This document shows positions 1 to 64,000 of a DNA stretch of 64,000 bases, piece by piece. The DNA comes from an uncultured Winogradskyella sp. Its GTDB lineage: Bacteria; Bacteroidota; Bacteroidia; Flavobacteriales; Flavobacteriaceae. The DNA lies in contig NZ_CANMCZ010000005.1 of NCBI RefSeq assembly GCF_947496485.1, positions 62,001-126,000 on the forward strand, read 5' to 3'. Every line of letters begins with the position of its first letter. Position 1 is the first letter of the stretch. Made by a program: the position numbers and the translations under genes. Under the pieces are notes generated by a model. That model was not told where the DNA came from and ran no database searches. It saw nothing but the letters and a program-made list of their open reading frames with translations.

Positions 1-756
1 GGCGTTTTCATAATAGTATTCTACATGTATAGTGGTAGTTATGAAATAGCCGGGACATGGCCCGCTTGGTTTAATACCATTAATGCAATGATTACAGCAT
101 TTATAGTCATACCAATTATATCAAAAATGGCAAATAAATGGGGAAAAAAGAAGGCTTTTATAATTTCTACAACTTTATCAATTATTGGCTATATTCTGAA
201 ATGGTGGGGCTTTGATAAAGAATTAAACAGTCAATTTAATCAAACAGGATTAGGGAAGAGTTTAAATTCTGGAGTTGGTTCTTTATTTGAATCATTAAAT
301 CCAGTACTTGATAATATCGGAATGTCATGGTTTAGTATAGATCCAAATGGTGAGGTGCCATGGTTAATATTCCTGCCAATTCCTTTATTTGCTTTTGGTA
401 TGGGTGGATTATTTACATTGATGATGTCAATGACGGCAGATGTTTGTGATTTAGACGAGTTAGAAAATGGGATGCCTAGAAAAGAAGGTACGTTTGGAGC
501 AATTTATTGGTTGATGGTTAAAATTGGTCAGTCAATAGCACTTGTTTTAGGAGGTGTGATTTTAAGTATTGTAGGCTTTGACCCTAATGTTACAGAACAA
601 TCAATAGATACCATGAATAATCTTAGAATAGCTGATATTATAGTGCCATCCCTTACTGCAGCTCTTGCTATATGGGTGATGTGGCGATATGATCTCGATG
701 AGGATAGGGCGAGAGGAATAAAGGAAGAATTAGTTAAACGAAGAGGGGAATTATAA
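1..756 (+). CDS. MFS/GPH-family sugar:cation symporter, C-terminal part (5' end outside window)
   Basis: The reading frame is open to the first base of the window, so the true start lies upstream; the ATG at 25 is internal. About 250 codons are visible. Several hydrophobic helices are separated by short loops, including a basic KWGKKKAF-type cytoplasmic loop and a GTFGAIYWLMVKIGQS helix typical of the MelB-like GPH sugar symporters. It would carry a mono- or oligosaccharide across the inner membrane. The GH17 gene starts 24 bases downstream on the same strand, so the two are probably co-transcribed and the substrate is likely a beta-glucan oligosaccharide (inference). Family call is good; substrate is unproven. 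Confidence 0.8.
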   Translation, partial: GVFIIVFYMYSGSYEIAGTWPAWFNTINAMITAFIVIPIISKMANKWGKKKAFIISTTLSIIGYILKWWGFDKELNSQFNQTGLGKSLNSGVGSLFESLNPVLDNIGMSWFSIDPNGEVPWLIFLPIPLFAFGMGGLFTLMMSMTADVCDLDELENGMPRKEGTFGAIYWLMVKIGQSIALVLGGVILSIVGFDPNVTEQSIDTMNNLRIADIIVPSLTAALAIWVMWRYDLDEDRARGIKEELVKRRGEL

Positions 757-780
757 AAAATTAAATTAATAAATAAGTAA

Positions 781-1698
781 ATGTCTTACAGAGAAGAATC
801 GTATTACAAATATAAGAGCTATAGCCAAATCGCTACACAAGGTATTGATGTATCAAAACTCTCATTAGAAGAATTAAAAAACCTATGGCGTAAAACTATG
901 GAAGATGGTTTTCATGGTATATGTTTTAGTATGTATGAAGATGGCCAAAACCCAGGAGATGATATCAGTTTTGAACAGGTTGAACGTCGTGTGAAAATTT
1001 TAAAACCTCATGTGAAAGCTATACGTTCTTTTTCATGTATTGAGGGCAATGAACATGTGCCAGTAGCTGCTAAAAAACAAGGTTTGAAAACCCTTGTTGG
1101 TGCTTGGTTAAGTGACGATAAAGAAGATAATGAAAAGGAAATAGAAGGTTTAATCGCTCTTGCTAAGGCAGGTCATGTAGATGCAGCAGCAGTAGGAAAC
1201 GAAGTGTTATATCGTAACGATTTGTCGTTAGAAGAGCTGTTGGGTTACATTAAGCGTGTTAAGGACGCATTGGCTGGTTTAGATATTCCTGTTGGTTATG
1301 TTGATGCTTATTACGAGTTTTCGCGTCACCCAGAACTAGTGGAACATACTGATATTGTATTAGCTAATTTATACCCATTTTGGGAAGGTTGCCCAATTGA
1401 GTATGCTCTCGGGCATATGCAAGCCATGTACGGACAAGTTGTTGATGCTGCGCAAGGTAAACCAATCATTATTACTGAAACGGGTTGGCCTAGTGAAGGT
1501 GGAAGTTTTAGAGGTGCTGTCGCTGGTGATTCTGCCGCAATGAAATATTTTATAGATACTATTAATTGGACTAAAGAGAATGACATACCCATATTTTATT
1601 TTTCATCGTTTGATGAATCATGGAAAACTGGCGATGAAGGAGATGTTGGGGCCTATTGGGGACTTTGGGATAAACATGAAAAGCTTAAATATAGCTAA
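781..1698 (+). CDS. Glycoside hydrolase family 17 (beta-1,3-glucanase-like), no signal peptide
   Basis: This 305-residue protein is a compact GH17 TIM barrel. The acid/base glutamate is E141 in the AAVGNEVLYR strand and the nucleophile is E233 in the ITETGWP motif, both classic for the family. GH17 enzymes act on beta-1,3-glucans such as laminarin. The N-terminus (MSYREESYYK) is hydrophilic with no signal peptide or lipobox, so the enzyme is predicted cytoplasmic. Together with the MFS transporter 24 bases upstream this suggests intracellular breakdown of imported oligosaccharides. The next gene is a paralogue 17 bases downstream. Exact linkage and endo/exo mode cannot be read from sequence. 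Confidence 0.88.
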   Translation: MSYREESYYKYKSYSQIATQGIDVSKLSLEELKNLWRKTMEDGFHGICFSMYEDGQNPGDDISFEQVERRVKILKPHVKAIRSFSCIEGNEHVPVAAKKQGLKTLVGAWLSDDKEDNEKEIEGLIALAKAGHVDAAAVGNEVLYRNDLSLEELLGYIKRVKDALAGLDIPVGYVDAYYEFSRHPELVEHTDIVLANLYPFWEGCPIEYALGHMQAMYGQVVDAAQGKPIIITETGWPSEGGSFRGAVAGDSAAMKYFIDTINWTKENDIPIFYFSSFDESWKTGDEGDVGAYWGLWDKHEKLKYS

Positions 1699-1715
1699 GA
1701 GATAAGCGTGTTGTT

Positions 1716-2606
1716 ATGTCTTTAAGGAAAGAAAAGTTTTTTGCATTAGCATCCATCCATTATGAAGGGATGTCAATTGAAGATTTAAGAAAGTTGTTCA
1801 GGAAAACCTTAAGATCTGGTATGCATGGTTTATGTTCTAGTCCTTATGAAGAAGGACAAGAACCTGGTGATCTACTGTCCGAAGAGCAAATAAGACGAAG
1901 ATTAAAAATAATAAAGCCATATACACAGTGGACTAGGTCTTTTTCATGCACAGATGGTAATGAAATAATAGCAAAAGTTGCTAAGGAGCTTGGCATGAAA
2001 ACTTTAGTAGGTGCATGGCTAGGTGATGACCCAGAAATCAATGAAAGAGAACTAGAAGGATTAATCAGTTTAGCAAAACAAGGTTATGTAGATGTTGCTG
2101 CAGTCGGCAATGAGGTCATGTATAGAGGTGACTTAAGTGAAGACGAACTTTTAGAAAAAATTTATATTGTAAAGGCAGCTATTAAAGATTTGGGTATACC
2201 TGTTGGTTATGTTGATGCTTATTATGAATTTGAAGAAAGGCCTGCTATTACTGACGCTTGTGATGTTATTTTAGCCAATTGTTATCCATTTTGGGAAGGC
2301 TGTGATTTAGACTATTCATTGCTTTATATAAAAGATATGTATAATAAAGCATTACGAGCTGGAAATGGCAAAAAGGTAATTATTACTGAAACGGGTTGGC
2401 CGAGTCAGGGAAGTAGTTTACAAGGTGCTTTTCCGTCTGAAGAAAATGCTATTAAATATTTTATAAACACCCAAAAATGGTCAAAAGAGGAAGATATAGA
2501 TATCTTTTATTTTTCTTCATTTGATGAGTCTTGGAAAGTTGGTAGTGAGGGTGATGTAGGTGCTTTTTGGGGGATTTGGGACAAAAATGAAAAGCTTAAG
2601 TATTAA
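1716..2606 (+). CDS. Second GH17 beta-1,3-glucanase-like enzyme, tandem paralogue
   Basis: This 296-residue GH17 enzyme is clearly homologous along its whole length to the preceding gene. It shares IPVGYVDAYYEF, LANxYPFWEGC and the C-terminal FYFSSFDESWK stretch. The catalytic pair is E133 (VAAVGNEVMYR) and E225 (VIITETGWP). It also lacks a signal peptide, so it is predicted cytoplasmic. The 17-base gap indicates translation from the same mRNA as its neighbour. The copies probably arose by duplication and may differ in chain-length preference or in hydrolysis versus transglycosylation (inference). Confidence 0.88.
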   Translation: MSLRKEKFFALASIHYEGMSIEDLRKLFRKTLRSGMHGLCSSPYEEGQEPGDLLSEEQIRRRLKIIKPYTQWTRSFSCTDGNEIIAKVAKELGMKTLVGAWLGDDPEINERELEGLISLAKQGYVDVAAVGNEVMYRGDLSEDELLEKIYIVKAAIKDLGIPVGYVDAYYEFEERPAITDACDVILANCYPFWEGCDLDYSLLYIKDMYNKALRAGNGKKVIITETGWPSQGSSLQGAFPSEENAIKYFINTQKWSKEEDIDIFYFSSFDESWKVGSEGDVGAFWGIWDKNEKLKY

Positions 2607-2892
2607 AAAACAATAAATAGGTTATTATTAAACACAACATTACCACTACAAAATAGCATTTTCGCTATATTAATTAATTATGAAAAGATTCATTACACCT
2701 TTATTTATGTATAGTCATGTATAAGTCGAGTTATTTGTTCAGTCTTTTTTCTGTAACGCAATTGATGTATGTTTTTTGTTAAGGTAATATTAAGAAGTAT
2801 TAAAAATACATTTAATACCTTTAATGAATCTGTAATTATTTACGATGAAGATTATCAATAATTAAACAATAACTAATTAAAAATTAAAAATT

Positions 2893-4179
2893 ATGAAAAA
2901 AACTACTCTTTTAATCCTTTCACTTTCATTAGGTTTGTTAGGATATTCTCAATCATTACCATTAGATTTTGAGGTCGCTGAAGATGACAATTTTGGTGGT
3001 TTCAACGGTACAGCCGCGAGTGTTGTGGTAGATCCAACTGATGGAACTAATCAGGTTTTAGAAATGGTAGGTGCTGGCGTTGATTTTGATGGTGCTGCAA
3101 TTACTCTAGATACCTATATAGATTTATCTGATGACAACAATAACACCATTACAATGGAAATTTGGGCACCTGACGCTACAACTAGAACCCATTTGTTAAA
3201 GCTTGAAGGTGGCTCCTCTGGTGCTACAGAATTATTTTTTGACACGACCGTGTCAGGATGGCAAACTGTAAGTGTTGACTTTGGAGCAGGACTAGGTAAT
3301 GAGTATCCGGTGTTAGTTATTTTTACAGACTCAGGTTCTGGAAATACTGCTACAGGTACATATTACATAGACGATATAGATGGACCAAATGGTGCGGCTA
3401 TTGCTGTTGATCCAGTACCACCTACCGTAGCTCCAGTGCCAAATGTGCCTGATGCTGAAGTTTATAGTATTTATAATGATACGAATGGTTATACAACTAA
3501 TTTTCCAGTAGCTTATGCTTTCGGAACATCACAGGGTGAGGTTGACTTAGATCCTGCGGCTGGCGTCAATAATGCATTAAAAATGAATTTTACTGTGGCT
3601 GGATGGGGACAAGGTGAAGGTGGTCCTGATGATCTTACTGCTTATGATTTTGTTTCTTTTGATTATTGGGCTTCTTCAGGAACTCCAGGGTTTAGGTTTG
3701 TACTAATTGATAACGATGGTGCTGTGGAAGAATTTAATTATGAAGTAGGAACTAATGAAGCAGTTGTTAATGAAGCGTGGACAAGCGTTGAGATACCAAT
3801 GACTTATTTCACAGGACTAGGTTTTTCTCAAGCTAACTTATTTCAATGGAAGGTTGATCCTTTTATGCAGTCTGTTGCACAAGGTGGAATAGTTTATTTT
3901 GACAACATAATTTTTACCGCCAATAGTTTATCTACGAATGAGTTTGAAACATCTAAGTTTGAAGTTTTTCCAAATCCTACAACAAACGCTTGGAATTTAA
4001 AATCAAACAATGATATAACGAGTGTGGAAGTGCATGATATTTTAGGAAAACGAGTTTTAGCTTTACAGCCAAATCTTTCTGAATTTACAATTAATGCATC
4101 AGAGTTAAATGATGGTATTTACTTAGCTAAGATTACTACAGCTAATGGAACCAAGACCGTAAAGTTGGTTAAAAACTAA
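2893..4179 (+). CDS. Secreted T9SS cargo protein with beta-sandwich, CBM-like domains
   Basis: This 428-residue protein has an N-terminal signal peptide (MKKTTLLILSLSLGLLGYSQ). Two Asp/Gly-rich beta-sandwich-like segments follow, roughly residues 20-165 and 185-345, resembling carbohydrate-binding jelly rolls (FDYWASS, YFDNIIF). The C-terminus from about residue 355 is a type A T9SS sorting domain: FEVFPNPTTNAW, a VEVHDILGKRV strand and a final GIYLAKITT...KTVKLVKN. No catalytic motif was recognised. Next to GH17 enzymes it may capture glucan at the cell surface (inference). The start is the only ATG preceding a signal peptide. An intrinsic terminator follows the gene. Confidence 0.75.
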   Translation: MKKTTLLILSLSLGLLGYSQSLPLDFEVAEDDNFGGFNGTAASVVVDPTDGTNQVLEMVGAGVDFDGAAITLDTYIDLSDDNNNTITMEIWAPDATTRTHLLKLEGGSSGATELFFDTTVSGWQTVSVDFGAGLGNEYPVLVIFTDSGSGNTATGTYYIDDIDGPNGAAIAVDPVPPTVAPVPNVPDAEVYSIYNDTNGYTTNFPVAYAFGTSQGEVDLDPAAGVNNALKMNFTVAGWGQGEGGPDDLTAYDFVSFDYWASSGTPGFRFVLIDNDGAVEEFNYEVGTNEAVVNEAWTSVEIPMTYFTGLGFSQANLFQWKVDPFMQSVAQGGIVYFDNIIFTANSLSTNEFETSKFEVFPNPTTNAWNLKSNNDITSVEVHDILGKRVLALQPNLSEFTINASELNDGIYLAKITTANGTKTVKLVKN

Positions 4180-4205
4180 GAACTTATTTTTTAGTAGAGA
4201 GAAAA

Positions 4206-4231
4206 GGGTGTATATTATACACTCTTTTTTT
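4206..4231 (+). terminator. Intrinsic terminator after the T9SS cargo gene
   Basis: An 8-bp stem (GGGTGTAT/ATACACTC, one G-T pair) with a 3-base loop is followed by a T run. It ends 20 bases before the LacI start and separates the carbohydrate operon from its regulator. Confidence 0.8.
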
Positions 4232-4251
4232 ATTAAAAAGTATTATTTATA

Positions 4252-5250
4252 ATGACAACACTCAAAGAGTTAGCAGCCCTTCTTAATATTTCTGTTTCGA
4301 CAGTTTCAAAAGCTTTAAATGATAGCCATGAAATTAGCGAAAAAACCAGAATACGTGTTAAAGAATTGGCTGCTAAGCTAAACTACAAACCTAATAGGAT
4401 AGCGCAACAACTAAAAACCAATAAGACTAAAACAATTGGTGTTATATTACCAACGGTAACCAATCCGTTTTTTGCTGAGGTATTGCATGGTATTGAGATG
4501 GCTGCTACCAATAACGATTATGATATTATTGTTTGTCTATCTAACGAAACTATGCACAAAGAAGAACGGAGCCTTGAGTTGTTGTCAAATGGAAGTGTAG
4601 ATGGATTTATTATGGCTGTAGCAAGAGAGAGTCAGGTAAAAATGCAAACAGGGCATATTAGAACTATTTTGGATAATAAGATTCCTGTTTTAATGTTCGA
4701 TAGGGTAGTTAATGACATTAATTGTGATAAAGTTATTGTAGATGATTTTAAATCTGTTTATGAAACTACTGAGTATTTAATTAAAGAAGAGAACAGAAAA
4801 AATATTCTTCTAGTAAGTAATATTGAAGAGCTTAGTGTTGGAAAGTTAAGAACTAAAGGATACTCAAAAGCATTACAAGACCATAATTTAGAAGCAAATA
4901 TTTTAAGACTTGATAATGCGCTAGATGTTGAGCAGAGTATTTATGATTTTTTGTCTAAAAACAATAAAATTGATGCCATCATTTCGATAGATCATGTTAC
5001 AGGAATTGTAGCTATTAACATGGCTAAAAAGTTAGGTAAAGAAATTCCTAAAGATTTATCTGTCATAGGCTTTGGTTATGAGCACACTCAACTCTTATCT
5101 AGTCCTAAAATTTCAATTGTTCATCAAAAAGCACACAAAATAGGAGAAATGTCTATGAAACTACTGATTGACAATATAAATACAGAGGAGCATCAATTGC
5201 AAACCATAGTTGTACCTAGTGAGCTTAAATTAAGTGAATCTACTAAGTAA
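4252..5250 (+). CDS. LacI-family transcriptional regulator
   Basis: This 332-residue protein has an N-terminal LacI helix-turn-helix (TLKELAALLNISVSTVSKALN, then the hinge helix around LNYKPNRIAQQLK) and a periplasmic-binding-protein-like sensor domain beginning at KTIGVILPTVTNPFFAEVLHGIE. LacI regulators bind a sugar or sugar phosphate and release DNA. Its position directly after the GH17/MFS operon makes that operon the likely target, though no operator could be assigned with confidence. It has its own transcription unit, bounded by terminators at both ends. Confidence 0.9.
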   Translation: MTTLKELAALLNISVSTVSKALNDSHEISEKTRIRVKELAAKLNYKPNRIAQQLKTNKTKTIGVILPTVTNPFFAEVLHGIEMAATNNDYDIIVCLSNETMHKEERSLELLSNGSVDGFIMAVARESQVKMQTGHIRTILDNKIPVLMFDRVVNDINCDKVIVDDFKSVYETTEYLIKEENRKNILLVSNIEELSVGKLRTKGYSKALQDHNLEANILRLDNALDVEQSIYDFLSKNNKIDAIISIDHVTGIVAINMAKKLGKEIPKDLSVIGFGYEHTQLLSSPKISIVHQKAHKIGEMSMKLLIDNINTEEHQLQTIVVPSELKLSESTK

Positions 5251-5271
5251 GTATTTCACATTTAGTATCAT

Positions 5272-5302
5272 AAAAAAAGCCTGATTAAAATCAGGCTTTT
5301 TT
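5272..5302. terminator. Bidirectional intrinsic terminator
   Basis: AGCCTGATT and AATCAGGCT pair around a short loop, with an A run on one side and a T run on the other. It therefore serves both LacI (+) and the convergent lipoprotein gene (-). Confidence 0.85.
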
Positions 5303-5322
5303 ATATTATTCGGATAAGATAT

Positions 5323-5673
5323 TTAGTTACCCTTAGCTTTATCTACAGCATCGTTACCGGCTTTTTTAGCTGCATCAACAGCATCATTACCAGCATCTTT
5401 AACTTTGTCTACTGCATCATTTGCAGCATCTTTAACATCGTCAGCCATGTCTTCTGCTCCTTCTTTTACGCTATCAGCCGCGTTTTCAATAGCATCACCA
5501 GCGTCATCTACTGCATCTTCTATTGCATCACCTGCGTCTTCCATAGCGTCACCAGCATCGTCCATTGCTTCTTCAATAGCGTCTTCTGCCTTTTCTTCTT
5601 TTGTTTCTCTACAAGAGTTTAATGATAATCCTAGAAAAGCAACTAATGCTAAACTTAATACAACTTTTTTCAT
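5323..5673 (-). CDS. Small lipoprotein with Asp/Ala-rich amphipathic repeats
   Basis: This 116-residue protein has a lipoprotein signal peptide ending in LNSC (lipidated Cys21). The rest is almost entirely DAGDAIED-like repeats predicted to form one long amphipathic helix or coiled coil. The first half is strongly acidic (E/D-rich); the last 40 residues become lysine-rich (DAVDKVKDAGNDAVDAAKKA). Low-complexity helical lipoproteins of this type are common in flavobacteria, often stress-linked, with no defined function. It is probably anchored in an envelope membrane. An ORF on the opposite strand is an artefact of the repeats. Confidence 0.75.
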   Translation of the reverse strand: MKKVVLSLALVAFLGLSLNSCRETKEEKAEDAIEEAMDDAGDAMEDAGDAIEDAVDDAGDAIENAADSVKEGAEDMADDVKDAANDAVDKVKDAGNDAVDAAKKAGNDAVDKAKGN

Positions 5674-5770
5674 TTTAATAGTTTTAGTGTTAATTTATGT
5701 TAATATACGAAAATACTAAATTCATTGAATTTTCAACGAATTTATTGAATTATTCCATATATACGTTTTG

Positions 5771-7012
5771 CTATATACGTATATAATTAAGTATTTGGAC
5801 TACTGCTCCCTTATTTTTATCTATATAGTTTTTGTTAATTAGGCCTTGTGCTGTGCGCTTAGGTTTATCTTCAATTAGTTTATATAAAACGGATTCCAAC
5901 TCAAAAGAACTTAAAACTGATTTTACACCTCCTAAATTTATAAGCGTTTTTGCTTCAGGAAATTTTTCATAGTTTTTTCCAATAAGTATTGGTATACCAA
6001 AGACGGCTGGTTCTAATATATTGTGCAATCCCGTTGAGCCAGCTCCTCCACCAATGTAAGCAATATGAGCATAGCTATAAACTTTGCTTAAATAACCAAT
6101 AGTGTCAAGAATAAATACTTTATAGTCAGGTAGGTTTTCGCTAGGCAATTCTGAATAACAAATTGTTTTAACAACTATTTGCGATTTTAATGATGTAATA
6201 TAACTGCGCTTTATGTTATGTGGTGCAATCACAAATTTAACGTCTAAGTCAAGATTTTTATTTATAAAATCTAGATATAATTTATCATCATCTGGCCAAG
6301 TACTACCTAATACAACACATAATTTATTGACCTTAAAATCTTCAATAAACGAAACAGAATTGTCAATTTTTAATTGATTTGAAACCCGATCAAAACGTGT
6401 ATCACCAGAAACAGTAACACTGTTATAATCAATATTTTTGAGTAATGATTTAGAATTTTCATCTTGCGTAAAAATATGACTGAATCCAAATAAAGCAGAT
6501 TTCATGTAACTACCATACCATTTAAAAAAAGTTTGGTCTTTTCTAAAAACAGCAGAAATAAGAATTGCCTTTAGCTGACACCTTTTTATTTCATGTAAAA
6601 AGTTAGGCCAAATATCATATTTAACAAATAGAATATAATCCGGACTGACGAGATCTAGAAATCGTTTTGCATTCGCTTTGGTGTCGAGAGGAAGATAAAC
6701 TACGACATCTGCTATTTGGGCATTTTTTCTAACCTCATAACCCGAAGGGGAAAAAAATGACAAAACTATTTTATAATCAGAATACTGGGCTTTTAAAGCT
6801 GCAAAAACAGGTAAACCTTGTTCATATTCACCAAGCGAAGCACAATGAAACCAAAATGTTTTGTCTTCTGGTTTAATAGCATTTTTAAGCTTTGTAAAGG
6901 TGCTTTTTCTACCAATGACCCCTTGTTTCAATTTAGAATTGAATAATCCTGCAATTTTAATCGCAAAACTTGCAATGTAAATTCCTATGGAATAGAGTCC
7001 TTTCAAAAACAA
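5771..7012 (-). CDS. waaA: 3-deoxy-D-manno-octulosonic acid (Kdo) transferase
   Basis: This 413-residue GT30 enzyme transfers Kdo from CMP-Kdo to lipid A precursor at the cytoplasmic face of the inner membrane. There is one N-terminal hydrophobic segment (IGIYIASFAIKIAG). The family motif HCASLGEYEQG carries the catalytic glutamate at E62. A glycine-rich sugar-nucleotide binding stretch (YIGGGAGSTGLHNILEPA) and a final FGIPILIG loop are present. Length and motif order are normal. It is divergent from the DegT aminotransferase gene, with a 119-bp promoter gap between them. Confidence 0.92.
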   Translation of the reverse strand: MFLKGLYSIGIYIASFAIKIAGLFNSKLKQGVIGRKSTFTKLKNAIKPEDKTFWFHCASLGEYEQGLPVFAALKAQYSDYKIVLSFFSPSGYEVRKNAQIADVVVYLPLDTKANAKRFLDLVSPDYILFVKYDIWPNFLHEIKRCQLKAILISAVFRKDQTFFKWYGSYMKSALFGFSHIFTQDENSKSLLKNIDYNSVTVSGDTRFDRVSNQLKIDNSVSFIEDFKVNKLCVVLGSTWPDDDKLYLDFINKNLDLDVKFVIAPHNIKRSYITSLKSQIVVKTICYSELPSENLPDYKVFILDTIGYLSKVYSYAHIAYIGGGAGSTGLHNILEPAVFGIPILIGKNYEKFPEAKTLINLGGVKSVLSSFELESVLYKLIEDKPKRTAQGLINKNYIDKNKGAVVQILNYIRI

Positions 7013-7131
7013 AGATTTGTGCTAAAATACAGTTCTTTCAATTAAAAGCATTGGCTCAGCCATTACAATTTCGTATTTTCGCTAAGAGCTTTAGGCTTTT
7101 TTACACATACACTAAAAATGTTGTCTTAAGA

Positions 7132-8292
7132 ATGAAAAAAATTCAAATGGTTGACCTTCAGGGTCAATATGCAAAAATAAAAGATGTTGTAGATCCTTCA
7201 ATAGAAGAGGTGATGAATAGTGCCTCTTTTATCAATGGACCGAAAGTACATCAATTTCAAAAAAATCTTGAAAATTACTTAGGAGTAAAACATGTTATTC
7301 CATGTGCTAACGGAACAGATGCTCTGCAAATTGCTATGATGGGCTTGGGATTAAAACCTGGTGATGAAGTGATAACAGCAGATTTTACCTTTGCCGCAAC
7401 TGTTGAAGTTATTGCGTTGTTGCAGTTAACACCCGTTTTAGTAGATGTAGATCCTGTAACATTTAATATAGATATTGACGCTATTAAGAAAGCAATTACT
7501 CCAAAGACAAGAGCGATTGTGCCTGTTCATTTGTTCGGCTTAGCTGCTGAAATGGATGCTATAATGGATTTAGCGAAAGAACACAATTTATATGTTATCG
7601 AAGACAATGCGCAAGGTATAGGCGCAGATTACACGCATCAGGATGATTCTAAAACAAAAACTGGAGCTATAGGTCATGTGGCTTCTACGTCATTTTTTCC
7701 ATCTAAAAATTTAGGATGTTATGGAGATGGTGGAGCTATTTTTACAAATGATGATGATCTTGCACATACAATCAGAGGTATAGTAAATCATGGTATGTAT
7801 GAAAGATACCATCATGATGTTGTAGGAGTGAATTCGAGATTAGATTCTATACAAGCGGCGGTTTTAGATGCAAAATTACCGCATCTTGATGACTATAATA
7901 AAGCAAGGCAAAATGCTGCACGAAAATACAATGAAGCTTTTGGAGATCACCCAAAAATTATAATCCCAAGTGGAAGAACTCAATGTAATGGTATCTGCGA
8001 GACATGCGACTGTCATGTGTTTCATCAATACACTCTAAACCTAAAAGAAGTAGATAGAGATGCTTTAGTTGCGCATCTACAGGAAAAAAATATTCCTTGT
8101 GGAGTATATTATCCTATACCATTGCACAGACAAAAAGCTTACGCAGATGAACGCTATAACGAAGCAGATTTTACAGTTACAAATTCCTTAGTAAAGTCAG
8201 TGATTTCCTTACCAATGCATACCGAATTAGATAATGAGCAGATAGAGTTTATTACATCTACAGTTTTAAGCTTTATTGATAGGAATTCTTAA
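7132..8292 (+). CDS. DegT/DnrJ/EryC1/StrS-family PLP aminotransferase (nucleotide-sugar)
   Basis: This is a 386-residue aminotransferase. I start at the ATG at 7132 (MKKIQMVDLQ) because the frame upstream encodes no conserved sequence and runs over the waaA promoter. The PLP lysine is K192 in FFPSKNLGCYGDGG. Other family marks are ANGTDALQIAM, the DFTFAAT loop and EDNAQGIGA. Members aminate keto-sugars on nucleotide carriers for LPS or glycan synthesis. A Cys-rich insert (CNGICETCDCH) precedes the C-terminal part. galE follows after 2 bases, so the pair are almost certainly co-translated. The exact sugar is unknown. Confidence 0.88.
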   Translation: MKKIQMVDLQGQYAKIKDVVDPSIEEVMNSASFINGPKVHQFQKNLENYLGVKHVIPCANGTDALQIAMMGLGLKPGDEVITADFTFAATVEVIALLQLTPVLVDVDPVTFNIDIDAIKKAITPKTRAIVPVHLFGLAAEMDAIMDLAKEHNLYVIEDNAQGIGADYTHQDDSKTKTGAIGHVASTSFFPSKNLGCYGDGGAIFTNDDDLAHTIRGIVNHGMYERYHHDVVGVNSRLDSIQAAVLDAKLPHLDDYNKARQNAARKYNEAFGDHPKIIIPSGRTQCNGICETCDCHVFHQYTLNLKEVDRDALVAHLQEKNIPCGVYYPIPLHRQKAYADERYNEADFTVTNSLVKSVISLPMHTELDNEQIEFITSTVLSFIDRNS

Positions 8293-8294
8293 TT

Positions 8295-9314
8295 ATGAAA
8301 ATTTTAGTCACTGGTGGTTTAGGTTTTATTGGTTCGCATACCGTTGTAGAATTACAGAATGTAGGCTTTGACGTTGTTATCATTGATGATTTGTCTAATT
8401 CTTCTGTTGAAGTTATAGATGGTATTACTACAATAACTAACAAGAAACCACTTTTTGAAAAATTAGATTTAAAGATAAAGTCAGAAGTTAAAGATTTCTT
8501 TAACCGTCATAATGATATTGCTGGAGTTATTCATTTTGCTGCAAGTAAAGCGGTTGGTGAAAGTGTAAATGATCCTTTAAAGTATTATGAAAACAATATC
8601 AATGCATTAATTTATGTACTCCAAGAATTAACTAAGCTCAATAAAAAGAATTTTATTTTCAGCTCTTCTTGTACAGTATATGGACAAGCTGATGAATTAC
8701 CAATTACAGAAAATGCTCATGTAAAACCTGCAGAATCTCCTTATGGTAACACTAAACAGATTGGTGAAGAAATTATTAGAGATACATGCAGAGCAAATGG
8801 AGATGTAAATGCAATTGCTTTACGTTATTTTAATCCTATTGGTGCACACCCAACTGCCGAAATAGGTGAATTACCTGTTGGAGTACCTCAAAATTTAGTG
8901 CCATATATAACACAAACGGCAATTGGTATACGAGAGAAATTATCTGTTTTTGGTGGTGATTATGCTACACGGGATGGAACTTGTATCAGAGACTATATTC
9001 ATGTTGTGGATTTAGCTAAAGCACATGTTGTTGCTTTGCAGCGCTTAATAGGTAGTAAAAACGATTCTAATTTTGAATTTTTTAATCTTGGAACCGGAAC
9101 TGGAAGTTCAGTTTTAGAAGCTATTCAATCTTTTGAGAAAGTTTCAGGTAAAAAATTAAAGTATCAAATTGAGGATAGAAGAGAAGGGGATGTTATTTCG
9201 GCATATGCAGAAACCTCTAAAGCTAATAATATTTTAGGTTGGAAAACAGAACTGACCTTAGATGATGCCATGGCTTCGGCTTGGAAATGGGAACAAAAAA
9301 TTAGAAATAAATAA
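8295..9314 (+). CDS. galE: UDP-glucose 4-epimerase
   Basis: This 339-residue SDR-type epimerase interconverts UDP-glucose and UDP-galactose. The N-terminal NAD-binding motif is TGGLGFIGSH, and the active-site set is S125 (SSSCTVYG) with Y150 and K154 (SPYGNTK). RYFNPIGAH and the C-terminal GDVISAYA and LGWKTELTLDDA segments match GalE closely. Length equals the E. coli enzyme within a few residues. It supplies UDP-galactose for envelope glycans and sits in an operon with the aminotransferase and the amidohydrolase (7-base gap). Confidence 0.93.
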   Translation: MKILVTGGLGFIGSHTVVELQNVGFDVVIIDDLSNSSVEVIDGITTITNKKPLFEKLDLKIKSEVKDFFNRHNDIAGVIHFAASKAVGESVNDPLKYYENNINALIYVLQELTKLNKKNFIFSSSCTVYGQADELPITENAHVKPAESPYGNTKQIGEEIIRDTCRANGDVNAIALRYFNPIGAHPTAEIGELPVGVPQNLVPYITQTAIGIREKLSVFGGDYATRDGTCIRDYIHVVDLAKAHVVALQRLIGSKNDSNFEFFNLGTGTGSSVLEAIQSFEKVSGKKLKYQIEDRREGDVISAYAETSKANNILGWKTELTLDDAMASAWKWEQKIRNK

Positions 9315-9321
9315 ATTTAAT

Positions 9322-10602
9322 ATGCAAACTTTACTTAAAATCCTAGTCTTAATATTTACAGTGTCACTTACTGCACAAAATACATACTTACATTGTGGTA
9401 AATTAATCGATACCAAATCCGGTAAAGTACTTACAGAGAAAACGATTGTAGTTTCAGGCAATAAGATTATTTCTGTTGAAAATGGTTATATTAACTCAAA
9501 GAATTCAGAAGATACAGTTGTTGATTTAAAATCTAAAACTGTAATGCCAGGCTTAATTGATATGCATGTTCATATTGAAAGTGAAACCAATCCAAAATCG
9601 TATTTAGAAGATTATACATTGAATGATGCTGATGTGGCTTTTAATTCTGTAAACTATGCAAAAGTATCTTTAATGAATGGTTTTACAACTGTTAGAGATT
9701 TAGGTGGTTCTGGTGTTAATGTTGCCCTAAGAAATGCAATAAACTCAGGAAAAATAGATGGTCCGAGAATTTTCACAGCTGAAAAAGCATTAGCAACTAC
9801 AGGCGGGCATGCAGACCCAACAAATGGTGCTAAGAAAAGTATTATGGGTAATCCAGGACCTAAAGAAGGCGTGGTTAATGGAGTGGAAGACGCAAAAAAA
9901 GCGGTGAGACAGCGTTACAAAAACGGTGCGGATTTAATTAAGATTACAGCAACAGGCGGTGTGTTGAGTGTTGCGAAAAGCGGACAGAACCCTCAGTTTT
10001 CTATTGAAGAAATAAAAGCAATTTGTGAAACGGCAAACGATTATGGTTTTCATGTTGCGGCACATGCACATGGAGATGAAGGAATGCAACGTGCTATTAT
10101 AGGCGGGGTAAAAACAATAGAGCATGGTACATTGATGAGTTCTGAAACTATGGAACTTATGAAAAAGCACGACGTATATTTAGTGCCAACAATAACTGCA
10201 GGAAAATTTGTTACTGAAAAAGCAAAAATTGCAGGATACTACCCTGAAATTATAGTTCCTAAAGCTTTAGATATTGGTCCTAAAATTCAAGATATGTTTG
10301 GTAGAGCATACAAAGCTGGTGTAGGCATTGCCTTTGGTACAGACGCAGCTGTTTTTTATCATGGAGATAATGGTAAAGAATTTGGTTATATGGTAGAAGC
10401 TGGAATGCCTGAAATGGAAACCCTACAAAGTGCAACAGTTACAAATGCTATGATTTTAAAAATGGAGAATAAAATTGGGCAGATAAGAGCAGGTTATTTG
10501 GCAGATATTATTGCTGTTGATGAAGATCCAACTAAGGATATTTCTACTATGGAAAATGTTTCTTTTGTTATGAAAAATGGCGTGATTTATAAAAATCAGT
10601 AG
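9322..10602 (+). CDS. Secreted amidohydrolase, Xaa-Pro dipeptidase/imidazolonepropionase-like
   Basis: This 426-residue metal-dependent amidohydrolase starts at the ATG at 9322. An upstream in-frame ATG inside galE would bury the signal peptide (MQTLLKILVLIFTVSLTAQ). Metal ligands of the superfamily are all visible: H82 and H84 (DMHVHIE), K207 (KITATGG, probably carbamylated), H248 (AAHAHG), H268 (IEHGT) and D341 (FGTDAAVF). It resembles the Sgx9260/prolidase-like subgroup that cleaves acyl-prolyl or cyclic amide bonds. The likely location is periplasm. Substrate is not known. Its place behind galE looks positional rather than functional. Confidence 0.85.
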   Translation: MQTLLKILVLIFTVSLTAQNTYLHCGKLIDTKSGKVLTEKTIVVSGNKIISVENGYINSKNSEDTVVDLKSKTVMPGLIDMHVHIESETNPKSYLEDYTLNDADVAFNSVNYAKVSLMNGFTTVRDLGGSGVNVALRNAINSGKIDGPRIFTAEKALATTGGHADPTNGAKKSIMGNPGPKEGVVNGVEDAKKAVRQRYKNGADLIKITATGGVLSVAKSGQNPQFSIEEIKAICETANDYGFHVAAHAHGDEGMQRAIIGGVKTIEHGTLMSSETMELMKKHDVYLVPTITAGKFVTEKAKIAGYYPEIIVPKALDIGPKIQDMFGRAYKAGVGIAFGTDAAVFYHGDNGKEFGYMVEAGMPEMETLQSATVTNAMILKMENKIGQIRAGYLADIIAVDEDPTKDISTMENVSFVMKNGVIYKNQ

Positions 10603-10736
10603 TTTCTCTATTTATCTACGAAAGTCACCTAAAAAAGTACTTCCTAAATATCGTTAAGCGTATTATAGCAAAGTTAAGTATTGTCTAGACTGCTAACTGA
10701 CACATTAAGCTATTTCTTGGATTTTTACTCTTTTAT

Positions 10737-10792
10737 TGTGTAAAATGCTAAAAAAAGGTAAACTTCTATCGGTTTTTACACATTTATGTCAT
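10737..10792. promoter_or_regulatory. Inverted repeat upstream of the AraC-type regulator gene
   Basis: TGTGTAAAA at 10737-10745 and its complement TTTTACACA at 10784-10792 are separated by 38 bases. They lie about 90-145 bases before the regulator start in an otherwise featureless 278-bp gap. They could be paired operator half-sites. AT-rich sequence gives such repeats by chance fairly often, so this is weak. Confidence 0.25.
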
Positions 10793-10880
10793 TTTTAAGA
10801 AGGTTTTAAGATTTTATTTCGTCTGTTGGATATAACTTTAAGATATATCAACTATCTTTTAATCAACTAAAAACCTAAAA

Positions 10881-12416
10881 ATGGCTTTTCTAAGACGAAT
10901 AGTAATATTTGTAGTCTTATTCTTGTTTTTTAATGAGAGTAACGCAACAGTCTATGGAAAACCGTATAATAATTTTAAAATCGAAGAATTATCAAATAAA
11001 GAATTAGATAGTATTCTCGAATATCAGAAAGCGAAAGACTCTCTAAAACGTGAAAACTTGATTAAAATTAACGAGTCTTTGCTGTCTAAAAACACAATAG
11101 ATTCGGTTTCTGTAAATAAGACTCTAGCCATTTTGTACTCTGAAAATAATAATGCAGAAAAGGCTTCAAAGCACATAAAAAAGTATATAAAATATACTCA
11201 AGATTTGTCAATCTTAAATGATCATGTGTTCTCAGACATAAAAAAAGAAGCATCATACAGTGATTTAATTAATGAATATAAACCACAGTTTAATTTTCTT
11301 GCCATTATACATGCATTAACAGGTATTATAGGAATTTTTATGGTCATAGTACTTTTTGGAAAAAAGAACTTAGATAGAACATCAGTTATGCTAATAGGGT
11401 TGTTCGTACTATTTCATTCTGTATTTATGTTGCATATAAGTCTGTTTGTCTCAAATTACAATTTAAAGTTTCCTCATTCTTTTTATATATCAACACCTTT
11501 TTCCTTTTTGTATGGACCGTTACTCTATTTTTATTTTAAGAGAGTTGTTCAGAATTACAGATTATCGTTTAAAGATTCTGTTCATTTAATACCAACATTA
11601 ATATTGATAATTTGGCTCATACCATTTTATACCTTAAGTGGTACTGAAAAGTTTTACTTACAAATGGATAATACACAGTCTGTTTTAATTGGCACTAAAG
11701 TAATAGTTTTATTAAAAGCTTTGTCATTATGCCTTTATGCGGCAGGAATTTATATTGTTTATAAAAACAAAACAGACAATAGAAAATTAGAAAATTCTGA
11801 AGTCAAAAGTAGAGCGCTGTGGGAGCGAAGCATTATGATTATTTTTGTGTGTTATGCCTTAGCTTATATCTTACATGGCGCAGTTGTAGTTAGATTTGTA
11901 GAATATACACCTTTTACTTATTTAAAAGCAATTTTTATGATTGCTATGATTTTTTATATAGCATTAATGTCAGGTCTTAGACCAGAAATTATTATGAATG
12001 CAAACGGCAATTCTAATAGTAGTAATAAATTACCGATAAAATACCAGAAGTCTAACCTTACACCTAGTCTTTCTAAAGAACTTAAAGAAAGGCTTATGGG
12101 TATGCTTACTAATGATAAAGTTTATAAAAATAATGATATAAGCTTGGAGTTACTATCAGAGACTTTAGGGACAACAAGACACAATACATCACAGGTTATC
12201 AACGAGCATTTTGACATGAGTTTCTACGATTTAGTAAATTATTTTAGAATTATGGAAGCAGTGGACATTTTTGATAAAGACCAGAAGCGTAACCTAAATA
12301 TTATAGAAGTGGCATATGAAGTGGGGTATAATAATAAAGTAACTTTTAACAAGGCGTTTAAGAAGCACATGAATCAAACGCCTTCCTCCTATTTAAGATC
12401 CATGCGTTTTGCTTAG
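10881..12416 (+). CDS. Membrane-bound AraC-family regulator (7TM plus HTH)
   Basis: This 511-residue protein has a signal-peptide-like N-terminus (LRRIVIFVVLFLFFNES), a Lys/Asp-rich, probably helical periplasmic segment (about 25-135) and about seven hydrophobic helices (138-370). The C-terminal AraC helix-turn-helix domain (about 405-511) has LELLSETLGTTRHNTSQVINE and the second HTH IIEVAYEVGYNNKVTFNKAFKKHMNQTPSSYL. Sensor-membrane-AraC proteins are a Bacteroidota speciality for sensing envelope or nutrient signals. Its position before SusC/SusD, same strand, suggests it controls that transport locus (inference). Confidence 0.85.
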   Translation: MAFLRRIVIFVVLFLFFNESNATVYGKPYNNFKIEELSNKELDSILEYQKAKDSLKRENLIKINESLLSKNTIDSVSVNKTLAILYSENNNAEKASKHIKKYIKYTQDLSILNDHVFSDIKKEASYSDLINEYKPQFNFLAIIHALTGIIGIFMVIVLFGKKNLDRTSVMLIGLFVLFHSVFMLHISLFVSNYNLKFPHSFYISTPFSFLYGPLLYFYFKRVVQNYRLSFKDSVHLIPTLILIIWLIPFYTLSGTEKFYLQMDNTQSVLIGTKVIVLLKALSLCLYAAGIYIVYKNKTDNRKLENSEVKSRALWERSIMIIFVCYALAYILHGAVVVRFVEYTPFTYLKAIFMIAMIFYIALMSGLRPEIIMNANGNSNSSNKLPIKYQKSNLTPSLSKELKERLMGMLTNDKVYKNNDISLELLSETLGTTRHNTSQVINEHFDMSFYDLVNYFRIMEAVDIFDKDQKRNLNIIEVAYEVGYNNKVTFNKAFKKHMNQTPSSYLRSMRFA

Positions 12417-12452
12417 AGTCCTAAATATCAATCTTACTTTTTTTTCTTTCTT

Positions 12453-12488
12453 GAGAATAGTTGAATTATGTAATTGAGAACTATTCTC
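12453..12488. terminator. Hairpin after the AraC-type gene; possible terminator or operator
   Basis: GAGAATAGTT at 12453 and AACTATTCTC ending at 12488 form a perfect 10-bp inverted repeat; the 16-base centre contains a further AATTA/TAATT palindrome. It lies 37 bases past the regulator stop, but only a weak T-rich tail follows. It could therefore be a terminator or a regulatory site for the SusC unit. Confidence 0.45.
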
Positions 12489-12650
12489 TATCTACACATT
12501 TGTTTTATTAAGTAGGTATAAACTTAAAAAAACTAATAGATAATGCTTATAAGTTATTACTATATGTGGCAGATATAGAAAACTTGTGTCTTGAGGGTAA
12601 ACTCATATAATTATCAAAAATAGTCTTTAGGGATTATTTTTAATGACTCT

Positions 12651-12899
12651 TTACTTTTCAGAAATTTCACTCTCAATTTTATCTAAAAACATTATACTGT
12701 TTTTAATCTTTGTCTCCAACCCTTCTCTTAGTGTCGTTAAAATGGTAAATACATAGTAATTATCTATCGGTATTAGTAAATCTTTATAGTCATTAACCTA
12801 AATATAATCTCTTCTTGGTTCTTTTACTTAAGCAATTGCAAAGGGAGGCAGTGTAGCCTTGCTTTAATTATGAAATATCCATGTTAACTTTAATTTCAT
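12651..12899 (-). pseudogene. Decayed reading frame in the 576-bp gap before SusC
   Basis: The gap 12417-12992 holds no intact gene. On the minus strand one frame from an ATG at 12899 to a TAA at 12651 is protein-like but interrupted by three in-frame stops. The last open part runs about 48 codons and includes VNDYKDLLIPIDNYYVFTIL and IMFLDKIESEISEK. VKEPRRDYI, just before one of the stops, also looks like real protein sequence. I do not recognise the family. It may be a gene remnant, or chance coding-like sequence in AT-rich DNA. The rest of the gap shows only the hairpin near 12453 and AT-rich promoter sequence close to SusC. Confidence 0.35.
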
Positions 12900-12992
12900 C
12901 AGAGTAATTATTTTAAGTTAGTCTTTAAAATATACTTCACTGCCAACCTTTCTTTTTGCAACAAGCTAACTGTATAATTTAAATTAAAATTT

Positions 12993-15900
12993 ATGAAAGT
13001 AAAAAATTATGGTTTGGTTCTGTTGTATTTATTTCTTGGAATTCAAATGGGATTTGCACAAGAAAAGATAATTACTGGAACTGTTACAACCGCTTCTGAT
13101 GGATTCCCATTGCCAGGGGCTAATGTTATTATTAAAGGGACATCAAGAGGTGTACAAAGTGACTTTGATGGAAAGTACTCCATTACGACATCGGTAGGTG
13201 ATATTTTGGTGTTTTCATATGTAGGTCAAAAAACTGTAGAGATAACAGTTGCAACAGCAAATGTGATTGATGTAAGTATGGAATCGGACAATGAATTGGA
13301 TGAGGTCATTGTAGTAGCTTATGGTACCCAAAAGAAAGAGGCTATTGTTGGTTCTGTTGCCGTAGTTTCAAGTGAAACACTAGAGAAACAACAAGTTACC
13401 TCACCATTAAGAGTTTTACAAGGAACTGTGGCTGGTATAAATTTAATTACAGCTGGCGGTCAGCCTGGAAATAATCCAAATTTTGTTATTAGAGGTTTCG
13501 GTAGTTTTAATGGAGCAAATAGTCCACTTATTGTAATAGATGGCGCACCATTTACAGGTAACCTAAATACGATTAGTCAAGATCAAATTGAATCTATATC
13601 TGTTTTAAAAGATGCATCTTCGGCTTCACTTTATGGGTCACGAGCTGCCAACGGAGTTGTTTTAATAACGACTAAAAGAGGAAAGAAGAATACTAAAACT
13701 AGCGTAAGAGTAAGAACTCAGTATGGTATTTCTAATCCTGCTGTGGGTATTCATGATATTGTAAATTCTGAAGATTATTTAAAACTAATGTGGTCTGCAC
13801 TTAGAAATGATAACTTATATAATTCAGGTCAATTATCTACAGATGCGGCTAACAATGCTTCAAACAATTTGATTCCGACTTTAGGTTATAATCCATATAG
13901 TCAAAATAACCCAGTAGGTCCAGATGGTAATTTAATTCAAGGAGCTAATCTATTGTGGGATACTGATTGGGAAGATGCGGTGTTAAGAGAAGATGTTCCA
14001 AGGATTAATCACAATATAAATATTTCTGGTGGTACAGAAAATACGAACTATTTTTTCTCTGTCGATTACTTAAGTGAAGACGGACCAGTAATTAAATCAG
14101 ATTTTGAAAGAATAGCTTCAAGAGTCGGATTAGATACACAAGTTAATGATTGGCTTAAATTAGGAATTACAAGTGGTTATTCGAGGTCTTATTCTAATAA
14201 TCCTGACCAAACTTCTGGAAGTACTACGCAAGCTATCTCATGGATATATAATGTTAATGGTATTTATCCACTCTTTGTAAGAGACGCTAATGGTAGTTTA
14301 ATTTTGGATGATAATGGTAATACTATATATGATTTAGGTAATGGTAACGGAAGGCCAATTGGTCAGCCAGTTAACTTTAATAGGCCAACTAACCAAGGTG
14401 AAAATATTTTAGCTTCTATATTATTAGGTAGTGAACAACGAATAAGAACAAACTTTCTAGGATCTGCATATGCTGAAATGAAATTCTTAAATAACTTCAC
14501 TTTTAGAACTACGCTGAATTACGAAAATTTTGTTTTTGATAGTCATAGTTTCAATGATGATGAGATTGGTGCTGCTTCTAATGTAGGAGGACGTGTTAGT
14601 AAGGCTAGAAACGTTACAACCGGTCTAAATGCAGTACAAGCGTTGAATTATAAAACGACTTTAGGTGATAAACACTCAATTTCATTTGATGTAATTTTTG
14701 AAGCTAATACTACAACAGCGGATACATTTAGAGCATCTGCCACAGGATTTTTGCCTGGCCAGGAAGAGTTAGGTAATGGAACTGTAGCTGAATCTTTTGG
14801 TGGTTTTAGAACTGAGCGTAGAATAGTTAGTTCGCTAGGAAGACTTGCTTATAATTATGATAGTAGATATTTTATTGAAGGGTCTTTTAGACAAGATAAA
14901 TCGTCTCAATTTAATGAAGACTTTAATACTGGTGAATTTTTCTCTATAGGTGGATCGTGGAATGTTTCAAATGAGAGCTTCATGGAGGATCTAGATTGGT
15001 TAAACAGCCTTAAGCTTAGAGCATCGTATGGGGAATTAGGTAATATTAGTATTCCAGGTGGATTTTTCCCTACTAGTTTCTTGTTTGGAGGAGCAAATTT
15101 TGGAGGCGTAGTGATATCTCCTGTAGAAGGCCAGCCAGCTAATTTGCCATCTGGCACTTTGCCAGATCCATCTCTACAATGGGAGACTTCTACAAACTTT
15201 AATTTGGGTATGGATTTTACGATATTTAATGGGGCACTTAGAGGAACTGTAGAATATTTTAAAAGAAGAAGTGAAGATTTAATTCAGGATATTACAGCTA
15301 CTCCATCACCAGGTGTGCCAACTGTTAGAGCAAATGCTGGTATAATTGAAAACTCTGGTTGGGAAGTTACTTTAAATAGTAATATACTTTCTAAGAATGA
15401 TTTCAGTTGGAGTGTAGGTGGTAATTTTTCTTTATTGAAGAATGAGATTATTCAAGTTTCTCCATTTACAGATAGACAAGTTCAAGGCACCAAGTTATGG
15501 GCTCCAGGAAATTCACTTTTTGAGTTTTTTATCAGGGAATGGGCTGGTGTTAACCCGGCAAATGGTGATGCACTATGGTATCAAGATGTTCTAGATGCAA
15601 ATGGAAATGTTACTGGAAGAGCGGTTACAAACGACTATGACCAAGCAACTCGTTATGAAACAGGAAAGGAATCCTTACCTGATATACAAGGCGGATTCAA
15701 TACAAACTTAAGATACAAGCAATTTGATCTTAGTGCTTTGTTTAATTTCAGTTTGGGTGGGTATTTGTTAGATACCGATTATTCTGGATTGGTTAATAAT
15801 TTTGATGCAGTAGGAGCATCAGCTCATCCAGACAACTTTAACGCATGGTCTCAACCAGGTGACATTACTGATTTCCCAAGGTTAACTACTTCTAATAATA

Positions 15901-16160
15901 ACTTTAACTCTCAATCAACAAGGTGGTTGTTTAAAAACGACTATGTGCGTCTTAAAAGTTTAACTGTTGGTTATAATTTACCTCAAGTTGCTTTAGAGGA
16001 TATAGGTTTATCGTCCGTAAGAGTTTATTTCCAAGGAGATAATTTGTTGACCTGGCAAACGCATGGAGGTATAGATCCAGAGCAAGCATTTAATGGGCTT
16101 ACAGCCAACAGATCACCTCTACAAAGAACATTTACGTTTGGGACATTAATTGAATTTTAA
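12993..16160 (+). CDS. SusC/RagA-family TonB-linked outer membrane transporter
   Basis: This 1055-residue outer membrane importer has a signal peptide ending near GFAQ, then a CarboxypepD_reg-like domain (ITGTVTTASDGFPLPGANVIIKGT, residues 25-110). A TonB box-like DEVIVVAYGTQKKEAIVGSV precedes the plug with VIRGFGSFNGANSPLIVIDG and ISVLKDASSASLYGSRAANGVVLITTK, the SusC signature. The rest is a 22-strand barrel. It imports an oligosaccharide or similar ligand delivered by the SusD lid encoded 9 bases downstream. No glycoside hydrolase is attached to this unit, so the substrate cannot be named. Confidence 0.93.
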   Translation: MKVKNYGLVLLYLFLGIQMGFAQEKIITGTVTTASDGFPLPGANVIIKGTSRGVQSDFDGKYSITTSVGDILVFSYVGQKTVEITVATANVIDVSMESDNELDEVIVVAYGTQKKEAIVGSVAVVSSETLEKQQVTSPLRVLQGTVAGINLITAGGQPGNNPNFVIRGFGSFNGANSPLIVIDGAPFTGNLNTISQDQIESISVLKDASSASLYGSRAANGVVLITTKRGKKNTKTSVRVRTQYGISNPAVGIHDIVNSEDYLKLMWSALRNDNLYNSGQLSTDAANNASNNLIPTLGYNPYSQNNPVGPDGNLIQGANLLWDTDWEDAVLREDVPRINHNINISGGTENTNYFFSVDYLSEDGPVIKSDFERIASRVGLDTQVNDWLKLGITSGYSRSYSNNPDQTSGSTTQAISWIYNVNGIYPLFVRDANGSLILDDNGNTIYDLGNGNGRPIGQPVNFNRPTNQGENILASILLGSEQRIRTNFLGSAYAEMKFLNNFTFRTTLNYENFVFDSHSFNDDEIGAASNVGGRVSKARNVTTGLNAVQALNYKTTLGDKHSISFDVIFEANTTTADTFRASATGFLPGQEELGNGTVAESFGGFRTERRIVSSLGRLAYNYDSRYFIEGSFRQDKSSQFNEDFNTGEFFSIGGSWNVSNESFMEDLDWLNSLKLRASYGELGNISIPGGFFPTSFLFGGANFGGVVISPVEGQPANLPSGTLPDPSLQWETSTNFNLGMDFTIFNGALRGTVEYFKRRSEDLIQDITATPSPGVPTVRANAGIIENSGWEVTLNSNILSKNDFSWSVGGNFSLLKNEIIQVSPFTDRQVQGTKLWAPGNSLFEFFIREWAGVNPANGDALWYQDVLDANGNVTGRAVTNDYDQATRYETGKESLPDIQGGFNTNLRYKQFDLSALFNFSLGGYLLDTDYSGLVNNFDAVGASAHPDNFNAWSQPGDITDFPRLTTSNNNFNSQSTRWLFKNDYVRLKSLTVGYNLPQVALEDIGLSSVRVYFQGDNLLTWQTHGGIDPEQAFNGLTANRSPLQRTFTFGTLIEF

Positions 16161-16169
16161 AAAATAAAA

Positions 16170-17624
16170 ATGATGAAAAATAAGAATAACAAATTTTGGT
16201 TTATACTGCCAATTGTAGTTGTAATCGTTACAAGTACTTTTTTGTCTTGTGAAAAAGATTTTATTGAAGAACCTTCAGACACTACAGGAGTTACTGATGA
16301 ATTAATTTTCTCTACAAGGGATAATGCTCAAACTTTTGTAAATGGGATTTTATCAAATTATAAAGGCCAATATGGAAATGTAGATGCTGGAGGCTTATAC
16401 GCTATGTATTTTGCAAGAGCTGTAAAGGGGAATGATATAATTCAAGATTTTAGTTGGTACACATTTGACTATGGACATGAAAATAGGGAACCTAATTTTA
16501 GAAGAACAAACTTTACTTGGGATTTTAATTATGAGAATATCAATTTTGCGAATACATTAATATTTGGAGTTAATAATAGTAATGGATTAAGTGATGACGA
16601 TAAAAGAGAGTTTATTGCAAAAGGTAAGTTTTTTAGAGGTTTTCACTTGTTTGAATTGGCTTTAGATTTTGCTCCAAATTACAACAATGATAGAAGTTTA
16701 GAAAGAATACCTATTTATACGACTCCTACATCATTAGAGACCGTTGGAGGTAATCCTCCAATGCCTATGAGTGAAGTTTATGGGCAAATTATTCAAGATT
16801 TAGAAGATGCTGTTGCAGATTTACCAGATTCTAGATTAGGTAAGAGTTTTATTAATAAGGCTGTTGCTCAAGCCGTTTTAACTCGTGTGTATGCTGTAAC
16901 TCAAGACAATTGGGCGAGAGTTTCAGACTTAGCTAGAAGTGCCTATGGCGGCAATGCTATGCAGGCAGTCCAATCATCTAACTGGGGAGCTGGTTTTGGA
17001 GATATGCAAGACCAAGAATGGATATGGGCTTTATTTCAAAATGGATCAGATGAGACTAACTTTTTCTGGGGGCATGCCGCTCCTATGATGGATCACTTAA
17101 CTTTGAGTTATAATGCCTCATACATAGATCCAGATTTTGTATCAGAATTCTCTTCAACAGATGTTAGAAATACTTTTATAGATATATATGGTGTCTCAGC
17201 TACAACACCTTGGAGAGAGTTTGTTTCAACCAAATATGCATTTACTTTTAGTTCTGATATTCCATTAATAAGAAAGTCAGAAATGGTTTTGTTTGATGCA
17301 GAAGCGCAATACCATCTTGGAAATATACAAGAAGCCAGAGACCTTTTGTTTGCTTTGCAATCTGCTAGAGATTCTAATTCTATTGTTACGACCAATTCTG
17401 GACAAGCACTATTGAATGAAATTTTGCTAGAAAGAAAAAAAGAGTTTTATGGAGAATTTGGACCTCAATGGTTTGATGCTAAACGCTATAATCTGCCTAT
17501 AAATAGAAATGATATTCATAGAATTTCTATTGACATACCTTCTAATAGCAATCTATTTTTCTTAAAAATCCCAGAGGATGAAATAGATTTAAATGAGAAC
17601 TATGCAGGATTTAACAATATTTAA
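16170..17624 (+). CDS. SusD/RagB-family substrate-binding outer membrane lipoprotein
   Basis: This 484-residue protein has a lipoprotein signal peptide with lipidated C27 (STFLSCEKD). It carries the SusD/RagB helical fold: an N-terminal IEEPSDTTGVTDE region, the TPR-like KGKFFRGFHLFELALDFAPN helix and the C-terminal LLNEILLERKKEFYGEFGPQWFDAKRYN block, which is the family hallmark. It forms the lid on SusC and presents ligand to it. Two adjacent Met codons offer alternative starts at 16170 and 16173. It is co-transcribed with SusC and with the lipoprotein gene 17 bases downstream. Confidence 0.92.
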   Translation: MMKNKNNKFWFILPIVVVIVTSTFLSCEKDFIEEPSDTTGVTDELIFSTRDNAQTFVNGILSNYKGQYGNVDAGGLYAMYFARAVKGNDIIQDFSWYTFDYGHENREPNFRRTNFTWDFNYENINFANTLIFGVNNSNGLSDDDKREFIAKGKFFRGFHLFELALDFAPNYNNDRSLERIPIYTTPTSLETVGGNPPMPMSEVYGQIIQDLEDAVADLPDSRLGKSFINKAVAQAVLTRVYAVTQDNWARVSDLARSAYGGNAMQAVQSSNWGAGFGDMQDQEWIWALFQNGSDETNFFWGHAAPMMDHLTLSYNASYIDPDFVSEFSSTDVRNTFIDIYGVSATTPWREFVSTKYAFTFSSDIPLIRKSEMVLFDAEAQYHLGNIQEARDLLFALQSARDSNSIVTTNSGQALLNEILLERKKEFYGEFGPQWFDAKRYNLPINRNDIHRISIDIPSNSNLFFLKIPEDEIDLNENYAGFNNI

Positions 17625-17641
17625 TTTTAAAAAAAAATAAT

Positions 17642-18409
17642 ATGAAAAAAGTTTTATTAGGAGCTTTGGTTTTATTTGCTTTATTAATTGTTGCTTGTGA
17701 CAATGATATAGAACCTGATGTTCCAAGTGTTTCCGATTATGATTTCATAAGTTTTCAAGATGATAATTATGCTTTCGAAGTCAACCAAGGGGATTCTAGT
17801 ACACATCCAATATCAATTTATAGTTCTAGAATTTCTTCTTCAGATAGGGTTATAGAATTGGCAGTTGTACCATTAGACCCTAATGATCCTAGCCAAGGAA
17901 CAAATATAGATGCAAGTCTCTATACTGTGCCAGCTTCAGTAATAATTCCAGCAAATCAAAGTTCAGTTGAGTTTGATGTGACCATTACAGATGATGGTCT
18001 CGACTCTAGTAGTAGATTGGTTTTGGATTTTGCTAATTCTGTTACAGATTTATCTCCTCACTCTATTGTCATGGGTATTGAAATAGTATGTCCTATCAAT
18101 GAATTACTGTTTGATATAACGTTTGATAATTATGCCGAAGAAACGAGTTGGGAGCTTTACGATCTCAATGGAGTATCTCCAGTCTTATTAGAATCAGGTG
18201 GCGGTTACGGGGATTTGGATGATCAAACAATACAAATAAGACTATGTATTGGCAGTGGTAATTTTGGTTTCGTTATTTATGATGCTTATTCTGATGGTAT
18301 TTGCTGTAATTTTGGCTCAGGATCTTATAGTTTAACACTTAATGGTGAAGAATTTTTTACTGGAGGTTCCTTTGGTGCTAACGAAGCTACAAGTTTTACT
18401 GCACCATAA
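17642..18409 (+). CDS. Surface lipoprotein of the SusCD unit (SusE-position, possible ligand-binding)
   Basis: This 255-residue lipoprotein has lipidated Cys19 (LLIVACDND). Residues 30-145 look like a Calx-beta/DUF1735-type beta-sandwich (DFISFQDDNYAFEVNQGD, then VIIPANQSSVEFDVTITDD). From Cys150 a second beta domain follows (DITFDNYAEETSWELYD, YDAYSDGICCNFGSGSYSL) of a kind often attached to secreted flavobacterial proteins. Its place after SusD matches surface glycan- or ligand-binding proteins. No enzyme motif is visible. Function is inferred from position and architecture. Confidence 0.7.
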   Translation: MKKVLLGALVLFALLIVACDNDIEPDVPSVSDYDFISFQDDNYAFEVNQGDSSTHPISIYSSRISSSDRVIELAVVPLDPNDPSQGTNIDASLYTVPASVIIPANQSSVEFDVTITDDGLDSSSRLVLDFANSVTDLSPHSIVMGIEIVCPINELLFDITFDNYAEETSWELYDLNGVSPVLLESGGGYGDLDDQTIQIRLCIGSGNFGFVIYDAYSDGICCNFGSGSYSLTLNGEEFFTGGSFGANEATSFTAP

Positions 18410-18430
18410 AGTGTTTATGCTAAGCTTATA

Positions 18431-18472
18431 AATCAAAAAAGGGCCTCGTGATAATGAGAACCTTTTTTGATT
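18431..18472. terminator. Bidirectional terminator between the SusCD unit and lspA
   Basis: AATCAAAAAAGG (18431-18442) is the exact reverse complement of CCTTTTTTGATT (18461-18472), with an additional short CTC/GAG pairing inside. The paired A and T runs allow termination in both directions between the convergent genes. Confidence 0.75.
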
Positions 18473-18534
18473 TATTTTTATTCTAAACTATAACTGGTTA
18501 TAATTGTAATTAAATTTTTATACTAAGAATTGTT

Positions 18535-19026
18535 TTAGGCCGTTTTCTTTTTACCAAAAAGACCACTGAATAATAACATAATCATTCCAGTAGTAACAGA
18601 GAGGTCAGCAACATTAAAAATACCAGTTTTAATTGTTTCTGTAATTTTTATAAAAAAGAAATCTGTCACTTCACCAAAAACTATACGATCAAAGACATTT
18701 GCAATACCTCCACCAACAATACAACAAAAGGCAATTAAACTCAAACGATCTAATTCTTTTGTTTTAAAGATGTAATAAATTACATAGCCAAGAACTAAAG
18801 TAGGTAATATAAGAAGAAAAATAAGTTTTAAAGTTGGATTCATATCACTACCCATACCTAAGAAAGCTCCTTGATTTTCAACCCAAATTAATTGAAAGTA
18901 ATCTTTTATAACATTGATTTCGCCTTTACCTCCTCTAACCATGGTTGTTCTAACTATAATTTTTGAAATCTGGTCAATAGCAATATTAAATGCTATTAGA
19001 AGTACAATAAATAAGTTTCTATTCAA
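18535..19026 (-). CDS. lspA: Lipoprotein signal peptidase (signal peptidase II)
   Basis: This 163-residue inner-membrane aspartyl protease removes signal peptides from prolipoproteins after lipidation. Four hydrophobic helices are visible. The catalytic aspartates are D113 (ANVFDRIVFG) and D141 (FNVADLSVT). D18 (AIDQISK), N51 (VENQGAFLG) and D122 (VTDFF) match other conserved positions. Length is normal. The gene lies 12 bases after fabD on the same strand, probably one operon. The many lipoproteins in this window would be its clients. Confidence 0.93.
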   Translation of the reverse strand: MNRNLFIVLLIAFNIAIDQISKIIVRTTMVRGGKGEINVIKDYFQLIWVENQGAFLGMGSDMNPTLKLIFLLILPTLVLGYVIYYIFKTKELDRLSLIAFCCIVGGGIANVFDRIVFGEVTDFFFIKITETIKTGIFNVADLSVTTGMIMLLFSGLFGKKKTA

Positions 19027-19038
19027 AACAATAGGTGA

Positions 19039-19932
19039 TTATGAGTTAGTTTCAAATGTTGCAGAAGCGGTTTCGGCTTCTCTATTTATTTTCCTAACTA
19101 GGCCTTGTAGAACTTTGCCAGGACCAACTTCTGTAAAATGGGAAGCGCCATCTTCAATCATTTGTTGTACAGATTGTGTCCAGCGTACAGGTGCAGTTAA
19201 TTGCGAAATTAAATTCGCTTTTATTTCGTTTTCATCTGTAATCGCTGAAGCTGTTACATTCTGATATATTGGGCAGTTTGGTTTATTAAATATTGTATTT
19301 TCTATTGCAGCAGCTAATTCTTCGCGAGCTGGTTCCATCAATGGTGAGTGAAATGCTCCACCTACTGGTAAGACCAAAGCACGTCTTGCACCTTCTTCTT
19401 TCATTGCTTCACAAGCTCTATTAATAGCATCAACTTCTCCAGAAATCACTAATTGACCAGGGCAATTGTAATTTGCAGCAACTACAATACCTTCTGTCAT
19501 TGCGCATATTTTTTCTACCACGTCGTCATCTAAACCTAAAACAGCGGCCATGGTACTTGGTTGTAATTCGCAAGCTTTTTGCATGGCTTGAGCACGTTGC
19601 GAAACGAGCTTTAAACCATCTTCAAATGTTAATGCTCCAGCCGCAACTAATGCCGAAAACTCACCAAGTGAGTGACCAGCAACCATATCTGGTTTAAAAC
19701 TATCTCCTAGAGTTTTAGCTAAAATTACAGAATGTAAAAAGATAGCAGGTTGTGTGACTTGAGTTTCCTTTAAATCTTCGGCAGAACCTTCAAACATCAC
19801 ATCAGTGATATGAAAACCTAAAATATCATTAGCTTTTTCAAATAACTCTTGAGCTAAAGGTGAATTCTCGTATAGGTCTAATCCCATTCCTGAGAATTGA
19901 GCTCCTTGACCCGGAAATATATATGCGTTCAT
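19039..19932 (-). CDS. fabD: Malonyl-CoA:ACP transacylase
   Basis: This 297-residue enzyme loads malonyl groups onto acyl carrier protein for fatty-acid elongation in the cytoplasm. The nucleophile is S88 in AGHSLGE, and H195 in GGAFHSPLM completes the dyad. The N-terminal FPGQGAQFSGMG oxyanion loop and the QPAIF segment are typical. Length is normal for FabD. It sits between the FAD-dependent oxidoreductase gene (42-base gap) and lspA (12-base gap), all on the minus strand. Confidence 0.94.
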   Translation of the reverse strand: MNAYIFPGQGAQFSGMGLDLYENSPLAQELFEKANDILGFHITDVMFEGSAEDLKETQVTQPAIFLHSVILAKTLGDSFKPDMVAGHSLGEFSALVAAGALTFEDGLKLVSQRAQAMQKACELQPSTMAAVLGLDDDVVEKICAMTEGIVVAANYNCPGQLVISGEVDAINRACEAMKEEGARRALVLPVGGAFHSPLMEPAREELAAAIENTIFNKPNCPIYQNVTASAITDENEIKANLISQLTAPVRWTQSVQQMIEDGASHFTEVGPGKVLQGLVRKINREAETASATFETNS

Positions 19933-19974
19933 TAGTTTTAAATTTAAGATGCAAAAATAGGAATAATATTAAAC

Positions 19975-21534
19975 TTATAAGTTAGAAGTAGCAGCTTCTG
20001 CACAACGCTCTCCATCCATAGCAGCAGAAACAATACCACCAGCATAACCACCACCTTCTCCACATGGATATAAGTTTGTGATTTCTGGATGTTCTAAAGT
20101 TTCAGTTCTTGGAATATTTACTGGAGATGAAGTACGAGATTCTACACCAACTATATTAGCTTCCTCAGTATAATAGCCCTTCATTTTTTCGCCAAAAGCT
20201 TTAAACCCTTTTCGTAAAGAACTACCTATTAATTTAGGTAGTAAGGAATGTAGCGGAGAAGATTTTAAACCAGGTTGATAAGAGGTCTCATTTAAGTTCG
20301 AAGATAACTTACCTTCTACAAAATCCGTGAGACGCTGGCCTGGTGCTGACTGTCGTCGTCCACCAGCTGTAAAAGCCAAGCGTTCTAATTTTTTCTGATA
20401 TTCTAAAGCCTTTAAAGCTCCAAATTGTTCGTATTTATATAAATCTCTATCGATATTAATTTCGGTAACGATACCAGAGTTTGCAAACTTATTATTTCGT
20501 TTTGATGGAGACATACCATTGACTACCACTTCACCATCTGCCGTAGCTGCCGGAACTATAAATCCGCCAGGACACATACAAAAAGAATAAACGCCTCTGT
20601 TATTAACTTGCTCAACTAAACTATATGCTGCAGCAGGTAATAGGCCATCTCGTGGTTCTCCTTTGCAGTGGTATTGAATACCATCTATGATTTCTTGTGG
20701 ATGCTCAACACGAACTCCCATAGCAAATGACTTCGCTTTTAGTGCAATATTTTTATCATTCAGTAAATAGAAAATATCTCGTGCTGAGTGCCCTGTTGCT
20801 AAAATGACTTTTTCAACATTGAGCTCATTTCCGTTTTGAAGTTGAATAACAACAATTTTATTATTCTTAATAGTAAAGTCTGTAACCCTGGTTTCAAAAT
20901 GAACTTCTCCTCCATATTTCAAAATAGTTTCTCTAATATTCTGAACCACTTTTGGTAATTTATTCGTGCCGATATGTGGATGTGCATCCACTAGGATTTG
21001 ATCTGTGGCGCCATGAAACACCAAATTTTCAAAAATTCGTCTTACATCCCCTCTTTTTAAACTTCGGGTATAAAGTTTACCGTCACTGTAAGTGCCAGCT
21101 CCACCTTCTCCAAAACAGTAGTTAGAATCTTCATTAACAATGTGATCTTGATTTATAGCTTTTAAGTCACGACGACGCTCTTGTACATTTTTACCACGTT
21201 CTAAAACAATTGGTTTAAAACCTAGTTCAATACAACGTAATGCTGCATACATTCCTGCAGGTCCAAAGCCAATGATATGAATAGGCTTTGCTTTTGAGAC
21301 GTCTTTGTAATCAAATATATAATCTGATGTTTCAGGAACAGGCTCGTTGATGTAAACTTCAACTTTGTAGTTAAACATAATTTGACGCTTGCGTGCATCA
21401 ATTGATTTTCTCAGAATTTTAATTCCAGAAATATCAGAAGTTTTCATACCCAAGTCATAAGCTGCTTTGTTAAGCAATCCATCAGGTTTTCCTTCTTCAT
21501 GAAGATTAATACGTAATTGCAAGGCTTTTATCAT
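19975..21534 (-). CDS. FAD-dependent oxidoreductase, COG2509 type
   Basis: This 519-residue flavoprotein has an N-terminal alpha/beta extension (residues 1-75, with the conserved SIDARKRQIMFNYKVEVYIN stretch) and a Rossmann FAD motif at 84-94 (PIHIIGFGPAG) ending in VLERG. Downstream come GEGGAGTYSDGKLYTR, ATGHSARD and the C-terminal YPCGEGGGYAGGIVSAAMDG FAD-contact motif. Family members are widely conserved, annotated as NAD(FAD)-utilising dehydrogenases, and lack a settled reaction. The start fits the conserved N-terminal fold. Divergent from the SRPBCC gene across 66 bases. Confidence 0.85.
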   Translation of the reverse strand: MIKALQLRINLHEEGKPDGLLNKAAYDLGMKTSDISGIKILRKSIDARKRQIMFNYKVEVYINEPVPETSDYIFDYKDVSKAKPIHIIGFGPAGMYAALRCIELGFKPIVLERGKNVQERRRDLKAINQDHIVNEDSNYCFGEGGAGTYSDGKLYTRSLKRGDVRRIFENLVFHGATDQILVDAHPHIGTNKLPKVVQNIRETILKYGGEVHFETRVTDFTIKNNKIVVIQLQNGNELNVEKVILATGHSARDIFYLLNDKNIALKAKSFAMGVRVEHPQEIIDGIQYHCKGEPRDGLLPAAAYSLVEQVNNRGVYSFCMCPGGFIVPAATADGEVVVNGMSPSKRNNKFANSGIVTEINIDRDLYKYEQFGALKALEYQKKLERLAFTAGGRRQSAPGQRLTDFVEGKLSSNLNETSYQPGLKSSPLHSLLPKLIGSSLRKGFKAFGEKMKGYYTEEANIVGVESRTSSPVNIPRTETLEHPEITNLYPCGEGGGYAGGIVSAAMDGERCAEAATSNL

Positions 21535-21600
21535 AGTGCGAAATTAGTTATATTTATTAGGTATAAAAATCTAACCAACGAAATATAAAAACTTAGACTT

Positions 21601-21996
21601 ATGGAGTTTACATTAACAACTAATATTAAAGCAACACCCAAACAAATTTATAAGTCCTGGTTGAGTACACAGCGTCATAGTAAAATGACAGGTGGTGCAG
21701 CTTTTGTTTCGGACAAAGTAGGTGATACGTTTACGGCTTGGGATGGTTATATCAAAGGAAAGAACTTAGAATTAGAGCCTTACAATAGAATAGTACAAGC
21801 TTGGAGAACAAAAAACTTTGAAGATAATGAAGGTGATTCTCAAATAGAGATATTGCTATCTGAGCAAGGAGAAGAAACAACATTGACCTTAACGCATACA
21901 AATGTTCCAGAATCTGGTGAGCACTACAAAAAAGGTTGGAGTGAGAGTTACTTTGAGCCTATGAAGCGTTATTTTGAAGTTATAAATAACGATTAA
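21601..21996 (+). CDS. SRPBCC/AHSA1-family small protein
   Basis: This 131-residue single-domain protein has the START-like helix-grip fold of the Aha1 C-terminal family: the EFTLTTNIKATPKQIYKSWLS opening, FTAWDGYIKGKNLELEPYNRIVQAWR in the middle and GWSESYFEPMKRYFE at the end. Members bind hydrophobic ligands or act as stress or activator proteins; no specific function is known here. It is transcribed alone, bounded by a strong terminator. Confidence 0.82.
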   Translation: MEFTLTTNIKATPKQIYKSWLSTQRHSKMTGGAAFVSDKVGDTFTAWDGYIKGKNLELEPYNRIVQAWRTKNFEDNEGDSQIEILLSEQGEETTLTLTHTNVPESGEHYKKGWSESYFEPMKRYFEVINND

Positions 21997-22002
21997 ATAA
22001 AG

Positions 22003-22034
22003 AGCACCCTTCCTAAATTAATAGGAAGGGTGCT
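22003..22034. terminator. Strong intrinsic terminator
   Basis: A perfect 13-bp stem (AGCACCCTTCCTA/TAGGAAGGGTGCT) with a 6-base loop, followed by seven Ts on the plus strand. It ends the SRPBCC unit and may also stop the convergent ABC/M1 operon. Confidence 0.9.
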
Positions 22035-22052
22035 TTTTTTAGATGAATTGTT

Positions 22053-25000
22053 TTATTCTTCTAGGCTAATACTTTTAATATTATCCTTATAAACGCGATC
22101 TATTAAAATATGTCTTGGATCTATTGCAGCTTTAGCAGGAAGTGAATCTAACTGCATAGTATAAGTTGTTTTTTCTTTATTAAATTTTAAACGCTTTTGT
22201 TCGTATAAATTTTCCTCATCATCATCCATAAAGAACCCAACATCAATCCAATCATTAATAGCAACTCTTGTTTCGTTACCTAAACTATCTGATTTAATCT
22301 TTGCGCTTTCAATTTCTAAAGTCACTTCATACTTGCCATTATCTAACGCTTTATAATTAGCTTCTTTTAAGCGGTTATCATATAATGTAATTTCCTTAAA
22401 CCAATCAGTGATTAAATATTGTAAAGAATCAGGAACTTGTGGTTCTAAATGTTTTAAGAAATCTAACGATGTTGGATAAGGTGGTTTCTTATAGCGATAC
22501 TCTTCTAAGAAGTTTTTCATAGCCAAGTTAACTTTATCTTCACCTATGTAATCTTGAAGGGCATATAAAATGACACTACCTTTTCCATAATGAATATAAC
22601 CTTGATTTTCTACCTTATATAATGGTACTTCTTTAATACGTTCACCACTTCGACCTCGTAAATAACGATCGTGATCGTACTTTGTGAATTGACGCATTTT
22701 CATAGGATTCTCGGTGATATTCTTAATAGTCATTAAAGAAGAATATTCAGAAAAACTTTCACTCATCATCGTACCTCCTTGCATATTAGCGCCAATAACT
22801 TGGTGTGCCCACCATTGGTGACCCATTTCGTGAGCAATAACAGCATCTACAACATTGTTTTCGGTTTCATCTTCAAGATTAATAACGAAACCTATAGCTT
22901 CAGAATATGGCATCGTTCCTGGGAATGCTTGCGCAAAAGAGGCATAACGTGGAAACTCTATAATTCGACATTGTTTATGAAAATATGGTCCAAAATTTTC
23001 TGTGTAATAAGCTAAAGAGCGTTCTACAGCATCCAGCATCATGTCAACATTTTCAGGATGTTTTTCATCGTAATAAACCTCGATATCAATACCATTCCAT
23101 TTGCGTTTTTTAATTTCATAATCAGCTGACATGAACGAGTAGAAATTCAAAGATGGTGTATCTGTTTTATAATGATAATAACTTCTATCGCTCTCTTCCC
23201 ACTTTTTAATTAAAGAACCTGGCGCAATGGCCGTTTGCTCTTTAATTGTAGAAATAATAGTTTCAACATTTATAAAATCGGATTGTCCATTGTTCAAATA
23301 ATTACGATTGTGTAATTCTGAAAGTTCAGCAGTTAATTCTGGCGTACGCTCTTTTGGTTCTAAACCATACTTCTTACGTATGTTTTTTTCACTAAGCTCA
23401 TAACCTTCGTTATATCCCATAGTTGGTAGAATTTCTCTGTTATTAAAGAAAGTTCCATTTTTTATAATCATGGTATTACCAGTACCATTTTGAAAGCCTT
23501 TAGTAATATATTTATTTTCTACTTGCATTACAATTGTGTCTCCAGGTTGTAACGGTTTACTTAATTTATAAATATTATATAAGTACGTAGTGTCTTTATA
23601 AACAATGCTTGCACTAGGTATATTTAGTTTAGTATCCCATCCTTCACCATCGAAAAAGTGCAGCGAATCAATAATACTATTAGATTCATTTACTAATTCT
23701 ATATCTGCTTTTACATGGATATCTCTTTCGTTGGGAAATATGTCAATATAGTATTTTGCATTAGTGACCTTAGGATGTGTAGCATCTCTATATTTACTAT
23801 ACTTCTTTTCAAAATCTGCCATAAGCTGCTCTTGCTCATCACCAGTGCGATACGGATTTACAATTTGCGTATTGTAATACACAAAGCTTGCAACTCCAAT
23901 CCAGACAATTGCAGAAATTGCTATAACAGCTCTATAACTTTTAGGCACTTCTTTTCTAGCTGTTTTTATTCGGGTTAAAAGCGAACTTTTTGAACCACGA
24001 TTCCAGAGTGCACCAGCAATTAATAAGGCTATTACTGAGAATAAAACCCAATAAAGATTAAACCATAATGCACCCTTTACTCCGGGTCCAAAACGATTCA
24101 TATCCGAATAAAATGTAGATGGTCCACCACCAACATCTAACATGTTAGAATTTAAGTCTAATATACTTAGGACAATTTCCCACACAAGAAGGATTAATAT
24201 GGCAATAAAATAGCCTATGTATTTATTGCTAGATAATACTTGCACCAATATTGTTACACCAGCAAAGGCAATAAATAAGGGTAAATTATCATAGAAAAAA
24301 TCTAACAGATAAACATCAATCTCTATACGCGTAAAGCCGTGAAGTAATTGGTAAATAACACCAAAGCCTAAAAAGAAAATGTTTATTATAGAAGCAATAC
24401 TTACCAAAGACAATCCTTTTGCTGCCATTGAAATGAAGGATGTGTGCGCAGTAGCATCTACAACTTCATTAATTTTATAGTCTCTATCGCGCCATATTAA
24501 CTCACCACTGAAGAACACAACAATGATAATGATGAATATATCTGTGTTGTCTTTAATAGAGTCAATAAGTTTATAAGTTAGCGGATAAGATTGCAATCCA
24601 AAATACTCAAAACCACCACTCAAATCTGCTACCAATATGATGATACAGAATAAGAATAGTATTTTAAACGTGATACTCTTTACAATACTCAAAAAGTTGG
24701 TATAGAAGAAACTTTTAAATTGAAGCCAGTTCGTTGTTTTTGAAAATGAAGGATTAAGTTGAGGTAAAGAAAATACGGTTTCATTACTAGAAGCGTTTAC
24801 CTTTTCTTTTTTCACTTTTTTATTCTTCTTTTTGAAAGAAAAACTAAAGTAGGACAGCATTAAAATAATGATTCCGACTCCCGTCCAAATCAATCGATTC
24901 CAGAAGAGTACTCCGGAAAACCCTGGACTAATCGTATTTTTTTCAGCAGGAGTAAAATATTTGGTTTCTATAGAATACGTGTTAATTCCAAAGATATCAG

Positions 25001-25634
25001 ATAAACCAGCAATGGATTCATTATCTACATCAGACATTAATGAGCCAGAAATAATATAGGCTACAATAATAACTAAGCCACCAACAAATGATATGACTGT
25101 GCTTTTCCATTTATTCGCCATCGCAAAAATTATTGCGCCAGCCAAGAACATATTTGGAAGAATAAATAGCAGGTAGTTATTTACGAAGGTCTCAAGATAG
25201 AATGGTCCAAAACGAGATTCATCTATCCATCCGAAAATAGAATTCATATACGTACCTAAAAGCATTCCTATAAATACACCTAGCAATGGTAAAGTAGATA
25301 CGAAAAGAGCACCAAAAAAGCGACCAAAAAAGTAACCTGGTTTGCTTAAAGGTGTTGTAAATAGTATTTCGTTGAATTCGTTATTATGATCTCTTAATGC
25401 AGCATTATTAAAGAATGCAGCTGCCATAAGTAAGCTGAAAATACAAAAGATGGTCACATGAAGTGTTAGTGTATATGGCGAATTACGATAGACATTACCT
25501 ATAGCCCCACCAACTTGTACATTGTCACTTACTGTGGCAAAAAACTCCATCAGTCCTAGGATGAAGATAAATATATACACCATAGGTTGCTTAAGTGTAT
25601 ACTTTAATTCCGAAAGAAAAAATGTTTTAAACAT
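22053..25634 (-). CDS. ABC-2-type permease fused to an M1-family zinc aminopeptidase
   Basis: This 1193-residue protein has two parts. Residues 1 to about 590 contain a dozen hydrophobic helices in two ABC-2-like sets (LRDHNNEFNEILFTTPLSKPGYFFGRFFGALFV is the permease coupling region). Residues from about 620 to the end are an M1 peptidase: HEMGH at 935-939 with E936 catalytic, third zinc ligand at E959 (one residue further along than the usual 18-residue spacing), and a PGTMPYSEAIGF loop replacing canonical GAMEN. The peptidase would face the periplasm. The ATPase partner lies 21 bases upstream. Such fusions occur in Bacteroidota; the substrate is unknown. Confidence 0.88.
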   Translation of the reverse strand: MFKTFFLSELKYTLKQPMVYIFIFILGLMEFFATVSDNVQVGGAIGNVYRNSPYTLTLHVTIFCIFSLLMAAAFFNNAALRDHNNEFNEILFTTPLSKPGYFFGRFFGALFVSTLPLLGVFIGMLLGTYMNSIFGWIDESRFGPFYLETFVNNYLLFILPNMFLAGAIIFAMANKWKSTVISFVGGLVIIVAYIISGSLMSDVDNESIAGLSDIFGINTYSIETKYFTPAEKNTISPGFSGVLFWNRLIWTGVGIIILMLSYFSFSFKKKNKKVKKEKVNASSNETVFSLPQLNPSFSKTTNWLQFKSFFYTNFLSIVKSITFKILFLFCIIILVADLSGGFEYFGLQSYPLTYKLIDSIKDNTDIFIIIIVVFFSGELIWRDRDYKINEVVDATAHTSFISMAAKGLSLVSIASIINIFFLGFGVIYQLLHGFTRIEIDVYLLDFFYDNLPLFIAFAGVTILVQVLSSNKYIGYFIAILILLVWEIVLSILDLNSNMLDVGGGPSTFYSDMNRFGPGVKGALWFNLYWVLFSVIALLIAGALWNRGSKSSLLTRIKTARKEVPKSYRAVIAISAIVWIGVASFVYYNTQIVNPYRTGDEQEQLMADFEKKYSKYRDATHPKVTNAKYYIDIFPNERDIHVKADIELVNESNSIIDSLHFFDGEGWDTKLNIPSASIVYKDTTYLYNIYKLSKPLQPGDTIVMQVENKYITKGFQNGTGNTMIIKNGTFFNNREILPTMGYNEGYELSEKNIRKKYGLEPKERTPELTAELSELHNRNYLNNGQSDFINVETIISTIKEQTAIAPGSLIKKWEESDRSYYHYKTDTPSLNFYSFMSADYEIKKRKWNGIDIEVYYDEKHPENVDMMLDAVERSLAYYTENFGPYFHKQCRIIEFPRYASFAQAFPGTMPYSEAIGFVINLEDETENNVVDAVIAHEMGHQWWAHQVIGANMQGGTMMSESFSEYSSLMTIKNITENPMKMRQFTKYDHDRYLRGRSGERIKEVPLYKVENQGYIHYGKGSVILYALQDYIGEDKVNLAMKNFLEEYRYKKPPYPTSLDFLKHLEPQVPDSLQYLITDWFKEITLYDNRLKEANYKALDNGKYEVTLEIESAKIKSDSLGNETRVAINDWIDVGFFMDDDEENLYEQKRLKFNKEKTTYTMQLDSLPAKAAIDPRHILIDRVYKDNIKSISLEE

Positions 25635-25655
25635 AACTAAAATGGTTAGGATTGA

Positions 25656-26540
25656 TTAGACAAGTACGTTAGACGTGTTGATTTTAGAAAAGAATACATC
25701 CTCTAAATTAGGAGCCACTTGTTCAAATCCATTTTGCGGATGTTTGTCGTCATATACATGAATAAGCGGTTGTCCACCTACCATTTTATTTGAAATAATT
25801 TTATATTTATTAGCATAGTTCTCAAGTTCATCTCTGCTAACTATTTTTTGAAATACTTTACCATTAAGAGCTTCTGTTGCATCTTTTGGTGAACCTTGAT
25901 AAACGATTTCGCCAAAATTCATAATTGCCATTTTGGTACATAATTCGTGTACATCTTCTACAATATGTGTTGAAAGAATAACTATGACCTCTTTACCTAC
26001 GTCAGCTAACAAATTATAAAAACGATTACGCTCACCAGGATCTAATCCTGCAGTTGGTTCATCTACAATGATGAGTTTGGGGTTTCCAATAAGTGCTTGT
26101 GCAATGCCAACACGTTGTTTCATTCCACCAGAAAAACCCTTTACTGATTTTTTACGCTTATCGTAAAGATTGACTTTGTTCAACAAGTAATCTACAAGAA
26201 GCTTGCGTTCTTTGGAATTGGTAATTCCTTTTAGAATGGCTAAATGAGTTAATAATTGTTCTGCTGTAATACGTGGATACACTCCAAATTCTTGTGGTAA
26301 GTAGCCTAATACTTTTCGTATTTCTGCAGGTTGATTTAAAATATCGATATCATCTAAAGTGGCTGTACCAGAATCAGCTTCTTGTAAAGTGGCGAGTGTT
26401 CGCATTAAAGACGATTTACCTGCGCCATTTGGACCTAAAAGACCAAACATGCCATTTTCTAATTCTAAGCTTACATTGTCTAAGGCTTTTACACCGTTAG
26501 AATAGGTTTTTGATAAATTATTGATTTTTAATTTACTCAT
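25656..26540 (-). CDS. ABC transporter ATP-binding protein, partner of the permease-peptidase
   Basis: This 294-residue ATPase has Walker A at 36-43 (GPNGAGKS), the ABC signature at 137-142 (SGGMKQ), Walker B at 155-161 (KLIIVDE followed by PTAGLDP) and an H-loop LSTHIVEDV. The C-terminal 60 residues are an extra domain seen in CcmA/NatA-type exporters. It powers the ABC-2 permease encoded 21 bases downstream on the minus strand. Direction of transport is not evident. Confidence 0.92.
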   Translation of the reverse strand: MSKLKINNLSKTYSNGVKALDNVSLELENGMFGLLGPNGAGKSSLMRTLATLQEADSGTATLDDIDILNQPAEIRKVLGYLPQEFGVYPRITAEQLLTHLAILKGITNSKERKLLVDYLLNKVNLYDKRKKSVKGFSGGMKQRVGIAQALIGNPKLIIVDEPTAGLDPGERNRFYNLLADVGKEVIVILSTHIVEDVHELCTKMAIMNFGEIVYQGSPKDATEALNGKVFQKIVSRDELENYANKYKIISNKMVGGQPLIHVYDDKHPQNGFEQVAPNLEDVFFSKINTSNVLV

Positions 26541-26705
26541 AGGAAAGTTATTTTTGATTGATTAGTTTGTAATAAGACGACCTAAATTGAAAAGAGTTAC
26601 AATCCAATTCGATTTTCATAAATCACAAGATATGTCTGTCTCTATATATAGACGCTAGAAAAAGAGAAATGGTTGTCTATTCATTTTACAAATAAGTAAA
26701 ATAAT

Positions 26706-27644
26706 TTATTTTCTCAAATACGTAATAAAAGAAAACGCATAGGTATGCTTATCATCAGCATCATGAGTTGTTCTGCTAACTTCTGTCCACTTGGTGTTAT
26801 CAATCTCAGGGAAAAATGTATCAGCATCTTCAAAAATTGAATGTACTCTAGTGATTTCAAGTTTATCGACCAAAGGCATGGCTTGCTTGTAGATTTCACC
26901 ACCACCTATAATAAACGGTTGCTTATCATTTTTAGCTGCATCAACAGCGTCGTGTAATGAATTAACTACGATAACACCACTCGGAACCTCATAATCTGTT
27001 TGTCTGGTTATAACAATATGAGTTCTGTTAGGAAGCGGTTTTGGGAAACTTTCAAAAGTTTTACGTCCCATGATGATATGATGTCCATTAGTTAAGGACT
27101 TAAAACGCTTAAGGTCATCACTCAAATGCCAGATGAGACTATTATCTTTGCCAATAGCATTATTTTCTCCAGCGGCAACAATAATAGTTAATTCATTGGA
27201 ATTTTTTTTTTCTGAAGGCTGAGGCAAATCTTTAGCTTCATTATAAGCTTGTGTTTGCGCTATTTTTGTTTCCTCTTTTAAGAAGTTTTGTTTTAGCTTA
27301 TCAATACGAGCTTGTTGTAGATTCACTAATTTATCGAGCTGTTGTTTTTCCCAGTCTTTACCCATAAATTTATTAGTGATAAACACATTAATAAAGTGGT
27401 ATAAGAATAAAATTAGCCAAGCCAGAATTGCATAGACAAACCAATTAATTCCTGCGATGGTAAAATCCTTACCAATACCCAAAACTGTGTTGGCAATAAT
27501 TAAAAATACAGCACCAATTAAAAAGATGACAAAATGAATATACAAACGCTTTTTCTGTTTAATGCGTTTTTGGGCATTTTCAATGAGCTCTAATTGGTCT
27601 TTATCTATAGTTGAAACTTGCTTTTTCTTACCGAACATAGTCAC
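26706..27644 (-). CDS. folA: Membrane-anchored dihydrofolate reductase: 2TM domain fused to DHFR
   Basis: This 312-residue protein is about twice the usual DHFR length. Residues 20-100 form a 2TM domain: two hydrophobic helices (about 34-53 and 65-88) ending in the family-typical FMGKDWEKQQLDKL. A helical linker (100-150) leads to DHFR at 151-312, with VAAGENNAIGKDNSLIW, W172, D177 (equivalent to E. coli D27), IMGRKTFES and FIIGGGEIY. The reductase should face the cytoplasm at the membrane, making tetrahydrofolate to support thyA nearby. I see no internal start with a clear ribosome site, so a true fusion is likely. A second Met at codon 3 is an alternative start. Confidence 0.88.
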   Translation of the reverse strand: MTMFGKKKQVSTIDKDQLELIENAQKRIKQKKRLYIHFVIFLIGAVFLIIANTVLGIGKDFTIAGINWFVYAILAWLILFLYHFINVFITNKFMGKDWEKQQLDKLVNLQQARIDKLKQNFLKEETKIAQTQAYNEAKDLPQPSEKKNSNELTIIVAAGENNAIGKDNSLIWHLSDDLKRFKSLTNGHHIIMGRKTFESFPKPLPNRTHIVITRQTDYEVPSGVIVVNSLHDAVDAAKNDKQPFIIGGGEIYKQAMPLVDKLEITRVHSIFEDADTFFPEIDNTKWTEVSRTTHDADDKHTYAFSFITYLRK

Positions 27645-27893
27645 TAATTTGTAGAGTAAAGATACTTTTTTTTCACTAAAACGTTATCGTAAAATCTAAA
27701 GTTTGAATATTTCAATTTTTCGAAAACGATATAGTTGAAAATCAAGCAGTAAGGATATTTTAGGGTGTTACTAATCCGTTAAAATTACTGTTTAAATTTT
27801 GCAGACTTAAAGAAAAAGTAATCTCTATTTTATGAAATTGATAATTCTTTAATCTTTGGGCTTTTAATCGATATTATCTGCAAATTTCTTTTA

Positions 27894-27901
27894 TACTTTT
27901 G
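27894..27901 (+). promoter_or_regulatory. Probable -7 promoter box of the CBM48 gene
   Basis: TACTTTTG matches the Bacteroidota -7 consensus TAnnTTTG and lies 22 bases before the ATG. No well-spaced -33 TTG was found, so this is tentative. The remaining gap (27645-27893) shows nothing else I can support. Confidence 0.4.
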
Positions 27902-27923
27902 CTATGTAATTAAATTTATTATT

Positions 27924-28226
27924 ATGGCAATTAAAAAGCAGTATTTAAAAAGTAAGCCAGTTTGTAAGGTGACATTTTCTGTTCCTGCAGAGGAGGCAAA
28001 AAGTGTAGCGGTTGTTGGAAGCTTTAACGAGTGGAATACTAAAAAAGCTACAAAATTGAAAAAATTAAAGAACGGTACTTTCAAAGGCACTGTTGATTTA
28101 GCAAGTGAAAATTCTTATGAATTTAGATACCTAGTTGATGGTAAGACTTACCAGAACGACGAGCAAGCAGATTCTTATGCTTGGAATGACTTTGCAGCAG
28201 CAGAGAATGGTGTTATAAATTTATAG
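27924..28226 (+). CDS. Stand-alone CBM48/isoamylase early-set domain protein
   Basis: This 100-residue protein consists only of a glycogen-binding, AMPK-beta/isoamylase-N-like beta-sandwich: VTFSVPAEEAKSVAVVGSFNEW with the key Trp, the FKGTVDLA strand, YEFRYLVDGK and a final NDEQADSYAWNDFAAAENG. There is no signal peptide, so it should be cytoplasmic. Flavobacteria often carry such orphan domains; a role in binding alpha-glucan or in regulating another enzyme is plausible but unproven. It is an isolated gene between folA and thyA. Confidence 0.85.
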   Translation: MAIKKQYLKSKPVCKVTFSVPAEEAKSVAVVGSFNEWNTKKATKLKKLKNGTFKGTVDLASENSYEFRYLVDGKTYQNDEQADSYAWNDFAAAENGVINL

Positions 28227-28251
28227 GATATTCCTTTAAGAACAAGACATT

Positions 28252-28288
28252 AAAAAAAGCGTTTCGATTTATATCGAGACGCTTTTTT
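28252..28288. terminator. Bidirectional terminator between CBM48 gene and thyA
   Basis: GCGTTTCGAT and ATCGAGACGC (one G-T pair) flank a 4-base loop, with A and T runs on either side. It serves both convergent genes. Confidence 0.88.
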
Positions 28289-28311
28289 GTTTTTATAATA
28301 ATCTAAAAAAA

Positions 28312-29136
28312 TTAAACTGCAACAACTCCTTTTATGTGTGGGTGAGGGTTATAATCCACAAGAGTAAAGTCTTCGAAATCAAAATCAAAAATATCTTTAA
28401 TTTCTGGATTCAAAATCATTTTAGGCAATTGTCTCGGTTCTCTAGATAATTGTAATTCAAGTTGTTCCATGTGGTTATTATAAATATGCGCATCACCAAA
28501 GGTGTGTATAAAGTCACCAGCTTCAAATCCACAAACTTGAGCCATCATCATCGTAAACAAAGCATAAGATGCAATATTAAATGGTACACCTAGAAATATG
28601 TCTGCACTACGTTGGTAGAGTTGACAAGATAGTTTACCATCAGCAACATAAAATTGAAAAAACGCATGGCATGGAGGCAAAGCGGCTTTGCCATTAGCTA
28701 CATTTTCAGAGAACGATTTAGACGTATCTGGTAACACCGAAGGATTCCAAGCCGAAACTAACATTCTACGACTGTTTGGGTTATTCTTTAAGGTGGCTAT
28801 AACTTCTTTAATTTGGTCAATCTCTTCACTTGCCCAATTTCTCCATTGATGTCCATAAACTGGTCCAAGGTTGCCATTCTCATCAGCCCATTCATTCCAA
28901 ATACGTACTCCGTTTTCGGTTAAATATTTTGTATTTGTATCTCCCTTTAAAAACCAAAGCAATTCGTATATAATAGATTTAAGGTGCAACTTTTTAGTTG
29001 TTACCATTGGGAAACCCTCACTTAAATCAAATCGCATTTGATAACCAAAAACACTTTTCGTTCCTGTGCCTGTTCTATCTCCTTTTTCGTTGCCTTCTGC
29101 TAAAACGTGTTTTACTAAGTCGTGGTATTGTTTCAT
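28312..29136 (-). CDS. thyA: Thymidylate synthase
   Basis: This 274-residue folate-dependent enzyme makes dTMP from dUMP. I start at 29136 because [15 protein letters not shown] aligns with the E. coli N-terminus; the in-frame extension to 29214 merely reads through a hairpin element. The catalytic cysteine is C156 in [47 protein letters not shown] and the [16 protein letters not shown] helix are all present. A short insert before the catalytic Cys ([13 protein letters not shown]) puts it about ten residues later than in E. coli. It works with the DHFR fusion nearby. Confidence 0.95.
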
Positions 29137-29141
29137 AATTT

Positions 29142-29159
29142 TTCCCACGAAAGTGGGAA
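29142..29159 (-). promoter_or_regulatory. Hairpin overlapping the thyA ribosome-binding region
   Basis: On the thyA strand the sequence TTCCCAC-TTTC-GTGGGAA is a perfect 7-bp stem with a 4-base loop. It ends about 5 bases before the thyA ATG. It occupies where a Shine-Dalgarno would sit, so it may limit or modulate translation. It resembles small palindromic repeats scattered through flavobacterial genomes (from memory). Confidence 0.5.
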
Positions 29160-29200
29160 TCTCTTTAATTAAACTTAATTTTTTGCGGGTGATAAAAATA

Positions 29201-29233
29201 AAAAAAAGCTTCAAAATTTTATATTTGAAGCTT
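29201..29233 (-). terminator. Intrinsic terminator after the nucleoside transporter gene
   Basis: AAGCTTCAAA (29206-29215) and TTTGAAGCTT (29224-29233) form a perfect 10-bp stem. On the minus strand it is followed by eight Ts. It separates the transporter transcript from thyA. Confidence 0.85.
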
Positions 29234-29294
29234 CATTAGATATAAGAAGTTATTAACTATAATTTATAAGATTTCTGTTTTCACAGGAATTGGG

Positions 29295-31094
29295 TTACCC
29301 AATTATCATTCCTGCAATAGTTGCAGAAATCAATGAAGCAATTGTACCACCAATTAAGGCCTTCATTCCAAATTTAGAAAGTTGTTTACGTTGACCTGGT
29401 GCCAACGATCCTATACCACCAATTTGAATACCAATAGAAGCAAAGTTTGCAAAACCACAAAGCATGTAAGTTGCCATAATTATAGACTTTTGGTAAGTAA
29501 GGTGAGTCGCATTTGTTGCGTTTTTTAAATCTGCTAGCTGGATATAGCCAACAAATTCACTAGCTGCCAATTTAATTCCTAAAAGCTGTCCCATCATCAT
29601 CATATCTTCTTTAGCAACACCAATTAACCACATTAGAGGTGCGAAGACAGTTCCTAAAATAGCTTCAAGTGAAAAATTCTGATATGGTGTGTTTTCTGCC
29701 ATCCAACTATTAAGAGAAGTTACATCTCCAACCCAACCTAAAATGCCGTTTATCATGGCAATAAAAGCAACGAATACTAGTAACATTGCTCCAACATTTA
29801 CGGCTAATTTTAAACCTTCGGTTGTACCGTTTGCTATGGCGTCTAATAGATTAGTACCTATTTTTTCTTGTGATACAGATACATCTGTATTGATTTTTTC
29901 TGTTTGCGGAAATAATATTTTTGAAATGACAATAGCACCTGGTGCTGCCATTACTGATGCGGCTAATAAGTGTTTAGCATATACCAAACGTAGAACCGGA
30001 TCATCTCCGCCTAAAAAGCCAATATAAGCTGCAAGTACGGCACCTGCCACAGTTGCCATACCTCCAATCATAACGAGTAGTATTTCGGACTTACTCATTT
30101 TTTCTAAATAGGCCTTAATCAATAAAGGTGCTTCTGTTTGTCCTAAGAAAATATTACCTGCAACACTAAGACTTTCTGCACCAGAGATTTTTAAAGCTTT
30201 AGATAATAACCAAGCCATGGCTTTTACAACCTTCTGTATAATTCCAAGATAGAACAATACCGAAGTTAAAGCAGAGAAGAATAGTATGGTAGGTAATACT
30301 TGGAAAGCGAATATGAAACCATAAGAATTTACATCCATAACACCACTAAACAGAAATTCACTACCAGCTCTTGTAAAGTCTAGGATGTTAATAAATACTT
30401 GTCCAATAGCTTCAAATACATTTTTAATAAAATCTACTCTTAATACACCAATCGCAATTAGTAATTGAAATGCTAAGCCAATTCCCACAGTCCTCCAATT
30501 GATAGCTTTACGATTACTACTAAATAAAAAGGCAATGAATATTAATGAAACCATGCCTAATACACCTCTCCATAAACTGGTAAACGTAAAACCTTGACTT
30601 TCAATTATAGTATCAGTTGAGGTTTCTTGTATAACATAATTCTCATGCTTTTCTGAAACATAGGTTAAGACCTCATTTCCATTTTTTATTTGAAGCATAT
30701 TAGAATCTTGCTTAAGAATCTCATAATAAACATCTACAGTGGATGGTACTTTTTGTTTAAAAACTAAAAGGTTGTTATTTTGAAGCCAAACCCCTTTTTT
30801 GAAAATGCTGTTAAGAACAGATATGTATTCACCATTTTTATTAAGGTTTAAAAATTCTTTACCTTTTATAAATTCTTTCTGGTCTAAAATACTATCAGGA
30901 TAGGTTTCATAGATTACATATTCAGATAATTGCCAATTATTGAGTTTAGAATCTTCAATTTCATCTATTTGAATAGGAGAGTCTTTTACAACTCCAATGT
31001 ATATGGAATCATTTTTAGGTTTTTCAAGCTCTTGTGCTGTAATTGTTGAAAGTCCAATAAATATAGCAAATAGGGCTTTGAAAAAATTAGTCAT
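29295..31094 (-). CDS. CNT-family nucleoside transporter with extra N-terminal periplasmic domain
   Basis: This 599-residue protein has a signal peptide (residues 1-20, ending ITA). A 145-residue soluble, lipocalin-like region follows (LNNWQLSEYVIYETYPDS, KEFLNLNKNGEYISVLNS, LLVFKQK). The concentrative nucleoside transporter (NupC) fold starts at about residue 172. CNT marks are NIFLGQTEAPLLIKAYLEKM, GGMATVAGAVLAAYIGF and MLCGFANFASIGIQIGGIGSLAPGQR. It takes up nucleosides with Na+ or H+. Ordinary NupC is about 400 residues, so the N-terminal part is an accretion. It lies 15 bases after the DUF151 gene, upstream of thyA. Confidence 0.88.
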   Translation of the reverse strand: MTNFFKALFAIFIGLSTITAQELEKPKNDSIYIGVVKDSPIQIDEIEDSKLNNWQLSEYVIYETYPDSILDQKEFIKGKEFLNLNKNGEYISVLNSIFKKGVWLQNNNLLVFKQKVPSTVDVYYEILKQDSNMLQIKNGNEVLTYVSEKHENYVIQETSTDTIIESQGFTFTSLWRGVLGMVSLIFIAFLFSSNRKAINWRTVGIGLAFQLLIAIGVLRVDFIKNVFEAIGQVFINILDFTRAGSEFLFSGVMDVNSYGFIFAFQVLPTILFFSALTSVLFYLGIIQKVVKAMAWLLSKALKISGAESLSVAGNIFLGQTEAPLLIKAYLEKMSKSEILLVMIGGMATVAGAVLAAYIGFLGGDDPVLRLVYAKHLLAASVMAAPGAIVISKILFPQTEKINTDVSVSQEKIGTNLLDAIANGTTEGLKLAVNVGAMLLVFVAFIAMINGILGWVGDVTSLNSWMAENTPYQNFSLEAILGTVFAPLMWLIGVAKEDMMMMGQLLGIKLAASEFVGYIQLADLKNATNATHLTYQKSIIMATYMLCGFANFASIGIQIGGIGSLAPGQRKQLSKFGMKALIGGTIASLISATIAGMIIG

Positions 31095-31109
31095 AAAAGT
31101 TGATGTTAA

Positions 31110-31724
31110 TTAACGTTTAGAAATTTCGTCTCTTATTTTAGCAGCTTTTTCATAATCCTCATTATTTACAGCTTCGTCTAAAAGGGTGTTAAGTTCTTCG
31201 AGAGATTTATCTTTGTAGCCTTCTTGTTCAACTGTTGCAGCTTCAATTTCTTCTGCAATAAGATCGTCAACGAGTATGCTATCTTGTTCTTCATCTTCCT
31301 TTTTAGGATTCACTTTAAGATAGATTCCGGCTTTATCCAAAATGTTTTTATAGGTAAAAATTGGTGCCTGAAAACGTAAAGCCAAGGCAATAGCATCGCT
31401 TGTTCTTGCATCAATAATTTCTTCAATTTTATCACGTTCGCAGATTAAACTTGAGTAGAAGACACCATCAACTAATTTATGAATAATCACTTGCTTCACC
31501 ACAATATCAAAGCGGTCAGCAAAGTTTTTAAACAAATCATGTGTTAATGGACGTGGAGGACGAATTTCCTTTTCTAATGCAATAGCAATAGATTGAGCTT
31601 CAAAAGCTCCAATGACGATTGGTAATTTTCTGTCACCATCAACTTCATTTAGAATTAATGCATAAGCACCATTCTGGGTTTGACTGTAAGAAATTCCTTT
31701 GATATTTAAACGAACTAAGCTCAT
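31110..31724 (-). CDS. DUF151 bifunctional-nuclease-family protein with UVR motif
   Basis: This 204-residue protein has a DUF151 (BFN) domain at about 1-130: GISYSQTQNGAYALILNEVDGDRKLPIVIGAFEAQSIAIALE and a DARTSDAIALALRFQAPIF core. An acidic linker leads to a C-terminal UvrB/UvrC-like motif (LEELNTLLDEAVNNEDYEKAAKIRDEI). BFN proteins are reported to have DNase/RNase activity in plants. Bacterial function is not settled. It is co-directional with etfA upstream (111-base gap) and with the nucleoside transporter downstream (15 bases). Confidence 0.88.
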   Translation of the reverse strand: MSLVRLNIKGISYSQTQNGAYALILNEVDGDRKLPIVIGAFEAQSIAIALEKEIRPPRPLTHDLFKNFADRFDIVVKQVIIHKLVDGVFYSSLICERDKIEEIIDARTSDAIALALRFQAPIFTYKNILDKAGIYLKVNPKKEDEEQDSILVDDLIAEEIEAATVEQEGYKDKSLEELNTLLDEAVNNEDYEKAAKIRDEISKR

Positions 31725-31835
31725 AAATTAAAAAACACAAAGAACTGTTTAAATTAGGACTTTACCAAACTGCATCGTATGATTTCGATTTGGTGCTAAT
31801 TTAAACAGCCCTTTTGTAATTACAAGGTAATAAAA

Positions 31836-32798
31836 TTATGCGTTTTGAGCTTTAAAAGCTTTTAATTTTTCTATTAACTGCGGTACAACTTCAAAGGCAT
31901 CACCAACAACCCCGTAGTCTGCAGCCTTAAAGAAAGGTGCTTCTGGATCTGTATTGATAACAACTTTTACTTTAGATGAATTAATACCAGCTAAATGCTG
32001 AATTGCACCAGAAATACCAATAGCAATATACAAGTTGGAAGCTACAGGTTTTCCTGTTTGCCCTACGTGTTCACTATGAGGTCTCCAACCTAAATCAGAA
32101 ACTGGTTTAGAGCAAGCTGTTGCTGCACCTAATACTTCTGCAAGTTCTTCTATCATTCCCCAATTTTCTGGTCCTTTTAAACCTCTGCCGCCAGAAACAA
32201 CAGTCTCTGCATCTGCAATACTTACTTTATCAGTGGCTTTATCAACAGATTCTACATTTACGCCAGAACCTGGTAATGATGGTGAAAAATCTTCAACTGA
32301 AGCCGTTCCACCGGATTCAACCAAACCAAAAGAATTGTTAGATAAACCAACAATTTTTACATCTGTATTAATTTCTGTATTTGCAAACGCTTTATTTGTA
32401 AAAGCCGAGCGCTTTACTGTAAATGGCGATACACTAGATGGTGCTTCTACTACATTAGAAACATAGCCTGCATCCAATCCTACTGCTAATAATGGTGCTA
32501 AATACTTACTGTCTGCACTAGAACTTACCACAACAACTTTTGCATTTTCACTTTTTGCTGCACTTTCAATTGAAGCCGCATATGTTTTCGCATTAAACTT
32601 ACTTAAAGCATCATTTTTTATAGAAAGTACTTTTGAAGCTCCATAGTTTCCTAGGCTTTCAGTACTATCTGCATTAATAGCAACAGCTGTAACTGTTGTT
32701 CCCATTTGGTCTGCAATTGCTTTTGCATAAGACACAACTTCTAAAGCTGCTTTTTTAAATTTTCCGTTTTCTGATTCTGTATATACTATAACTGACAT
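31836..32798 (-). CDS. etfA: Electron transfer flavoprotein, alpha subunit
   Basis: This 320-residue FAD-binding subunit has an N-terminal ETF domain (1-185) and a C-terminal FAD domain with VVSGGRGLKGPENW, GWRPHSEHVGQTGKPVASNLYIAIGISGAIQHLAGI and INTDPEAPFFKAADYGVVGD, the family signature. It moves electrons from acyl-CoA and other dehydrogenases to the quinone pool. It follows etfB by 10 bases, the usual heterodimer arrangement. Confidence 0.95.
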   Translation of the reverse strand: MSVIVYTESENGKFKKAALEVVSYAKAIADQMGTTVTAVAINADSTESLGNYGASKVLSIKNDALSKFNAKTYAASIESAAKSENAKVVVVSSSADSKYLAPLLAVGLDAGYVSNVVEAPSSVSPFTVKRSAFTNKAFANTEINTDVKIVGLSNNSFGLVESGGTASVEDFSPSLPGSGVNVESVDKATDKVSIADAETVVSGGRGLKGPENWGMIEELAEVLGAATACSKPVSDLGWRPHSEHVGQTGKPVASNLYIAIGISGAIQHLAGINSSKVKVVINTDPEAPFFKAADYGVVGDAFEVVPQLIEKLKAFKAQNA

Positions 32799-32808
32799 AA
32801 TTCTTTTT

Positions 32809-33555
32809 TTAAATGACCTTAGCTTCGTTATGAAGTAAGTTTACTAATTCATCGATATTATCTGAATCAACTAATTTTACAGCACCTTTTGGAGCTGGTT
32901 TTTCAAAACTTACAGCTTTAGTTTCTGCGCTCGCATCAGTTGGCTCAACAACCGTTAAAGGTTTTTTACGTGCCATCATTATACCTCTCATATTTGGGAT
33001 ACGAAGGTCACTTTCTTCAACCAGTCCTTTTTGTCCACCTATAACTAAAGGTAGAGATGTGCTAACCGTTTCTTTTCCGCCATCAATTTCTCTTACCGCT
33101 TTTGCACTAGTTCCATCAACTTCAAGACTTATACAGTTGGCCACAAAATTAGCGTCAGTCATAGCAGCAAGCATACCTGGTACCATTCCACCATTATAAT
33201 CAATAGATTCTCTGCCAGCAATTACCAAATCATAACCACCATCGTTAACTACTTTTGCTAATTGCTTAGCAACTGCATAACCGTCAGTAGCTTCAGTATT
33301 TACTCTAATAGCAGCATCTGCACCAATAGCTAAGGCTTTTCTTAACGTAGGTTCAGTTTCTGCTCCACCGACATTAACCACATCTACACTTGCACCTTGT
33401 TTTTCCTTAAACCACATGGCCCTTGTTAGGCCAAATTCATCATTCGGATTAATCACAAACTGAACACCATTTGTGTCAAATTTAGTGTCACCATCAGTGA
33501 AATTAATCTTTGAGGTTGTATCTGGCACATGGCTAATACATACTAATATTTTCAT
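32809..33555 (-). CDS. etfB: Electron transfer flavoprotein, beta subunit
   Basis: This 248-residue protein begins MKILVCISHVPDTTSKINF and contains the AMP-binding ETF-beta fold. VIAGRESIDYNGGMVPGMLAAM and the SDLRIPNMRGIMMARKKPL segment are the subunit's recognition signature. It pairs with EtfA, encoded 10 bases downstream. The promoter region carries an 18-bp perfect palindrome (33622-33639), so repression by a dimeric regulator is likely. Confidence 0.95.
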   Translation of the reverse strand: MKILVCISHVPDTTSKINFTDGDTKFDTNGVQFVINPNDEFGLTRAMWFKEKQGASVDVVNVGGAETEPTLRKALAIGADAAIRVNTEATDGYAVAKQLAKVVNDGGYDLVIAGRESIDYNGGMVPGMLAAMTDANFVANCISLEVDGTSAKAVREIDGGKETVSTSLPLVIGGQKGLVEESDLRIPNMRGIMMARKKPLTVVEPTDASAETKAVSFEKPAPKGAVKLVDSDNIDELVNLLHNEAKVI

Positions 33556-33621
33556 AAAAAATGATTTATTTTAAACGTCTTTTTCTTCAGAGCACGAAGA
33601 TAAATATAAAATTTTGAATTT

Positions 33622-33639
33622 TACTATGCACGCATAGTA
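33622..33639. promoter_or_regulatory. 18-bp perfect palindrome upstream of etfBA (operator candidate)
   Basis: ACTATGC-AC-GCATAGT, extended by a flanking T/A pair, is centred about 75 bases upstream of the etfB start. Perfect palindromes of this size are typical of TetR- or MarR-type dimer operators. In flavobacteria, fatty-acid oxidation genes would be a natural regulon (inference). Confidence 0.55.
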
Positions 33640-33677
33640 TTTTTTATTAAAATCTATACTTTAGATGCTAAAAATCA

Positions 33678-34777
33678 TTAATTCTTTAAAAATTTGAAGA
33701 TTTTTTGCTGATTGTTTAGGTTAGAGAGTCTAATGAAGTAAAGTCCTCTGGAAAAGCTGGAAGTATTAATTGTGTTGTTATTAAATGGTCTACTCGTAAG
33801 GATTTGTTGTCCTGAAAGATTAAATATTTCAATATTGTAGACATTTTCAAACTGATTTGAAATATTCAAATAGTCATTGCTTTCAAAAACCTTATTGAGT
33901 CTGAGGAAAATTCATCGACGGAAAGATTATCTTCTTGAAACTTCATAAAGTCAGTTGAAAACACACCTGTTTCTCTTTCTATTATGATCTCACCTGATTC
34001 ATCTCCAGGATAAATCTTTATATTTCCAATATTATACACTTGGCAACCAATGTCTAACATTGAATATAGCCATTGTTCAATTGAATGACATGGTCCGCTA
34101 TCATAGTCTGTTTCAGTAGAAATACCTAAATCCGTTTCCCAAAGTTGTAATGCAATATCCACAGGATAACAACATTCGTCAACACCACCTTTTAGGCCTA
34201 TAGAAAATACATTACCACAAGGTGATATATTTACAGTTTCGGCAAATATCATATCTTCATTCTGGTCATAATTGAATTCAATTTTTAATTCGAAACCATC
34301 AGGTACACTTTGCTCATTATTTATACAGCTTTCACCAACTTCTGGGATATCGCTACAAAATTTAGAGAGTTTATAAGTTTTTCCATCCAATAAAGCTATC
34401 ATATTAGAACTTACTGGTGTGAAGTCATATTCATATTCAATAAAAAACACATCTGATGAAACAGTATTATAAAGCTCATTAATTAAATCTTTATTTTTAT
34501 GAACAATATCATAATACTCAAATAACACACCTGTAGAGTTAGGAAAAGCTTGATAAAAATCATAAATAATATAATTAGCAAAAATATCAGTAATGGTTTG
34601 ATCTTGGTGTGTAAGTGTAATTGTACCATCAGAATTATTTGTTACTGTAGGAATATTGTCCGAATTTTCAATTTTTATGTAATCCTTTTGCAAAGGACAA
34701 AGCACAGCTTGTTGCGCCGAACCAACTAAAGCAAATAAGATAAAAACAATACTAAAAAAATAATTCTTATAACTCAT
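33678..34777 (-). pseudogene. Secreted T9SS cargo gene split by a one-base frameshift
   Basis: Two overlapping frames form one gene. The first (34777 to 33866, 303 residues) has a signal peptide (FFSIVFILFALVGSAQQ) and a novel body, and ends abruptly in RFLKAMTI. The next frame continues as a type A T9SS sorting domain (KVFESNDYLNIS, VYNIEIFNLSGQQILTS, GLYFIRLSNLNNQQKIFKFLKN) to 33678 with no proper start of its own. Inserting one A in the AATAAGG tract near 33888-33898 gives SSDSIKVFESNDY, a normal junction. The protein as encoded would be secreted to the periplasm but not sorted by T9SS. A sequencing error is equally possible. The body matches no domain I know. Confidence 0.8.
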
Positions 34778-34896
34778 AGAATCCTAATTATGGATTTAAT
34801 AATCAAGTTACAATTTTTTTCTCTTTTTCGCATGAGATTTAATATCATTATGTAATCAATAATTATTATTTTTGCTATTCGTTTAAAAACAAGATA

Positions 34897-35874
34897 ATGA
34901 AGACAATTCAATTTAGAGAAGCTATTTGCGAAGCCATGAGCGAAGAAATGCGCAGAGATGAAAGTGTTTATCTTATGGGTGAGGAAGTAGCAGAATATAA
35001 CGGTGCATACAAAGCATCAAAAGGAATGCTCGATGAGTTTGGTGCTAAGCGTGTTATTGATACACCAATTGCTGAACTTGGTTTTGCAGGTATTGCAATT
35101 GGTTCTACAATGACAGGCAATCGCCCAATTGTAGAATACATGACGTTTAACTTCTCTTTAGTTGGAATTGATCAGATAATAAATAATGCAGCTAAAATTA
35201 GACAAATGTCTGGCGGACAATTTAAATGTCCAATAGTATTTAGAGGGCCAACAGCTTCTGCTGGTCAGTTGGGTGCAACACACTCACAAGCTTTTGAGAA
35301 TTGGTTTGCTAACACACCAGGTTTAAAAGTAGTTGTACCTTCTAATCCTTATGATGCTAAAGGCTTATTGAAATCTGCAATTAGAGACGATGATCCAGTT
35401 ATCTTTATGGAAAGTGAGCAGATGTATGGTGATAAAGGTGAGGTGCCAGAAGGAGAATACACTATTCCTATTGGAGTTGCAGAGATAAAACGTACAGGAA
35501 CGGACGTAACAATTGTATCTTTCGGAAAGATTGTAAAAGAAGCTTACAAAGCTGCTGATGAATTAGAAAAAGAAGGTATTTCTTGTGAGATTATAGATTT
35601 ACGTACGGTTCGTCCGATGGATAGAAAAGCTATTTTAGAATCGGTTAAGAAAACCAATAGATTAGTGGTGTTAGAAGAAGCATGGCCTTTTGGAAATGTG
35701 GCTACTGAAATCACGTACTTAGTTCAATCGGAAGCATTTGATTATCTAGATGCTCCTGTAGTAAAAATAAATACAGCAGATACTCCTGCTCCATACTCAC
35801 CTGTTTTATTAGCAGAATGGTTGCCTAATAGTGACGATGTTGTTAAAGCAGTTAAAAAAGTAATGTACAAATAA
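34897..35874 (+). CDS. pdhB: Pyruvate dehydrogenase E1 component, beta subunit
   Basis: This 325-residue subunit pairs with E1 alpha in the pyruvate (2-oxoacid) dehydrogenase complex. It opens MKTIQFREAICEAMSEEMRRDESVYLMGEEV, with the thiamine-diphosphate contact region GAYKASKGMLDEFG, then RVIDTPIAELGFAGIAIGSTMTG, VFRGPTASAGQLGATHSQ and a C-terminal transketolase domain (CEIIDLRTVRPMD, VVLEEAWPFGNVA). Length is typical. E1 alpha is not in this window. A TATTTTTG -7-like box at 34867-34874 may be its promoter. Confidence 0.9.
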   Translation: MKTIQFREAICEAMSEEMRRDESVYLMGEEVAEYNGAYKASKGMLDEFGAKRVIDTPIAELGFAGIAIGSTMTGNRPIVEYMTFNFSLVGIDQIINNAAKIRQMSGGQFKCPIVFRGPTASAGQLGATHSQAFENWFANTPGLKVVVPSNPYDAKGLLKSAIRDDDPVIFMESEQMYGDKGEVPEGEYTIPIGVAEIKRTGTDVTIVSFGKIVKEAYKAADELEKEGISCEIIDLRTVRPMDRKAILESVKKTNRLVVLEEAWPFGNVATEITYLVQSEAFDYLDAPVVKINTADTPAPYSPVLLAEWLPNSDDVVKAVKKVMYK

Positions 35875-35962
35875 ATAAATTGCAGTTTTCTGCGTTTAAT
35901 AAACTTCATTTGTAACCCTTAAGCTATTGTAGCATGGTTATTGATGAAGTTTGTTTTTATAT

Positions 35963-38473
35963 ATGAAAATACAACTACTTATTGCTTTTATTTGCCTCAA
36001 TATTTTTTCTGCCATTGCGCAGACAAAAGTTAGTGGACATGTTTATGATGAGAATAATCAACCTATTGCTTTTGCCAATGTTCTATTTAAGGGTTCAACA
36101 GAAGGTACTATAACTAACGAAGATGGCAAATTCTATCTAGAGTCTGATGAAAAATGGGAAACACTTATTGTTTCTTTTTTAGGTTTCGAGATTTTAGAGG
36201 TGTCACTTACAAAATCCGTTAATTACGATTTAAAATTTATTCTAAAAGAAGAAGCCTCTTCGCTTAGTGAAGTTGTAATTATTACAGGAAAACAATCCAA
36301 AAAAGCATCCGAAAATCCTGCGATAAGAATCTTAAAAAAAATATGGGAGCGAAAGCGTAAAAATGGTGTAAAACAGTTTAATCAATACGAATACGACCAA
36401 TACGAAAAAGTTGAGTTTGATCTTAATACCATCGATAGCGCACTCATAAAAAGTAAGCTTTTTAAAGGTATGGAGTTTGTTTTTGAAGAAGTCGATACCT
36501 CTAGCGTTACAGGAAAAACGTATTTACCTATTTTTTTAAACGAATCTGTAAAAAAGATTTCTGGTGATAACATCATCAGCAAGGAGCGAGAAGATTTAAT
36601 AGGAAATAAGAATTCTGGTTTCAGTAACAACCAAGTCATTATAGATTTTATAGATGATTTATATTCAGAATATAATATCTATGACAATTACCTTAAGTTT
36701 TTCGATAAAAGCTTTGTAAGTCCATTAAGTAGAACAGGAGTTCAGACCTACAACTATGTCTTGTCAGATAGCGCATTTATTGATGATAAGTGGTGTTATA
36801 ATATTGTTTATTATCCAAGGAGAAAAAATGAATTGACTTTTAAAGGTGATTTTTGGGTGAATGATTCCACCTACGCCATAAAAGACATAAATCTTCAAGC
36901 GTCTAAAAGTGCCAATATTAATTGGGTAAAGGAAATATATATAGAGCAAGAATTTGAAGTATTAAATGATTCTGTATTTCTTATTAAGCGCGATTATTTT
37001 CTGTCAGACTTTGCCATTAATAAAAAGGAAAAGTCGAGAGGAGTTTACGGTAAGCGAACAACACTGTACGATAATTATAAATTCGATCAGCCAAAGGATA
37101 ACGAATACTATGATAAGGTAGTTTATAACTATGATGAAGATGTTTATAATAGAGAAGACGACTTTTGGCAAAACAATAGGCTTGAAGCTTTAAATAAAGA
37201 CGAAATAGGGGTTTACAAAATGTTAGATACCCTAAAAACTGTTAAGAAATTTAAACGACTTTATAATCTGGGAAGTATTCTAGCCTCAGGATATATAGAG
37301 TTTCCAAGTATTAACTTTGATTATGGCCCTATATTTTCAACGTTTGGATTTAATGAAGTTGAAGGTTTGAGACTCAGAACTGGTGGAAGAACTTACTTTG
37401 GACCCAATGATTTATGGAGACTCGAAGGGTTTTTGGCATATGGGTTCCGAGACGATAAATTTAAATATGGAATTTCAGGCAAATGGTTATTAGATAAACG
37501 GAGTCGATTAACCATTTTTGGAGGAAACCGACGTGATGTTGAACAAATAGGCGCGAGTTTAACGAGTTCTACAGATGTATTAGGCCGAAGTCTGGCATCT
37601 TCTGCTGTTATTGGAACTGGTGCAAATGATAAGCTTACTAATATTAATTTGACTAATTTAGGATTGGCGATTGAGCCTGTAAGGAATTTTGAAGTTCGTT
37701 TAGATGGAAGTTTCCGCACATTAAGATCAGCATCACCAACCTTTAGTTTAGATTATAATGACACAGAATCTCTAACAGGAATTTCATCTGAAGTCAAACA
37801 ATTTGAAAGCAGATTATCATTGGGCTATTATCCAAAACGCCAAATGACTGGTTTTGGGGTAGAACGTAAATTTAAGAACGACAATTTTGCACGTTTGTTT
37901 GCACAAGTCAGTCGTGGTGATCGTAATTGGTTTGATAGTGATTTTGATTATACAAAGGTTCAATTTTCATACATACAACCATGGCAAGTAGGTGGTTTTG
38001 GTAGGTTAGTAACCTCTATAGAAGCTGGTAAAACCTTTGGTGAAGTGCCTTTAGCATTATTGAGTGTTGTACCAGGAAATCAAACGTACTTTTCAATATA
38101 CAATACCTTTTCTCAGCTCGACTTTTATGAATTTGTAACTGATACCTATACATCAATGCACGTAGAGCATAATTTTAATGGTCGTTTATTTTCTCGTATT
38201 CCGTTCTTAAAAAAATACAACCTCAGAGCTATTGCTAGTATAAGAGGTGTTTGGGGCGAATTGTCTGATGAAAATATTGCACTAAGTACTACTGGTAATA
38301 TAAATGAGTTTCCATTAGTTGCACCAGATTCTCGCATCTATTATGAGTATAGCGTAGGAGTTGGTAATATTTTCAAAATACTACGTATAGACTTTAATTT
38401 TAGAGGGAATTATTTAGACAATCCTGATGCTAGAAAGTTTGGTATCACTGGTAGTTTTGGCTTTTATTTTTAA
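35963..38473 (+). CDS. DUF5686 outer-membrane protein with carboxypeptidase-like regulatory domain
   Basis: This 836-residue protein starts at the ATG at 35963; a TTG at 35951 would add four residues before the signal peptide (MKIQLLIAFICLNIFSAIAQ). Residues 21-105 are a CarboxypepD_reg-like domain (GHVYDENNQPIAFANVLFKG). The long C-terminal part, DUF5686, alternates beta strands ending in an aromatic FGITGSFGFYF, suggesting an outer-membrane barrel of unknown role. It is conserved across flavobacteria. It follows pdhB by 88 bases but is probably unrelated. Confidence 0.85.
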   Translation: MKIQLLIAFICLNIFSAIAQTKVSGHVYDENNQPIAFANVLFKGSTEGTITNEDGKFYLESDEKWETLIVSFLGFEILEVSLTKSVNYDLKFILKEEASSLSEVVIITGKQSKKASENPAIRILKKIWERKRKNGVKQFNQYEYDQYEKVEFDLNTIDSALIKSKLFKGMEFVFEEVDTSSVTGKTYLPIFLNESVKKISGDNIISKEREDLIGNKNSGFSNNQVIIDFIDDLYSEYNIYDNYLKFFDKSFVSPLSRTGVQTYNYVLSDSAFIDDKWCYNIVYYPRRKNELTFKGDFWVNDSTYAIKDINLQASKSANINWVKEIYIEQEFEVLNDSVFLIKRDYFLSDFAINKKEKSRGVYGKRTTLYDNYKFDQPKDNEYYDKVVYNYDEDVYNREDDFWQNNRLEALNKDEIGVYKMLDTLKTVKKFKRLYNLGSILASGYIEFPSINFDYGPIFSTFGFNEVEGLRLRTGGRTYFGPNDLWRLEGFLAYGFRDDKFKYGISGKWLLDKRSRLTIFGGNRRDVEQIGASLTSSTDVLGRSLASSAVIGTGANDKLTNINLTNLGLAIEPVRNFEVRLDGSFRTLRSASPTFSLDYNDTESLTGISSEVKQFESRLSLGYYPKRQMTGFGVERKFKNDNFARLFAQVSRGDRNWFDSDFDYTKVQFSYIQPWQVGGFGRLVTSIEAGKTFGEVPLALLSVVPGNQTYFSIYNTFSQLDFYEFVTDTYTSMHVEHNFNGRLFSRIPFLKKYNLRAIASIRGVWGELSDENIALSTTGNINEFPLVAPDSRIYYEYSVGVGNIFKILRIDFNFRGNYLDNPDARKFGITGSFGFYF

Positions 38474-38653
38474 TGCTCAAATAGTAAAAATGTCCTTAGA
38501 GATTTTGAACGGTCTCATATAGTCGTCAGTTAAAGGTTTATATGTTTTAATTTTCAGTTTAAAACCGACTTTAGGTATTCTGAGTGATTGAGCATGTAGT
38601 CGAATCCTTCATAATTTGCGTTATAATTGTTGTTACAGTTTTTACATCATTGA

Positions 38654-39067
38654 TTAACTATTTCTCTCAACTTTATTTAAGTAGACAAACACAACGAGAT
38701 AAAAAATACAGAAGAACCAATCATTGAGTCCATAAATGGTAAAAAAGATTCCAGCCATTGTATCTGCTTCATACACGCAAGAAAGTTCATTATTTATCAT
38801 CCATTTAGTCCAAGTAAATCCGTATATAAGTTTTTCAATAACAAAAACTCCGATTATCCATTTGAGATGTTCCCATTTAGAAGCCATTGCTAAAAAGGCA
38901 AATCCCCAAACTACTATCATTAGTAATCCAAAATTGGACATAACGACAGGATCGGCTTCATTAATAACCTTATTAGTAAAGAACCTAGAAAATACTAAAA
39001 CACCACCAATATTCATTATGCCCGACAAGTACATTCCTTTTTTAACAAGCTCTTTATTCAATTTCAT
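38654..39067 (-). CDS. Four-helix hypothetical membrane protein
   Basis: This 137-residue protein is made of four hydrophobic helices (about 12-30, 45-62, 68-86 and 105-132) with a basic N-terminus (MKLNKELVKKGMYLSG). Two aromatic-rich stretches, GFTWTKWMINNELSC and GLNDWFFCIFYLVVFVYL, stand out. I do not recognise a specific family. It stands alone with no obvious partner and belongs to a run of small orphan genes on this strand. The preceding gap (38474-38653) holds only a short TGCTCAA/TTGAGCA inverted repeat. Confidence 0.65.
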   Translation of the reverse strand: MKLNKELVKKGMYLSGIMNIGGVLVFSRFFTNKVINEADPVVMSNFGLLMIVVWGFAFLAMASKWEHLKWIIGVFVIEKLIYGFTWTKWMINNELSCVYEADTMAGIFFTIYGLNDWFFCIFYLVVFVYLNKVERNS

Positions 39068-39101
39068 TATTAGTTATTTATGTTAAATTATAACAAGATA
39101 T

Positions 39102-39884
39102 TTATTTCATTAATTCTATTTGAAATTTTGTAGCTTCAAATGCCATTTTTAAACCTCTCAGATTGGGATCAGATTTATTAGTATCAAATAGTTGATTCAG
39201 GTATTCAGTTTGCTTAATTAAATCGTCATTATCTTTTTGAAAAATCTGATATTTCAAGAGTATTAAATTAGCCATAATGTTATCTGACACACTCAAGTCT
39301 ATTTCATTGAGACTTTCGTCTATTGTGCTTTTTATATCGGAATCGTTTTCAGATAGTTCGTCGAATAGATATGCATTGGCTAAGTCAGATTTGGTCATAT
39401 TTGAATAGTCATTCTCATTAGACATATCTTTTCTATAGGTCATTTTCGTTCCATTGAGAAAATACCATCTCGTGTAGGAATCGTTTTCCATTTTTATTTC
39501 TTTTTCAAATATTTTTTCTTTTGTACTCCAGTTTGTAAATGCAATCAAGAGTTCAGTTCCGTCATCTTTTTTTAATATTGCAAACCGAATTAGATAATTT
39601 CTCTTTCCTGGTTTTTCAATTTCAATATCTAAATTAGTTTCTACTGAAACATATTTTTTTAGTGCTTGTAATATCGAGGAAACATCTTCTGGATTTGCAT
39701 CTGGAAATAAATTTTCTCTCAAAAATAAATCGATATACAGATAATGGGTTAAGTAGAAGTCATCCATTTTTAGATAATTCGATTCGGTTAAATTGTCTGT
39801 TTTTATATCAATTTTATCTGATTGAGAAAATCCGATGCTAGTAAAAAGGGTTAAAACTAAAAGTGTAATTAATTTTCTATTCAT
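39102..39884 (-). CDS. Secreted hypothetical protein
   Basis: This 260-residue protein has a signal peptide (MNRKLITLLVLTLFTSIGFSQ). The body is acidic and mixed alpha/beta; a central region (NYLIRFAILKKDDGTELLIAFTNW) suggests a lipocalin-like beta segment, and the C-terminal third is helical. No domain was recognised and no catalytic motif is visible. It is predicted periplasmic. It belongs to the run of small minus-strand genes at 38.6-41.9 kb. Confidence 0.6.
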   Translation of the reverse strand: MNRKLITLLVLTLFTSIGFSQSDKIDIKTDNLTESNYLKMDDFYLTHYLYIDLFLRENLFPDANPEDVSSILQALKKYVSVETNLDIEIEKPGKRNYLIRFAILKKDDGTELLIAFTNWSTKEKIFEKEIKMENDSYTRWYFLNGTKMTYRKDMSNENDYSNMTKSDLANAYLFDELSENDSDIKSTIDESLNEIDLSVSDNIMANLILLKYQIFQKDNDDLIKQTEYLNQLFDTNKSDPNLRGLKMAFEATKFQIELMK

Positions 39885-40041
39885 TGTGTTTGTTTATATT
39901 GTTCGCAAAGTGTTGGTGTATGGTTAGTTGTGTGCGATCCCAGACAGTAAATAAGTAAAAACTCATTGTTCAGCAGCGTGGAAATTCTGAAGACAATTTT
40001 AGACGCAGTGAACTGTTCAGCTGTTGGCTGGCTGGTTGTTG

Positions 40042-40476
40042 TTAATTTCTACAAGCACACTCGTGGTGTTCATTGAGATATGTAATTGTTTCTGAACATA
40101 GTTTTTCTAAGATCTTAATATCAATATCAGAAAGTTTCTTAACATAAATGCATGCTTTTCCCATTTTGAATTTACCAAAGTCTTCTAATAATTTTTTACT
40201 TTTCTCTGTTTGAGAATAAACGTATAGGGAAAACTGTGCTTTTCGCGGAGAGAAACCTAGTAAGGGTGCATCACCTTCATGACCACTAGCATATTTATAA
40301 TGATAACTTCCAAAACCAATAATTGTTGGCCCCCACATTTTTGGTTCAAAACCTGACCATTCACTCATTAATTCTATTAGTTTATGACTATCAGCTTTCT
40401 TTTGATCATTGTCTGCATATGATTCAATAAAATTAAAAACGTCTACTTCTGTTTCGGTAGTTTTATTTTTTGCCAT
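40042..40476 (-). CDS. DUF1801-family protein
   Basis: This 144-residue protein matches DUF1801: EWSGFEPKMWGPTIIGFGSYHYKY, then FSPRKAQFSLYVY and a C-terminal MGKACIYVKKLSDIDIKILEKL. It is soluble with no signal peptide. Relatives form a small alpha/beta fold near a phosphate-binding-like site, but biochemical function is unknown. A Cys-rich tail (HHECACRN) ends the protein. It is flanked by unusual intergenic DNA on both sides. Confidence 0.75.
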   Translation of the reverse strand: MAKNKTTETEVDVFNFIESYADNDQKKADSHKLIELMSEWSGFEPKMWGPTIIGFGSYHYKYASGHEGDAPLLGFSPRKAQFSLYVYSQTEKSKKLLEDFGKFKMGKACIYVKKLSDIDIKILEKLCSETITYLNEHHECACRN

Positions 40477-40488
40477 TTCCGTAATTGT

Positions 40489-40580
40489 TTTAGTTGCTTC
40501 GCAATGCCTGCCAAAGTGTTTGAATATGTTTTAATTCCCCAGTTCGCTGAGCGTTTGTGTTGCGTGGTTGAGCAACTAAA
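40489..40580. repeat. Long-range inverted repeat in an unusual intergenic spacer
   Basis: TTTAGTTGCT at 40489-40498 and AGCAACTAAA at 40571-40580 are perfect complements separated by 72 bases. The spacer is richer in G and C than its surroundings (CGCTGAGCG, GCGTGGTTG). Its size resembles a folded recombination site, but no integron core sites or integrase are visible. Confidence 0.35.
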
Positions 40581-40674
40581 TTAGTAAATAAATCACAGAT
40601 AGAATATTCGGCAGAAATGTTTACAAGTCGTCAGGGACTTGGCAATTACTTATGAAAGGTGTATCGCGTAGTTT

Positions 40675-41241
40675 TTATTCTATTTTGATGTATTCCGATA
40701 ATGAATCATATTTGAATCCAGCTTCGAAAATCAAAATTACTGCACCAAATTCATGCTTAATTCTGTCAATAATTATAGAATTGTCTTTAAGTATTATGCG
40801 TTTCTTATCGTTCGTAAAAGTTCCAAAAACGTATGGTAAACCTGAGATGCTAAAGTTTTGATTTAGATAAAACATTCCATCCTTCAATTTACCTTTAATT
40901 GTTTCATTTTTAACCAGAACTTCATTTTTGAAGAGTCTGAAGTCTAATTCGTTTTCATTGATTAGTTTGATTTCTGCATAATATTCGTCATCTTCATTAT
41001 TAAGTTCAAGTTGAGAGTCCTCCGAACGCCACCAAACTCCAAGGAGGTTTTCGTATATATTGTCTTTTTTTAATGTATCAGAAATTGAATAAAACAGATA
41101 CTTTCCATTTATTTTTTCAAAGTCAGAAACAAGTTGTGATTTAGAATGCTTTTCGATTGGAATTTTTGAAAAGCTGGCGCAATTCGAAAAAGACGAAATA
41201 AAAACTAATACTATAAGTGTATTTATTAGTCTGTTATTCAT
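40675..41241 (-). CDS. Hypothetical lipoprotein
   Basis: This 188-residue lipoprotein has a signal peptide ending SFSNC (lipidated Cys21). Its body alternates short beta strands (GVWWRSEDSQLELN, YYAEIKLINENELDFRLFKN, GLPYVFGTF), suggesting a small lipocalin-like barrel. No known family was recognised. The start overlaps the stop of the upstream lipoprotein gene by four bases (ATGA), so the two are translationally coupled and probably work together. Confidence 0.65.
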   Translation of the reverse strand: MNNRLINTLIVLVFISSFSNCASFSKIPIEKHSKSQLVSDFEKINGKYLFYSISDTLKKDNIYENLLGVWWRSEDSQLELNNEDDEYYAEIKLINENELDFRLFKNEVLVKNETIKGKLKDGMFYLNQNFSISGLPYVFGTFTNDKKRIILKDNSIIIDRIKHEFGAVILIFEAGFKYDSLSEYIKIE

Positions 41242-41852
41242 TTTTTAAATTTGGAATTCAACCAAACCTCTAACATTTCCTTTTTGTCAGATTCGTTGTT
41301 GTAATTTATGTTTACTCCAAAGTCCAATCCATTTATTAATCTACTGTACATTATTTGATTAAGAATAATCTCTCCTTTAGGACTGTAAATGGTAAATCCG
41401 TATGACTGAAATTCAAGACCATCGATTTTAATAGTTTTAGTTTCCGTTGAATCCGTTTTTATCCCTCTTTGCTGATATGTATTATAAACCAGTTTCTTTA
41501 ATCCAGCATTATTTTCTTCCCATTCGCCATCATATTCGAGTTCAAAAGGTTCAGAAGTTGATTGGAAAATATTGAATTTGTCTTTTTGGAAATTCAAAAG
41601 TTGTTTTAATTCACTAGCGTCATATTCAATTTCAGCTGTTTCATTAATAGCATCTAATCCTTTTTCAATTCTTTCATCTAAAATGCTCTTATGTGTGACA
41701 TTCCAACCTTTAGGAATTTCCATCGTCCAACCAATTTCTTTACTGTGGTATTTGCTTTCCGTTATTTTTCCCTCGTCAATTTGTTTATTTGGGTAGGTTT
41801 TGCAAGAAATCAAAACAGTCAAAAATAGTAATATGGTTAATTTAATTTTCAT
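41238..41852 (-). CDS. Hypothetical lipoprotein, PsbP-like
   Basis: This 204-residue protein starts at the ATG at 41852, directly before a lipoprotein signal peptide (MKIKLTILLFLTVLISC). An in-frame Met at 41900 would add 16 hydrophilic residues. The body contains KEIGWTMEIPKGWNVT, then a C-terminal FTIYSPKGEIILNQIMYSRLINGLDFGVNINY. This is typical of secreted PsbP/Mog1-like stress proteins in Bacteroidota (weak call). It is translationally coupled to the following lipoprotein gene by an ATGA overlap. Substrate and role are unknown. Confidence 0.6.
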   Translation of the reverse strand: MKIKLTILLFLTVLISCKTYPNKQIDEGKITESKYHSKEIGWTMEIPKGWNVTHKSILDERIEKGLDAINETAEIEYDASELKQLLNFQKDKFNIFQSTSEPFELEYDGEWEENNAGLKKLVYNTYQQRGIKTDSTETKTIKIDGLEFQSYGFTIYSPKGEIILNQIMYSRLINGLDFGVNINYNNESDKKEMLEVWLNSKFKK

Positions 41853-41947
41853 AATTTTCTCAAATGTACTATAACTGGTTGTATGAGGATAAAAATTCAT
41901 CTTATCCTATCTATTCTTACTGATAAAGGGAACCATTAAGATTATAT

Positions 41948-44170
41948 TTAATTTTTATTCTTGTCTTTAAATTTATCAAAATCAGAAGCTTCCTCAACTT
42001 TTGGGAAAGAATTGTTATTCATTTCAGTATCAGCATACTCAAAGTTAGGATCTAAGACTACTTTCTTAACTTCCTTAGTTTTAATAAATGTTTTAGTAAT
42101 TTCATATTCATTGGTTCTCCAAATTTCAGCAGGTAAAGTGTCGATTTCACTTGTACCATCAGTGTATTGCCATTCTATAGTCAATGGCATTACTAGGCCT
42201 CCAACATTTTTCACCGTAATTTCATAAATGTTTTTACCGTAAAGTTGTTTTCTTATTTCTGGTTCATCCATACGCGATAAAAACTGCCCATAAGCTTGGT
42301 CTGGTGTGGTAACCATAGTTATTTCTTCTGGACCACTTGTAAAATCTTGGGTGTTTTCTCCTGCGTTTTCTGCTTCAATATTGGCTTTTACGGTTTTACC
42401 TTTGTTTTCAATATTTACCTCGTTACTTACTGTAAACCATTTTACATTAATAAGTTCCATGTCTACATTATCAGTTGTAAAAAACCAACCTCTATAAAAC
42501 CAATCGAGATCAACTGCTGTAGCATCTTCTAGCGTTCTAAATAAATCCGCTGGATTTGGATGTTTATATTTCCAACGATTAGCATATTCTTTAAACGCTT
42601 GGTCAAAAAGTTCTTCGCCAACAATAGATTGACGAAGCATTTGTAATCCTACGGTTGGTTTTTGGTAGTAATTGGCTCCAAATTGTGAGAGTAAATCATT
42701 ATCTGATGAGGTCATTATCGGTCGCATAATACTTTTGTCTCCGCTCATAAACGGCACAATACTTTTTGGTTGTGTATGCGGATAATCAGGATAACGCTCT
42801 TTCATGGTACGTTGATGAATAAATGTGTTTAAGCCTTCATCCATCCACATCCATTGGCGCTCATCAGAACTTATAATCATTGGAAACCAGTTATGCCCAA
42901 CCTCGTGCACAATGGTGCTTATCATTCCTCCTTTTGCTCTGTCACTTATCTTTCCATTGACTGGTCGTCCACCATTAAAGCTAATCATAGGGAACTCCAT
43001 ACCAATGTTGGACGTATTTACCGAAATACAAACAGGATAAGGATATTCAAAAACAGCTTCAGAATAAACTTCTAATGCATTTTTTACCGCTCGAGTTGAC
43101 GATTCGTTCCAGACAGGTAATCCTTCTTTAGGATAAAAAGACATTGCCATAACTGTATGTGTTTCTAAAGGTACAGCTTGAGCATCCCAAATAAATTTTC
43201 GAGATGATGCAAATGCAAAATCCCTCACATTTTCTGCTCTAAATTTCCATGTTTTAGTTTTTATGGTTTTATTCTTTTCGTTTGTTTCAGCTTCTTCAGG
43301 TGTAACAATCATCAGTGGCTTGTCTACGGATTTTCTGGCTTTAGCTAAGCGTTGCTGTTGTGTTTTGGTAAGCACCTGAGCTTCATTTTTTAAATCGCCA
43401 GTGGAAGCTACAATGTGGTCTGCTGGCACCGTAATTTCAACATCATAATCACCAAACTCCAGAGCAAATTCGCCTAGTTTTTGAAATTGTTTATTCTGCC
43501 AACCTTCAGTATCATTGTAAACTGCCATGCGTGGAAACCAATGTGCAATGAGGTAAACCGTATTGTCATCTTCAGGGAAATATTCATAACCTTCGCGAGA
43601 CAATAAATACATACTTCTATCTGTAATATGATATGACCAACCAATGGAAAACGTTAGCGACTCACCTGATTTTAAAGGTTGACTAAGTAACACCTTCATC
43701 ATGGTATTATTGACTAAAGATTCTATAGCGTTGCCATTAGCATCTTTAATATATTTAATTGTGTATCCTGCAGGAAAATCAATAGCACGTGTTAAAAATT
43801 GCATATGCCTTGTATTCATTGAGTCACGCACATTTCCAAAGGCATATCCAAAATCTTCGTTTTCTTTTTTATTTACGTTTTGCTCTAATTGAATCCACAA
43901 ATACCTTAAATCATCTGGTGAGTTATTGTAATATGTAATAGTTTCATCTCCACTCAGTATGTTATCTCTTTCGTTTAGTGCTGCTTTTATTTTATAATCT
44001 GCACGTTGTTGCCAATATGCTTTTCCGGGCGCACCACTAGCAGAACGATAGACGTTTGGTTGCGGTATCATATTATCAATAGGCTCAAACTTGCCTTGGT
44101 ATTGTTGGTTTTGAGAAAATAAGGGAAGAGAAAATAGAAATGATAATGTAAATAATGATATAAATTTCAT
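41948..44170 (-). CDS. Secreted M1-family zinc metallopeptidase
   Basis: This 740-residue protein has a signal peptide (MKFISLFTLSFLFSLPLFSQ). The zinc site is HEVGH at 422-426 with E423 catalytic and E445 the third ligand, exactly 18 residues later (MDEGLNTF). The N-terminal domain begins DYKIKAALNERDNILSGDETITYYNNS, and a beta-rich C-terminal domain follows the catalytic part. It is predicted to be a periplasmic or outer-membrane aminopeptidase. It is a second M1 enzyme, not fused to transporter helices like the one at 22053. Confidence 0.9.
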   Translation of the reverse strand: MKFISLFTLSFLFSLPLFSQNQQYQGKFEPIDNMIPQPNVYRSASGAPGKAYWQQRADYKIKAALNERDNILSGDETITYYNNSPDDLRYLWIQLEQNVNKKENEDFGYAFGNVRDSMNTRHMQFLTRAIDFPAGYTIKYIKDANGNAIESLVNNTMMKVLLSQPLKSGESLTFSIGWSYHITDRSMYLLSREGYEYFPEDDNTVYLIAHWFPRMAVYNDTEGWQNKQFQKLGEFALEFGDYDVEITVPADHIVASTGDLKNEAQVLTKTQQQRLAKARKSVDKPLMIVTPEEAETNEKNKTIKTKTWKFRAENVRDFAFASSRKFIWDAQAVPLETHTVMAMSFYPKEGLPVWNESSTRAVKNALEVYSEAVFEYPYPVCISVNTSNIGMEFPMISFNGGRPVNGKISDRAKGGMISTIVHEVGHNWFPMIISSDERQWMWMDEGLNTFIHQRTMKERYPDYPHTQPKSIVPFMSGDKSIMRPIMTSSDNDLLSQFGANYYQKPTVGLQMLRQSIVGEELFDQAFKEYANRWKYKHPNPADLFRTLEDATAVDLDWFYRGWFFTTDNVDMELINVKWFTVSNEVNIENKGKTVKANIEAENAGENTQDFTSGPEEITMVTTPDQAYGQFLSRMDEPEIRKQLYGKNIYEITVKNVGGLVMPLTIEWQYTDGTSEIDTLPAEIWRTNEYEITKTFIKTKEVKKVVLDPNFEYADTEMNNNSFPKVEEASDFDKFKDKNKN

Positions 44171-44259
44171 CTAGATTGAATAATATTAATTAATAGATTT
44201 AACAAGGTAATGAATTCCAAAGAAATGAATTTAATAAAGGTTGAAACTGATGTTAGTTT

Positions 44260-44294
44260 TTTGTTGCTCAAAGTTAAAGTCTTAGCTATATTTG
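44260..44294 (+). promoter_or_regulatory. Promoter of the inorganic pyrophosphatase gene
   Basis: TTTG at 44260-44263 and TATATTTG at 44287-44294 match the Bacteroidota -33/-7 consensus (TTTG and TAnnTTTG) with a 23-base spacer. A nearby TTG at 44264 would give a 20-base spacer. Confidence 0.65.
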
Positions 44295-44346
44295 CACCCT
44301 CAAATTAAATAAAGCATTATCCTGTTTTTGGGTAATAATAAAAGAA

Positions 44347-44880
44347 ATGAAGATGTCAAAAAAAGAAAAATTATCTTTCGATGTATTAATAGAAATTCCA
44401 AAAGGGAGTCGTAATAAATATGAATACGATTTTACATTAAATAAAATCCGTTTTGATAGAACACTTTTCTCATCCATGATGTATCCAGGAGATTATGGTT
44501 TTGTACCAGAGACTCTTGCACTCGATCAAGATCCTTTAGATGTGTTAGTACTCTCTACAGAACCATCATATCCTATGGTTGTGATGGAAGTAAGACCAAT
44601 AGGTGTATTTCATATGACTGATGAAAAAGGACCAGATGAAAAAATAATATGTGTACCAGTATCAGATCCTGTTTGGAGTAAGAGATCTGATATAGCAGAT
44701 TTGAATCCACATCGTTTAAAAGAAATAGAACATTTTTTTCAGGTTTATAAAGACTTAGAAAAAAAGAAAGTTGACGTTGGTGGTTGGGGAAATGCTGAAG
44801 ATGCTACAAAAATATTTCATGAATGTGTGAAGCGTTATAATGAAAGTGAGCATAAAAAGAAGCGTACATTTACGATTTAA
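44347..44880 (+). CDS. ppa: Soluble inorganic pyrophosphatase, family I
   Basis: This 177-residue cytoplasmic enzyme hydrolyses pyrophosphate. Family marks are EIPKGSRNKYEYD, MMYPGDYGFVPETLALDQDPLDVLVLS with metal-binding D60, D62 and D65, and the later KIICVPVSDP and FFQVYKDLEKKKV. The usual DGDPxD is DQDPLD here. MSK at 44353 is an alternative start. It precedes the membrane pyrophosphatase gene, separated by a terminator, so the two are independently transcribed. Confidence 0.94.
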   Translation: MKMSKKEKLSFDVLIEIPKGSRNKYEYDFTLNKIRFDRTLFSSMMYPGDYGFVPETLALDQDPLDVLVLSTEPSYPMVVMEVRPIGVFHMTDEKGPDEKIICVPVSDPVWSKRSDIADLNPHRLKEIEHFFQVYKDLEKKKVDVGGWGNAEDATKIFHECVKRYNESEHKKKRTFTI

Positions 44881-44924
44881 ATATGACGATTTAAGAATCA
44901 TAGATTATTTAGCATATAACTATC

Positions 44925-44960
44925 AAAAAAGCAATATCGATTAATTGATATTGCTTTTTT
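44925..44960. terminator. Intrinsic terminator after ppa
   Basis: A 14-base arm AAAAAAGCAATATC pairs perfectly with GATATTGCTTTTTT around an 8-base loop. It ends the ppa transcript 67 bases before the membrane pyrophosphatase gene. Confidence 0.88.
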
Positions 44961-45027
44961 CGTAAAATTTAATTCATTTTACTACTTTAGCGGACGATAA
45001 AAATTTAACTAACCTAATTTAAAACGT

Positions 45028-47412
45028 ATGGAATTTATTGTAAAGTTTCTACCAGCATTTGGTGTATTGGCATTGTTGTTTGTATTCATCAAAAATATGT
45101 GGGTATCAAAACAAGATGCTGGTGAAGATAAAATGGCAAGAATTGCGAAGAATATCGCTGTTGGTGCCATGTCATTTTTAAAAGCAGAATATAAGGTATT
45201 GGCCATTTTTGTTGTCGCTGTCGCTGTTCTGTTATTCTTTAAAGGTAATTCAGAAGAAGGCTCTAATGGAATGGTGGCTGTATCATTCATAGTAGGTGCT
45301 ATTTGTTCTGCCTTGGCCGGATTTATAGGTATGCGAGTAGCTACCAAAGCTAATGTAAGAACAACACAAGCTGCTAGACATTCTTTAGGTAAAGCTTTAG
45401 AAGTTGCTTTTGCTGGTGGTGCTGTAATGGGCTTAGGTGTTGTTGGTTTAGGTGTTTTAGGTCTTAGCGGACTTTTTATGATATATAGTGGACAAGGATG
45501 GGAATTAGGTGAAATATTAAATGTTTTATCAGGATTTTCATTAGGTGCATCTTCAATTGCATTATTTGCGCGTGTTGGTGGAGGTATTTATACCAAAGCT
45601 GCTGATGTTGGTGCTGACCTTGTTGGTAAAGTAGAAGCTGGTATTCCAGAAGATCATCCTTTAAATCCTGCTACAATTGCAGATAACGTTGGTGATAATG
45701 TTGGTGATGTTGCAGGTATGGGAGCCGATTTATTCGAGTCTTATGTAGGATCAATTATAGGTACAATGGTATTGGGTGCTGTTTATGCAACTTTACCAGA
45801 ATTTCAGTCACAATTTGATGGCTTAGGTGCAGTTTATTTACCATTAGTACTGGCTGCAGTTGGTATAGTAATGTCAATTTTAGGAACATTCTTTGTACGT
45901 GTTAAAGATGGTGGAAATCCACAAACAGCATTAAATATTGGTGAATTTGGTTCGGCAGGTTTAATGTTAGTTGCTTCTTATTTTATTATCAACCAGATGT
46001 TACCAGAAACTTGGGTTGATGGTGGTGTAACTTATACTTCTATGGGTGTATTTTGGGCGACCATTGCTGGTTTAGTGGCAGGATTGTTAGTTGGTAAAGT
46101 AACAGAATATTATACTGCAACTGGTAAAAAACCAGTGATGTCTATTGTAAAGCAATCTGAAACAGGATCTGCCACAAATATTATTGCAGGTTTAGGTGTT
46201 GGTATGATGTCAACAGCTATTCCAATTTTATTAATTGCTGCTGCAATTATGGTTTCACATAATCAGGCAGGTCTTTATGGTATTGCAATTGCTGCTGTTG
46301 GGATGTTAGCTAATACAGGTATTCAATTAGCTGTTGATGCTTACGGACCTATTTGTGATAATGCAGGTGGAATTGCTGAAATGGCGGAATTACCGAGTGA
46401 AGTACGTGAACGTACAGATAAATTAGATGCTGTTGGTAATACAACCGCAGCTATAGGTAAAGGATTTGCTATTGCATCTGCAGCATTAACTGCTTTAGCG
46501 TTATTTGCTGCCTTTATGAAAACAGCCAACGTCACTTCAATTGATGTTTCTAGACCAGATATCATGGCAGGATTATTAATTGGTGGTATGTTACCATTTG
46601 TATTTTCTGCATTATCTATGAATGCTGTTGGTCGTGCTGCCATGGCAATGATCGAAGAGGTTCGTCGTCAGTTTAGAGATATTCCAGAATTAAAAGCTGC
46701 TTTAGAAGTGATGCGTAAGTATGATTCTGATATGACAAAAGCGTCTCCTGAAGATAGAAAGATATTTGATGCTGCTGATGGTGTAGCTGAATATGGTAAA
46801 TGTATTGATATATCGACCAAGGCTTCTATTAAAGAAATGGTATTGCCAGGATTATTAGCAATTGCTGTTCCTGTAGCAGTAGGATTTATTGGTGGTGCTG
46901 AAATGCTAGGTGGTTTATTAGCAGGTGTAACCACTTGTGGTGTATTAATGGCAATTTTCCAGTCTAATGCTGGTGGAGCATGGGATAACGCTAAGAAAAC
47001 GATAGAAGAAGAAGGTCGTAAAGGAACAGATGCTCATAAAGCAGCCGTTGTTGGTGATACTGTTGGTGATCCATTTAAAGATACTTCAGGTCCTTCGTTA
47101 AATATCTTGTTGAAATTAATGTCTGTTGTAGCCTTAGTTATTGCTCCGAGTATTGCAATAATGGCAGAAACAGGATTAGCAACAAATGATCAAGATGTTT
47201 CTATTGAAATGACTATTGATTCTAAAGATCTAGCAAAAGCAACAGTTGATTACTCAACAACAAAAGATGGTGAAAAAGTATCTGAGACCATTATTTTTGA
47301 AGGCACGAAAGCTGAAGTAGAGAAAAAGTTAAATGATTTTGAAGCAACATTAACCAATGATGCTGGTGAAGTTGAAAAAGTCATCGAAAAAGTCGATATT
47401 ACTAAAGAATAG
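45028..47412 (+). CDS. hppA: Membrane-bound ion-pumping pyrophosphatase, K+-dependent type
   Basis: This 794-residue pump couples pyrophosphate hydrolysis to H+ or Na+ export through about 16 helices. The catalytic loop is [43 protein letters not shown] (from about residue 193), with a second acidic [20 protein letters not shown] loop. GNTTAA at 470-475 carries Ala at 474, the marker of the K+-dependent subfamily (K there in K+-independent enzymes). This subfamily includes Na+ pumps, so the ion is open. After the last helix is an acidic hydrophilic tail from about residue 712 with no known role. Confidence 0.92.
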
Positions 47413-47435
47413 ACTTTAGAAATAGAATTTGCAAG

Positions 47436-47463
47436 CCCTCATAATTATTTATGAGGGTTTTTT
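47436..47463 (+). terminator. Intrinsic terminator after hppA
   Basis: CCCTCATA and TATGAGGG form an 8-bp stem followed by a T run, 24 bases after the stop codon. Confidence 0.88.
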
Positions 47464-47570
47464 ATTTAATAAAGTTTGTTTAAAAATTGGTAGGAATTAA
47501 ATACACTTAGCTGTTATATACAAAAGAGATTAACAACTCTAACAGACAAACTTAATTTAATCAATACATT

Positions 47571-49391
47571 ATGAAAATCATTAAAAAATTCCCCAATCTT
47601 ATTTTAGTGCTTTTATTCGCTTTGGTGAGCTTAACTTCTTGTCAAAAGGACGATAGTCCTTCGGGAGGTGAACAACAAGAAATTATTCCAGACACGTTTT
47701 CTGAATATTTTGGAAATGAAATTTCAAGGAACTTCCTTGGTAATGTCATTGACACTAATAAAAACCCAATTGAAGGAGTTACAATTACCATTGGTAACGA
47801 AACAGCAACAACAGATATTAATGGTGTATTCATCATAAACAATGTTAATGTAAAAGAGCGTTTTGGATATATTAAAGCAGAAAAAGCAGGATATATTCAT
47901 GGTTCTCGTAGCGTTGTGCCATCTAATGGAACTAATAAGGTAACAATTATGTTATTGGAAGCTACAGTCGTTGGTACAGTGAGTAGTGGTTCTGCTGAAA
48001 CAGTTTCTATGGCTAATGGAAGTTCTGTAAGTTTTGATGGTAATTTTGCTAAAGAAGATGGTTCTGTGTACACTGGTTCTGTTAATGTGATAATGCATCA
48101 CTTAGATCCTGCAGATGATGATATGTCAATGCAAATGCCAGGCATGTTATATGCAGAAAATATAAATGGAGCTGAACGTATGCTACAAACGCTTGGGATG
48201 CTAGCTGTAGAATTGAGAGGTGATAATGGTGAAGATTTAAACTTGGCTGATGGTTCTACTTCTGAAATTAAAATTCCTGTAGATGCTAGTTTAATGGGAA
48301 TGGCACCAGCTACAATTCCACTTTGGTATTTCGATGAAGTCAATGGGTATTGGAAAGAAGAAGGCCAAGCGACCTTACAAGGTAATATGTATGTCGGTAA
48401 TGTATCTCACTTTTCTTTCTGGAATTGTGACATACCAGCTGAGGCTATTACATTATGTGTATCTGCAACAGATGACGATGATAATATTTTAAGTAATCTT
48501 TATATAAGTATTACAAGTGCAACATTTGGATCTCGTGGTGGCTATATTGACGATAATGGAGAAGTTTGCGGATTTGTGCCTAGTGGAGAGACTTTAGAGT
48601 TAGGTGTCTTTAGTTATGGTATCTGCGGAAATGAACCGTTGTATTATCAAGTAATTGGACCTTTTTCAGAAGACTCTAGCATTTCAGTGATTGTACCAGA
48701 AAATGCAGACCTAATTGCTGAAACAGTTATAGGAAGCTTCAATACTTGCGATGATAATGCTGTAACAGATGGTTATGTACAGTTACTTTATGCAGGGCAA
48801 ACATTTACAGATGCTGTAAGTGATGGATCCTTCGAAATAAATTTGTTACGTTGTGAAGAAGATAGCACGTTTAAGATTAAGGCTAGTGATTATGTTAATC
48901 TACAAACTACAGATAGTATAAGTTATACTTTTACAACACCTCTAACTGACATTGGTACTATAAGCGCGTGTAATGCAATCACAGAGTTTATTCAATATAC
49001 TATTGATGATGGTGAAACGATTTTTATAATTGATGGTATTCAAACCGGATTTTCTGAAGTTTCTGATGCTGTTAATGGACCAAGGCTAAACATTAGTGGT
49101 TTTGGAAATAGTACTGGGAACAATACTTGTTTTTATTTGATGGGAGTATTGGATGATACAAATTATGAAGGTACTTACGATACTTTCGATTGGAACGACC
49201 CTAACGATACAGGCTTCAATATACAAGAATGTATAAACATGTCTAATACCAATAATAACATAGTCTACAACCTAACAAGTTTTGGTGGAGTAGGAGAATA
49301 CATCGATATTAATTTTAGTGGTGATTACGAGGACTATGATGGAAATCCGCATACTATTAATGGTATAGTTCATGTATTCAGAGACCAGTAA
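47571..49391 (+). CDS. Large surface lipoprotein, carboxypeptidase-like plus FAM171/CILP-like module (paralogue 1)
   Basis: This 606-residue protein has a lipoprotein signal (LTSCQ, Cys24). Residues about 55-120 are a CarboxypepD_reg-like beta domain (GNVIDTNKNPIEGVTITIGNETATTDINGVF). The next 170 residues include MHHLDPADDDMSMQMPGMLYAENI and ATIPLWYFDEVNGYWKEEGQ...YVGNVSHFSFWNCD, a block reminiscent of animal FAM171/CILP ectodomains (from memory). Two or three further Ig-like repeats follow. The protein should sit on the cell envelope, probably facing outward. A closely related full-length copy lies at 50059. Confidence 0.78.
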   Translation: MKIIKKFPNLILVLLFALVSLTSCQKDDSPSGGEQQEIIPDTFSEYFGNEISRNFLGNVIDTNKNPIEGVTITIGNETATTDINGVFIINNVNVKERFGYIKAEKAGYIHGSRSVVPSNGTNKVTIMLLEATVVGTVSSGSAETVSMANGSSVSFDGNFAKEDGSVYTGSVNVIMHHLDPADDDMSMQMPGMLYAENINGAERMLQTLGMLAVELRGDNGEDLNLADGSTSEIKIPVDASLMGMAPATIPLWYFDEVNGYWKEEGQATLQGNMYVGNVSHFSFWNCDIPAEAITLCVSATDDDDNILSNLYISITSATFGSRGGYIDDNGEVCGFVPSGETLELGVFSYGICGNEPLYYQVIGPFSEDSSISVIVPENADLIAETVIGSFNTCDDNAVTDGYVQLLYAGQTFTDAVSDGSFEINLLRCEEDSTFKIKASDYVNLQTTDSISYTFTTPLTDIGTISACNAITEFIQYTIDDGETIFIIDGIQTGFSEVSDAVNGPRLNISGFGNSTGNNTCFYLMGVLDDTNYEGTYDTFDWNDPNDTGFNIQECINMSNTNNNIVYNLTSFGGVGEYIDINFSGDYEDYDGNPHTINGIVHVFRDQ

Positions 49392-49414
49392 ATAAATTCC
49401 TTGAAAAAAATAAG

Positions 49415-49450
49415 AAAGCCTTCATTCTAACGTTATAGAATGAAGGCTTT
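49415..49450. terminator. Intrinsic terminator after lipoprotein paralogue 1
   Basis: A perfect 15-bp stem (AAAGCCTTCATTCTA and its complement) around a 6-base loop. It ends the first paralogue's transcript before the matching promoter element of the next. Confidence 0.88.
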
Positions 49451-49470
49451 TTAATTTGTGAGAAATTTAA

Positions 49471-49497
49471 CGCAACCTTTTTACAGTTTCAGTATCT
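49471..49497 (+). promoter_or_regulatory. Alternative-sigma promoter candidate of the short paralogue
   Basis: CGCAACC at 49471-49477 and GTATCT at 49492-49497 are 14 bases apart. The identical pair with identical spacing lies before the next paralogue (50003-50029). This matches the layout of ECF-sigma promoters. The ATG follows 36 bases after the -10 part. Confidence 0.6.
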
Positions 49498-49533
49498 TAC
49501 AAGTAGAAACCATCATCAATCATCAATCAAAAA

Positions 49534-49980
49534 ATGAAGTCAGTTACCTCTATATGGCGAGTTATATCTATATGTTTTCTTTTAGTTATTTCTTGTGAAA
49601 AGAATAGTAAACCTCCTAATGAAAATAAACTAAAAGAAAATCCAGAATTTTTAACTGATTATCTAGGCGAAAAAATAAAAAGAGATTTTACAGGTACATT
49701 AACAGATAGTGATAAAAACCCATTAGAAAATGTAACCATCACCATAGGAAATAAAACTTCTACGACTGCAATTGATGGTGATTTTTATTTAAGAAACGCT
49801 GATGTAAATACCAATTTCGCTTATATAGAATTTAAAAAAGAAGGCTATAAAGATTATGCTATAAGTATGAAGCCTGTAGACTCAATTAATGAGTTGACTA
49901 TTGTACTACTAGAAGAAAGTGAGCTATGCTTATTTTGGTTTTGTAAACACAACCACAATCTGCCAAATTCTAAAAATTAA
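49534..49980 (+). CDS. Short lipoprotein, truncated paralogue of its neighbours
   Basis: This 148-residue lipoprotein (Cys21, LLVISCEK) aligns only with the first 130 residues of the flanking paralogues: the linker FLTDYLGEKIKRDFTGTLTDSDKNPLENVTITIGNKTSTTAIDGDF is plainly the same domain. After that the sequence ends in an unrelated Cys/His tail (LCLFWFCKHNHNLPNSKN). It lacks the FAM171-like and Ig-like modules. It may be a decayed copy or a deliberately short member. It keeps its own promoter element. Confidence 0.7.
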   Translation: MKSVTSIWRVISICFLLVISCEKNSKPPNENKLKENPEFLTDYLGEKIKRDFTGTLTDSDKNPLENVTITIGNKTSTTAIDGDFYLRNADVNTNFAYIEFKKEGYKDYAISMKPVDSINELTIVLLEESELCLFWFCKHNHNLPNSKN

Positions 49981-50002
49981 TAAATTTTAATAAGATTTTT
50001 CA

Positions 50003-50029
50003 CGCAACCATTTGTTGATTTCAGTATCT
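50003..50029 (+). promoter_or_regulatory. Alternative-sigma promoter candidate of paralogue 3
   Basis: CGCAACC at 50003-50009, a 14-base spacer and GTATCT at 50024-50029, exactly as upstream of the short paralogue. The flanking bases are also partly shared (TTTCA before GTATCT). The ATG follows 29 bases later. Confidence 0.6.
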
Positions 50030-50058
50030 ATTAAGAAAGAAAACTAAAATCAATCGCT

Positions 50059-51846
50059 ATGAAATCAACGAAATTTATCTCTACCTTATTATTTGTTCTA
50101 CTCATTATTCTTAATGGATGTCAATTAGATGATGGACCTTATGACTACAATAATCAACAAGAAAACATTCCAGATACTTTCTCAGATTATTTTGGTAACG
50201 AAATAAATAGAGATTTTATTGGTAATGTAGTGGACAAATACAATCAACCACTGTCAGGTGTGGCTATTACTATAGGAGGTGAGACCGTGCAAACAGATAT
50301 TAATGGAATATTTATATTGGAGGATGCAATTGTCAATGAACGTTTTGGGTATGTAAAAGCAACAAAAGCAGGCTATTTAGATGGTTCTAGATCAATAGTA
50401 CCTGCAGAAGGCACAAATAAAGTAGAGATAATGCTACTAGAAGCAAATCCTATTGCCACTATAAATAGTGGATCTGCCGAAACTGTTAGTTTAACCAACG
50501 GAAGCTCGGTAAGTTTTGATGGCAATTTTGTTAAGGAGGATGGTTCGCTTTATGACGGGAGCGTCGATGTAATTATGCATCATTTAGACCCAACGGATGA
50601 TGATATGGAAATGCAAATGCCTGGTATGCTATATGCACAAAATGAAGATGGTGCAGAACGTATGCTACAAACCTTAGGAATGCTAGCAGTAGAATTAAGA
50701 GGTTCTGGCGGTGAGGATTTGAATTTAGCAGAAGGGTCTACCTCAGAAATTAAAATTCCTGTAGATGCAAGTCTAATGAGTATGGCACCTGCAACCATAC
50801 CTCTTTGGTATTTTGATGAAATCAATGGGTTTTGGAAGGAAGAAGGCCAAGCTATTTTACAGGGTAACTTTTATGTGGGTATTGTAAGCCATTTCTCATT
50901 TTGGAATTGCGATATACCAGCTGAAGCAATAACGCTATGTGTCATAGTAACAGATGCTGAAAACAATCCTATTAATTATTTAACCATTAATATTACTAGT
51001 TCTGTATTTGGTACAAGGAATGGATTTACGAATGAAAGAGGTGTGGTCTGCGGGCTTGTACCAAGTAATGAAACACTTATACTTGAAATATACCAAACAG
51101 AAGTATGTGGTGATTTGTCGTTAATTAGTGAAAATATTGGTCCTTTCTCCTCTGATGATACTATTTCAATTGTTATTCCAGATAATGGAAACATATCCAC
51201 TGAAACAATAGTTGGAACAATTAATAACTGCGAAAATGAAAGTATTGAGAATGGCTACGTAATTTATACTCACAACGATAACAGCACATATCAATTAGTC
51301 AGTGATGGAAATTTTGAATTTAACGTCTCAAGATGTACAACTGTAGATACTTTTAGTTTAAGGGCAATCAATCTAGATGCTTCTGAAACAACTAATACTA
51401 CTGAATATGAATTTGATACACCGATTACAAACGTAGGTGCCTTAAATACATGTATTTCTCAAGAAGAATATATTATTTATTCTATTGATAGCACGACAGA
51501 AGTCTTTTTTGAAGATAATATTGATGTTGATTTAAACGAAAATAATTTTACAATTATTAGATTATTTGATAACAGTACAACTTCTAAGTTTTTAGCCGAT
51601 TTGCCAAGTCAAACTGGTAATTATGTCACTTCAAGCACAAATACCATGATTTTCAATTTTGCATATTTGCAAGATGGCTATCTTCAATATATTACGGCAT
51701 CGACTTATGGAATCTCCATAGATGTAACATATATAGGCTCTGGTATTGGGGATTTCATAGATATTGGATTTAATGGTACCTTTTTAGATCCGCAAGGTTT
51801 GTCTCATACCATACAGGGCAATGCACATGTACGAATAGACGAATAA
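50059..51846 (+). CDS. Large surface lipoprotein, carboxypeptidase-like plus FAM171/CILP-like module (paralogue 3)
   Basis: This 595-residue lipoprotein (Cys21, IILNGCQLDD) is homologous along its length to the gene at 47571. It shares the CarboxypepD_reg domain, MHHLDPTDDDMEMQMPGMLYAQ, RMLQTLGMLAVELRGSGGEDLNLAEGSTSEIKIPVDASLM and ATIPLWYFDEINGFWKEEGQ. The C-terminal third diverges more, as expected for a ligand- or partner-contact region. It is predicted on the outer membrane surface. Function unknown; divergence of the distal domains suggests different targets (inference). Confidence 0.78.
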   Translation: MKSTKFISTLLFVLLIILNGCQLDDGPYDYNNQQENIPDTFSDYFGNEINRDFIGNVVDKYNQPLSGVAITIGGETVQTDINGIFILEDAIVNERFGYVKATKAGYLDGSRSIVPAEGTNKVEIMLLEANPIATINSGSAETVSLTNGSSVSFDGNFVKEDGSLYDGSVDVIMHHLDPTDDDMEMQMPGMLYAQNEDGAERMLQTLGMLAVELRGSGGEDLNLAEGSTSEIKIPVDASLMSMAPATIPLWYFDEINGFWKEEGQAILQGNFYVGIVSHFSFWNCDIPAEAITLCVIVTDAENNPINYLTINITSSVFGTRNGFTNERGVVCGLVPSNETLILEIYQTEVCGDLSLISENIGPFSSDDTISIVIPDNGNISTETIVGTINNCENESIENGYVIYTHNDNSTYQLVSDGNFEFNVSRCTTVDTFSLRAINLDASETTNTTEYEFDTPITNVGALNTCISQEEYIIYSIDSTTEVFFEDNIDVDLNENNFTIIRLFDNSTTSKFLADLPSQTGNYVTSSTNTMIFNFAYLQDGYLQYITASTYGISIDVTYIGSGIGDFIDIGFNGTFLDPQGLSHTIQGNAHVRIDE

Positions 51847-51852
51847 AAATTT

Positions 51853-51880
51853 AAAAGCCTTCTCAATTGAGAAGGCTTTT
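51853..51880. terminator. Bidirectional terminator between the lipoprotein cluster and the GLPGLI operon
   Basis: A perfect palindrome (AAAAGCCTTCTCAA and its complement) with A and T runs on both sides. It lies between the convergent lipoprotein gene and outer-membrane barrel gene. Confidence 0.88.
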
Positions 51881-51906
51881 AAGTTTTATAAAGTTAATCG
51901 ATATTT

Positions 51907-54678
51907 CTATAAAGTATAAGTCAACCTAAAAGTAATAAATCGCGGCTGAATAAACGTTTCTGAACTAAATACAGAGATGTTGCCTGCTCCATTACTAATA
52001 TTAGAATCGATATCTAATAGGTTAGAAGCTCTTAGAGAATATTCCCATTTAGCGTCTCTATCTTTTCTATAACGTAAGGATGCATTCCAGGTTTTGAAAT
52101 CTTCAACTTCTCCAGCATTTTCTTGTTCTGTGTATGTGAAGTCTGTTATAAAAGTCACTGAATTCCAGATGTAAGCATCAAACTCAATTGAAGGTGCTCT
52201 TGTAATAAATTTATTAGTATTTGTTCCTTGGTCATTGTTTCTAACTGTGTAACCATAGCGTAATCTTACGTTAGGTGCTTCTCTAAAATTAGTACGAATT
52301 TCTGGTGTATAATTTTGTGTAAAGCTTTCATTAATCGTAGGGTTTGTTCTAGTTTGTATAAATTGGTTAAACTTACTGTAACTAAAGTTAGCTCTTATAC
52401 TTGCTCTTATTTTTCCAAAAGTTCGTTGCACTCTTCCAAATAATGAAGCGTTTTCATCTGCAAACTGTGAGTTGAAAAATGTACTGGTTCTAATAACGCT
52501 TTCAAAATTTGTTAGTGATCTAATTTGATCCTCATTCTTGCTATAATTGAAACCTGCAAACACATTGGTGTAATTAAATAAGTTAAAACTACTATAGAAC
52601 AAACGTATATTGTGTGATAACGCATTTTGCAATTCTAGGTTTCCAAATTGTATGTTATTAAAGTTATTTAGTACTAGACCTTCAGCAATATTAGTAACAT
52701 CAGTAAACGTGTTTGTCATATTGTAATTTAACTGTAGACTTTCACTCTTCTTAAATTGAATACGTGCTTCAAAGTCAGGGAGTACGTTAAAGAAGTTATC
52801 TTCAAAAGTTGTTCCTCCTTGAGTATTTTTATTGCCATAAGCATGAAACGATACACCAGGTGTAAATGTGAATTTCCCTGTTTTAAATCTATAGTGTACA
52901 CCTAAATAAAAGTCTCTAAAACTGTACTCAACATCGTCATTGGTAGCAGATAATAAATTACCATCTAAATCTGTAGTAGTTGGCGTTGGATCTAATCGTG
53001 TACCATCATCCAAAAGTTGAAATATATTAGAATTAAACTTTTGGTTACTCAAAATAGTTCCTAACGTAAGGTTAATATTACTCTTGGCATTCAAAATATT
53101 ATAGTAATCTAATTTGGCGTCTAATTGATTAGATTTAATACGTTGTTCTTGGTTGATATTATAACCAGGCTGTGTTGTATCTAAACCTAAACCTGAAGCT
53201 GTTGTGTCAAAAGTATCATTATCAGGATCTAGTAATGCGTTATAAAAAGGGTCTTCGTCTTTTATTAAATGTTGGGCTTCTAAAGCAAAAATGTTATTTT
53301 CATCTAAGGTGTAGTAATAATTTAAGGTCTGATTAATACTAAATGGCTTAACCTCATTCACTTGATTGGTATTGCCTAAAATAGAGGAGAATAAATTTTG
53401 ACGTTCTTGATCATCTGATATACGACCTAAAAGATCATAGTCTAATTGATTATTGACATTTGGCTTATATGATGCACTTAACTTAGCAATAGCTTGGTTT
53501 GAAGCTTCTCTTCCTCTTGAGACTGTCGCTTCGTCTGGTGGTAAACTTTCAGATTCGTCAATTGGTGTTGTAGGGTCATCTTCGAGTTCGATGTAATCTA
53601 TAAAACTATCTTCGCGTGTTCTTAATCGACTACTGTTATATATTACAAAGCCGCTTAAATCTAAAGCCTTGTTAGGTGAATAACTGAAGTTTGCCGTCGC
53701 TAATTTAGTGATAACTTCTTGCGAGTTTTGAATATTAGTAAGACCACCAAGCCCATTATCTCCAAGGTTTATATTGGTTCCGCTAGTACGGCTGGGTAAT
53801 CTAAAGCCAAATCCACCACCAAAATTTCTTAAATCTCTATTGGTTAGAGCTACTTCACCTATATTATTCATGTCACCAATAATATTAACACTATATTTTG
53901 GACTGTAATAGAATAGCTTTGGCTGAACAAGGTACAATTCGTCATTTGGAGATGGTGCTGTACCAGCACCAGCAGTAACATCACCAAACCAAAAGTTTTC
54001 TTTACCTTCTTTTAATTTAATATTGATGGCAACATTATCTTGATTATTTTGCACACCTCTTAACTGTCCAACCTCTGCATAGTTTCTTAAAACTTGTACT
54101 TTGTCTACAGCATTGGAAGGAATATTTTTAGTCGCTAATTTAGTGTCACCATCAAAAAAATCTTTTCCATTTACCATCAATTTATTGACTGTTTTGCCTT
54201 CAACTTCAATTTGCCCGTCCTCATTAATTTCTACACCAGGCAGTTTCTCTAAGATGTCTTCTAGTTTTCGTTCTGAGCCATTTTTAAAAGAGTCAGCATT
54301 ATAAATTAACGTATCACCTTTTATAGTAACTGGCATTTCGTAAGTTAACTCTACAGTATCTAATGAATTATCTGGTAGTAATTTAAAGTCTCTTGTAATA
54401 TCTACTTCTTCAGTAGTAATTAGTGCTTCAGAAGTTTTTAAACCAATGTAACTTACTTGTAGTTTGTATTTTCCATTTTTGCCAAGAGATAATATGTATT
54501 TACCTTTATTATCTGTGATAGCATAAGACTCTAATGCATTTGTTTCTTGATTGATTGCGATTACATTAGCTAATTCTAACGGTTTACCAATACTATCTTT
54601 TACAACACCTTGCATTTTAATTTGAGCAAAAGAGTTGCCTGTTACTACTAAACATAGTAGTATTAATAATTTTTTCAT
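51907..54678 (-). CDS. Outer-membrane TonB-dependent-receptor-like barrel of the GLPGLI operon
   Basis: This 923-residue protein has a signal peptide (LLILLCLVVTGNSFAQ), a CarboxypepD_reg-like domain (residues 22-100, VVKDSIGKPLELANVIAINQ) and a plug (ILEKLPGVEINEDGQIEVEGKTVNKLMVNGKDFF). A long beta barrel ends in an aromatic RFITFRLTYTL. It resembles the outer-membrane-protein-beta-barrel family seen with GLPGLI proteins and likely moves or exposes a peptide or metal ligand. No SusD partner is present. It is the last gene of a minus-strand run with three GLPGLI genes. Confidence 0.85.
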   Translation of the reverse strand: MKKLLILLCLVVTGNSFAQIKMQGVVKDSIGKPLELANVIAINQETNALESYAITDNKGKYILSLGKNGKYKLQVSYIGLKTSEALITTEEVDITRDFKLLPDNSLDTVELTYEMPVTIKGDTLIYNADSFKNGSERKLEDILEKLPGVEINEDGQIEVEGKTVNKLMVNGKDFFDGDTKLATKNIPSNAVDKVQVLRNYAEVGQLRGVQNNQDNVAINIKLKEGKENFWFGDVTAGAGTAPSPNDELYLVQPKLFYYSPKYSVNIIGDMNNIGEVALTNRDLRNFGGGFGFRLPSRTSGTNINLGDNGLGGLTNIQNSQEVITKLATANFSYSPNKALDLSGFVIYNSSRLRTREDSFIDYIELEDDPTTPIDESESLPPDEATVSRGREASNQAIAKLSASYKPNVNNQLDYDLLGRISDDQERQNLFSSILGNTNQVNEVKPFSINQTLNYYYTLDENNIFALEAQHLIKDEDPFYNALLDPDNDTFDTTASGLGLDTTQPGYNINQEQRIKSNQLDAKLDYYNILNAKSNINLTLGTILSNQKFNSNIFQLLDDGTRLDPTPTTTDLDGNLLSATNDDVEYSFRDFYLGVHYRFKTGKFTFTPGVSFHAYGNKNTQGGTTFEDNFFNVLPDFEARIQFKKSESLQLNYNMTNTFTDVTNIAEGLVLNNFNNIQFGNLELQNALSHNIRLFYSSFNLFNYTNVFAGFNYSKNEDQIRSLTNFESVIRTSTFFNSQFADENASLFGRVQRTFGKIRASIRANFSYSKFNQFIQTRTNPTINESFTQNYTPEIRTNFREAPNVRLRYGYTVRNNDQGTNTNKFITRAPSIEFDAYIWNSVTFITDFTYTEQENAGEVEDFKTWNASLRYRKDRDAKWEYSLRASNLLDIDSNISNGAGNISVFSSETFIQPRFITFRLTYTL

Positions 54679-54759
54679 CTTTTGATTATTTCTTGTTTGA
54701 TTGGTTAATGAAATACGCTTTGTAAGCTTACTTTCATCAAATTAAAATAGATTTAATTT

Positions 54760-55683
54760 TTAGTTTCTTCTACCTCCACCGCGTCCTCCGCGATTTCTAC
54801 CACCATACATTTCGCGCATTTCATTCATTTTTTTGGTGATAATCTCGTTGTATTCTGCCTGAGTAACGACATCTCCTTTTTCTGGCTTTTCAATAGCTTC
54901 CTTCTCTTCAGGATTCATTACAATTTTTGTGCACAAAATTGTAGTTCGGTCAGCATTTATTTCTAAGATTAATCCTGGTAATCCCCAATAATCATCTGGA
55001 CCTTGATTAACAGGTATCTGCACTGTATACCAAGCAACAACTTCTATGGTTTTAGGCACTTCTACTTCACTCATAGGATCGACATCTTTACTAGCTTGGT
55101 CATCAGTTTTTGTGGAATCTTTAGCCTTCTTTCCTTCTTCTTTGTCAGAGTTGTCTCTATCTCTACCACGTCTTGGTCTCATACTTCTCCAATCGAATTC
55201 ATCTACAGTTTTTGTTGCTGTTGCCTTAAAACAAGTGTATTGTCCAATCTGCTTGGTTTCAGTTCCCATTTTCCACTCTAAAGATTTCAATTCATCTTTG
55301 ATTAAAAATTGCTTCCCAAAAAACTCTTGATCTTGGATGAGCTCTTTGCTTTGTACATTCTTATATTGAGGTCCACCTGTTAAACTAGACCCAAAACCAC
55401 CAAAACCTCTTCCACTTCCTGGTGCTTCAAGTTTTTCATCTTCTTTATAAATAGATTCTGTTTTATTAAAAGTAAGTATGTACTCTTTTTCTAAGAAGCT
55501 TTTCATACGCGCTTCTATTTGTTTCTTTCTTTCTGGACTCATTTCGCGACCGCCAAAATCGTCTAAGTTCATAGTTGTCTTAGACATATAGTAGGCTTTG
55601 CCTTGAAAATCTTGCTGAGCAAATGAAATTGAACAAAGGCAAAATAATAGTAATGATGTTAGTTTTAAAAGTGGCTTTTTCAT
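54760..55683 (-). CDS. GLPGLI-family secreted protein, copy 3
   Basis: This 307-residue protein has a signal peptide (FCLCSISFAQQ) and the family signature YWGLPGLILEI. It shares with its paralogues an opening FQGKAYY, an LTFNKTESIYKEDEKL strand, a QFLIKDELKSLEWKM block, and a conserved cysteine pair (GQYTCFKATA and ILCTKIVMNPEEKEA) that may form a disulfide. A charged insert (GRDRDNSDKEEGKKAKDSTKTDDQA) precedes the signature, and the tail is Gly/Arg-rich (GGRNRGGRGGGRRN). Role unknown; always near outer-membrane barrels in Bacteroidota (general knowledge). Confidence 0.85.
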   Translation of the reverse strand: MKKPLLKLTSLLLFCLCSISFAQQDFQGKAYYMSKTTMNLDDFGGREMSPERKKQIEARMKSFLEKEYILTFNKTESIYKEDEKLEAPGSGRGFGGFGSSLTGGPQYKNVQSKELIQDQEFFGKQFLIKDELKSLEWKMGTETKQIGQYTCFKATATKTVDEFDWRSMRPRRGRDRDNSDKEEGKKAKDSTKTDDQASKDVDPMSEVEVPKTIEVVAWYTVQIPVNQGPDDYWGLPGLILEINADRTTILCTKIVMNPEEKEAIEKPEKGDVVTQAEYNEIITKKMNEMREMYGGRNRGGRGGGRRN

Positions 55684-55841
55684 CTTAAATGGTTAATGTT
55701 GTTAGGCAAATGTAAGTTTATAATTTTAAGAGTTTCTTAAAAAAAAGTTACATAAATTGGTTAACAACAATATTAATATAAGCTTAGACTTATTTAGATG
55801 CTAAAGGTTAAATTTGCTTGCGTTAAACTTGTGTTAATTAA

Positions 55842-56684
55842 TTAACCTCTTCTACGCCCACCACGATTATTTCTAAACTCTTTCATTTTCTCAATAATAG
55901 TTTTTTGATATTCCGCTTTGGTAACAACTTTCCCCTTTTCTGGAGCTTCAATTTCAATCGTTTCTTCAGGGTTTAATACTATTTTTGAACATAGCATAGT
56001 GGTATTATCCGCACTCACTTCTAATATCAATCCTGGAAGTCCCCAATATTCTAATGGTCCATGGCCTACTGGTATTTGAGGTGAATACCAAGCTTCAACC
56101 TCTGTCATTTTAATTTCAGAAGCTGTCGAATCGGTTTCTGTATTATTTCTTAATCTATCCCAAGAGAAATTATACCAAGTAAGTTCGTTTGTCGGTATAG
56201 AAGCTGTAGCTTTAAAACAGGTATAGTTTCCGATTTCTTTAGTTTCAGTTTCCATTTTCCATTGTATGTCTTGCAAATTATCTTTAACCAAGAATTGTTT
56301 ACCGTAAAATTCTTGTTCTTGTATTTGAGAATTTGATTTTACATTTTTGTATTGTTCACCTGGAGTAAAATTCTTTCCCCAAGAGTCAGTTGCACCAGAC
56401 ATTGCGTCTAATTTCTCATCTTCATAGAATACAGACTCTTCTTTGTTAAAAGTTAAAACATATGTTTTTTCTAGTCTATTTTTTAGTCGTGCAGCAACTT
56501 GCTTTTTTTGTTCCTCACTTAATCTTGCTCCCCAATTACCAAGCTCCATTGTAGATTTAGAAAAATAATATGCTTTGCCCTGAAATTCTTGGACATTAGA
56601 ATCTACAGTTTTACCTTCATATGTGATAAATGAAAGTAATATTGAGAAAGTCAATACGCTGGTTTTTAATAGGATGGATTTCAT
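55842..56684 (-). CDS. GLPGLI-family secreted protein, copy 2
   Basis: This 280-residue protein has an N-terminal hydrophobic export segment (MKSILLKTSVLTFSILLSFI) and the same architecture: EFQGKAYYFSKS, LTFNKEESVFYEDEKL, QFLVKDNLQDIQWKM, the cysteine pair (NYTCFKATA, MLCSKIVLNPEE) and YWGLPGLILEV. The signal peptide is longer and less canonical than in its paralogues, with residues 22-33 (TYEGKTVDSNVQ) separating it from the domain. The basic tail is short (NNRGGRRRG). It lies 158 bases from copy 3. Confidence 0.85.
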   Translation of the reverse strand: MKSILLKTSVLTFSILLSFITYEGKTVDSNVQEFQGKAYYFSKSTMELGNWGARLSEEQKKQVAARLKNRLEKTYVLTFNKEESVFYEDEKLDAMSGATDSWGKNFTPGEQYKNVKSNSQIQEQEFYGKQFLVKDNLQDIQWKMETETKEIGNYTCFKATASIPTNELTWYNFSWDRLRNNTETDSTASEIKMTEVEAWYSPQIPVGHGPLEYWGLPGLILEVSADNTTMLCSKIVLNPEETIEIEAPEKGKVVTKAEYQKTIIEKMKEFRNNRGGRRRG

Positions 56685-56814
56685 GATAATTAAGGTTTAA
56701 AATTTACTATGTTTAACAATATTATTAAATTATTAAACAAAAGTATTTTAGTTTATCAAAAAATTAACACTATCAATTTGCAACAAGGCAGCATAAAATA
56801 AAGTCTTACAGCCT

Positions 56815-57672
56815 TTAACCACCAATAGTTATTGAGATACCTTCTCCCTCTCTACCTTTTCTTGGTTTGAAACGCTCCATCATTTCTTTAGCCTTCTTAT
56901 CCATGATTTCATCGTACTTTTCTTGATTGACTTCTTTACCTTTTGTTGGTTTTTCAATCACTACCTTATCCTCAGGATTTAATACAATCTTGCTACAAAT
57001 CACAGTAAGTTTACCATCATGTACTTCTAAGATTAGACCTGGTAAACCATGATACATTGCAGGACCATTGTTTACTGGGATTTGAGGTGTGTACCAAGCC
57101 GTTACTACACGTGTTTCCATCTCTGGCTCTTTTTCTTCCTCTTTTTCATCCTCAGCATCACTAGAAAATCCTGAATCATCAAAAACTTCTACTTGTTTTG
57201 TATATGTAGCTTTGTAACATTGATACTCACCTATATACTTAGTGTCTGCTTCAAGTTTCCAATCAATTTTTTCAATATCATCTTTGACTAAGAAAATTTT
57301 TCCCATAGTGTCTTTTTGATCTACGTAGCGTTGATCTTTAGTATTTTTATATAACACATCAGATCCACCTCCACCTCCTACCATGACTACTTGAAATTCT
57401 CCGCCCATGGCTGCTTGTGGTTTATCTAAAGCAACATCTTCTTTATATAAAGATGCTTCTTTACTAAAAGTTAATTGAAAGGTTTTTTGAAACTGTTTTT
57501 TCATCATCTCCATCATTCTGGCATGCATTTCAGAATTCATCTGTGTGCTATCCATTTTAATATCAACACTTCTTTGTGTCTTGTAAGTCGCTACACCTTG
57601 AAAATCTTGTGCATTAACAGTTGTTAAGGTAACTGTTAATGCTAAGATTACTACTCTAATAATTGTTGTCAT
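56815..57672 (-). CDS. GLPGLI-family secreted protein, copy 1
   Basis: This 285-residue protein starts at the ATG at 57672 preceding a signal peptide (MTTIIRVVILALTVTLTTVNAQ); the upstream in-frame Met at 57714 would overlap the DUF6624 gene. Family features are DFQGVATYKTQR, LTFSKEASLYKEDVALDKPQ, IFLVKDDIEKIDWKL, the cysteine pair (EYQCYKATY, VICSKIVLNPED) and YHGLPGLILEV. An acidic insert (SSDAEDEKEEEKEPEMETR) sits before the signature and the tail is Gly/Arg-mixed (RKGREGEGISITIGG). It lies 31 bases from the DUF6624 gene. Confidence 0.85.
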   Translation of the reverse strand: MTTIIRVVILALTVTLTTVNAQDFQGVATYKTQRSVDIKMDSTQMNSEMHARMMEMMKKQFQKTFQLTFSKEASLYKEDVALDKPQAAMGGEFQVVMVGGGGGSDVLYKNTKDQRYVDQKDTMGKIFLVKDDIEKIDWKLEADTKYIGEYQCYKATYTKQVEVFDDSGFSSDAEDEKEEEKEPEMETRVVTAWYTPQIPVNNGPAMYHGLPGLILEVHDGKLTVICSKIVLNPEDKVVIEKPTKGKEVNQEKYDEIMDKKAKEMMERFKPRKGREGEGISITIGG

Positions 57673-57703
57673 TTGATTGAATTTTAAATTAAAATATTTT
57701 CTT

Positions 57704-58630
57704 TTAATAGCCATATTTAGCTTTTGTTAAACTGTCCTTTTTTTCTTGTAACCATATGGGAGGTAAACCTATTGATATTCTATTTTCATTAACTTTTTCT
57801 AGATTGGTAATCATATTAGAATAACTACCATCTGGTTTAGTATAAGTTCCATTAACTTGTGGCTCGCCATTATATAAATAATACTGATCAATTACAGGTC
57901 CCAAAACACTTGGTGAACATTCTCCTTTTTTTATATACTCTTTCAATTTAGGTATAAAATAATTTACTCTAATAGAGTCTGATGTATGCAATAAAATGCC
58001 ATCTATAGATACTGGTGTCTTGTCGATGTTAAAACCACCAATAACTTTTTCATTAGGATACCCGAAGTCATCAAAAATTTCAATGAGTCGTTTAGTATTG
58101 TAATCATCAATTTCTTCTTGTTTTGCTTTCATTTCATCACTTTTCATAAAGCCAGCTTGTGCTCTGTATTTTTGATCATTAGCTTTCATTTCTGCAATTT
58201 CTTGCCTTAAGTCTAAATTTAAACTAGATAGATACTCTTTTCTTAAAGTGTCATAGTTAGCAATTAACTCTTTACCTCCTTCGGAAGCAAATACGTTATC
58301 GAAATTTGAATTCCTTTGCATACTCTCTAATGTAGAACCATTAGCAATTTTCTTTTTCATAAAAACTAATGCCAAATCGTCTTTTTTCAAAATAGCACAT
58401 GTTTCAGCAAAATTAGAAATCTCATAATACATTTGGGTGTTAATGGGCACACAAGAGTAAAAAGCAGACTGATACAATTCAAAAGCTTTTTCATAATTCT
58501 CGGTCATATATTCCAAATCCGCTTTGTAAATGTTTTGATAATAATCATCTATATAATTCTGCTCGTTAACTTTTTCCTTTTGTAGAAAAGAGTTTAAAAT
58601 AACTAAAAGTATAATTGTAAAATGCTTCAT
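57704..58630 (-). CDS. Secreted DUF6624-like protein heading the GLPGLI operon
   Basis: This 308-residue protein starts at the ATG at 58630, directly before a signal peptide (MKHFTIILLVILNSFL). An in-frame Met 39 bases further up is less likely. The N-terminal half is helical and TPR-like (YEKAFELYQSAFYSCVPINTQMYYEISNFAETC). The C-terminal half (EIFDDFGYPNEKVIGGFNID, NENRISIGLPPIWLQ) matches DUF6624 proteins of flavobacteria. Function unknown. It is the promoter-proximal gene of the minus-strand run, opposite the histidine kinase. Confidence 0.75.
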   Translation of the reverse strand: MKHFTIILLVILNSFLQKEKVNEQNYIDDYYQNIYKADLEYMTENYEKAFELYQSAFYSCVPINTQMYYEISNFAETCAILKKDDLALVFMKKKIANGSTLESMQRNSNFDNVFASEGGKELIANYDTLRKEYLSSLNLDLRQEIAEMKANDQKYRAQAGFMKSDEMKAKQEEIDDYNTKRLIEIFDDFGYPNEKVIGGFNIDKTPVSIDGILLHTSDSIRVNYFIPKLKEYIKKGECSPSVLGPVIDQYYLYNGEPQVNGTYTKPDGSYSNMITNLEKVNENRISIGLPPIWLQEKKDSLTKAKYGY

Positions 58631-58689
58631 AAGTTTAATATTTTTATTGATTGATTTCACAAATATCAAACATCATTTTCAATTCTAAA

Positions 58690-58715
58690 GTTAACCAACG
58701 TTAACGTGTGTTAAG
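58690..58715. promoter_or_regulatory. Phased GTTAA direct repeats in the divergent promoter gap
   Basis: GTTAAC, GTTAAC and GTTAAG start at 58690, 58700 and 58710, exactly ten bases apart, one helical turn. They lie 60 bases from the GLPGLI-operon start and 40 bases before the kinase start. Phased direct repeats are the normal binding layout of OmpR-type regulators, which is what the adjacent response regulator is. Confidence 0.5.
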
Positions 58716-58754
58716 CGATTAGTTTTAATACAATTTTACATCTACATTTGAAAC

Positions 58755-60230
58755 ATGAATGATAAATTATACAGATATATATTATACATTATTATCTCTG
58801 TTATTCTTATAACAATAGGAATTCAAGTTTATTGGAACTATAAAAATTACCAAACCAATAAGCAGCAATTAATTAGAGATGTGCAGATAAGTCTTGATAA
58901 AGCTGTAGATGATTATTATGCCAGTTTAGCTAAAGAAACTTCTTTTGCCTTTACAACTAGTGATTCTGTACCACAGCATTTGTTTAAAAACGATTCTAGC
59001 ACATCGTCTTATATAAAATCTTTTGAGAGGAGCTTTGATTCCTTAGATTTTGTTGATATTAAAAATATTGAAGGAGTGCGAGTAGTTAAAGGTTTATCAT
59101 CTGATTCTTTGCGAATTAATTTAACTCAAGATTCATTAAACTTTCATAATATTGAATTGTTAACCACAAAGGTTTTTATTTCATTAAGAAACGATTCTTT
59201 AGATGTTAGAAAAGTGAACAAACTACTTTATGACGATTTAAAAAGAAAGGGTCTAGACCTTGACCATCATTTAGCCTATTACCATTCTATGCCAGATGAA
59301 AATTCGAAACTTTACAAGATGAGGAGTAATCCTAGATTTAGTAAAATTTTTAAAGAGAAGAAATTTAACATTTATGTAAAGTCAAAATCAACGTTTCTTC
59401 CAACAGGAAGCCTCCTCAAATTAGGGTTCTCCAATGAAACTCAAAATATACTAAAACGCAGTATTGTTGGTATTCTAACCTCGATACTATTAGTACTAGC
59501 TGTTATAAGTTGTTTATTCTATTTACTAAAAATTATTAAACATCAGAAGCAATTAGCCGAAGTAAAAAACGATCTTATCAGCAACATTACACACGAGTTT
59601 AAAACACCAATTGCAACAATAGGTGTTGCCTTAGAAAGTATTAATAGCTTTAACGCAATAGAAGATAAAGAGAAGACAAAAAAGTATATTAATATGTCTT
59701 CAGAACAGTTGGGTAAACTTAACATTATGGTTGAGAAATTACTAGAAACAGCAACTTTAGATAGTGATAATTTAGAGTTGAATAAAGAGTCGGTTGATGT
59801 TGTAGAATTATTAAATTCTTTAGTTAATCGTTATAAAATTCAGTTTCCAGAAAAGGAATTCAACACGAGTTTTAAGGTTGAAAGTTTATTAGCTAATATT
59901 GATGTATTTCATTTTGAGAATGCAATAAATAACATTTTAGATAATGCGGTTAAGTATGGAGGGCAAATAATCTCTATTGATTTAATTCCTAAAGCTTATA
60001 TGTTTGATACATTAATTTCTGATAATGGCAATTCATTATCCAAAGCGAATAAAGAACGAATTTTCGAAAAATTTTATCGCGTACCAAAAGGTAATACACA
60101 CGATGTAAAAGGTTTTGGTATAGGGTTATATTATACTAAAACTATTGTAGAAAAACACCATGGTTCTATAACTTTAGATTTAAATAAAAATCTTACGACA
60201 TTTAAAATTACACTTCCAAATGGCAGATAG
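58755..60230 (+). CDS. Sensor histidine kinase
   Basis: This 491-residue kinase has a first transmembrane helix at about 6-25, a large periplasmic sensor region (30-238, QLIRDVQISLDKAVDDYYASLAKET) and a second helix at 240-262. No HAMP domain is visible. The phosphorylated His is H280 in ISNITHEFKTPIATI. The ATPase part has NILDNAVKYGG (N box), ISDNGNSLSKANKERIFEKFYRV and GFGIGLYYTKTIVEKHHGS (G boxes). It partners the response regulator encoded by an 11-base overlap. It is divergent from the GLPGLI operon. Confidence 0.92.
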   Translation: MNDKLYRYILYIIISVILITIGIQVYWNYKNYQTNKQQLIRDVQISLDKAVDDYYASLAKETSFAFTTSDSVPQHLFKNDSSTSSYIKSFERSFDSLDFVDIKNIEGVRVVKGLSSDSLRINLTQDSLNFHNIELLTTKVFISLRNDSLDVRKVNKLLYDDLKRKGLDLDHHLAYYHSMPDENSKLYKMRSNPRFSKIFKEKKFNIYVKSKSTFLPTGSLLKLGFSNETQNILKRSIVGILTSILLVLAVISCLFYLLKIIKHQKQLAEVKNDLISNITHEFKTPIATIGVALESINSFNAIEDKEKTKKYINMSSEQLGKLNIMVEKLLETATLDSDNLELNKESVDVVELLNSLVNRYKIQFPEKEFNTSFKVESLLANIDVFHFENAINNILDNAVKYGGQIISIDLIPKAYMFDTLISDNGNSLSKANKERIFEKFYRVPKGNTHDVKGFGIGLYYTKTIVEKHHGSITLDLNKNLTTFKITLPNGR

Positions 60231-60903
60231 TATAAAATTATTATTAGCTGAAGATGAAGCGGCTTTAGGACAAATTATAAAAGAAAGTCTCGAAACTCGA
60301 GATTTTGAGGTTGTACTTTGCGATAATGGTGAAAAAGCCTTTGAAGCTTACAAATCTGAGTCTCCAGAAATTTTAGTGCTAGACGTAATGATGCCAAAAA
60401 AAGATGGCTTCACTTTGGCAAAAGAGATCAGAACTATTGATGATGCTGTTCCTATAATATTTTTAACTGCAAAATCACAAACGGCTGATGTGGTTGAGGG
60501 ATTCTCAATAGGAGGAAATGACTATCTTAAAAAGCCTTTTAGTATGGAAGAGCTTATTGTTAGAATTCATAATCTTATAAGCAGAACCAAAGTTCAGAAA
60601 ACATCTAAAGTTTTAGAATTGGGTAATTATACATTCAATTTTCCTAAGCAACAATTACAATTTAAAAATGAAGAGCCTTCACAATTAACACATCGTGAGG
60701 CACACTTACTATTTCATCTTATAAAAAATAGAAATGAAGTTTTAGATCGTTCTCTTATACTAAATAAACTATGGGGAACAGATGACTTTTTCTCAGCCAG
60801 AAGTATGGATGTGTTTATTACTAAGCTACGCAAAAGGCTAAAAAAGGATGAGAATATTCAGATTATTAATGTTCGTGGATTTGGGTATAAGTTGACGGTT
60901 TAG
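60220..60903 (+). CDS. OmpR-family response regulator
   Basis: This 227-residue regulator has a receiver domain with acidic pair E11/D12, phospho-acceptor D55 (ILVLDVMMPKKDG), T83 (FLTAK) and K105 (YLKKPF), and a C-terminal winged helix (SQLTHREAHLLFHLIKNRNEVLDRSLILNKLWG, then SMDVFITKLRKRLKKD and INVRGFGYKLTV). It is phosphorylated by the kinase whose gene overlaps it by 11 bases. Its likely site is the phased GTTAA repeat next to the divergent GLPGLI operon (inference). Confidence 0.93.
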   Translation: MADSIKLLLAEDEAALGQIIKESLETRDFEVVLCDNGEKAFEAYKSESPEILVLDVMMPKKDGFTLAKEIRTIDDAVPIIFLTAKSQTADVVEGFSIGGNDYLKKPFSMEELIVRIHNLISRTKVQKTSKVLELGNYTFNFPKQQLQFKNEEPSQLTHREAHLLFHLIKNRNEVLDRSLILNKLWGTDDFFSARSMDVFITKLRKRLKKDENIQIINVRGFGYKLTV

Positions 60904-60976
60904 ACAAGTTAATTTTTTAAAATCAAAAATTACTTTTTACATAAACTGGATCAATTTTTGTACTTTTCTGAATCCT

Positions 60977-61759
60977 ATGCAAAAGCTATTTTATATAATT
61001 TTCTTTTTAAGCTTTACATGCCTTGCCCAAGAACAAATAAAAGCAAGTATTGTAGATTCAACAAAGTTAAAAGCTGAAAGTGTTTTTGGTATTGATACTT
61101 TTGGAACACTCTATTATACAACTGAAGACAACTCTTTTCATAAAAGAACAAAAGATACCACAATTACTTATACTAATTTTCAACTAGGTGAAATCACTTC
61201 AGCAAATACCTTTAATCCGTTAAAAATAAATCTCTTTTATCAAGATTTTAATACGGTTGTAATTTTAGATAATCGATTGGCAGAAATCTATAAAATTGAC
61301 TTTAACATTATTCAGCCATATAAAAACGTCTCTCATGTTTCAACGGGTTTTGATAATACGATATGGGTTTTTAATCAAGATTTGCAACAGCTAGAATTAT
61401 ATGACTACAAAACTAATAAAGTAAGATTGAAAACAGTACCAGTGCAGTCTAGCGTTATTGACTTAAAGAGTGATTACAACAATTGCTATATGCTAACAGA
61501 AAACTATTTATACATTTATAGTTATTTCGGAAGCCTAATTGCAAAATATAAAAACAAAGGTTATGATAAATTGGCTTTTAGTAAAGGTCATTTGGTATTG
61601 AAAATGGAAAATCAACTCTATATATTACCAAAAAATGCTTCTGATATTGAACTCGTAGAACATCCAAAAATGTTAATAAATCAGTTTTTGGTAACCAATG
61701 AAACCTTGTATATTTACGACGATGAAACTCTACGTCAATACCAATTAAAAATAGAATAA
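60977..61759 (+). CDS. Secreted hypothetical protein, probably beta-propeller-like
   Basis: This 260-residue protein has a signal peptide (LFYIIFFLSFTCLAQ). The body is all-beta with Tyr/Asn-rich blades (VSTGFDNTIWVFNQDLQQLELYDYKTNKVRLKT, CYMLTENYLYIYSYFGSLIAKY), consistent with a small propeller. No catalytic motif was recognised. The deoxynucleoside kinase gene follows after 3 bases and the two look co-translated, although no functional link is obvious. Confidence 0.65.
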   Translation: MQKLFYIIFFLSFTCLAQEQIKASIVDSTKLKAESVFGIDTFGTLYYTTEDNSFHKRTKDTTITYTNFQLGEITSANTFNPLKINLFYQDFNTVVILDNRLAEIYKIDFNIIQPYKNVSHVSTGFDNTIWVFNQDLQQLELYDYKTNKVRLKTVPVQSSVIDLKSDYNNCYMLTENYLYIYSYFGSLIAKYKNKGYDKLAFSKGHLVLKMENQLYILPKNASDIELVEHPKMLINQFLVTNETLYIYDDETLRQYQLKIE

Positions 61760-61762
61760 ATT

Positions 61763-62377
61763 ATGCATGTTGCTGTTGCAGGAAATATAGGGGCTGGTAA
61801 GACTACGCTCACAAAATTACTAGCTAAACATTTTAAATGGGAAGCGCAATTAGAAGACGTAGTTGACAATCCTTATTTAGATGATTTTTATAATCAGATG
61901 GAACGTTGGAGCTTCAATTTGCAGGTTTATTTTTTAAACAGTAGATTTCGTCAGGTCAATCAGATACATAGTAGCGGAAAAGATATTATTCAAGATAGAA
62001 CCATATATGAAGATGCACATATTTTTGCTCCCAACCTTCATGCTATGGGTTTAATGACTAATCGTGATTTTGAGAATTATTCTTCGCTTTTTGAGCTTAT
62101 GGAATCTTTTGTAAAAGGTCCAGACTTATTAATTTACTTACGAAGCTCTATTCCGAACCTAGTCGCGCAGATTCACAAACGTGGGCGTGATTATGAGAAC
62201 ACAATCAGTATTGATTATCTTAGTAGATTGAACGAGCGCTATGAAGCATGGATTACTAAATATGATAAAGGAAATCTATTAATTATCGATGTAGATAATT
62301 TAGATTTTGTTGCCAACCCTGAAGATCTAGGTGGTATTATCAATAGAATTGATGCTCAGATTAATGGGTTGTTTTAA
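61763..62377 (+). CDS. Deoxynucleoside kinase
   Basis: This 204-residue cytoplasmic kinase phosphorylates deoxynucleosides for dNTP salvage. The P-loop is GNIGAGKTTL (7-16), the nucleoside-binding acid motif is QLEDVVDNPYLDDFY, and DRTIYEDAHIFAPNLH is the ERS-like motif. LRSSIPNLVAQIHKRGRDYE forms the lid. It matches the Bacteroidota dAdo/dGuo-type kinases; base preference is uncertain. It supports the salvage theme set by the CNT transporter and thyA. Confidence 0.9.
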   Translation: MHVAVAGNIGAGKTTLTKLLAKHFKWEAQLEDVVDNPYLDDFYNQMERWSFNLQVYFLNSRFRQVNQIHSSGKDIIQDRTIYEDAHIFAPNLHAMGLMTNRDFENYSSLFELMESFVKGPDLLIYLRSSIPNLVAQIHKRGRDYENTISIDYLSRLNERYEAWITKYDKGNLLIIDVDNLDFVANPEDLGGIINRIDAQINGLF

Positions 62378-63382
62378 TTATTGAATAAAACCATGTTCTC
62401 GGGCATGATCAATAGCTTGTGAACTACTCTCTACCATTAAAACTTCTGTGGTTTTATAGTTTTCAATAAGTCCTCTAACCCGTAACATTTTCTTTTTGTG
62501 TTTTACACTACGTAGATAAATTGCCAAAATACGATCAGGAAATTCTTCAGCTATTTCCATGTAAATATCTGGATCGTGTTCGCCGCTGTCTCCAATTAAA
62601 ATAAAATGTAAATCTGGATATGTTTTTAAAAGATTTAGAATTTCTTTTTGTTTTTGTGGCTTATCGTTTTGAGATTTTTTCTTCAAAAAATTACTCATAC
62701 TTCTTAATAGAATGGGACCTTTAGGAAACTTGTTTTGTTTTAGAAACAATTCTAAATAACGATATAAATTCCATGGACTGTGGCTTACATAAAAAATAGG
62801 ATTAGCATTCTTACCAGATTTACCTCTGTGAAGCATATGATAAAATTCGGCAGCACCTTCTAAAGGGCTTCTGTTTTTAGCATGCTTAAAGATGGAATTA
62901 TAAATCACTTTCCATTTTAATGTAGACACTACTCCTGTATGTAAAATAGTATCATCTATATCGCTTGCTACGCCAAACTGTGCATTAGTTGATGGGATTA
63001 ATATTTCACCTGGAAAACGATTTTCATTCTGTATAGTCCTCTTTATGTTTACATCATTATAGGACAACTCAAAGGAGAGCCAGCCTTCTTCATTAGTTAA
63101 TGCTTCTAAATTTTTTAGATTGCCTTCAACTTTATAATAGCCATTATTATCTGTAACACCCTTTAAAATTTTGTTGTTAGGTAACTTAATATTAATACCA
63201 ACGTTTTTAATTTCATCGGTTTCAAAACGTTTCCATGTGTTTATAATAAGATGCCATATGTTTTGAGATTCTAAGTCTATAGATTCATCTTCTAAGGCTC
63301 TTCCACGAGCATAAAAATGAGAATCTGTGCCATAACCTTGAAAAGCAATAATCTGTAAAGGATCTTTTTTAAACCAGCTCAA
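62378..63382 (-). CDS. App1-like phosphatidate phosphatase (DUF2183)
   Basis: This 334-residue protein has a C-terminal HAD-like catalytic domain with the DxDxT motif at D141, D143 and T145 (VASDIDDTILHTG), FYVSHSPWNLYRYLELFLK and LIGDSGEHDPDIYMEIAEEFP, all characteristic of App1/DUF2183. The first 130 residues are a beta-rich accessory domain (IIAFQGYGTDSHFYARGRALE, NGYYKVEGNL). It may dephosphorylate phosphatidic acid or a related lipid. It abuts the convergent kinase gene with no gap. No signal peptide is evident. Confidence 0.85.
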   Translation of the reverse strand: MSWFKKDPLQIIAFQGYGTDSHFYARGRALEDESIDLESQNIWHLIINTWKRFETDEIKNVGINIKLPNNKILKGVTDNNGYYKVEGNLKNLEALTNEEGWLSFELSYNDVNIKRTIQNENRFPGEILIPSTNAQFGVASDIDDTILHTGVVSTLKWKVIYNSIFKHAKNRSPLEGAAEFYHMLHRGKSGKNANPIFYVSHSPWNLYRYLELFLKQNKFPKGPILLRSMSNFLKKKSQNDKPQKQKEILNLLKTYPDLHFILIGDSGEHDPDIYMEIAEEFPDRILAIYLRSVKHKKKMLRVRGLIENYKTTEVLMVESSSQAIDHAREHGFIQ

Positions 63383-63578
63383 ACTTAGATTTTAATTAGA
63401 ATTTTCAAGATACTAAAATCTATAGTTATCAATAGTATTTTGAAAGATCAAATATTCCAAAATTGTTAAATATTTCATTAAATTTTAGATGTATGACAAT
63501 TTCAAGGAAATACCGATTAAAGATTTATTATTTTAGTACCAATATCTAAATATTATCCTAATTCAAACCAACCGTATT

Positions 63579-64000
63579 ATGAATTCGAAGATTCACAACC
63601 GCTTAAGTTTTAAATACACTTTAATTAAAAAAGTATTATATACACTAATTATCGTATTCGTTTTTAATTTTAGTGGAGCTCAAAATGAAGAAAGCAATGC
63701 AACTCCATCACCCAATTATAGAGCTGCAGCGAAATATTCTCCAACTAATTTGGGCAAACTAATACATTCAACTTCTGTAAGACCACATTGGTTAAAAAAT
63801 GGAAATCGATTTTGGTATCAATATAAAACCACTGAAGGTTCTAAGTATTATATTGTTGATGCAGATAATCGAAGTAAAAAAGAACTTTTTGATAACGAAA
63901 AAATGGCACGTTGGTTAACAGAAATGACCAAAGATCCTTATGATGCAAAGCATTTACCTCGTTTCGATTTTAAATTTGTAAAAAACGAAACTGCTATTCA
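63579..64000 (+). CDS. S9-family (DPP4/prolyl oligopeptidase-like) peptidase, N-terminal part
   Basis: The frame runs off the end of the window after 140 codons. It starts at the ATG at 63579, gives a signal peptide (KKVLYTLIIVFVFNFSGAQ) and then YSPTNLGKLIHSTSVRPHWLKNGNRFWYQYKTTEGSKYYIVDADNRSKKELFD, the characteristic start of the propeller in flavobacterial S9 peptidases. The serine protease domain lies beyond the window. A secreted dipeptidyl peptidase is most likely, but the catalytic residues are not visible here. Confidence 0.75.
   Translation, partial: MNSKIHNRLSFKYTLIKKVLYTLIIVFVFNFSGAQNEESNATPSPNYRAAAKYSPTNLGKLIHSTSVRPHWLKNGNRFWYQYKTTEGSKYYIVDADNRSKKELFDNEKMARWLTEMTKDPYDAKHLPRFDFKFVKNETAI

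Follow-up and report, generated by a model that had tools for sequence, protein, structure and literature searches.

The locus analysed here, within a window of 64,000 nucleotides, consists of seven genes in two divergent groups and a short regulatory region between them.

51907..54678, minus strand: B, barrel gene (ORF, 923 aa)
54760..55683, minus strand: G1, barrel-proximal GLPGLI gene (ORF, 307 aa; Gly/Arg-rich tail)
55842..56684, minus strand: G2, middle GLPGLI gene (ORF, 280 aa; Arg/Gly tail)
56815..57714, minus strand: G3, kinase-proximal GLPGLI gene (ORF, 299 aa as called; tail SITIGG)
57704..58630, minus strand: D, DUF6624 gene (ORF from first ATG, 308 aa)
58660..58667, minus strand: putative -7 promoter box of the minus-strand genes (CAAATATC on the plus strand)
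58690..58715, no strand: presumed operator, three tandem 10-bp repeats (GTTAACCAAC GTTAACGTGT GTTAAG)
58743..58750, plus strand: putative -7 promoter box of the kinase (TACATTTG)
58755..60230, plus strand: K, sensor histidine kinase gene (ORF, 491 aa)
60220..60903, plus strand: R, OmpR-type response regulator gene (ORF, 227 aa; overlaps K)

An ORF check found all seven genes where the earlier note had placed them, including the gap of 124 bases between the DUF6624 ATG and the kinase ATG (58631-58754). The likely start of G3, judged by eye, is M15 at 57672. Scans of the window with Rfam (gathering thresholds) and for tRNAs gave no matches.

The three GLPGLI proteins scored 171, 159 and 204 bits against TIGR01200, far over the cut-off of 50, and no further GLPGLI matches beyond G1, G2, and G3 were detected in the genome. 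The cysteine pair described as conserved by the earlier note corresponds to Cys152 and Cys226 of G3, numbered from the likely start, and both residues are present in 43 of 53 aligned GLPGLI proteins. The Pfam entry of the family (PF09697) is that of a protein of unknown function, and a literature search for "Porph_ging" found no papers. The AlphaFold2 model of G3 (pLDDT 85) matched PDB 7zgn, itself labelled as a GLPGLI family protein, with a Foldseek E value of 8e-7, and EPDR1 with 3e-4. The closest similarity was to the N-terminal bowl-like (NBL) domain of PNGase F-II (PF22252; PDB 4r4x, 7zgn), with the same predicted fold (VIA Z 17.7, rmsd 3.2 Å over 172 residues) at a sequence identity of 14-18%; PF22252 also matched G2 slightly under its cut-off (24.9 vs 27.6). 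However, the GLPGLI proteins of this locus stand alone, without a glycanase domain. The model also shares a half-barrel fold with LolA, LolB, RseB, MucB, and EPDR1 at 5-13% identity, the VIA Z scores being 9.9 each for LolA and RseB and about 8-10 over about 120-155 residues across LolA, RseB, MucB, and EPDR1. These Foldseek and VIA matches rule out that GLPGLI proteins are unrelated to known folds, and a LolA/RseB/EPDR1-like half-barrel fold is predicted for them, although fold likeness by itself proves no function. Hydrophobic pockets are described for EPDR1, VioE, and LolA/LolB in the available parts of two reports (PMC6363788, PMC6608618). The top structural match, a domain at the N terminus of PNGase F-II type enzymes, could alternatively indicate that GLPGLI proteins bind carbohydrate and handle glycans, but this is very improbable, as no function is known for that domain and deleting it, according to the accessible text of the study, left activity and specificity unchanged (PMC9522356), and both SusD and glycosidases were absent among the ten window proteins scanned (47571-61759).

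The barrel protein B carries a signal peptide (by eye), a CarboxypepD_reg domain at residues 22-102 (44.4 bits vs a cut-off of 32.3), as expected of the Oar subclass of TonB-dependent transporters, a plug-like region at 125-201 and a PF14905 barrel (29.9 vs a cut-off of 27). It differs from that subclass in that the plug match (PF07715, E 0.003, 18.5 bits) is below the Pfam cut-off of 23.9, the barrel matches PF14905 with PF00593 absent, and the partners are GLPGLI proteins. A TonB-box-like LDTVEL, with a similar motif in aligned barrels (by eye), suggests that B may be coupled to TonB, and its layout appears Oar-like. A SusD lipoprotein, which would have pointed to a SusC/SusD pair, was not found by the barrel among the same ten proteins. 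An Oar-type barrel could also work in the opposite direction, secreting or displaying at the surface a cargo chaperoned by the GLPGLI proteins. LolA-fold proteins carry lipoproteins outward, which is compatible with such export. Likewise, in the part of the source available, Myxococcus Oar (CarboxypepD_reg, plug, and barrel) is needed for secretion of the protease PopC (PMC6434023). Nevertheless, a conserved cargo gene was not seen and the slot adjoining G3 is variable, and we regard export as improbable.

Profile matches identified HisKA (271-337) and HATPase_c domains in K and Response_reg and Trans_reg_C domains in R, so that a histidine kinase lies beside a protein with a receiver and a DNA-binding domain, as in a two-component system. 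Two transmembrane segments of K (by eye) enclose a periplasmic domain of about 200 aa without a recognised fold, whose predicted model was of mediocre confidence (pLDDT 72) and matched no known fold in Foldseek (best E 0.26). R resembles RprY of the RprXY system in its NCBIfam profile match, yet its 265 bits fall under the RprY cut-off of 370, which rules out its assignment as RprY. None of the ten window proteins scanned belongs to the Lol machinery or is a sigma or anti-sigma factor, and the locus thereby differs from RseB/RseA-sigmaE, with its neighbouring sigma factor and membrane anti-sigma factor.

The association of this kinase with the envelope genes is conserved. R directly follows K in all 110 K loci (the window and three duplicates counted), a divergent GLPGLI gene is among the first three upstream genes in 97/97 K loci whose upstream sequence spans 1.4 kb or more, and the barrel is present in 72/72 with at least 6.5 kb. 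In a class-wide search, K was found in 10 of 296 genomes, spread over three families, and all ten (G119 placed by coordinates) had GLPGLI and the operator alongside, the most divergent K being 38% identical to the query. The locus is also carried by the marine flavobacteria Leeuwenhoekiella, Dokdonia, and Aquimarina (L110, L101, L086). The counts support the proposal of the earlier note that the two-component system is dedicated and the unit self-contained, and the rare co-occurrence of the kinase pair and the GLPGLI run that it named as evidence to the contrary was not observed. Its view of a set under the control of the sensor holds for the link of the kinase to these genes, but the barrel and GLPGLI pair also exists without the kinase. 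Of the 36 GLPGLI loci lacking the kinase, 29 (counted from maps) occupy the same place in the chromosome but have neither kinase nor regulator. These 36 loci rule out that the kinase is essential for the barrel-GLPGLI pair. D matched PF20329 (DUF6624) marginally (28.1 vs a cut-off of 27), and its proposed membership in the run was not upheld, since among 113 loci and the window a phmmer match occurred only in the window and three loci from the same place. In relatives, the slot beside G3 is empty or holds other genes, which rules out D as a core member, and D is best described as accessory, being part of the window's run in a slot not conserved elsewhere.

An operator between the divergent genes was also observed, which the earlier note had not described. 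The repeat unit GTTAACnnnnGTTAACnnnnGTTAA occurs three times, as 10-bp repeats, in 106/107 K loci when over-called kinase starts are allowed for (100/107 with starts as called; 103/104 distinct loci, three being duplicates); this count covers K loci with at least 150 bases before K, 3/110 having been dropped. The pattern was absent from all 5,300 mononucleotide shuffles, has a single perfect copy in the 4.1-Mb genome and was also found in two other families. It was present in 34 of 42 genomes with K vs 1 of 78 without, and was missing from 36/36 kinase-less GLPGLI loci read. The spacing from the operator to both -7 boxes is rigid, 84 of the 106 loci with the operator have a box of the minus-strand type at a distance of 22 nt, and the spacers carry 1.24 bits per column vs 0.65 and 0.52 in the flanks. 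The kinase ATG lies 4 nt past its putative -7 box, and the transcript should therefore have a very short 5' end or be leaderless. In L253, an operonic variant with the order B G K R, only two repeats are in register. Operators elsewhere in three genomes indicate that the regulon is not always limited to the locus. Sequences or predictions directly show the architecture, the operator with its single perfect copy, and the lack of this operator in those kinase-less loci that were read. The operator is presumed to be the response-regulator site common to both promoters, and we infer that R binds it and activates transcription.

Another reading is an envelope-stress response, in which outer-membrane damage is detected and periplasmic chaperones and the barrel repair or remodel the envelope without an imported ligand. 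We consider this somewhat unlikely. Barrels of the TonB-dependent type with a plug-like domain are not commonly known as repair factors, and in a genome of the same order with 13 GLPGLI matches, the operator was absent (by eye) from the 180 nt upstream of the eight GLPGLI genes whose upstream stretches were read. Such a response is nonetheless consistent with RseB and MucB, of the same fold, controlling stress responses (for RseB, as indicated by PDB titles), and with the hydrophobic cavity of MucB, which senses lipids according to the available text (PMC7400510). Furthermore, the accessible portion of a study on Riemerella anatipestifer reports an OmpR-type PhoP of the PhoPR system with a TTTAACA motif, whose candidate direct targets include five GLPGLI genes, two up and three down in the phoP mutant (PMC9603813). 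That regulator has 583 binding peaks in the same portion of the study, whereas one perfect operator copy exists in the genome analysed here. Another regulator tied to this family is HaeR (PG0720) of Porphyromonas gingivalis, whose loss lowers expression of the GLPGLI genes PG1492 and PG1908 (PMC8757827), but HaeR is hemin-linked with sites before 57 genes (PMC3764172), and an adjoining GLPGLI gene is not mentioned in the available sections of these two studies.

The GLPGLI proteins of this locus split by position into two tail classes. The Gly/Arg tails reported earlier are real and position-specific across loci: the kinase-side copy ends in a strand-like -IxIGG tail and the barrel-side copy in Gly/Arg. 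In the tree set, the IGG tail in its strict definition occurred in 85 of 87 K loci (the exceptions being L098 and L099) vs 12 of 38 kinase-less loci; the strict pattern also matched 385 of 8,200 shuffled tails. A looser class was used first (92/93 K loci with barrel vs 16/33 without K) and the stricter one afterwards, and therefore the tail pattern, tuned after the tails had been inspected, was not chosen blind. The barrel tree had 125 rows and comprised loci with a barrel longer than 600 aa and, for fetched stretches, GLPGLI scores above 90 bits and barrel scores above 160 bits with profiles built here. Across its 19 independent pairs differing in K, the IGG tail differed the same way in 12.0, the opposite way in 0.6 and was equal in 6.4 (median p 0.0018), and the reverse test gave 13.7 vs 0.0 with 5.3 equal (p 0.0001). 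The Gly/Arg tail, taken as a control on the same tree, had no association with K. These two classes and their co-variation with K are likewise apparent in sequences or predictions, and the suggestion that the tails are tuned to different partners gains support, as the IGG tail tracks K and the Gly/Arg tail does not.

The same link could arise in a transport locus without co-sensing, where the periplasmic domain of K itself senses an external or periplasmic small ligand, R induces the uptake barrel and its periplasmic partners, and an extra GLPGLI copy is lost once regulation is lost. This is a real possibility, if short of an even chance, given that K has its own periplasmic domain of about 200 aa, that a GLPGLI gene and the barrel are still found at this locus when K is missing, and that GLPGLI copy number also co-varies with K. 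However, copy number tracks K less strongly than the tail does (7.4:0.5 vs 12.0:0.6 pairs), and the IGG-type tail was found in 12/12 single-copy K loci of the tree set and in 12/13 of the first-round single-copy K loci with barrel, the exception being L021, with one Gly/Arg-tailed copy. Among single-GLPGLI loci as a whole, the tail signal was one-directional with too few pairs (p 0.06).

The reading we prefer, held at roughly even chances, is a dedicated autoregulated module in which a TonB-dependent barrel of the Oar type works with periplasmic carriers resembling LolA, of which one is perhaps an RseB-like co-sensor. K would phosphorylate R, which would bind one operator of three tandem GTTAAC boxes; as this lies between and close to both divergent promoters, R is proposed to activate its own operon together with the genes for the barrel and the GLPGLI proteins. 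The barrel would be an Oar-type TonB-dependent transporter, and the GLPGLI proteins periplasmic half-barrels shuttling a hydrophobic ligand (a lipid, an acylated compound or another hydrophobic molecule) towards or away from it. Copies with a Gly/Arg tail may partner the barrel, while the IGG-tailed kinase-side copy may use its flexible C-terminal strand to dock to K or to the signalling path of K, in the way that RseB/MucB dock to RseA/MucA, and report ligand presence to K. We infer both this ligand class and the co-sensor role of one copy. A bolder and unlikely extension would make GLPGLI proteins the equivalent of RseB/MucB in Bacteroidota, with a histidine kinase taking the place of the anti-sigma factor as their signalling partner. 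The IGG-tailed copy, binding a hydrophobic ligand, would be the periplasmic co-sensor of K, and its Gly/Arg paralogues would load or unload the TonB-dependent transporter, so that one bidirectional operator would control a duplicated carrier fold with separate "report" and "transport" copies.

Genome sampling found GLPGLI proteins in 97 of 120 genomes from the window's family and, across its phylum, in 59 of 198. With a predicted fold, a partner barrel, two tail classes, and its own regulator with a well-defined DNA site, this family of unknown function gains a testable role. The sensor and the DNA switch that goes with it appear to serve a single adjacent set of envelope genes. The findings also suggest that RseB-type lipid sensing may feed a histidine kinase.

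The seven genes that the earlier note had read as a barrel, three GLPGLI proteins and a DUF6624 protein facing a sensor kinase and its regulator were confirmed, in strand and family, by ORF calling and profile searches of the window, and a search of the 4.11-Mb genome with TIGR01200 gave no match besides the three GLPGLI genes. The barrel protein carries CarboxypepD_reg and PF14905 barrel domains; this layout resembles the CarboxypepD_reg/plug/barrel order of the Oar subclass of TonB-dependent transporters, as described for it (PMC6434023), although its plug match is weak (18.5 bits, below the cut-off of 23.9). The regulator is of the OmpR type and RprY-like, with a score under the cut-off of the RprY model. 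Further features accompany these genes:

47571-51846, plus strand: a tandem of three related genes, for proteins of 606, 148 and 595 aa that were judged by eye to resemble lipoproteins, adjoining the barrel gene
58690-58715: operator GTTAAC-nnnn-GTTAAC-nnnn-GTTAA(C/G), in the kinase-side intergenic DNA
60977-61759, plus strand: 260-aa protein, between the regulator gene and a deoxynucleoside kinase-like gene

The 606- and 595-aa genes gave weak, below-cut-off CarboxypepD_reg matches, and relatives of the tandem genes border the barrel in many Winogradskyella loci. The profile search placed the 260-aa protein in no Pfam or NCBIfam family, and the deoxynucleoside kinase-like gene was named from a reading of its sequence.

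The kinase was searched for in 120 genomes of the family (E <= 1e-60) and was present in 42, all of which also had GLPGLI matches; it was also searched for in named genome contigs, from which the best 80 of 113 loci were kept. The proposed co-occurrence of the GLPGLI run with the kinase pair held throughout, with a divergent GLPGLI gene within the first three upstream genes at 97/97 kinase loci with 1.4 kb or more of upstream sequence, the barrel in the run at 72/72 with 6.5 kb or more, and the regulator directly after the kinase in 110/110 (the window and three duplicates included), but these counts are not independent because the genomes are related and were found through the kinase. The commonest order in ORF maps was barrel, one to three GLPGLI genes, then the divergent kinase and regulator, usually followed downstream by the 260-aa protein and the deoxynucleoside kinase-like gene. 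A class-wide search with a distant kinase found it in 10/296 genomes, five of them in two other families, and GLPGLI and the operator stood beside it in all ten; nine were read directly and the tenth was placed by the coordinates of its site, GLPGLI gene and kinase, plus its fetched locus. In one locus of a further family (L253), barrel, GLPGLI, kinase and regulator all run in one direction and only two repeats are in register. The DUF6624 gene, counted earlier as a module member, is a passenger whose slot varies in content between loci. In Winogradskyella relatives this slot often holds a secreted-looking protein of ~124 aa (L036:9504-9875, L043:9504-9878 and others; no significant Pfam match in the one protein scanned), and elsewhere a DUF4886 gene (L034) or, by eye, a thioredoxin-like gene (L018).

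The operator core, GTTAA-n5-GTTAA-n5-GTTAA, was found at 106 of 107 usable kinase loci (103/104 without duplicates) and in none of 5,300 mononucleotide shuffles. A perfect copy occurs once in the genome of the window; when as many as two mismatches were allowed, 32 matches were obtained versus 49 for the reversed control, so that weak copies look like chance. A slightly stricter pattern occurred in 35 of the 120 family genomes at 37 distinct places (after merging both strands by hand), 34 of them at a kinase and/or GLPGLI locus, while its reversed control matched once. The site was present in 34/42 kinase-bearing genomes, in one of which (G090) it lay solely away from the kinase under the stricter pattern, and in 1/78 kinase-less genomes, a 64%-complete one whose site shares its contig with a GLPGLI gene. 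Three operators away from these loci mean that the regulon may be slightly larger in some genera: two precede ~187-aa proteins alike by eye (L191:10166, L192:9898) and one lies between two ~810-aa genes, CarboxypepD-type by eye (L190:9819), all possible extra regulon members. With the GTTAA letters fixed by construction, spacers were compared with flanks, and carried 1.24 bits per column against 0.65 and 0.52. GTTAAC is its own reverse complement and thus suits one site serving two divergent promoters, and direct-repeat sites are usual for OmpR-type regulators. The operator's position, its direct-repeat form and its joint absence with the kinase suggest that the regulator binds it.

On the kinase side, a TAnnTTTG box, which we take to be the Bacteroidota -7 element, starts 28 or 29 nt past the 25-base core in 98 of 106 site-bearing loci; on the GLPGLI side, 84 of the 106 have a CAAA[TG][AG]T[CG] box 22 nt from the operator. 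The first ATG stands 4 nt past the TAnnTTTG box at 88/106 loci, being the kinase start in the window (58743-58757), which suggests conserved translation of the kinase from a leaderless or nearly leaderless mRNA.

Kinase-less GLPGLI stretches were taken from 35 genomes (36 loci), 34 of these genomes drawn from 55 kinase-less, GLPGLI-bearing family genomes by choosing better-scoring matches; the remaining locus is a second GLPGLI locus of a kinase-bearing genome (G033). None of the 36 had the operator, and by map count 29 kept the same place beside the 260-aa and/or deoxynucleoside-kinase gene with kinase and regulator missing. Where the two-component system is lacking, these two genes often remain as a pair beside the GLPGLI locus. 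Kinase presence changes at least 22 times on a 125-row barrel tree (FastTree), a count blind to gain versus loss.

The C-terminal tails of the GLPGLI proteins differ by position at kinase loci with a barrel. A strand-like (IGG) tail, [IVFM]x[IVF]..G, a pattern tuned after the tails were seen and fitting 4.7% of shuffled tails, occurs in 65/69 kinase-proximal copies of loci with two or more and in 12/13 single copies, while 63/69 barrel-proximal copies have a Gly/Arg-rich end and middle copies are mixed (n=25: 13 Gly/Arg, 2 strand-like, 10 other). Across 19 independent pairs of the barrel tree that differ in the kinase, the IGG tail changed with it in 12.0, against it in 0.6 and not at all in 6.4 (median p 0.0018); across 19 pairs differing in the tail, the kinase went along in 13.7, against in 0.0, with no difference in 5.3 (p 0.0001). 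As controls, the Gly/Arg tail changed with the kinase in 0.2 pairs and against it in 3.0 (p 0.25), and GLPGLI copy number did so in 7.4 and 0.5 (p 0.03); in single-copy loci alone, the IGG tail went with the kinase in 4.5 pairs and against it in 0.0 (p 0.06). However, 12/38 kinase-less loci keep an IGG tail, and two kinase loci lack a strict one.

An AlphaFold2 model from 53 aligned GLPGLI proteins (pLDDT 85, pTM 0.79; C-terminal tail of low confidence) matched, by Foldseek, the PNGase F-II type N-terminal domain (E 8e-7) and EPDR1 (E 3e-4). VIA-align scored that domain at Z 17.7, followed by a Thermus protein (11.3), VioE (10.8), a sponge carotenoid protein (10.3), EPDR1 (10.0), LolA and RseB (9.9) and MucB (9.4); sequence alone gave a weak link to 7zgn (E 0.0019). 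In the literature, the PNGase domain is called unique and of no known function (PMC9522356), EPDR1, LolA/LolB and VioE are grouped in a single fold that has a hydrophobic pocket (PMC6363788, PMC6608618), and the MucB cavity senses lipids (PMC7400510). A full-text literature search, with most subscription journals outside its coverage, found no paper joining GLPGLI to this fold. Several genomes (G306:C28, G255:C1 and G199:C7 among others) have weak GLPGLI matches within open frames of ~560-579 aa, about the length of PNGase F-II type enzymes, as a shared fold would predict. Two genomes of the window's order (G131, G214) have 12 and 13 GLPGLI matches, perhaps a second subfamily; in six stretches of G214 (L242-L247) most of the genes lie dispersed, many encode an NPIEL-like motif close to the C-terminus, and none has a recognised barrel neighbour. 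Where GLPGLI genes of one genome from this order were inspected, the operator was missing as well as such a neighbour.

Tables in two papers contain instances of GLPGLI genes under two-component control: five are among the candidate direct targets of Riemerella anatipestifer PhoP, with motif TTTAACA (PMC9603813), and two are lowered on loss of Porphyromonas gingivalis PG0720 (HaeR) (PMC8757827, PMC3764172). That the kinase and regulator of the window form a dedicated two-component switch, autoregulated and with a common divergent operator, is well supported and very probably correct. The output of this switch may reasonably be read as a set of hydrophobic-ligand carriers working for the Oar-type barrel, with the chances about even, and the IGG-tailed copy might, on a bold and rather doubtful but testable reading, act as an RseB-like co-sensor.
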